A stretch of DNA of 32,971 nucleotides from Burkholderiales bacterium (GTDB taxonomy: Bacteria; Pseudomonadota; Gammaproteobacteria; Burkholderiales; Burkholderiaceae_F): NCBI GenBank assembly GCA_900290335.1, contig OKRD01000113.1, positions 1-32,971 on the forward strand. Reading direction: 5' to 3'. A model generated the notes under the pieces. The model made no database searches. It was not told the origin of the DNA and saw only the letters and a program-made list of their open reading frames with translations. Within the stretch, counting starts at the first letter, position 1. Every line of letters begins with the position of its first letter. Shown piece after piece: positions 1 to 32,971 of the stretch. A program made the translations under genes and the position numbers.

Positions 1-284
1 CCGCAAGACCGGCGAAAGGCGGCGCACACAGTAAGGGATGCCCACCGCAAGCCAAGAACAGCGCGTTGCGGCGCACGGTCGTCGAATTCCGCGCTAGCGC
101 CCACGGGTCGCGGGGGTGGAGATACCAAAGTTGACGATCTTGCAAAAGAGCTCGCGTAAGCGAGGCCCGTCCATGGCTGTACCTAGTTGGATGGAAACAC
201 CGGCAAGCCGCCCCGGCACGCCTCTGGCTCTTTGAAAACGCGGCGCGCAAGCCGGGACAGCAGCGCTTTCCCCCGGGGGCGCCC

Positions 285-312
285 TTGACATGCAACCAAA
301 TGGTTGTATATT
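285..312 (+). promoter_or_regulatory. Sigma70-like promoter with embedded operator of the ArsR/SRPBCC unit
   Basis: TTGACA (285-290), 16-nt spacer, TATATT (307-312). The spacer contains the inverted repeat CAACCA-AA-TGGTTG (293-306). Confidence 0.75.
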
Positions 313-318
313 AATGCG

Positions 319-642
319 GTGGATGACGACCGTGTATTTCGCGCCCTGGCCGACGCGAGCCGGCGGCAGCTCCTTGATCGGCTGCACGCCAGAAATGGCC
401 AGAACGTGGGGGAACTCTGTCAGGGCATGGAAATGAGCCGCCAAGCGGTAGCGAAGCATCTTTTCATCCTGGAAGAGGCAAACCTGATTTCGGTGCGCCG
501 TCATGGGCGCGAAAAGCTGCATTTCATCAACCCCGTTCCGATCAACAGCATCGCGGAGCGTTGGATCAGCAAGTTCGAGGCGCCACGCCTGAATGCACTT
601 TCTGAACTCAAAAGGACCCTAGAAGGAAAAGATCATGGCTGA
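319..642 (+). CDS. ArsR-family HTH transcriptional regulator
   Basis: ORF protein has the winged-HTH motif 'ALADASRRQLLDRL...MEMSRQAVAKHLFILEEANLISVRRHGREKLHFINPVPI'. The ORF track starts at TTG 304, but that codon overlaps the operator and -10; GTG 319 is the more likely start. Confidence 0.85.
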   Translation: MDDDRVFRALADASRRQLLDRLHARNGQNVGELCQGMEMSRQAVAKHLFILEEANLISVRRHGREKLHFINPVPINSIAERWISKFEAPRLNALSELKRTLEGKDHG

Positions 643-1078
643 TGCGAAAAGTAGTTTCGTCTACGTGACATATATCCGCACAACGCCGGAAGAGTTGTGG
701 GCTGCTCTGACCACCTCGGAGTTCATGAAGAAGTACTGGTTTGGGATGAACTTCGAAACCGATTGGAAGGCGGGGTCGCCTTGGAAGCTGATCTTCCCCG
801 ATGGCCGGATTGCCGATAGCGGCGAAATCGTCGAGGTCGACCGTCCGCGACGGATCGTACTCAAGTGGCGACACGAGCTTCGGCCGGAGCTGGCGGCTGA
901 GGGTTATGCGCGCTGCTCCATCGAGCTTGACCCGCAAGACGGCGCAGTGAAGCTGACCATCAGCCACACGATCGATCGCCGCGACTCGAAGGTAATCGAG
1001 GCCGTGTCCGGGGGTTGGCCGCGCATCCTCTCCAATCTCAAGTCGCTGCTCGAAACCGGCCAGATCGTTCTGCGCTAG
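635..1078 (+). CDS. SRPBCC / AHSA1-type START-like domain protein
   Basis: 'TPEELWAALTTSEFMKKYWFGMNFETDWKAGSPWKLIFPDGRIADSGEIVEVDRPRRIVLKWRHE' is typical of AHSA1/SRPBCC proteins paired with ArsR regulators. Start overlaps the upstream stop. Confidence 0.9.
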   Translation: MADAKSSFVYVTYIRTTPEELWAALTTSEFMKKYWFGMNFETDWKAGSPWKLIFPDGRIADSGEIVEVDRPRRIVLKWRHELRPELAAEGYARCSIELDPQDGAVKLTISHTIDRRDSKVIEAVSGGWPRILSNLKSLLETGQIVLR

Positions 1079-1136
1079 GAGCGGTGCGGTCGGCCGAAGA
1101 GGTAGTTTGTGAATTCCTGCTATGGGGTGCGCCTCG

Positions 1137-1852
1137 ATGAGTCCCCACAGGATCGGAACTCGTACCGAATGGCTTCAGGAGCGCCTGGAGCTTCTGGCTG
1201 CGGAAAAGGAGCTGACACGCCGCGCCGACGAATTGGCGCGGCGGCGCAAAGATCTTCCCTGGGCGCGGGTGGAAAAGGAGTACGTGTTCGAAACCCGCAA
1301 GGAGCGCAGACGGCAGCGGAATTATTCGACGGTCGATCGCAGCTTCTCGACTACCACTTCCTGTTCGGCCCGACGGGGACCGCAGGATGCCCCACCTGCA
1401 CGCTGCATGCGGAAAGTTTCGACCGTGCCATCATCCCTCTCCATCAGCGCGACGTGACCATGGTGTGCGCATCGCGCGGGCCGCTCGCACAGCGCAACGC
1501 TTAGCAGCAACGCATAGAGTGGACCTTTCGTTGGGTGTCCTCCCTGGGAAGCGAGTTCAACTACGATTTCGGCGTGTCGTTATGCGCCGATGCCGGTCCG
1601 GATGCGGCGGTGTTCCATTTCCATACGCCATGGCGCCGATACAACGCCCAGGAGCATGGGGGTCTCAGCGCGTTCGCCTTGGAGCATGGCGTCGTCTATC
1701 ACACGTACTCGTGCTACGCACGTGGACTCGAAGCGTTCAATGCCACCTATCAGTTCCTAGACCGCGTTCCCCGCGGCCGCGCCGAAGACCAACTACGGTA
1801 GCCCCAGGCTTGGCTGCGTCGCAGGGACGAATACGGCGCCGGTAGCGTATAG
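1137..1852 (+). pseudogene. Degenerate DUF899 (thioredoxin-like) family gene
   Basis: N-part in one frame (MSPHRIGTRTEWLQERLELLAAEKELTRRADELARRRKDLPWARVEKEYVFET), then a frameshift at ~1290-1300 into TAAELFDGRSQLLDYHFLFGPTGTAGCPTC. In-frame TAG at 1502-1504, continuing QQRIEWTFRWVSSLGSEFNYDFGVS; second TAG at 1799-1801, then PQAWLRRRDEYGAG. Confidence 0.8.
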
Positions 1853-3064
1853 CGCATTGCAGCCCCCGCGCGCCTGGAAGGCCCCGCTAAGATCGTAGGC
1901 GAAGTACGATGAACGCGCCCGATCCAAACCTCGACGGGGAGGCGGCGGAGGACATTTGGACCTCTCCCCACTGGGCCGGCACGAAGAAGATGTTCCAGGG
2001 CAGTCGTGGATCCGCGACGATGATTGCTACCCAGCGTGAAACGGCGGGCGGCTCCGCTGCAAGCGGCACTGCGGCCGCCCTCGGCGCAGCCGCCTGGCTA
2101 TGCCTCGCGCCGCGCCGACCTTCGCGATCATGGCGCTAAATGCCGGTGTTCTTGGTGGCGGTCCGCCGGATATGCTCTGCTCGGCCGCGCATGATGCGTG
2201 ACCTCTGAGCGGAATGGTCCCGATGTACTTGCTGAGGAGTGCCTTCCATTCGGCGCCTTGGCGCAAGCTGATCTGCCGCCGACGAAGCGGTGCTCGCCGG
2301 TCCTGATCCGGCATGCGCCAGATCGAGCGGCGCCGAACCTTCCTCGCCCGTGAACACTCTCAGGCGGTGACGAGCAGCGCCGCCTTGCGTTCGAGCCAAC
2401 AGGTCGGCCCGTACAGCAGGACAGGGAAAATAGGGAAATTCCCGACGGACTTTGGCCAGGTGCAAAACTCCTTGGCGTACCAGGAGATGGCATCTCCAGA
2501 GCCCGGCGGACGCTATTTTTCTCGTCCGTGGTGCGCCCCACGCAAGGCCCTGGCGTAACCTCATCGAACCCGCCGATGGCGGCCCCGCCTCGACCGTGCG
2601 GGTGCGAGTAGTGCCAGGCGCCACGATCATCCAATACCGGGATGGCAGTGTTCTCCCGGGGGCGGGAGAGGAACCGTTGGCTCGCTCGTGCCTCTTTCGT
2701 CTTCCCTGGTTGCATTTGCTCACCAATTCGGATGGGCAAAACACCTCTATTGGTTAGAAAATCCGCGGGGCCGCGGTCCGACCCCGGGCGACGGCTGACC
2801 GATCGGCCGGTCTGCGCAAGGTCCGCCGTGCCCGTCCGCCAGAGCTGCTGCCCCTGGGTCAGGCAAAATGCAAGGGTACGGCCGGGTTGCCCGTGCGTGC
2901 GGCAGGTCACTACCAAACCAACGGGCGAGCTCGTTCTTTTTGGAGGGCGGCGGCCTTGTCTTTGCCCGAGACAGGTACAGTGGGACACGAACGCCCGAGC
3001 CGGCGGGCGCGGCCATTTGGCGACCGTATCTTGGGTACGCGGGTAACAGAAGTGGACAATTCGC

Positions 3065-4354
3065 ATGATGCGAAAACCGTATAGCCGACGGGCGCTGTTG
3101 CGAGAAGTCGGTGCCAGCGCCACGCTTGGCAGCCTGGGGCTGCTGGGCGCTTGCACGGTGCTAAACGATGGTCCGGCGCCGCGGCCCGGACAAGAGCTCA
3201 TCGCAAGCAATCCGCTCAACACCATGCCCTGGAACCAGGCGCCGACGTTCCGCAACATAGATCGCCTGGCGCCCACCCGGACAATCGCCCGCGGCCCCTC
3301 GGCCTTGCCACTGCCGGTGCACAGCGTCAACCTGGCGTCCCTGCGCTATACCCACGAACAGCAAACCTACACGGTCGACGAATACATGCGTCGCAACCGG
3401 ACCACGGGTCTGCTGGTCCTAAAAGGGGGCGCCATTGCGCTCGAGCGCTACGACATGGGCAACACTGCCGAAACCCGCTGGACCTCGTTTTCGGTGGCCA
3501 AATCGGTGACCTCGACGCTGGTCGGCGCGGCCCTCAAGGATGGCAGCATCGCGAGCCTGGATGAGCGCGTGGTCAAGTACGTGCCGCAGCTCAAGGGCAG
3601 CGCCTTCGAAGACTGTTGCATCGAGCACTTGCTCAACATGACCTCCGGCGTGCGCTGGGAGGAGGACTACAGCATCTTTCGCGAATCCGACATCGTGCGG
3701 TTCGAGCGGGCTATCGCGTCCCAGCGAAGCGGCGCGGTGATGGAACTGCTGCGCACGCGGCCCAGGGCGGGGGCGCCGGGCAGCGTGTTCAACTACAGCA
3801 CCGGCGACACCTATGTCCTGGGTGCCATCGTGGCCGCCGCGACCAGCACGACCTTGAGCGACTACCTCTCAAGCAAGATCTGGGCGCGGCTGGGAATGGA
3901 GCGCGATGGCTACTGGCTGCTCGATGCTCCCAACGGCCTCGAAACGGGCGGTGACAACTTCAGCGCCACCTTGCGGGACTACGCGCGCTTTGGCCTGTTC
4001 TTCCTGCGCGAGGGAGTGATAGGCGACGACGAAGTGCTGCCTGCCGGATGGCGCGACTACGCAACGCGGCCCCATGGCGCGGTCAACGGGTACGGACGGG
4101 TTGATCCGGACGACCCTGACGATCCGCTGGGGTACGGCTATCAGTGGTGGTCGTTTCCGACCGGGGCGGAGGCGCTGCCCTTTCACGACGGGGCCTTTAC
4201 CGCCGAAGGCATCTTCGGCCAGTTCATCTACATCAACCCCAAGCAAGACATCGTGGCCGTCGTGTGGAGCGCTTGGCGCTCGCCTTGGGACGACCGCGAG
4301 GAGCGGGAAACCTACAGCATGATCGGCGCGGCCACCGCCATGCTGCGATCCTGA
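3065..4354 (+). CDS. Serine hydrolase of the class C beta-lactamase / penicillin-binding fold, predicted lipoprotein
   Basis: SxxK motif 'SFSVAKSV', 'FNYSTGDTYVLGAIV' (YxT/N-like), N-terminus 'YSRRALLREVGASATLGSLGLLGAC' (RR plus lipobox). Confidence 0.85.
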   Translation: MMRKPYSRRALLREVGASATLGSLGLLGACTVLNDGPAPRPGQELIASNPLNTMPWNQAPTFRNIDRLAPTRTIARGPSALPLPVHSVNLASLRYTHEQQTYTVDEYMRRNRTTGLLVLKGGAIALERYDMGNTAETRWTSFSVAKSVTSTLVGAALKDGSIASLDERVVKYVPQLKGSAFEDCCIEHLLNMTSGVRWEEDYSIFRESDIVRFERAIASQRSGAVMELLRTRPRAGAPGSVFNYSTGDTYVLGAIVAAATSTTLSDYLSSKIWARLGMERDGYWLLDAPNGLETGGDNFSATLRDYARFGLFFLREGVIGDDEVLPAGWRDYATRPHGAVNGYGRVDPDDPDDPLGYGYQWWSFPTGAEALPFHDGAFTAEGIFGQFIYINPKQDIVAVVWSAWRSPWDDREERETYSMIGAATAMLRS

Positions 4355-4646
4355 GGCGCCGCTCGCATCGCCGCGGTCCACAGGCCCCCGAGGCCGGCTC
4401 CGGCAGCGATTCTCCGACCTGCCGTTGGACGCTTGCCGCGATGCAACAACGAGCTGCCCGCACGTTGGAGAGCGGCACGTGCAACACCGAAAGCAAGGTT
4501 TCCATGGGATGATTGCCGTGCGTTGAGGCGCCTCGCTTGCGACGCTCCCGACGTGGCCCCGCGCCAGTGGGCACGGGGACGCCGGCGACGGCGGACGATG
4601 GCTGCGGACCAGGCGGCAGGACACGCCGGGCCGCGAGGAGAACCTG

Positions 4647-6608
4647 GTGGCACAGGAGGGCAGGGCGCCGCAGACCGCCGACACTTTTCCACGGCTGCTG
4701 CTCTGGCACGCGCGCGTGCGGCCCAACCATCCGGCCTTGCGCGAAAAAGATCTTGGCGTCTGGCAGACCTGGACCTGGTCGCAACTTGCCGCCGAGGTGC
4801 GCGTGCTCGCCGCGGCCCTGCACCGGCTCGGACTCGCGCGCGGTGGCCACGTGGCGATCATCGGCGAGAACCGGCCGCGCCTATATGCCGCGATGCTCGC
4901 GACCCAGTCGCTCGGCGCGGTCCCGGTACCGATGTACCAGGACGCGACCGCCGCGCAGATGGTGTACGTCTTCGAGGACGCCCAGATCGAGTTTGCCATC
5001 GTCGAGGGCCAGGAACAGGTCGACAAGGTGCTCGAGGTGCGCGAGCAGTACCCGGCGCTGGCGCACATCGTCTTCGAAGACCCGCGCGGGCTGCGCAACT
5101 ATGACCAGCCAGGCCTGGTGTCCTACGACGAGCTGCGCCGGCGCGGCGCCGAGTTCGCCGCCACCCGCCCGGGGTTCTTCGACGAGCAGATTGCCCGCGG
5201 GGCGGGCAGCGACACCGCGGCGCTGTTCTATACCTCGGGAACCACCGGGCGGCCCAAGGGCGTGGTCCAGACCCACGCGGCGCTGATCGATCGCGCGCGA
5301 GTCGCGACCGAGTTCGACCGCCTGGGGCCCGACGAGGACGTGCTGGCCTACCTGCCGCTCGCCTGGATCGGGCAGAACATCTTCTCCTACGCGCAGGCGC
5401 TGTTCACCGGCTACACCGTCAACTGTCCGGAGTCGCCCTCGACCGTGTCCAACGACATGCGCGAGATCGGCCCGACCTACTATTTCGCGCCCCCGCGGGT
5501 GTTCGAAGGCATGCTGACGCAGGTGATGATCCGGATGGAGGACGCTGGACGCATCAAGCGCGCTCTGTTCCACCACTTCATGGAAGTCGGCCGCCACGTC
5601 GGCGGCCGTATTCTGGACCGCAAGCCGGTGGGCGCCGCGATGCGCCTGTGGTACGCCCTGGGCGACGTGCTGGTCTACGGGCCGCTGCGCAACCAGCTCG
5701 GCCTGAGCCGGGTCAAGGTGGCGTATACCGCCGGCGAGGCGATCGGGCCGGACCTATTCTCCTTCTACCGCTCGCTCGGGGTCAACCTCAAGCAGCTGTA
5801 CGGCTCGACCGAGACCGCGGTGTTCGTCTGCATGCAACCCGACGGTCAGGTGCGCGCCGACTCGGTCGGGCCGCCGGTCGCAGGGGTCGAGCTGCGCATC
5901 GCCGACAACGGCGAGGTGCTGGTGCGCAGCCCGGGGCTGCTCAAGGAATACCATCGCAATCCGCAGGCCACGGCCGAGGTGCGCGACGCCGAAGGCTGGT
6001 TCCATACCGGTGACGCCGGGCTGCTCGATGCCGATGGCCACCTGCGCATCATCGACCGTGCCGCCGATGTCGGCCACCTGGCCGACGGCACGCTCTTCGC
6101 CCCCAAGTACATCGAGAACAAGCTCAAGTTCTTTCCGCAGATCAAGGAAGCGGTCGCCTTCGGCGACGGCCGCGAACAGGTGTGTGCCTTCCTCAACATC
6201 GACTTGGAGGCCGTCGGCAACTGGGCGGAGCGCCGCGGGCTGGCCTACGCGGGCTACGTCGACCTGGCCACCAAGCCCGAGGTGCTGGATCTGGTCGCCG
6301 GCTGCGTCGACAAGGTCAATGCCGACCTGGCGGCCGACCCGCTGCTGGCCAATTCACAGATTCGCCGCTTCCTGGTACTGCACAAGGAGCTCGACCCTGA
6401 CGACGACGAGCTGACCAGGACGCGCAAGGTGCGGCGGCGCTTCATCGCCCAAAAGTACCAGGTGCTGGTCGATGCCCTATATGGCGGACGCGATTCGCAG
6501 TACCTCGAGACCGAGGTGCGCTTCGAGGACGGCCGCCTCGGCAAGGTCGCCGCGACGCTCGCGCTGCGCACGGCCAAGGCCTTTGCGCCGGTCGCACGGG
6601 CCGCATGA
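4647..6608 (+). CDS. AMP-forming long-chain acyl-CoA synthetase (FadD15-like)
   Basis: P-loop '[18 protein letters not shown]', '[11 protein letters not shown]', '[22 protein letters not shown]'. Start GTG 4647 with an AGGAG-like RBS. Confidence 0.9.
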
Positions 6609-6660
6609 GCCGCCACCTCTGCGGCACGCGGGGCAGCAAGGCGCAGGGAGTGCGCCTGCC

Positions 6661-7449
6661 GTGACCCGCGGGGAACAAATCGGCGACGTGCTGCTGCAGG
6701 TCGAACATGCCTCGCTGACGTTCGGCGGCGTCAAGGCGCTGGCCGACATCTCCTTCGACGTGCGCGAGCACGAAATTCGCGCCATCATCGGCCCCAACGG
6801 CGCAGGCAAGAGTTCGCTGCTCAACCTGATCAACGGGGTCTACACGCCAGTCGCCGGCACGATCAGCTACCGCGGCCGGGTGCGCCCACGCATGCATCCC
6901 TACGATGCCGCACGCCTGGGGATCGCGCGCACCTTCCAGAGCCTGGCGCTGTTCAAGGGCATGAGCGTGCTCGACAACATCATGACCGGGCGCACGCTCA
7001 AGATGCACGCGGGTCTGCTCGCCCAGGCGCTGCACATCGGCCCGGCGGCGCGCGAGGAGATCGAGCACCGCAAGGTGGTCGAGCGGATCATCGACTTTCT
7101 CGAGATCCAGGCCTATCGGCGCCAGCCCGTGGGCAGCCTTTCCTACGGGCTGCAAAAGCGCGTCGACCTGGGCCGGGCCTTAGCGCTCGAGCCCCAGCTG
7201 CTGCTGCTCGACGAGCCGATGGCGGGAATGAATCTCGAGGAGAAGCAGGACATGTGCCGCTTCATTCTCGATGTCAACGAGGAATTCGGCACCACCATCG
7301 TGCTGATCGAGCACGACATGGGCGTGGTGATGGACATCTCCGACCGGGTGGTCGTTCTGGACTACGGGCGCAAGATCGGCGACGGCACGCCCGAGGAGGT
7401 TCGCGCCAACCCGGAGGTCATCAATGCCTACCTCGGGGTCGCGCACTGA
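6661..7449 (+). CDS. livG: Branched-chain amino acid-type ABC transporter ATP-binding protein (LivG-like)
   Basis: '[16 protein letters not shown]', Walker A 'GPNGAGKSS', '[30 protein letters not shown]'. GTG 6661 chosen inside the longer ORF 6472..7449. Confidence 0.88.
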
Positions 7450-7473
7450 GCGCGGCGGCGCCAGGCGAAGCGC

Positions 7474-8502
7474 ATGAGCATGTATCACACGACCGCGCAA
7501 CTGCGGCACAACTGGCCGGTAGTGCTGCTGGCCACCTTGCTCGCCGCCGGCCTGGCGGCGCCGCTGGCCTCGGGCGCGGCGACCAGCGGATTCTTTCTCG
7601 AGGTGCTGCTCGGCGGCCTGATGGCGGGGGTGCTGTATTCGCTGGTGGCACTGGGCTTCGTGCTGATTTACAAGGCCTCGGGGGTGTTCAACTTCGCCCA
7701 GGGCGCCATGGTGCTGTTCGCGGCCCTGGCGGCGGCCCGGCTGGCCGAACACATGCCCCTGGCGCTGGCGGCAACGCTGGCCCTGCTGCTCATGATCGCC
7801 TTCGCCTGGCTGGTCGAGCGCATCGTACTGCGGCCGCTGGTCAACCAGAGCGCGGTGGCGCTGCTGATGGCCACCCTGGGCATCAGCACTTTCCTCGAGG
7901 GATTCGGCCAGGCGCTCTGGGGTAGTGCCATCTACAGCATCAACCTGGGCCTTTCCAAGGAACCAATGATCCTCGGCGCGCAACTCTTCGAGGGCGGGAT
8001 TCTCGTCAGCCGCGACGACCTGGTGGCAACGAGCGTAGTGGGCGCCTTGGTCCTCGTCCTGGGGCTGTTCTTCCAGAAGACCGCGACCGGACGGGCGCTG
8101 CGCGCCGTTGCCGACGATCACCTGGCGGCGCAGTCGATCGGCATCCCGCTCAACCGCATCTGGGTGATCGTCTGGTCCGTTGCCGGTTTCGTCGCGCTGG
8201 TCGCCGGGCTGGTCTGGGGTTCGAAGCTCGGCGTGCAGTTTTCGCTCTCGGAGGTGGCGCTCAAGGGGCTGCCGGTGGCAATCCTCGGCGGGCTGACCTC
8301 GGTTCCCGGCGCGATCATCGGCGGCCTGATCATCGGCGTGGGCGAGAAGTTCGCCGAGGTTTTCCTTGGCCAGGCGCTGGCCCGCTGGTTCCACCTGCAA
8401 GGTGGCGGCATCGAAAACTGGTTCGCCTACGTGCTGGTGCTTGCCTTCTTGCTGGTGCGGCCCGAGGGCCTGTTCGGCGAGCGCCACATCGACCGCGTCT
8501 GA
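7474..8502 (+). CDS. livH: Branched-chain amino acid-type ABC transporter permease (LivH-like)
   Basis: 'GLMAGVLYSLVALGFVLIYKASGVFNFAQGAMV' LivH signature; multiple TM segments. Confidence 0.9.
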   Translation: MSMYHTTAQLRHNWPVVLLATLLAAGLAAPLASGAATSGFFLEVLLGGLMAGVLYSLVALGFVLIYKASGVFNFAQGAMVLFAALAAARLAEHMPLALAATLALLLMIAFAWLVERIVLRPLVNQSAVALLMATLGISTFLEGFGQALWGSAIYSINLGLSKEPMILGAQLFEGGILVSRDDLVATSVVGALVLVLGLFFQKTATGRALRAVADDHLAAQSIGIPLNRIWVIVWSVAGFVALVAGLVWGSKLGVQFSLSEVALKGLPVAILGGLTSVPGAIIGGLIIGVGEKFAEVFLGQALARWFHLQGGGIENWFAYVLVLAFLLVRPEGLFGERHIDRV

Positions 8503-8517
8503 GGCGCCGGGGAACCG

Positions 8518-9582
8518 ATGCTGTACCGCGAAAACGGCCAGTTCAAGACCAGCTACCGCGCCGACCAGCAGCTGCTGCCGATCACGCAGGACCGCTGGTT
8601 AATGATTGCCTTGATCGCGCTGTCCTTCCTCGTGGTGCCGTTTGTCGCCAGCGATTACGCTTTCCGTGCGCTGATTGTGCCGTTTCTGATCCTCACCATC
8701 GCGGCCATCGGCCTCAACATCCTGGTGGGCTACTGCGGCCAGATCTCGCTGGGCAGCGCTGGCTTCATGGGCGTGGGCGCCTACGTCGCCTATAACCTGA
8801 CGGTGCGCGTGCCGCAACTCAACTTCCTGGTGGTGCTGTTGCTCTCGGGCGGCAGCGCCGCGCTGGTGGGAATTGCCTTCGGCATCCCCAGCCTGCGGAT
8901 CAAGGGCCTGTACCTGGCGGTGGCCACCCTGGCGGCGCAATTCTTTCTCGACTGGGCGTTTTCTCGAATCCCCTGGTTCACGGTCGATTCGCCCTCGGGC
9001 TCGGTATCGACCAACCTGATCGAGCTGTTCGGCTGGTCGGTCGAGCGCCCGGTCGACAAGTACCTGCTGGTGCTGGGCCTGCTGTGCGCGCTGACATTGG
9101 CAGCCAAGAACCTGACCCGCTCGCACATCGGCCGGGCGTGGATGGCCACGCGCGACATGGACGTGGCCGCGGAGATCATCGGCGTGCGGCCGGTGGTGGC
9201 CAAGCTGAGCGCTTTCGCGGTCAGCTCGTTTTACGCCGGCATCGCCGGGGCCCTCTGGGGCTTCGTGCATCTGGGCGCGTGGGAGCCGGCAGCGTTCAGC
9301 GTCATCTTGTCGCTCAACCTGCTTTTCATGATCATCATCGGCGGCCTGGGGTCGATGATCGGCAGCTTCTTCGGTGCCGCGTTCTTCGTCCTGCTGCCGC
9401 TGCTGCTCAACCGCGTGCCGGGTATGCTGGGGATCGACCTGTCGACCACGATGAAATCCCAACTAGAGGCGATGATCTTTGGCGGCCTGATCGTATTGTT
9501 TCTCGCGATCGAGCCCCGTGGACTGGCGCGCCTGTGGGCGATCGGCAAGGAAAAACTGCGCATCTGGCCGTTTCCACACTAA
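8518..9582 (+). CDS. livM: Branched-chain amino acid-type ABC transporter permease (LivM-like)
   Basis: 'AIGLNILVGYCGQISLGSAGFMGVGAYVAY', 'FMIIIGGLGSMIGSFFGAAF'. Confidence 0.9.
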   Translation: MLYRENGQFKTSYRADQQLLPITQDRWLMIALIALSFLVVPFVASDYAFRALIVPFLILTIAAIGLNILVGYCGQISLGSAGFMGVGAYVAYNLTVRVPQLNFLVVLLLSGGSAALVGIAFGIPSLRIKGLYLAVATLAAQFFLDWAFSRIPWFTVDSPSGSVSTNLIELFGWSVERPVDKYLLVLGLLCALTLAAKNLTRSHIGRAWMATRDMDVAAEIIGVRPVVAKLSAFAVSSFYAGIAGALWGFVHLGAWEPAAFSVILSLNLLFMIIIGGLGSMIGSFFGAAFFVLLPLLLNRVPGMLGIDLSTTMKSQLEAMIFGGLIVLFLAIEPRGLARLWAIGKEKLRIWPFPH

Positions 9583-9620
9583 CCCGCCCTGGCCGGGCGA
9601 ACGCAAACAAGGAGACCGAC

Positions 9621-10970
9621 ATGAAGACAAGCATCCCGCACTGGATCGGCTGCATTGCCGCAGCAGCCGTTGCCGCGGGCCTCGCGGCCAGCGCCGCGGC
9701 CGAGGACGCGGCGGGCGCCAAAGAGCAGTTCATTCCGCTGCTCGTCTACCGCACTGGAGCGTACGCCCCCAATGGCGCCCCGTTAGCCAACGGCAAGCAG
9801 GACTACCTCAAGCTGATCAATTCGCGCGACGGCGGTGTGAACGGGGTCAAGCTGACCTACGAGGAATGCGAGGACGAGTACAAGACCGATCGCGGGGTCG
9901 AGTGCTACGAGCGCCTCAAGGGCAAGGGCCCGACCGGTGCGACGCTGTTCGACCCGTTTTCGACCGGGATCACGTTTGCGCTCACGGAGCGGGCCCCGGC
10001 CGACAAGATCCCGTTGCTGACACTGGGCTATGGCCGCTCCGAATCGCAGGACGGCCTGGTGTTCAAGTGGAACTTTCCCCTGCTGGGGACCTACTGGACC
10101 GCGGCCGACGTGCTGGTGCAGCACATCGCCAAGCGCGAGGGTGGATTCGACAAGCTCAGGGGCAAGAAGATCGCGCTCTTGTACCACGATTCGCCCTATG
10201 GCAAGGAGCCGATCCCGCTGCTCGAAGAGCGCGCCAAGATGAACGGCTTCGAGCTGGTCAAGATTCCAATCACCGCGCCCGGCGTCGAGCAAAAAGCGGT
10301 GTGGCTCGAAGTTCGCCAGCAGCGCCCCGACTACGTGCTGCTCTGGGGCTGGGGCGTGATGAATTCGACCGCCCTGAAGGAGGCCCAGGCGACCGCGTTC
10401 CCGCGCGACCACATGCTGGGGGCCTGGTGGTCGGGTGCCGAGCCCGACGTCAAGGACATCGGCGAGGGCGCAAAGGGCTACAGCGCGCTGACGATCCAGT
10501 ACGGCGCGGGCCTGACCAAGGTGCAAAACGACATCCTCAAGTACGTGTACGACAAGGGCCAGGGCACCGGCCCGCGCGAGGAGGTGGGCACGGTGCTGTA
10601 CAACCGCGGTTTGCTCATCCAGATGCTCACCGTCGAGGCGGTGCGCCGCGCGCAGGAGCGCTTTGGCAAGGGCAAACCGGTGACCGGCGAGCAGGTGCGC
10701 TGGGCGCTGGAGAATCTCGCGCTCGACCAGAAGAAGCTCGATGCGCTGGGCTTTGGCGAGATGCTCAAACCCATCGTCACCTCGTGCAGCGATCACATCG
10801 GCGCCTCGTTTGCGCGCATCCAGACCTGGGACGGAGCCAAGTGGGTGCCCGGCGAGCTCTACGAGGCCGACCAGAAGATCATCACGCCGATGGCGGTCAG
10901 CGCGGCCGATGCCTACGGGGCGTCCAAGAACATCCCCGTGCGCAACCCGCCCAAGGACTGCCAGGGCTAA
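9621..10970 (+). CDS. Periplasmic substrate-binding protein of Liv-type ABC transporter
   Basis: Signal peptide 'MKTSIPHWIGCIAAAAVAAGLAASAAAED', periplasmic-binding fold type I features; AAGGAG RBS before ATG 9621. Longer ORF 9084.. is an upstream in-frame extension. Confidence 0.88.
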   Translation: MKTSIPHWIGCIAAAAVAAGLAASAAAEDAAGAKEQFIPLLVYRTGAYAPNGAPLANGKQDYLKLINSRDGGVNGVKLTYEECEDEYKTDRGVECYERLKGKGPTGATLFDPFSTGITFALTERAPADKIPLLTLGYGRSESQDGLVFKWNFPLLGTYWTAADVLVQHIAKREGGFDKLRGKKIALLYHDSPYGKEPIPLLEERAKMNGFELVKIPITAPGVEQKAVWLEVRQQRPDYVLLWGWGVMNSTALKEAQATAFPRDHMLGAWWSGAEPDVKDIGEGAKGYSALTIQYGAGLTKVQNDILKYVYDKGQGTGPREEVGTVLYNRGLLIQMLTVEAVRRAQERFGKGKPVTGEQVRWALENLALDQKKLDALGFGEMLKPIVTSCSDHIGASFARIQTWDGAKWVPGELYEADQKIITPMAVSAADAYGASKNIPVRNPPKDCQG

Positions 10971-10977
10971 GGCCCGC

Positions 10978-10995
10978 GGGCGGCGCAGGCCGCCC
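10978..10995 (+). other. Intercistronic stem-loop between the binding-protein gene and livF
   Basis: GGGCGGC (10978-10984) - GCAG - GCCGCCC (10989-10995): perfect 7-bp stem with a tetraloop, no U-tract. Confidence 0.5.
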
Positions 10996-11013
10996 TGGCA
11001 AGCCTGGCTGACC

Positions 11014-11910
11014 ATGACCGAGTCGCGCCCGTCCCCGCCGCCTGCCAGCAACGCAGCGTCCGCCGCCGATGCGGGGCGCGACGCGTTGCTGGTGGTCAAC
11101 GGCATCGAGGTCATCTACAACCGCGTCATACTTGTGCTCAAGGGGGTGTCGCTGACGGTGCCGCGCGCCGGCATCGTCGCCCTACTGGGCGCCAACGGCG
11201 CGGGCAAGACCACTACCCTGCGGGCAGTATCCAACCTGCTACGCGGCGAGCGCGGCGAGGTAACCAAGGGCAGCATCGTGTACGACGGCGAGCACATCGA
11301 GCGGCTCTCCCCCTACGAGCTCGTGCGTCGCGGCGTGGTCCAGGTGATGGAGGGTCGGCGCTGCTTTGCGCACCTCACCATCGAGGAGAACCTGCTCACG
11401 GGGGCCTACACCGGTTCGGCCCATGGTGCGGCGGAGGGCGGCGCGGCGCGCCGGCGCGCGTCGACCGCCGAAGCGCTGGAGCGGGTCTACCGCTACTTTC
11501 CGCGGCTCAAGACGCGGCGCGCGAGCCTGGCGGGCTACACCTCGGGAGGCGAGCAGCAGATGTGCGCGATCGGCCGTGCGCTGATGGCGGCCCCGACGAT
11601 GATCCTGCTCGACGAGCCCTCCATGGGCCTGGCGCCGCAGGTGGTCGAGGAAATCTTCGGCATCGTCCACGACCTCAATGCGCGCGAGGGGGTGTCGTTC
11701 CTGCTGGCCGAGCAAAACGCCCACATCGCGCTGCGCTACGCGCGCCATGGCTACATCCTGGAGAGCGGACGGGTCGTGATGGATGGCGACGCCGCGTCGC
11801 TGGCCAGCAACGAGGACGTCAAGGAGTTTTATTTGGGCCTGTCGCGCGACGGCCGGCGCAGCTTTCGCGAGGCCAAATTCTACCGTCGCCGCAAGCGCTG
11901 GCTGGCGTAG
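11014..11910 (+). CDS. livF: Branched-chain amino acid-type ABC transporter ATP-binding protein (LivF-like)
   Basis: 'IEVIYNRVILVLKGVSLTVPRAGIVALLGANGAGKTTTLRAVSNL', 'SGGEQQMCAIGRALMAAPTMILLDEPSMGLAPQVVEEIF'. Confidence 0.9.
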   Translation: MTESRPSPPPASNAASAADAGRDALLVVNGIEVIYNRVILVLKGVSLTVPRAGIVALLGANGAGKTTTLRAVSNLLRGERGEVTKGSIVYDGEHIERLSPYELVRRGVVQVMEGRRCFAHLTIEENLLTGAYTGSAHGAAEGGAARRRASTAEALERVYRYFPRLKTRRASLAGYTSGGEQQMCAIGRALMAAPTMILLDEPSMGLAPQVVEEIFGIVHDLNAREGVSFLLAEQNAHIALRYARHGYILESGRVVMDGDAASLASNEDVKEFYLGLSRDGRRSFREAKFYRRRKRWLA

Positions 11911-11930
11911 CACCTCGAGGAGCGTACCCC

Positions 11931-13157
11931 ATGTCGGACCACTTCGATTCGCGCGAGACCCGCGACCCGCAAGCGCGCGAACGCGAGCTCCTGCTGCGGC
12001 TACCACTGCTGATCGCTTCGGCACTGCGCGCGCCCGGCTGGCGCCGCCACCTGGGATCGATAGATCCGATGAGCGTTGGTTCGCGTGCGGCGCTCTCGCG
12101 CCTGCCGCTGCTGCGCAAGTCGGCGCTGATCGGCCTGCAGGCGGCCGCGCCGCCGCTCGCGCAACTGGTTCCCGGGCCGGTGTCCGATTTCGGCCGCGTG
12201 TTCGCCTCGCCCGGACCGATCCACGAGGCCGAGGGGCGCCACGATGACTGCTGGCGCTCGGCGCGCGGGTTGTTTGCCGGCGGCCTGCGCGCGGGCGATC
12301 TCGTGCTCAACACCTTCTCGTACCACCTGACCCCGGGCGGCTTCATCGTCGACGCCGGCGCCCGGGCGCTGGGCTGCACAGTGATTCCGGCGGGGCCGGG
12401 CAACACCGAGCAGCAGGTCGCGCTGCTCGCCCACCTGAAGCCTTGCGCCTATTGCGGCACGCCGGACTTTCTCAAGATCTTGCTCGCCGCGGCCGAGCGC
12501 GCGGGCGTCGGCAATCCCTTGCGCAAGGCGGTGGTCTCGGGGGCGGCGTTTTCGCCCTCGCTCCAGGCCGAGTTCCGGGCGCGCGGGATCGACGCCTACC
12601 AGATCTACGCCACGGCGGATCTGGGGCTGGTGGCCTACGACACGCCGGCGCGCGCGGGCCTGGTGGTTGCCGAGGACGTGCTGCTGGAGATCGTGCGCCC
12701 CGGTACCGGCGAGCCGGTACCCGAGGCAGAGGTGGGCGAGGTCGTAGTGACGTCGTTTGATCACGATCGTCCGTGGATCCGGCTGGCGCTGGGCGACCTG
12801 TCGGCGATCGTGCCCGGCCCGTCACCGTGCGGCCGCACCAACGTGCGGATCCGCGGCTGGCTGGGCCGCGCCGATCAAACCACCAAGGTCAAGGGAATGT
12901 TTGTTCGCCCCGAGCAGATCGCCGAGTTGCTCGGCCGGCATCCGCAAGTGGCGCGGGCCCGGCTGGTCGTGAGCCGCGCCAACGATGTTGACGTGCTCAC
13001 GCTGCGCGTCGAGGCCCAGAGCGCGCCGGGGCTGGAAGCGGCCCTGGCCGAGTCGCTGCGGTCGATCACCAAGCTCGGCGGCCAGATCGAGGTGCTGGGC
13101 CGCGGCGCCCTACCCAACGACGGCAAGGTAATCGAGGACACGCGACCGGTTGCGTGA
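11931..13157 (+). CDS. Phenylacetate-CoA ligase-like (PaaK family) AMP-forming ligase
   Basis: PaaK-like organisation: 'VFASPGPIHEAEG', 'YGTPDFLKILL...' region, 'GWLGRADQTTKVKGMFVRPEQI'. ATG 11931 chosen inside ORF 11562..13157. Confidence 0.82.
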   Translation: MSDHFDSRETRDPQARERELLLRLPLLIASALRAPGWRRHLGSIDPMSVGSRAALSRLPLLRKSALIGLQAAAPPLAQLVPGPVSDFGRVFASPGPIHEAEGRHDDCWRSARGLFAGGLRAGDLVLNTFSYHLTPGGFIVDAGARALGCTVIPAGPGNTEQQVALLAHLKPCAYCGTPDFLKILLAAAERAGVGNPLRKAVVSGAAFSPSLQAEFRARGIDAYQIYATADLGLVAYDTPARAGLVVAEDVLLEIVRPGTGEPVPEAEVGEVVVTSFDHDRPWIRLALGDLSAIVPGPSPCGRTNVRIRGWLGRADQTTKVKGMFVRPEQIAELLGRHPQVARARLVVSRANDVDVLTLRVEAQSAPGLEAALAESLRSITKLGGQIEVLGRGALPNDGKVIEDTRPVA

Positions 13158-13166
13158 ACGCGCGCC

Positions 13167-13994
13167 TTAGATCGGTGATCGTTCGGGGACCTCGTCCTCG
13201 ACCATCGTGCGGGCATCACTCTGGACCATGCGACCCATCGCCGGCCGGCTCAAGCCCAGCGCCTCCTTCAGTGCCTGGATCCTGCTTCTGCTGACCGGCA
13301 CGCGTGCCGCCTTGTGCCCGTCCATCACCAAAATGTAATTCTCGCCTTCGCGCTCGATCGTCTTGGCGTGGTGCAGGTTGATGAAGTAGCTGCGGTGCGT
13401 GCGCAGGAACCTGTCCTGGTCCAGCCGCTCCTCGAGGTCGGCCAGGGAGAGATTGCAGAAATACTGCTGCTCCCGCGTGTGCACCGTCGTGTAGTGCGCC
13501 TCGGACTGCATCCAGACCACGTCATCGATCGACAGTAGCAAGACGCGGTTGTGCAGCAGTACCGGCAGCTTGATCAGCTGGCGCGGCCGCACCGGCGTGG
13601 CGCGCAGATCGCCCGTAAGCGGCTTCTCGTCCTGCGTCGTGATATCGGTCAGGTCGTAGAACACGAGACACGTGCCGACGACCGCGCCGCGCCCCACGAG
13701 CTTGGTGACCTTGATCAGCAACACCCGATCGGGGATCGAGATCATCATCGTCATCGGCGGCGGCGAGTCCATCGGGCACTGCGCGGCCTTGTCCGCCGAA
13801 TCGAGCAAGAGCTGGATCTTGTCGCGGCTCTTTTCCGGGTGAAACTGCAGGACCTCCCGGCCGATCGGGTCGCCCCGGATATCCCCCAGAACGCGAACGG
13901 CAACGTTGTTCATACCGGCAATGCGGTTGTCGGCGTCGAGCATGACCACGCCCGGATCGAAGCGCTGCAGCTTGTAGTAGAAGCTTTCCATCAC
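13167..13994 (-). CDS. rcoM: PAS-LytTR single-component regulator, RcoM-type CO-responsive heme sensor
   Basis: N-terminal PAS region 'FDPGVVMLDADNRIAGMNN...VLQFHPEKSRDKIQLLLDSADKAAQCPMDSPPPMTMMISIPDRVLLIKV', C-terminal LytTR 'VVWMQSEAHYTTVHT...NLSLADLEERLDQDRFLRTHRSYFINLHHAK...VPVSRSRIQALKEALG'. Divergent from coxM. Confidence 0.85.
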   Translation of the reverse strand: MMESFYYKLQRFDPGVVMLDADNRIAGMNNVAVRVLGDIRGDPIGREVLQFHPEKSRDKIQLLLDSADKAAQCPMDSPPPMTMMISIPDRVLLIKVTKLVGRGAVVGTCLVFYDLTDITTQDEKPLTGDLRATPVRPRQLIKLPVLLHNRVLLLSIDDVVWMQSEAHYTTVHTREQQYFCNLSLADLEERLDQDRFLRTHRSYFINLHHAKTIEREGENYILVMDGHKAARVPVSRSRIQALKEALGLSRPAMGRMVQSDARTMVEDEVPERSPI

Positions 13995-14119
13995 GTCTCT
14001 ACTCTAAGCTTTTTTGCGCTCTCTGGCGTCCCTTGGCCAGGCTCCGCGCTGCGACGGCGTCGACAGCATGATCGCTACCGCTAACCTGTCTTGAATCCAT
14101 GGTTATTGCCTTTCGCGCA

Positions 14120-14172
14120 CCTCGGTTCGTGCGCGCCAACCACCGCTCGTGCACCGGCAATGCGTGTTCGTG
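14120..14172 (+). promoter_or_regulatory. Triplet of direct repeats, candidate RcoM/LytTR operator upstream of coxM
   Basis: TTCGTG (14126-14131), CTCGTG (14146-14151), TTCGTG (14167-14172); start-to-start spacing 20 and 21 bp. Motif half-sites preceded by CctCgg / CcaCCG in the first two copies. Confidence 0.7.
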
Positions 14173-14265
14173 AATTTGTGCGCGGCAGCATGAGCGCGCC
14201 AAAAGATACTTATCAACGGTCCGAACTAACCGCTTGCCATCGATACCAAGCCACAAGGAGGGAAC

Positions 14266-15129
14266 GTGATTCCGCGCCCATTCGAATACCACGCACCGTC
14301 GAGCCTGCCCGACGCCCTGCTGCTAATGAGCCGCTACGGCGAGGAAGCCAAGCTACTCGCGGGCGGGCACAGCCTGCTGCCCATGATGAAGCTGCGGTTC
14401 GCCGCGCCGGGCCACCTGATCGATCTGGGCAAGATCGGCGAGTTGAAGGGCATCGAGCAAGTCGGCAGCGAGATCCGCATCGGCGCCATGACAACGGAGA
14501 ACGAGCTCATCTGGTCCCCGCTGCTGGCCCAGAAGCTGCCGTTGCTGGTCGAGGGCGCCGGGCTCATCTCCGATCCGCAAGTGCGCTACCGCGGCACGAT
14601 CGGTGGCGACATTGCACACGCCGATCCGGGCAACGATCACCCGGCGCTGATGCTGGCGCTAGAAGCAAGCTTTGTCCTGCAAGGCGCCAACGGCGAACGC
14701 GTCGTCGCCGCCGACGGCTTCTTCCTGGGCCTGTACTCCACGCTCCTGCAGCCGGGAGAAGTACTGACGCAGATCCGCATTCCGATCCCGCCGCCCGGCT
14801 GCGGCTGGTGCTACGCCAAGCTCAAGCGCAAGACCGGCGACTTCGCGGCCGCCGCTGCGGCCGTGCTGCTGCGGATGAAGGCGGGCAGCGTGGAGGAGGC
14901 GCGGATCGCGCTGACCAACGTGGGCCCGACGCCGCTCAAGGCGCGTGCCGCCCAGACGTACCTGCAGGGCAAGGCGCTCAACGATGCCTCGATCGCCGAG
15001 GCGGCGCGCCTGGCGATGAGCATCTGCGAACCCACGGAAGACCTGCGCGGCGACGTGCAATACAAGACGGCCATGGCCGGCGAAATGACGCAGCGGGCGC
15101 TGCGCACGGCAGCCTCGCGCGCCCGCTAA
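14266..15129 (+). CDS. coxM: Aerobic carbon monoxide dehydrogenase medium (FAD-binding) subunit
   Basis: FAD motifs '[26 protein letters not shown]' and '[19 protein letters not shown]'; GTG start with AAGGAGGGA RBS. Confidence 0.95.
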
Positions 15130-15151
15130 TCCAACCTTCGAGGAGCCCGAC

Positions 15152-15637
15152 ATGGCGATCCCGCGAGAAGTCTCATTCACTGTAAACGGCAAACCGGTCG
15201 ATGTGGTGGTCGAGCCGCGCGAGCTGCTCATCCACACGCTGCGCGAGAGGCTACATACCACCGGCCCACACATCGGCTGCGAGACCTCGCACTGCGGCGC
15301 CTGCACCGTCGACATCGACAACATGTCGGTCAAATCCTGCACCATGCTCACGGTGCAGTGCCAGGGCGCCAAGGTGCTCACCATCGAGGGCTTCGAGCAA
15401 GGCGGCCAGCTGCATGCGCTGCAGGAGGCCTTCACCCAGGATCACGCCTTGCAGTGCGGCTACTGTACGCCGGGCATGATCACCCGCGCCTACCGGCTGC
15501 TGCAGGAAAACCCCCATCCGAGCGAGCAGGAGATCCGCTACTGGATGGCGGGCAACCTGTGCCGCTGCACGGGGTACCAGAACATCGTCAAGGCGGTGCA
15601 GGACGCGGCCGGAAAGCTGGCGGCGAAGGCGGCCTGA
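15152..15637 (+). CDS. coxS: Aerobic carbon monoxide dehydrogenase small ([2Fe-2S]) subunit
   Basis: '[25 protein letters not shown]' and '[21 protein letters not shown]...[16 protein letters not shown]' two [2Fe-2S] cluster motifs. Confidence 0.96.
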
Positions 15638-15701
15638 GCAGTGCGGGCCGGATCGATGCACCGATTGCCGGATCAACAAGAGAACCTCGGGAGATTGCGA
15701 C

Positions 15702-18110
15702 ATGCCTGATACCAACGTGGTTGCGCGCGAACGCGAAGACAAGCTGCAGGGAATGGGTTGCTCGCGCAAGCGCAAGGAGGACGCGCGCTTCATCCGTGGC
15801 CAGGGCACGTACGTCGATGACATCAAGCTGCCCGGCATGCTGTTCGGCGCAATGGTGCGCAGCCCCTACGCCCATGCCCGCATCAAGTCGATCAACAAGG
15901 CCAAGGCGCTGGCGGTTCCGGGCGTGGTCGCGGTGCTGGTCGCCGATGATCTCAAACCGGTGAACCTGGCGTGGATGCCGACGCTCGGCGGCGACGTGCA
16001 GGCCGTGCTGGCCGACAAGAAAGTCTGCTTCCAGTACCAGGAAGTCGCCTTCGTGATCGCCAGCGACCGCTACGCGGCCGCCGATGGCGCCGAAGCGGTG
16101 GAAGTGGAGTACGAGGAGCTGCCGGCCATCGTCGACCCGCACCGCGCCATGGCCAAGGACGCACCCATCATCCGCGAGGACATCGCCGACAAGACCGAGG
16201 TTGGCCACGGCCCGCGCACGCACCCCAACCACATCTTCACCTGGGAGGCCGGCGACAAGGCTGCCACCGACGCGGTGTTTGCCAGTGCCCCGGTGACCGT
16301 GCGCGAGGAAATACTCAATCCGCGTGTGCACCCCTGCCCGCTCGAGACCTGCGGCTGCGTCGCCTCCTTCAGCAAGGCCACGGGGCAGCTGACCGTATTC
16401 ATGACCTCGCAGGCACCTCACCTGGTGCGAACGGTGGTGTCCATGCTCTCGGGCATCGCGGAAAGCAAGATTCGCATCGTCGGCGGCGACATCGGCGGAG
16501 GCTTCGGCAACAAGGTGCCGGTCTACCCGGGCTACGTGGTGTCCATCGTGGCCTCCATCGTCACCGGGGTGCCGATCAAGTGGATCGAGTCGCGCATCGA
16601 GAACATTTCCACCACGGGATTTGCCCGCGACTATCACGGCATCGGCGAACTGGCGGCCGACAAGGACGGGCGCATCAAGGCCTTGCGCTTCACCGCGCTG
16701 GCCGATCACGGCGCCTTCAATGCGCATGTCTCGGCCACCAAGCTGCCGGCCGGGCTGTTCAGCATCTGCACCGGCTCCTACGACATTCCCAAGGCCTACT
16801 GCCGGGTCGACGCGGTCTACACCAACAAGGCGCCCGGCGGCGTGGCCTACCGTTGCTCGCTGCGCGTCACCGAGGCCGTCTACCTGATCGAACGCATGAT
16901 CGATGTGCTGGCGCAGAAGATCGGCGTCGACAAGGCCGAGATCCGGCGGCGCAACTTCGTCAAGGCCGAGCAGTTCCCCTACACCACGGCCTTGGGCTGG
17001 ACGCTCGATAGCGGCAACTACCACCAGGCGCTGGACAAGGTGCTGCAGGCGGTGGACTACGAGGGCCTGCGCCGGGAGCAGGCGCAAAAGCGCGCCAAGG
17101 GCGAGCTCATGGGGATCGGCATTTCGACGTTCACCGAGATCGTCGGCGCGGGACCGACCAAAGTCTGCGACATCCTGGGCATCGGCCTCTTCGACAGCTG
17201 CGAGATCCGCGTGCACCCCACGGGGAGCGTCATTGCCCGCCTGGGCACCATGAGCCAGGGCCAGGGTCACGCGACGACGTACGCGCAGATCATCGCCACG
17301 GAGCTGGGCCTGCCCTCAGAGGACATCCAGATCGAGGAAGGCGACACCGACAAGGCGCCCTACGGCGCCGGTACCTGGGGCTCGCGCTCCACTCCCGTGG
17401 CCGGAGCCGCCGCGGCCCGCGCGGCGCGCAAGATCATGGACAAGGCCAAGAAGATCGCCGCGCACCTGCTCGAGGTGGGCGAGGGCGACCTGGAGTGGGA
17501 GGTCGATCGCTTCAAGGTCAAGGGCAACCCGAGCGAGGTCAAGACCATGAAGGAGATCTGCATGGCCTCGCACACCAGCAACATTCCCGCCGGCATGGAG
17601 CAGGGCCTGAACGCGGTGGAATACTACGATCCGCCCAACCTGACGTTTCCCTTCGGCGCCTACGTCTGCGTGGTCGACATCGACCGGTTCACCGGCGAGA
17701 CCAAGGTGCGGCGCTTCTACGCGCTGGACGATTGCGGCACGCGCATCAATCCGATGATCATCGAAGGCCAGATCCACGGCGGCCTGACCGAGGCCTTTGC
17801 GGTGGCCATGGGCCAGGCGATGCCCTTCGACGAAAACGGCAACCACCTGGGCAACAGCCTCATGGACTACTTCCTGCCGACGACGGTCGAGGCCCCCAAG
17901 TGGGAGACCGACTTCACGGTGACGCCCTCGCCGCACCACCCGATCGGCGCCAAGGGCGTGGCCGAGTCACCGCACGTCGGCGGCATCCCGTGCTTCAGCA
18001 ACGCGATCGTCGACGCCTTCGCGCACCTGGGGGTGACGCACATGGACATGCCGCATACGTCGTTCCGCGTGTGGCAAAAATGCCATGCGCTCGGACTAAA
18101 CAAGCGATAG
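15702..18110 (+). CDS. coxL: Aerobic carbon monoxide dehydrogenase large (Mo/Cu) subunit, form I-like with variant active-site loop
   Basis: 'GGGFGNKVPVYPGYVV', 'GGVAYRCSLRVTEAVYLIERM', 'YALDDCGTRINPMIIEGQIHGGLTEAFAVAMGQ', 'TPSPHHPIGAKGVAESPHVGG'. 802 aa, colinear with form I CoxL. Confidence 0.95.
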   Translation: MPDTNVVAREREDKLQGMGCSRKRKEDARFIRGQGTYVDDIKLPGMLFGAMVRSPYAHARIKSINKAKALAVPGVVAVLVADDLKPVNLAWMPTLGGDVQAVLADKKVCFQYQEVAFVIASDRYAAADGAEAVEVEYEELPAIVDPHRAMAKDAPIIREDIADKTEVGHGPRTHPNHIFTWEAGDKAATDAVFASAPVTVREEILNPRVHPCPLETCGCVASFSKATGQLTVFMTSQAPHLVRTVVSMLSGIAESKIRIVGGDIGGGFGNKVPVYPGYVVSIVASIVTGVPIKWIESRIENISTTGFARDYHGIGELAADKDGRIKALRFTALADHGAFNAHVSATKLPAGLFSICTGSYDIPKAYCRVDAVYTNKAPGGVAYRCSLRVTEAVYLIERMIDVLAQKIGVDKAEIRRRNFVKAEQFPYTTALGWTLDSGNYHQALDKVLQAVDYEGLRREQAQKRAKGELMGIGISTFTEIVGAGPTKVCDILGIGLFDSCEIRVHPTGSVIARLGTMSQGQGHATTYAQIIATELGLPSEDIQIEEGDTDKAPYGAGTWGSRSTPVAGAAAARAARKIMDKAKKIAAHLLEVGEGDLEWEVDRFKVKGNPSEVKTMKEICMASHTSNIPAGMEQGLNAVEYYDPPNLTFPFGAYVCVVDIDRFTGETKVRRFYALDDCGTRINPMIIEGQIHGGLTEAFAVAMGQAMPFDENGNHLGNSLMDYFLPTTVEAPKWETDFTVTPSPHHPIGAKGVAESPHVGGIPCFSNAIVDAFAHLGVTHMDMPHTSFRVWQKCHALGLNKR

Positions 18111-18135
18111 CCGTACCGGCGGACGGAGTGCCTGC

Positions 18136-18774
18136 ATGAAGGTTCAGCTGCAACAGTCCTATCCCATGCCAGCCTCCGCCGAAATCGTCTGGGGGTTCTT
18201 GCAGAACATCGAGGCGGTTGCCGGGTGCATGCCCGGCGCCAAGATCACCGAGCGCGTCGATGACCAGCACTACAAGGGCACGGTGACCGTGCGCGCGGGA
18301 CCGGCGACCATGTCGTTCCGCGGCCAGGTCGAGGTCAAGGACATCGACGGCGCCACGCGCACGCTGCGCCTGCTGGGCAAGGGCACCGACACCACCGGGA
18401 CCTCCGGCGCATCCATGGATTTGACCGCGCGCGTGGAGAGCGCGGGCACGGCCAGCAATCTGGTGGGGACGAGCGAGGTCACCATGAGCGGCAAGGCGGC
18501 GGCGTTCGGCGGCCGGGTCATGAACGCCGTGGCCGACGAGGTCCTCAAGCAGTTTGCGGGCAACTTCGCGGCCCAGGTTGCGGCCCTGGCCGCCGCGCCG
18601 GGCTCGAGCGCTTCCCCGGGTGGCGGCGCGGCGCCGCCGCCGGGCGCGGCGGGCACATCGGCAGCAGGCGCACAGACCTTGCCGCCGCCGGCGCGCGAGT
18701 TGAACGGGCTGGCACTGCTGTGGGCCGTCGTGCGCAACTGGCTGCGCTCGCTCTTTGGCAAGAGTCCGGCATGA
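18136..18774 (+). CDS. coxG: CoxG family SRPBCC protein with C-terminal hydrophobic tail
   Basis: 'MKVQLQQSYPMPASAEIVWGFLQNIEAVAGCMPGAKITERVDDQHYKGTVTVRAGPATMSFRGQVEVKD', Pro/Gly/Ala linker, then 'LALLWAVVRNWLRSLFG'. Confidence 0.93.
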   Translation: MKVQLQQSYPMPASAEIVWGFLQNIEAVAGCMPGAKITERVDDQHYKGTVTVRAGPATMSFRGQVEVKDIDGATRTLRLLGKGTDTTGTSGASMDLTARVESAGTASNLVGTSEVTMSGKAAAFGGRVMNAVADEVLKQFAGNFAAQVAALAAAPGSSASPGGGAAPPPGAAGTSAAGAQTLPPPARELNGLALLWAVVRNWLRSLFGKSPA

Positions 18775-19658
18775 GGGTTTTTGCCGATACCGACGAACTC
18801 GTCAACCGGCTCGAACATGCCGGCTACATAACAGAGCAGGGCCTGGCCGTCAGCCTGATGCTGATGTCGCAGCTGCAGCGCCCCCTGCTGGTCGAGGGCG
18901 ATGCGGGCGTGGGCAAGACCGAGATCGCCAAGGCGCTGGCCGCGGCGTATGAGTGCGAGCTGATCCGGCTGCAATGCTACGAGGGGCTCGACGTCAACGC
19001 CGCCGTGTATGAATGGAACTACCAGCGGCAACTGCTGGCCATCAAGCTGCAGGAGACCGAAAAGTCCTCGCTGGCCGAGAAGGAGCGCCACGTCTTCAGC
19101 GAAGGCTACCTGCTGCAGCGGCCCCTGCTGCAGGCGATCAGCCGTCCACAGCCGCCGGTGTTGCTGATCGACGAGGTCGACCGCGCCGACGAGGAGTTCG
19201 AGGCCTATCTGCTCGAGGTACTGTCCGATTATCAGATCAGCATCCCGGAGCTGGGCACCATCAAGGCGACCAGCATTCCCCATGTCGTGCTGACCTCCAA
19301 CGGCACGCGGGAACTGAGCGATGCCTTGCGTCGCCGCTGCCTGTACTTCTACCTCGACTATCCGAGCTACGACAAGGAGCTGCGCATCGTCCTGGCGCGC
19401 GTGCCGCAGATCGAGGAGCGGCTCGCCGGCCAGATCGTTGCCTTCGTGCAGAAGCTGCGCGGCGAGGACCTGCAAAAGCGCCCGGGAACGGCCGAGACGC
19501 TCGATTGGGCCGCCGCGCTGGTGAAAATGCGCATACGCTCGCTCGACACGAACCCCGATTTCCTTGCCCAGACCCTGGTGTGCCTGCTCAAGACCCGCGA
19601 AGACCGGGCCGCCATGCCGCCGAGCGTGACCGCGCGGCTGCTGGCGCAGTCCGTGTAG
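18771..19658 (+). CDS. coxD: CoxD-type MoxR family AAA+ ATPase
   Basis: Walker A 'LLVEGDAGVGKTEIAKALA', Walker B 'PPVLLIDEVDRADEEFEAYLLEVLSDYQISIPELG'. ATG 18771 overlaps the coxG stop; 295 aa. Confidence 0.93.
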   Translation: MRVFADTDELVNRLEHAGYITEQGLAVSLMLMSQLQRPLLVEGDAGVGKTEIAKALAAAYECELIRLQCYEGLDVNAAVYEWNYQRQLLAIKLQETEKSSLAEKERHVFSEGYLLQRPLLQAISRPQPPVLLIDEVDRADEEFEAYLLEVLSDYQISIPELGTIKATSIPHVVLTSNGTRELSDALRRRCLYFYLDYPSYDKELRIVLARVPQIEERLAGQIVAFVQKLRGEDLQKRPGTAETLDWAAALVKMRIRSLDTNPDFLAQTLVCLLKTREDRAAMPPSVTARLLAQSV

Positions 19659-19678
19659 CCCACCGGCGCAGGCCGCGC

Positions 19679-20857
19679 ATGACCGACGCCCCCTTGCCTG
19701 CCCCGCGCGCGAGCGCGCGCACCGAACCCGCGCCGCTGCTCGCGGGTCGGATCGTCGAATTCGTCCGGCTGGTGCGCGCCAACCATTTCCGGGTCGGTGT
19801 TCAGGAATCCCTGGACGCGGTCAACGTCGCCGCCTGCGTGAACATGGCCGACCAGCGTCAGTTGCGCTGGGGACTGCGTTCGCTGCTGTGTTCGGATCCG
19901 GCCGACTGGAGGAACTTCGATCGGCTCTTTGACCGCTATTGGCAGCGTCCGAACGCCGCCGCGGTCGAGGTGACGGTCAGCGGCAGCATCGATCGCGCCG
20001 AGTCCGGCGCCCGCGCGGCGCCGGATCGCCCGACCCCTCCGAGCGAGGCCAACGAGGGTGAAGACCCGCGGCAGGACGCACTGCGGGTCGGTGCCAGCCG
20101 CCGCGACGCGATCACGCGCAGCGACTTTCGCCTAGCGCAGCTCAACCAGGACACCCATGCCCTGGAGCAATGGATCGAGCAGCTGGCGCGGCGCATGCGC
20201 AAGCGCCTGCTGCGCCGGCACCAGATCCGCAGCGCCGGGAGCCGCATCCACCTGCGCCGCACGGTGCGCCGCAGCCTGTCGCACGGCGGCCTGCCGCTGG
20301 AGCTCCTCTTCCACGAGCGCCGCCGCGAGCTGCCACGCCTGGTGCTGATCACCGACGTCAGCCGCTCGATGAACGTCTACAGCTACTTCTTCCTGCGCTT
20401 TGCGCGCGGCATCATCGACGCCTTCCGCGACACCGATGCCTTCGTCTTCCACACGCGGCTCGTCCCCGTGACCGACACGCTGCGCGAGCGCGACGCGCAC
20501 CGGCTCAAGGAGAAGCTCGCCTGGATCGCCGCCGGCTGGGGCGGCGGCACCCGCATCGGCGAGAGCCTGCAGGCCTTCAACCGCGAGCACGCCCGCCGCC
20601 TGGTCGATTCGCGCACCTGCGTGTTCATCGTCAGCGACGGCTACGACACGGGCGAGCCGGCACTGCTGGGCGAAGAGGTCCGTCGCCTGCGCCGGCGCGC
20701 CAGGCGGGTGGTCTGGCTCAACCCGCTGCTGGGCCGCGACGACTACGCGCCCACCGCGGGCGGCATGCAGGCGGCCCTGCCGCACCTGGATCTGTTTGCC
20801 CCGGCCCATAACCTGGAGAGCCTGATGAAGATCGAACACCTGCTCGCGCGCTGGTAG
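19679..20857 (+). CDS. coxE: CoxE-type VWA (MIDAS) domain protein
   Basis: MIDAS 'LVLITDVSRSMNVYSYFFLRFARGIIDAFRDTDAFVFHTRL', 'GGGTRIGESLQAFNREHARRLVDSRTCVFIVSDGYDTGEP'. Confidence 0.92.
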   Translation: MTDAPLPAPRASARTEPAPLLAGRIVEFVRLVRANHFRVGVQESLDAVNVAACVNMADQRQLRWGLRSLLCSDPADWRNFDRLFDRYWQRPNAAAVEVTVSGSIDRAESGARAAPDRPTPPSEANEGEDPRQDALRVGASRRDAITRSDFRLAQLNQDTHALEQWIEQLARRMRKRLLRRHQIRSAGSRIHLRRTVRRSLSHGGLPLELLFHERRRELPRLVLITDVSRSMNVYSYFFLRFARGIIDAFRDTDAFVFHTRLVPVTDTLRERDAHRLKEKLAWIAAGWGGGTRIGESLQAFNREHARRLVDSRTCVFIVSDGYDTGEPALLGEEVRRLRRRARRVVWLNPLLGRDDYAPTAGGMQAALPHLDLFAPAHNLESLMKIEHLLARW

Positions 20858-20872
20858 CGCAAGGACCCACCA

Positions 20873-21850
20873 GTGCAAGCCACCACCGACGAGCGCGGCG
20901 TCGCCCCAGGACCGGGGCCGGCGACGGCCGGCGAACTGCTGCAGCTGGCGCAGGAGCTGCTCCGGCGCGGCGAAGCCTACGCCATGGTGACCGTGGTGCG
21001 CGCCGTGGCGCCGAGCTCGGCCTTTGCGGGCGCACAAGCCCTGGTGCGCAGCGACGGGTCACTGCACGGCTGGATCGGCGGGGGCTGTGCCAAGCAGGTG
21101 GTCATCCAGGCCGCACTCGAGGCGATCGGCGTGGGTGCGCCCAGGCTGGTGCGCATCGGCAACGAGTCCGAAGTGCTGGCCACCGATGTCGAGTCCCATC
21201 CCATGCCCTGCGCCAGCAACGGGACCATCGAGTTGTTCATTCACCCGTTCCCGGACGCGCCGCTGCTGCAGGTACTGGGCAGCACTCCGGTGGCCGCCTG
21301 CGCGCGCGTGTTTGCCCAGCAGCTCGGCCTGCGGGTGAGCAGCCAAACGCAAGGCATCCATCCCCAGGTGGCACTGGTCGCCACCCAGGGCGAGGGCGAT
21401 GAGCCGGCACTGGAGGCGGCGCTGGCGGGCACGGCGCAACGCGTGCTGATGATCGCCAGCGCCCGCAAGGCGCAACGACTGCGAGAGACGCTGCGCCAGC
21501 GCGGCGTGAGCGAGGAGGCGGCGCTCGAAGCTCCCGCCGGTCCCGACATCGGCGCGCGCACGCCGGCCGAGATCGCGCTGGCTGCAGTCGCCGGGGTGGT
21601 CGCGTGGTGGCGCACCGCTGGCAGGCAAGCGGTGCCGGCCAGGCCGCAAGCCACGCCCGCAGCGGCGCCCGGCGCGACGACGGCCGTGGATCCGGTCTGC
21701 GGCATGCTCGTCGATCCGGCGCACTCGCAGCACAGCCTCGAATACGAAGGCGTGCGCTGGCACTTTTGCTGCGCAGGCTGCCAGGCGGCCTTCGCGCGCG
21801 AGCCGGCGCGCTACGCCGCGAGCCGGGCAAGCGCGCGGCACGCGGCCTGA
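20873..21850 (+). CDS. coxF: XdhC/CoxF family protein with C-terminal YHS domain
   Basis: 'ALVRSDGSLHGWIGGGCAKQVVIQAALEAIG' (XdhC_CoxI), Rossmann-like middle, C-terminal 'DPVCGMLVDPAHSQHSLEYEGVRWHFCCAGCQAAFAREPARYA' (YHS). Confidence 0.9.
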   Translation: MQATTDERGVAPGPGPATAGELLQLAQELLRRGEAYAMVTVVRAVAPSSAFAGAQALVRSDGSLHGWIGGGCAKQVVIQAALEAIGVGAPRLVRIGNESEVLATDVESHPMPCASNGTIELFIHPFPDAPLLQVLGSTPVAACARVFAQQLGLRVSSQTQGIHPQVALVATQGEGDEPALEAALAGTAQRVLMIASARKAQRLRETLRQRGVSEEAALEAPAGPDIGARTPAEIALAAVAGVVAWWRTAGRQAVPARPQATPAAAPGATTAVDPVCGMLVDPAHSQHSLEYEGVRWHFCCAGCQAAFAREPARYAASRASARHAA

Positions 21851-21865
21851 GTCCGGGACGGCGCC

Positions 21866-22510
21866 ATGACGACCGACACCATCGGCTTTTCGGCAATCGT
21901 GCTTGCCGCGGGCACGTCCTCGCGCATGCAAGGCGCGCACAAGCTGCTGCTACCGGTGGGCGAGGAGCCGGTCATCCGCCGCACCGTACGCGCGGTGCTC
22001 GATGCTGGGCCGCAGGAGCTCGTCGTGGTGACCGGCTACCGGGAGGCTGCGGTACGCGATGCCCTCGCGGGACTGCCGGTGCGGCTGCAGGCCAACCGCG
22101 CTTTCGAGGACGGCCAGATGAGCTCGGTGGCCGCGGGCGTGGCCGCGCTGACCCAGGCCACCGACGCCGTGATGGTGTGCCTGGGCGACATGGTGCTGCT
22201 CACCGGCGACGACTACCGGGAGCTGGTGCGCGCATTCGCCGCGCTCCGCGACCAGTCCATCCTCGTGCCGCAGTTTCAGGGCCAGCGCGGCAACCCGGTG
22301 GTCATCGCGCAATGGCACCTGCCGCAGCTGCTCGCGGGCCAGCGCAACCTGGGCTGCCGCAAGCTGGTCGCGGACTACCCGCAGGAGGTCTTTGCCTACG
22401 AGGCGGCCCATGACCGCTTCGTCAGCGACATGGACACGCCGCAAGACTACGAGCGCATCTTGCGTCGCCTCGAATCGGCCGGCGGATCAGCGCAGGGGCA
22501 GATCGCATGA
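21866..22510 (+). CDS. mocA: MocA-like nucleotidyltransferase (molybdenum cofactor cytidylyltransferase family)
   Basis: 'FSAIVLAAGTSSRMQGAHKLLLPVGEEPVIRRTVRAVL', 'VMVCLGDMVLLTGDDYRELV', 'QGQRGNPVVIAQWHL'. Confidence 0.9.
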   Translation: MTTDTIGFSAIVLAAGTSSRMQGAHKLLLPVGEEPVIRRTVRAVLDAGPQELVVVTGYREAAVRDALAGLPVRLQANRAFEDGQMSSVAAGVAALTQATDAVMVCLGDMVLLTGDDYRELVRAFAALRDQSILVPQFQGQRGNPVVIAQWHLPQLLAGQRNLGCRKLVADYPQEVFAYEAAHDRFVSDMDTPQDYERILRRLESAGGSAQGQIA

Positions 22511-23166
22511 GCAGCGCTTCGCTGGGCGCGCGGACCCCCGCGGCACCGACCCTGCTTGCGGCAGGCACGTTGCTGGCGCTGGTGGCCTGGGCCTGGCGTC
22601 TGGCCGCGGTGCACGGCGAACACGAGATGATCTGGGGGCAGATTACGGTGGGTGCGATCCTGGCCGGCTTCGCGGCCCTGGGCTGGCTGCGCTCGGCGCG
22701 GGTGGGCATGACCGCGCCCCAGATCATGCTGCTGCTGGGGGCGGTCGGCATGGTCGGCGGACTGGCGCACGACGAGCATGCGGGCGGCTTCGCCGCGCTG
22801 GTGTCGCTGTGCCGTGCGGGCCCGGGAAGCTTTCTGAGCACGCTGCGCCTGCATTGGCAGCTGCTGCCCGGCATGCACCTGGGCATGATCGCGGGCGGCC
22901 TGGCGACGGTACCGCTGCTGCGCGGCCTGCGCCGCGGTTGCCGGCGACAGTTTTGCGCGCGCCTGCTGCAGAACCTGGCGTGCTCGGCGTGGATGGTGGC
23001 CGGCATGGGCGCCGGCACCCTGGTCTTCGGCAACCTGGCCGCGTGGGCGGGCGAGCGCAGCGCGCCGGCCGTGCTGGGCGGGATGTTCGTCGGCATGGTT
23101 TGGGGCATGGTCGCCAGCGTGGCGATGTACCGCCTGTGGTTCGGGCTGCGTTCGACGCCGGGTTAA
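22507..23166 (+). CDS. Uncharacterised Met-rich polytopic membrane protein
   Basis: 219 aa, ATGA overlap with mocA. Several hydrophobic segments with repeated GM/His-Met motifs (GMHLGMIAGG, VAGMGAG, GMFVGMVWGMVASVAM). Confidence 0.75.
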   Translation: MSSASLGARTPAAPTLLAAGTLLALVAWAWRLAAVHGEHEMIWGQITVGAILAGFAALGWLRSARVGMTAPQIMLLLGAVGMVGGLAHDEHAGGFAALVSLCRAGPGSFLSTLRLHWQLLPGMHLGMIAGGLATVPLLRGLRRGCRRQFCARLLQNLACSAWMVAGMGAGTLVFGNLAAWAGERSAPAVLGGMFVGMVWGMVASVAMYRLWFGLRSTPG

Positions 23167-23233
23167 AGTTCGCTGCGGCAGTGCCGATAAGACGTCTGAT
23201 GCGGGGGACTGTGCCCTCCAACGGACGCAAGCC

Positions 23234-24805
23234 GTGGCGCTATTTCGCATATTTGCCGGTGGCAACTGCGCGCGGCTTTTCGCGCTGCCGCTTGCGGCGG
23301 GCCTGGTGCTGGGCCTGGTGCTGGGCCTGGCGGGTTGCGGGGGCGGGACCGCGGCCCGCGCTGCGGCAGGCGCATTCGCGCCCGCAACGGCCGAAGCCGA
23401 CGCGCGGCCGACCTTTCACCTGGCTGCCGCAGTGCTCGACGAACCGCCCGATGTCGATGCCGATGGCTCGGGCAGCTCCGCCTACATCGCGCCGCACGCG
23501 CAGCTCATAGACCGGGCCCTGGCCGATCTGGACAGCGCTCGCCTGACCCCGGAGGCGATCGCCGAGCGGCTGCTCGCCGGCGCACCGCGCCCCGGGCAAA
23601 CCGCCAGCCCGGCCGGCGCCGCGCCCGCACCGCTCATAACCGTCTTCACGCCCGCGCAGATTCGCGCCGCCTATTCGCTGCCGCCGCTGCCTGCGGCCGG
23701 TAGCGGGCTCACGGCCGCGCAGGCCGCCAGTCTAGGTTCGGGCCAGACGATCTACCTCGTCGACGCCTACGACAACCCGGCCGCTGCCAGCGACCTGGCA
23801 ACCTTCAACGCCAAGTTCGGATTGCCGGGCTGCGCGACGGTGCCGATCACGCCGGCCACGAAGCTGCCCCTGGCCGCAGCCGCCCGCGGATCGGGCTGCA
23901 CGTTCTCGGTCGCCTACCTGGGCGGCAACGGTCTGCCGACGACGAGCGCGCCGCCCTACAACGCGGGCTGGGCGATCGAGATCGCCATGGACGTGCAGTG
24001 GGCTCACGCCACCGCGCCGCTGGCGCGCATCGTGCTGCTCGAAGCGCGGGGCGCGGCGCTGTCGCAGCTCACGGCGGCCATAGCGCTGGCCAACCGCATG
24101 GGAGCCGGCGTCGTATCGATGAGCTTTGGTGCGGGCGAAGGTTCCTGGGTGGGCTCGTACGACGGGCTCTTCTCGGCCGCCGGCAGCTCCTACCTCGCCA
24201 GCACCGGGGACGCGGGCGCCGGCGTCGCATGGCCATCGGTCTCGGCCAACGTCCTGGCCGTGGGCGGCACGACGCTCTCCTATACCGGTACCGGCGCGCG
24301 CAGCGAGACGGCGTGGACCCGGACCGGCGGCGGCCTCAGCGCCTACGAGCCCGAGCCGGGCTACCAGGCGTCGGTCACGGTGCCCGGTGAGCCCACAGCA
24401 AGGCCGGGCGCGAAGTCGACGGTTAAGCGCGCGGTGGCCGACGTGGCCTTCAACGCCGACCCCAACAGCGGGCAGTACCTGGTCGTGACGAGCCCCGGCG
24501 CCAAGTCGCCAGCCTGGTACAGCGCCGGCGGCACCAGCATCGGCGCCCCGCAATGGGCCGGAATCCTGTCTGTGGCCAATGCCCAGCGCGCGCTCGAAGG
24601 CAAGGCGCCGCTGGGTCTTGCGCAAAACCCGCTGTATCAGAACATCGCCGCGGTCACGGGCCTGTACCCGGGTGCGTTCCTGGACGTGACCGCCGGGCGC
24701 GATGGCAGCTGCTCGAGCTGCGCGGCCGGCGCGGGCTACGACCTGCCGACCGGGCTGGGCACGCCCAACGCAGCCAACCTGCTCGGACTGCTGGCGGCGC
24801 ACTAA
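23234..24805 (+). CDS. Sedolisin-like (S53 family) serine-carboxyl protease, predicted lipoprotein
   Basis: 'AIEIAMDVQWAHA' (E-x3-D), 'SSYLASTGDAGAG', 'GGTSIGAPQWAGIL' catalytic Ser region; N-terminal lipobox 'LGLAGC'. Confidence 0.88.
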   Translation: MALFRIFAGGNCARLFALPLAAGLVLGLVLGLAGCGGGTAARAAAGAFAPATAEADARPTFHLAAAVLDEPPDVDADGSGSSAYIAPHAQLIDRALADLDSARLTPEAIAERLLAGAPRPGQTASPAGAAPAPLITVFTPAQIRAAYSLPPLPAAGSGLTAAQAASLGSGQTIYLVDAYDNPAAASDLATFNAKFGLPGCATVPITPATKLPLAAAARGSGCTFSVAYLGGNGLPTTSAPPYNAGWAIEIAMDVQWAHATAPLARIVLLEARGAALSQLTAAIALANRMGAGVVSMSFGAGEGSWVGSYDGLFSAAGSSYLASTGDAGAGVAWPSVSANVLAVGGTTLSYTGTGARSETAWTRTGGGLSAYEPEPGYQASVTVPGEPTARPGAKSTVKRAVADVAFNADPNSGQYLVVTSPGAKSPAWYSAGGTSIGAPQWAGILSVANAQRALEGKAPLGLAQNPLYQNIAAVTGLYPGAFLDVTAGRDGSCSSCAAGAGYDLPTGLGTPNAANLLGLLAAH

Positions 24806-24886
24806 AGCTGCGGCGCGCCGGGCCCGGTCCCGTACCGCGGCCGCCTCCTACAATAAGGGCCCGCGGTGTGCTGGCAGGAGACGCAG

Positions 24887-25918
24887 ATGAGCGCCCAACG
24901 ATCATTGCCCCCGGCAGACTGGCTGCTGGCCGACGTCGGCGGCACCAACGTTCGCTTCGCCCTGGCGCAGCCCGCGGCCGCTGCACCGCTGCTGCTCGAG
25001 AGCATCCGCGCCTACCGGGTGGCCGAGTTTGCCTCGCTCGCCGATGCGGCAAAGGCGTATCTGGCCGTGATCGGCGAAGCACCCGCGCATGCGGTGTTCG
25101 CACTGGCCGGCCGCGTCGAGGGTTCGCTGGTGCAAATGACCAACCATGCCTGGTCCATCTCTGCGCCTCAGCTGCAGCACGATCTCGGACTACATTCCCT
25201 GAAGCTGGTAAACGACTTCGCGGCGATCGGCGTGGGCCTGCCGCTGCTGGCTGCCGGCGACGTGCTGGCACTGGGCCCCAGCGTCGAGGCCATCGCGCGC
25301 GGCCGCGCGCCGCAAACCTATTGCGTGCTCGGGCCAGGCACCGGCCTTGGCGTATCGACGCTGGCAATTCGCGACGGGCAGCTCTTCGGGCTCGAAACCG
25401 AAGGCGGGCATGTGAGCTTCGCGCCGACCTCGGACGAGGAGATCGCCATACTGCGCCAGCTGATGACCCGCTTTGGCCGCGTCTCGATCGAGCGGCTGCT
25501 GTGCGGCAGCGGCCTGGTCAATGTGCACCGCGCCATCTGCGCGCTGGCGCAGGTCGAGGCAGGGAACCTCTCGCCCGAGGAGGTCACCGCCGGCGCCCGC
25601 CAGCACGCCGATCCGCACTGCGTTCACGCCATCGAACTGTTCTGCGACATGCTGGGTTCGGTAGCCGGCGACTTCGCGCTCAGCTTCGGTGCCTGGGATG
25701 GCGTGTACCTGGCCGGCGGCATGCTCGATCCCCTGCTACCGTGGCTGCGGCAGGGCCGCTTCCGGCTTCGCTTCAACGACAAGGGACGCTTTTCGCAGGC
25801 GGTGGCGCGCGTGCCGGTGGCGCTCATCACCCACCCGCAACCGGGCCTGCTGGGCACGGCGGCCGTCGCCGTGCTCGCCGCCGGCAGGCCGCTGCTGCGC
25901 GCCGGCCCGGCGCAATAG
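24887..25918 (+). CDS. glk: Glucokinase
   Basis: 'LLADVGGTNVRFALAQ', 'KLVNDFAAIGVGLPLL', 'VLGPGTGLGVSTLAI', 'ETEGGHVSFAPTSDEEIAIL'. Confidence 0.93.
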   Translation: MSAQRSLPPADWLLADVGGTNVRFALAQPAAAAPLLLESIRAYRVAEFASLADAAKAYLAVIGEAPAHAVFALAGRVEGSLVQMTNHAWSISAPQLQHDLGLHSLKLVNDFAAIGVGLPLLAAGDVLALGPSVEAIARGRAPQTYCVLGPGTGLGVSTLAIRDGQLFGLETEGGHVSFAPTSDEEIAILRQLMTRFGRVSIERLLCGSGLVNVHRAICALAQVEAGNLSPEEVTAGARQHADPHCVHAIELFCDMLGSVAGDFALSFGAWDGVYLAGGMLDPLLPWLRQGRFRLRFNDKGRFSQAVARVPVALITHPQPGLLGTAAVAVLAAGRPLLRAGPAQ

Positions 25919-26020
25919 CGAGCGAGGACCGGTCATACGTGTTAGCCCGGATGCGGGATTCGCCCGCGATGCTGCAGCGCGTTGAATACATACTCCTTCC
26001 ATCGATTCACGGACTTTGCA

Positions 26021-26602
26021 ATGAGTGACAGCAACCAACCTTCGAGCGCGCTGGCGGCCGACACGCCTGGCCTCTCCGCTGCCGACCGGCTGCGCCGGAT
26101 TCATCCCCTAGTGGCCACCGCGGCAATCGCGGTCACCGCGGTCAGCGTGATCGCCGCGGTGCAGTTTCTCGCGCCGCAGAGCGCGCGATCGGCCGCCGAC
26201 CGCGGTGCGGTCGCACCGGTTTCCCGGGCGGTGCCCGCCCATGCACCGGCGCCGGCGCCGATCGCCGTGTGCGCCGATTGCGGCGAAGTCGTCAACATCC
26301 GCCCCAGCCGCCAGGAAGGCAGCGGCAGCGGCCTGGGAGCCGTGGCCGGGGGCGTGCTGGGCGGCGTGCTCGGCCACCAGGTGGGGGCGGGCCGCGGCAA
26401 GGAAGCCATGACGGTGGTGGGCGCCGTCGGCGGCGCCTTTGCGGGCAACGAGGTGGAAAAACAGGCCAAGGCGCAGACGTTGTACCTGGTCGACATCCGC
26501 ATGGCCGACGGCTCGGCGCGCACGATCACCGAGACGGCGCCGCCCAATGTGCCGATCGGCGCCAAGGTCCGCGTCAGCGGCAACACCATCGCACTGCGCT
26601 GA
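26021..26602 (+). CDS. Glycine-zipper 2TM domain protein
   Basis: N-terminal TM 'PLVATAAIAVTAVSVIAAVQFL', glycine zipper 'GSGLGAVAGGVLGGVLGHQVGAGRGKEAMTVVGAVGGAFAGNEVEK'. ATG 26021 chosen. Confidence 0.85.
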   Translation: MSDSNQPSSALAADTPGLSAADRLRRIHPLVATAAIAVTAVSVIAAVQFLAPQSARSAADRGAVAPVSRAVPAHAPAPAPIAVCADCGEVVNIRPSRQEGSGSGLGAVAGGVLGGVLGHQVGAGRGKEAMTVVGAVGGAFAGNEVEKQAKAQTLYLVDIRMADGSARTITETAPPNVPIGAKVRVSGNTIALR

Positions 26603-26616
26603 CCGCGCACTTGCCA

Positions 26617-26634
26617 CCGGCCGTCCTCGGCCGG
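26617..26634 (+). terminator. Possible transcription-end hairpin after the glycine-zipper gene
   Basis: CCGGCCG-TCCT-CGGCCGG perfect 7-bp stem 15 bp after the stop; no clear U-tract. Confidence 0.35.
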
Positions 26635-26689
26635 CCCGCGATGCCGGGGCTGAATCCGGCGACCGGGGACAGCGCTTGCGGTGAAGAAG

Positions 26690-27208
26690 ATCGGGGTCGA
26701 TGGCGGGCGCAGCGGCTGGGGGCCCTTTCGCCACCAGCCCACGTCGCGCCACGCCCCGAGCTGCAAGCCGACGTCGCGGCACAGCCCGACCGCGGCACAT
26801 CCCAGGTGCTCGTGCAGCCCGACGCTGGCCTCGTTGGGCAGCGCGATTTTGGCAACCGCCTGGCAATAGCCCAGCGTCACGAGCTCGGCAAACAGGGCCT
26901 GGTACAACCGCGTGCCGATTCCGCAGCGGCGCCGTTCGTCGCACACGTACGCCGTGATCTCCACCGACCACTGGTAGGCCGCGCGCTCCCGGTACTTGCG
27001 GGCATACGCGTACCCCTGGACGGCGCCCTGGGCATCGACACGCTCACCAGCCAGGGAAGAGACGCCGCAGCGTCTCGACGATGCGCTCACGCATCTGCGC
27101 CACGGTGGGCGGTTCGATCTCGAAGGAGATCGCCGTCGCCGCGACGATCGGCGCGTCGATGGCCTGGATTTCCTGGACGTCCAGCGCCCTGGCGATGCGG
27201 ATGGTCAT
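26690..27208 (-). pseudogene. GNAT / phosphinothricin N-acetyltransferase-like gene with frameshift
   Basis: Start 'MTIRIARALDVQEIQAIDAPIVAATAISFEIEPPTVAQMRERIVETLRRLFP' in one frame, continuing in another as 'LAGERVDAQGAVQGYAYARKYRERAAYQWSVEITAYVCDERRRCGIGTRLYQALF...HEHLGCAAVGLCRDVGLQLGAWRDVGWW'. The second frame then runs on without a nearby stop. Confidence 0.75.
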
Positions 27209-27236
27209 CGCTGATGGGGCGCCGTGACCCCCAAAC

Positions 27237-28628
27237 TCAGCATTCGACAATGTTGACCGCAAGCCCACCGCGCGCCGTTTCCTTGTACTTGGTCATCATG
27301 TCGGCGCCGGTCTCGCGCATGGTCTTGATCACCTGGTCCAGGCTCACGTGGTGGCTGCCGTCGCCGCGCAGAGCCATGCGCGCGGCGTTGATCGCCTTCA
27401 CCGACGCGATCGCGTTGCGCTCGATGCAGGGGATCTGCACCAGTCCCCCCACCGGATCGCAGGTCAGCCCCAAGTGATGCTCCATACCGATCTCGGCGGC
27501 GTTTTCCACCTGCTCCGGAGTTCCACCGAGGACGGCGCACAGCGCACCGGCGGCCATGGAGCAGGCAACGCCCACCTCCCCCTGGCAACCGACCTCGGCG
27601 CCGCTGATCGAGGCATTCTCCTTGTACAAGATGCCGATCGCCGCGGCCGTCAGGAGAAAGTCGACCACCCCGGCATCGTTGGACCCGGGCACGAACCGCG
27701 TGTAGTAGTGCAGTACCGCCGGCACGATCCCGGCAGCTCCGTTGGTAGGCGCCGTGACCACGCGACCGCCAGCGGCGTTCTCCTCGTTGACCGCCAGCGC
27801 GTACAGGTTGACCCAGTCCATCACGATCAGCGGGTCCTTGTCCTCGTCGTCAGCCGCGGCGCGAAGCGCATGCAGCAGGCCCGGCGCCCGGCGCTTGACG
27901 TGGAAGCCCCCCGGCAGCGTGCCCTCCGTGCGGCAGCCGCGCTCGATCGACTCGCACATCACCTGCCAGATATGCAGCAGGCGCGATCGGGTCTGCTCGG
28001 CGCTGCGCCAGCGCTGCTCGTTGCGCGCCATGATCTGCGCGACGCTGCACGAATGCTGGCGGGTCAGCGCCAGCAACTCGGCGCCGCTGCGGAAGGGATA
28101 GGGCAGGACCGACGCGTCGGGGGCGATCACCTTTTGCCGGGCACCGTCGCTCGCCACCTCGCCACTGACAACGAATCCGCCGCCGACCGAGTAGTAAGTG
28201 CGCACCTGCAGCGCGGTGCCGTTGGCGCCAAAGGCGCTACAGCGCATGCCGTTGACGTGAAATGGCAGGCTCTCGCGGGCGTAGAAGAGCAGGTCGGTCT
28301 TCTCGTCAAAGTCGATGGCGTGCTCCCCCAGCAGCACCACCCGGCCCGTGCTGCGGATCTCGTTGAGCATGGACCCGATCCGGTCCACGTCGACGGTTTC
28401 GGGCTCGTGGCCGCCAAGGCCCAGCAGCACCGCCTTGTCGCTGCCATGCCCCTTGCCGGTCGCGCCCAGCGAGCCGTAGAGCTCGACCTGCACCCGCGCC
28501 ACGAAGGCCAGCGCCTCGGTCTGCAGCAGCCCCAGCGCGAACATCCGTGCCGCCCGCATCGGACCGACCGTGTGCGAGCTCGACGGCCCGATGCCGATCT
28601 TGAATAGGTCAAAGACACTTACCGCCAC
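27237..28628 (-). CDS. sdaA: L-serine ammonia-lyase (L-serine dehydratase, single chain)
   Basis: '[28 protein letters not shown]', '[74 protein letters not shown]'. Confidence 0.97.
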
Positions 28629-28765
28629 GCGATCCTCCCCGCGCCAGCGCCGCCCCGCAGGCCCGCCTGCCCAGCGACTGCCCGCAGCATAGCGCCCCGG
28701 TGGCCACCGCTGCGCCGCCGCGCAGCCTTATGCGATTGGGTCATTTCCTGAGCAATATTGGTTCC

Positions 28766-28794
28766 TTGGTCGCCTGGCCGCAGGCCGATAAGAT
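28766..28794 (+). promoter_or_regulatory. Weak sigma70-like promoter candidate upstream of the YeiH-family gene
   Basis: TTGGTC (28766-28771), 17-nt spacer, TAAGAT (28789-28794), 22 bp before ATG 28817. Confidence 0.35.
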
Positions 28795-28816
28795 CTTCTC
28801 TCACAGGGGGAATTCC

Positions 28817-30208
28817 ATGGCGAGCGTTGCGCAACCGATGGACGGCATGCCAGGCGCTCCGAGCCGCGCGTGGTACCACACCGAGGATGTCTGGGCCATT
28901 GTCCTGGGCGTTGGCCTGGTGGCTGCGGCCGTGCTGGCTCTGGCCGCGGGCGGGAGCATCAAGTGGCTGGCGGTCGCGCCGCAGAAGTGGAGCTCGTTCG
29001 AGGAGCTGGGGCAGCAGCTGCTGCGCAACGCGCCGCGCTACCTCGCGCTCTTTGCCCTCTGGCTGGCGCTGTTTGGCGGGAGCACGCGCGCTCTGGGCAT
29101 CCGCAGTGCGCAGTTCCTGCCAGCCTTCGCGCTGCTGTTCCTGGCCTCGATGGGGATCATCGCGCTGGGCGCCTGGAGCCAGGCCGAGCGCTACAACCTG
29201 GAGCCACCCCTGGTCGCACTGGCGATCGGGCTGCTGATTTCGAACTCGATCGTCCTGCCACGCTGGCTCGACGCCGGTTTTCGTGTCGAGTACTACGTCA
29301 AGACCGGCATCGTGCTGCTGGGCGCGACCCTGCCGCTGACGCTCATCGTCTCGGCCGGACCGGTTGCCATACTCCAGGCGGGGGTCGTGTCCCTGGTGAC
29401 CTACGCGGTCATCTTCTTCGTCGCCACCAGGCTCGGCCTGGACCGGCGCCTCGCCGCCACGCTGGGGGCCGGCGGAGCGGTGTGCGGAGTCTCGGCGGCG
29501 ATCGCGGTCGCGGGCGCGGTCGGCGCCAAGAAGGAACACGGGCCCATCGCCATCACGATCGTCATTTTCTGGGCGATCGTGATGATCTTCGTCCTGCCGC
29601 TGGTTGCCCGTGCCCTGCAGTTGCCGACCGGGGTTGCCGGCGCCTGGATCGGGACCTCGGAATTTGCCGACGCCGCTGGATTTGCCGCCGCGCAGTCCTA
29701 CGGCGCGTACGCCGGAGCGGTGCCGGGCATCAGCGGCAGCGCCGATGCGGCCGTGAACGCCTTCACCTTGATGAAGGTGATCGGCCGCGACCTGTGGATC
29801 GGCATCTGGGCGTTCGTCCTGTCGATCGTTGCGGTGACGCGCTGGGAGGCGACCGGCATCGAATCCCGGGCCGGCGCCGGCGAAATCTGGCGGCGCTTTC
29901 CCAAGTTCGTCATCGGCTTTGCCATCACCTCGACCATCATCTCACTGCTCACCAGCGCCTACGGCAGCGCCGAGTACGGCAAGCTGCTCAAGCCCGAGCT
30001 GGTCAATCCGATCAAGAACCTGCGCACCTGGGCGTTCACCTTCTGCTTCCTAAGCATCGGCCTGACCACCCGCTGGCGCGAGCTCGCCAGCGCAGGTGCC
30101 CGGCCGTTCCTGGCGTTTAGCAGCGGCGTGGTCGTCAATGTCGTGCTCGGATTCGTGCTCTCGACCATGGTTTTCGGCGCCTACTGGGCAGCGCTGGGCA
30201 CGCCATGA
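28817..30208 (+). CDS. YeiH-family putative sulfate exporter / integral membrane protein
   Basis: 'LGATLPLTLI', 'LGAGGAVCGVSAAIAVAGAVGAKKEHGPIAITIVIFWAIVMIFVLPLV', 'GISGSADAAVNAFTLMKVIGRDLWIGIWAFVLSI'. ATG 28817 chosen inside ORF 28700. Confidence 0.88.
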   Translation: MASVAQPMDGMPGAPSRAWYHTEDVWAIVLGVGLVAAAVLALAAGGSIKWLAVAPQKWSSFEELGQQLLRNAPRYLALFALWLALFGGSTRALGIRSAQFLPAFALLFLASMGIIALGAWSQAERYNLEPPLVALAIGLLISNSIVLPRWLDAGFRVEYYVKTGIVLLGATLPLTLIVSAGPVAILQAGVVSLVTYAVIFFVATRLGLDRRLAATLGAGGAVCGVSAAIAVAGAVGAKKEHGPIAITIVIFWAIVMIFVLPLVARALQLPTGVAGAWIGTSEFADAAGFAAAQSYGAYAGAVPGISGSADAAVNAFTLMKVIGRDLWIGIWAFVLSIVAVTRWEATGIESRAGAGEIWRRFPKFVIGFAITSTIISLLTSAYGSAEYGKLLKPELVNPIKNLRTWAFTFCFLSIGLTTRWRELASAGARPFLAFSSGVVVNVVLGFVLSTMVFGAYWAALGTP

Positions 30209-30465
30209 GCGTCTGGGAGGCCCTGGCACGGGCAGTGCGCGGCACGCCACCGGCGGCGGCGCACTGCGGCGCCTGCCGCCACTTCTGCAACGACCCCCTG
30301 CTGCTGGAGCAACGCACGCCCGGCCTGCCGGTGCTGAGTTCCGGATTTGCCGCGGCACGCGCCGACGACGGACTGTGCAGCGCGCATTCGCGCTACCTGC
30401 CGGCCTATGCCGTCTGCAACCGCTTCCAGAGGCGCATCCAAGCGAACGACGCGCCAACGCGCTAG
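30205..30465 (+). CDS. Small Cys-rich protein of unknown function
   Basis: 86 aa; ATGA overlap with the upstream gene; 'HCGACRHFCNDP...DDGLCSAHSRYLPAYAVCNRF'. Confidence 0.75.
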   Translation: MSVWEALARAVRGTPPAAAHCGACRHFCNDPLLLEQRTPGLPVLSSGFAAARADDGLCSAHSRYLPAYAVCNRFQRRIQANDAPTR

Positions 30466-30608
30466 CGCAGTCCCCGGCCGGGCCGGCGCCAACGCCGCTG
30501 CACGCGCGCGGCGGAATGCGCTAGATTGCGCAAGGCGCGCCACTCGGAGCCGGCGCCGCTGCCCGCGGCAGCGCGCGCCCCGGGCAGCGGCCCGTTCGGA
30601 GGCCATGC

Positions 30609-31406
30609 ATGGACCAAACGCGCAGCATCCTCTCGCAATCGATCGGCCTTACCGTGGCGGTCATCGTCGGCCTGGCGGCGATCGTCGGCGGGTACTACTG
30701 GTACAGCAACCGAGCCGCGCCCAGCGCCAGCGCGCCGGCCGAAACTGCGGCGCCCGCGCCGGCGGCCAAGCCCGAATCCCAGTTCCTCCATCCTATCGAC
30801 GAGACCGATGCCGATCACAGCACCACGCTCGAGCAAAGTGACGCCAAGCTGCTCGAGGCCATCGCCGGCGTGCCGGGCTGGCGTGCCAGCATGCTGCGCC
30901 TGCTGCTGCCCAAGGACCTGATCCGCCACATCGTGGCGACCGTTGACGCATTGGCCCGCGAAAAGCTCTCGCTCCAGGTGCTGCCCACCCGGCCCGTGCC
31001 GGGCATCTTTCAGGTGACCGGCCCGGCCACCGGCGCCGTGATCGCGCCCTCCAACACGCGACGCTATGAACCCTATGTCCAGGCGCTGACGGCGCTGGAC
31101 ACGGCGCAACTCGCGGGGCTGTATCGCCACTTCTATCCGCTCTTCCAGCAGGCCTACCGCGAGCTCGGCTACCCCAACGAGTACTTCAACGACCGCCTGG
31201 TCGAGGTCATCGATGAGCTGCTGGAGGCACCCGATCCCAAGCCGCCGGTCGCTGTGGTCGCGCCGCGCGCCATGTTCCACTACACCGACCCCGACCTGGA
31301 GGCGCTCTCCGCCGGGCAAAAGATCCTGGTGCGCGTCGGTCTGGCCAACGAGAGCGCGATCAAGGCCAAGCTGCGCGACTTGCGCCAGGCGCTAACCGCG
31401 CACTGA
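30609..31406 (+). CDS. DUF3014 domain protein
   Basis: N-terminal TM 'SIGLTVAVIVGLAAIVGGYYWYSN' plus 'QSDAKLLEAIAGVPGWRASMLRLLLPKDLIRHIVATVDALAREKL...PGIFQVTG...YEPYVQALTALDTAQLAGLYRHFYPLFQQAYRELGYPNEYFNDRLVEVIDELL'. Confidence 0.88.
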   Translation: MDQTRSILSQSIGLTVAVIVGLAAIVGGYYWYSNRAAPSASAPAETAAPAPAAKPESQFLHPIDETDADHSTTLEQSDAKLLEAIAGVPGWRASMLRLLLPKDLIRHIVATVDALAREKLSLQVLPTRPVPGIFQVTGPATGAVIAPSNTRRYEPYVQALTALDTAQLAGLYRHFYPLFQQAYRELGYPNEYFNDRLVEVIDELLEAPDPKPPVAVVAPRAMFHYTDPDLEALSAGQKILVRVGLANESAIKAKLRDLRQALTAH

Positions 31407-31407
31407 G

Positions 31408-31448
31408 CCCGCCGGCCGGTTCGCTGGCGCGCTGCGCCGGCGGGTTTT
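31408..31448 (+). terminator. Rho-independent terminator after the DUF3014 gene
   Basis: CCCGCCGGC (31408-31416) pairs with GCCGGCGGG (31436-31444), followed by TTTT. Confidence 0.6.
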
Positions 31449-31453
31449 GCCAG

Positions 31454-31475
31454 CGCGGTTCAGCCGCGGTTCAGC
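31454..31475 (+). promoter_or_regulatory. OmpR-type tandem direct repeat upstream of the two-component system
   Basis: Perfect CGCGGTTCAGC x2 (31454-31464, 31465-31475), 11-bp period, 43 bp before ATG 31519. Confidence 0.6.
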
Positions 31476-31518
31476 TGGCGCGCGGCAGGCGGGGGCCAGA
31501 CGTGGCACGATTGGCAGC

Positions 31519-32163
31519 ATGAACGTTTTGCTGCTCGAAGACGACATCGACCTGGGCCAGGCGGTGGCCGACCACCTGGAGGCGGCCGGGCACCAGGTGC
31601 ACTGGTGCAAGCTGATCGCGCAGGCGCGGCGCGTGGAAGAGGCGGAGCTGGCGCTGCTGGACCTGAACCTGCCCGACGGCGACGCGCTGGCGCTGCTGCG
31701 CGAGTGGCGGAGCGCCGGCCGCACGCTGCCGGTGATCGTGCTCACGGCACGCGACCAGGTGAGCGACCGCATCCGCGGACTGCAGGCCGGGGCCGATGAT
31801 TACCTGGTGAAGCCCTTTGATCTGGACGAGCTGCTGGCGCGCATGGACGCGGTCTGCCGGCGCAGCGCGCCGCCGGCCAAGGTGATGGTCGGCGAGGTCG
31901 CGCTCGATCTGGAGTCGCGCTCGGCCACGCGCGGCGCCGAGCGCATCGAATTCACGGCGATGGAGTGGTCGGTGCTGGCCTGCCTGGCACGCCACCCTGG
32001 GCGGATCTACAGCCGCGCGGAGATCGAGACCCACCTGAGCAGCGAGGGCCTGGGCGAATCCGACAGCAATTCGCTGGAGGTCATCGTCAGCCGATTGCGC
32101 AAGAAGCTCGGCCCCCTGGCCATCAGCACCCATCGCGGGCTGGGGTACCGGCTCGATGCCTGA
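31519..32163 (+). CDS. OmpR-family response regulator
   Basis: 'MNVLLLEDDIDLGQAVADHLEAAGHQVHWCK', 'LALLDLNLPDGDAL', 'VIVLTARDQVSDRIRGLQAGADDYLVKPFDLDELLARM', C-terminal wHTH. Confidence 0.95.
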   Translation: MNVLLLEDDIDLGQAVADHLEAAGHQVHWCKLIAQARRVEEAELALLDLNLPDGDALALLREWRSAGRTLPVIVLTARDQVSDRIRGLQAGADDYLVKPFDLDELLARMDAVCRRSAPPAKVMVGEVALDLESRSATRGAERIEFTAMEWSVLACLARHPGRIYSRAEIETHLSSEGLGESDSNSLEVIVSRLRKKLGPLAISTHRGLGYRLDA

Positions 32164-32971
32164 GGCCGGCGCGCCCATCGCCTGGAGCCTGGAACAGCGC
32201 ATCACCCGGCGCCTGCTGCTGGTGCTCGGCTCCTTGTGGCTGTTGGGTTCGGCCATCGCGCTGCTGGGGGTGTGGCACGAGACCGGCGAGGTGCTCGACA
32301 GCACCCTCAACGAGACCGCCGAGCGCTTCCTGGTGCTACCCGAGGTCGTGCTCGGGGATGCGCGCGGGGCGCGCCTGTTCGCCGAGATCGGGCCGCACGA
32401 GGAACACGTCGTCTACCAGGTCTTCGATGCCAAGGGACAGATGCGACTGCGGTCGCACTCGGCGCCGGACACTCCCCTGGACGGCGAAGCCGTCAACGGC
32501 ATCCGCGACATCAACGGCTGGCGCGTCCTGACGCTCACGCGCCAGGACGGACGGCGCCGCGTCGAGGTCGCCGAGACCGTCGAGCACCGCTACGAGGTCC
32601 TCTGGAGCAGCCTGGGCTGGCTCGTGGGCACGCTGATCATCGTGCTGCCGGCGGTGTCCGTCGCGCTGGCGCTGATCCTGCGCCAGGGATTTCGCGCGCT
32701 CGAGCCCATCCGCGCCGAGCTGTCCATCCACAGCGCCGCGGACCTGCAGCCGCTGGCGGCCTCGGATGCGCCCGCCGAGCTGCAGCCCTGGCTCTCGAGC
32801 GTCAACACGCTCATTACCCAGATTCGCGCCCTGATGGAGGCCGAGCGCAATTTCGCCGCGCACACCGCGCACGAGCTGCGCACGCCGCTGGCCGCGGCGC
32901 GCGCCAACGCCCAGCGCCTGGCCGAGGTCACCCGCGACAGCGCGGCGCGCGAGCAAGCCCGCGCGCTGGTG
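32156..32971 (+). CDS. Sensor histidine kinase, 3' truncated by window end
   Basis: ATG 32156 overlaps the response regulator stop. Reads MPEAGAPIAWSLEQRITRRLLLVLGSLWLLG... with H-box 'ERNFAAHTAHELRTPLAAARANAQRL'. Open to the last base, hence absent from the ORF track. Confidence 0.92.
   Translation, partial: MPEAGAPIAWSLEQRITRRLLLVLGSLWLLGSAIALLGVWHETGEVLDSTLNETAERFLVLPEVVLGDARGARLFAEIGPHEEHVVYQVFDAKGQMRLRSHSAPDTPLDGEAVNGIRDINGWRVLTLTRQDGRRRVEVAETVEHRYEVLWSSLGWLVGTLIIVLPAVSVALALILRQGFRALEPIRAELSIHSAADLQPLAASDAPAELQPWLSSVNTLITQIRALMEAERNFAAHTAHELRTPLAAARANAQRLAEVTRDSAAREQARALV

Follow-up and report, generated by a model that had tools for sequence, protein, structure and literature searches.

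Genes at the locus

The stretch of DNA analysed here, called the window (32,971 nucleotides), carries a regulatory gene that is divergent from a set of CO dehydrogenase genes. The regulatory gene, rcoM, lies on the minus strand at 13167-13991 and encodes a single-component regulator of 274 amino acids with a PAS (heme) domain and a LytTR domain, as judged from the open reading frame, Pfam, alignment, and a fold model. A preliminary description of this DNA had reported an open reading frame at 13167-13994, and it is present there on the minus strand; the PAS-region peptides quoted from it agree with the translation. An in-frame GTG at 13994 immediately precedes an ATG at 13991, which is the likely start codon. 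Because homologues start at the position of the ATG, residue numbers are one lower than those given earlier. In other words, the residues named H52, C73, and M83 were the right ones but had been counted from the GTG, and they are H51, C72, and M82 when counted from the ATG.

Pfam places a PAS domain (PF00989) at residues 9-111 with 25.9 bits, barely above the cut-off of 22.6, and a LytTR domain (PF04397) at residues 149-245 with 92.1 bits against the same cut-off value. The predicted order, PAS and then LytTR, was thus borne out. RcoM is a soluble protein with a PAS domain at the N terminus and a LytTR domain at the C terminus, and this architecture is seen with Pfam, the fold model, and Foldseek. 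The N-terminal seven-helix MHYT domain of CoxC-type regulators is not found by Pfam; a PAS domain stands in its place. The LytTR domain is followed by a tail of ~27 residues (SRPAMGRMVQSDARTMVEDEVPERSPI, 13167-13250), which is missing in relatives and has very low model confidence.

The preliminary description also held that rcoM is divergent from a CO dehydrogenase operon, and an intact coxMSLGDE-coxI-mocA operon does adjoin it on the plus strand. The operon begins with coxM (14266-15129), which encodes the FAD subunit of the Mo/Cu CO dehydrogenase (Pfam) and has a GTG start with a AAGGAGGG ribosome-binding site. It is followed by coxS (15152-15637), encoding the [2Fe-2S] subunit, and coxL (15702-18110), encoding the form I large subunit. 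Downstream are coxG (18136-18774), coxD (18771-19658, a MoxR-like AAA ATPase), coxE (19655-20857, a VWA protein), a coxI/XdhC-type maturation factor with a fused YHS domain at its C terminus (20873-21850), and a mocA-like molybdenum cofactor cytidylyltransferase (21866-22510). The operon ends with a membrane protein gene (22507-23166) that overlaps mocA; its product matches no family and has a homologue in the RcoM-cox cluster of an Oxalobacteraceae locus (L044). To the left of rcoM, genes for a branched-chain-type ABC transporter and AMP-binding ligases form a cluster that is convergent with it.

The genes coxM, coxS, and coxL follow one another in the order of form I operons. CoxL scores 1384 bits on TIGR02416, whose equivalog cut-off is 991, and is 71-88% identical to form I CoxL proteins versus 38% to the form II protein of the same genome. 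Both its phylogenetic placement and the curated model of the large subunit assign it to form I. The form II CoxL-like protein is encoded on another contig of that genome (L060, G000:C106:26063-28390) and carries the motif AYRGAGR.

Predicted heme ligands and fold of the regulator

His51 (codon 13839-13841, minus strand) immediately precedes the predicted F helix of the PAS domain and, from alignment and model, is the predicted proximal heme ligand, equivalent to His74 of PxRcoM-1. Cys72 (13776-13778, minus strand) is predicted by alignment to be the ligand of the oxidised state, equivalent to Cys94. His74 and Cys94 are heme ligands of RcoM-1. Met82 (13746-13748, minus strand) is the predicted CO-replaceable ligand by alignment with Met104 of PxRcoM-1, the residue that, according to the title of a paper by Bowman et al. 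cited in PMC9670170, CO replaces in RcoM-1.

The preliminary description had assigned the same His/Cys/Met set and had proposed an alignment with the RcoM proteins of B. xenovorans. Plasmid copies from P. aromaticivorans and Caballeronia stood in for those proteins, and the ligands align: H51, C72, and M82 fall on H75, C95, and M105 of the P. aromaticivorans RcoM, where M105 is the published Met104 plus one. All three residues, together with a PP-MTMMI block, are invariant in a 12-row alignment of homologues. The RcoM peptide quoted in the preliminary description, GGCPVKSPPPVAMMINIPDR, occurs letter for letter in the copy of Caballeronia sp. SBC2. The kinship extends over the whole protein, with 43.7% identity over 90% of its length to the P. 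aromaticivorans RcoM. The distance from Cys to Met is 10 wherever it was measured. The RcoM of genome G319 has Leu in place of the second Met of the pair but retains the first, and therefore the first Met, M82 in the window, is the constant member of the pair. The one-residue insertion between His and Cys that had been pointed out earlier is real (a distance of 21 versus 20 in Paraburkholderia), but the emphasis on it was unwarranted. This distance varies freely from 17 to 23 in relatives, and the insertion was dropped as a novelty.

A structural model, also proposed as a check, was built from protein sequences (AlphaFold2, 11 sequences; mean pLDDT 75, pTM 0.70). It shows one domain folded as a PAS domain and one as a LytTR domain, with H51 directly ahead of helix 53-65. 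Heme PAS proteins have their proximal histidine at the corresponding position before that helix. Model confidence is low in the PAS loop that bears C72 and M82 (block means of 53-63 pLDDT). The top Foldseek matches are LytTR structures (3d6w, E 3e-8, and AgrA), and the PAS part matches the heme PAS of E. coli DOS (1vb6, E 1.3e-3) among several PAS domains. A sequence-only search found no RcoM structure in the PDB. Thus, the fold model agrees with heme binding, short of proving it.

Does the heme site sense CO? One could imagine a PAS-LytTR regulator of cox genes that responds through the same site to another signal, such as O2, the redox state, or NO. O2-sensing heme PAS domains such as that of E. 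coli DOS are roughly as close to the PAS part of the model as other PAS domains are, and Cys72 would permit a redox switch. However, the protein has the His/Cys/Met set and the SPPPxxMMI block of RcoM, the linked operon encodes an enzyme whose substrate is CO, and the RcoM proteins studied bind CO with nanomolar affinity in air (PMC9670170; PMC11160397). We regard a signal other than CO as very improbable.

A triple-repeat operator between rcoM and coxM

The operator of RcoM1 consists of three TTCNNGCA direct repeats at a spacing of 12-13 bp (PMC11347149). The gap between rcoM and coxM contains a predicted operator of this type at 14126-14174, upstream of the cox genes and oriented towards coxM. 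A motif scan gives its plus-strand repeats as TTCGTGCG (14126-14133), CTCGTGCA (14146-14153), and TTCGTGAA (14167-14174), so that the site reads TTCGTGCG-N12-CTCGTGCA-N13-TTCGTGAA. It matches the RcoM1-type pattern at 15 of 18 specified bases (P ~0.001 in a simulation of the gap). A search of the entire 2.76-Mb genome with this pattern and spacing gives three sites that score at least as high, and a backwards control pattern also yields three; a stricter pattern yields zero sites genome-wide. Because the two counts are equal, the evidence lies in the position of the site and not in its rarity.

Further evidence comes from relatives. Nineteen regions were scanned, comprising the window, regions upstream of coxM in relatives, and one ompW region of P. 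aromaticivorans (L048). Ten of them score at least 14/18 at a spacing of 12-13 bp, compared to 0-3 at spacings outside 11-14 bp. Upstream of coxM in the relatives there is thus an enrichment of sites with the 12-13 bp spacing. Strong sites are present in Uliginosibacterium (TTCACGCG-TTCGTGCA-TTCGTGAA), Rubrivivax, Oxalobacteraceae, both Paraburkholderia plasmid gaps, and G048. In Cocleimonas, Thiothrix, Dyella, CTD079, and some other relatives, the scan found nothing over background. Plasmid pBN2 of P. aromaticivorans (L048:7934-8545 and 8546-8949) has a gene for an OmpW-type outer membrane protein between rcoM and coxM, and the ompW-type gene and coxM each have their own RcoM-type triple repeat (16/18 and 15/18, respectively). 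This arrangement suggests that OmpW is part of the RcoM regulon on pBN2.

The operator bears on a second alternative, namely that the protein is a repressor of coxM released by CO, like the LytTR protein CoxC of Afipia, and not a CO-dependent activator. CoxC represses through an operator of the same triple-repeat type (PMC11347149). A consensus scan found no sigma-70 promoter in the gap from which the operator could be placed relative to a -35 box and an activator told from a repressor. However, Pfam detects no MHYT domain and the protein has a soluble RcoM-type PAS heme domain instead; moreover, RcoM is described as activated by CO for DNA binding (PMC11160397). Repression by the window protein is accordingly given only a slim chance, and CO-dependent activation is the preferred reading.

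A variant motif in CoxL

The CoxL of the window carries AYRCSLR at residues 382-388, whereas its RcoM-linked relatives have AYRCSFR or SYRCSFR. It departs from the strict AYXCSFR by a change of Phe to Leu and is still within the six form I motifs accepted in PMC13203968, which lists AYRCSLR and notes that it may be less functional. One other AYRCSLR protein was met, the 88% identical CoxL of G023 (L067), a genome that belongs to the same taxonomic order and lacks RcoM. The two proteins form a clade with 100/100 support. Between their genes, 9% of first, 5% of second, and 37% of third codon positions differ, and from these differences the pair is under purifying selection.

It could be that the regulator is real and that this CoxL is no longer a good CO dehydrogenase, a view that is compatible with the RcoM assignment. 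The substitution in the CSFR loop and the remark in PMC13203968 speak for it. Against it are the TIGR02416 score well above the equivalog cut-off, the presence of the variant, with purifying selection between the two, in a CoxL from another family that is 88% identical, and the retention of a complete set of maturation genes and of the operator. We consider a poor enzyme unlikely. The locus gives indirect evidence for the retention, as a CO-responsive enzyme, of a CO dehydrogenase variant that is suspected to be less functional.

Distribution and history of the locus

A scan of GTDB contigs returned 14 loci and whole-genome searches added three more. The window RcoM is 44-62% identical to other cox-linked members, and the RcoM loci are found in Uliginosibacterium (59%), Oxalobacteraceae, Dyella, Thiothrix, Cocleimonas, and Chromatiaceae. 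As in the window, RcoM is linked to CO oxidation genes: form I coxMSL is near RcoM in every locus judged, with L047, a fragment ending inside rcoM, left out. The distance from rcoM to the cox genes is ~3-12 kb in the MAGs of Uliginosibacterium and CTD079. The P. aromaticivorans plasmid copy is divergent from coxMSLG and is annotated merely as a LytTR protein. In MAG UBA7957, rcoM is in two frames (L046:3035-3759), which reflects a frameshift or an assembly error.

The RcoM and CoxL trees disagree. For RcoM, the closest neighbors of the window are G048 and Uliginosibacterium; for CoxL, the closest is G023. A CoxL tree uniting the window and G023 with G048 and Uliginosibacterium was rejected (p-AU 0.0017, for a group picked after the trees were seen). 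Searches of 6 further genomes of the genus and 30 of the family found no RcoM, and form I coxL was found in only one of them, G580. Because of this distribution the rcoM-cox locus is an accessory trait, possibly an acquired one.

One tentative interpretation, which we put at somewhat below even, is that an RcoM switch and its operator were brought together with form I CO dehydrogenases of the AYRCSLR branch, for which the closest relative identified (G023) lacks RcoM. In that case, the CSLR enzyme would be a genuine CO dehydrogenase that is induced by CO, and RcoM regulators would pass from one cox operon to another without the enzyme moving along.

A model for CO-dependent control

Taken together, the findings make it highly likely that the gene encodes RcoM, a single-component heme-based CO sensor that switches on the divergent cox operon, and the rcoM product very probably controls the neighboring CO dehydrogenase genes. 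In this model, the N-terminal PAS domain would bind heme b, with His51 and Met82 as the ligands of the ferrous form and Cys72 as a ligand of the oxidised form. On the ferrous heme, CO would take the place of Met82. The C-terminal LytTR domains of the dimer would then bind the three direct repeats at 14126-14174, and this binding would switch on transcription of coxMSLGDE-coxI-mocA. The domain order, the conservation of the ligand residues, the intact form I cox operon, and the operator with its conserved spacing are observed; heme binding, exchange of the ligand for CO, CO-dependent DNA binding, and activation are expected by analogy with characterised relatives. The sequence-level predictions made at the outset (domains, ligand residues, and divergent cox operon) all hold, and the RcoM-type triple repeat between rcoM and coxM is an independent test that went beyond them. 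The finding would extend RcoM control of aerobic CO oxidation to another lineage, and it shows the RcoM operator to be predictable from sequence in many proteobacteria.

Comparison with known systems

The closest known counterparts include RcoM-1 and RcoM-2 of Paraburkholderia (Burkholderia) xenovorans LB400. The window protein resembles them in the PAS-LytTR order, the His/Cys/Met set, the Cys-Met spacing of 10, the linkage to cox, and the triple direct-repeat operator with 12-13 bp spacing. It differs from them in an identity of ~44%, measured on the P. aromaticivorans stand-in, in one extra residue between His and Cys, and in the 27-residue C-terminal tail. The heme PAS domain of E. coli DosP (Ec DOS) matches the PAS domain of the window in fold. 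DosP has His/Met ligation of ferrous heme with a His-Met spacing of 18, compared to 31 in the window RcoM, and unlike RcoM it senses O2 and is fused to a phosphodiesterase. Like the window protein, CoxC of Afipia carboxidovorans OM5 is a LytTR protein that regulates form I cox genes and has an operator of three repeats, but it is a repressor and senses CO via a membrane MHYT domain and copper (PMC11347149).

The gene set itself has precedents. Cupriavidus ulmosensis CV2 and Paraburkholderia terrae COX have rcoM, coxMSLGDEF, and mocA in one cluster (PMC11771112). The window is like these clusters in combining rcoM, coxMSLGDE, and mocA with a form I CoxL. It is unlike them in its AYRCSLR motif, which falls outside the AYXCSFR form I motif of PMC11771112, and in the unnamed membrane protein after mocA. 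Since the rcoM-cox-mocA set is published, the locus is a further member of the known RcoM-cox type. Its arrangement is already known from Cupriavidus and Paraburkholderia and is ordinary save for the slightly unusual active site of the enzyme.
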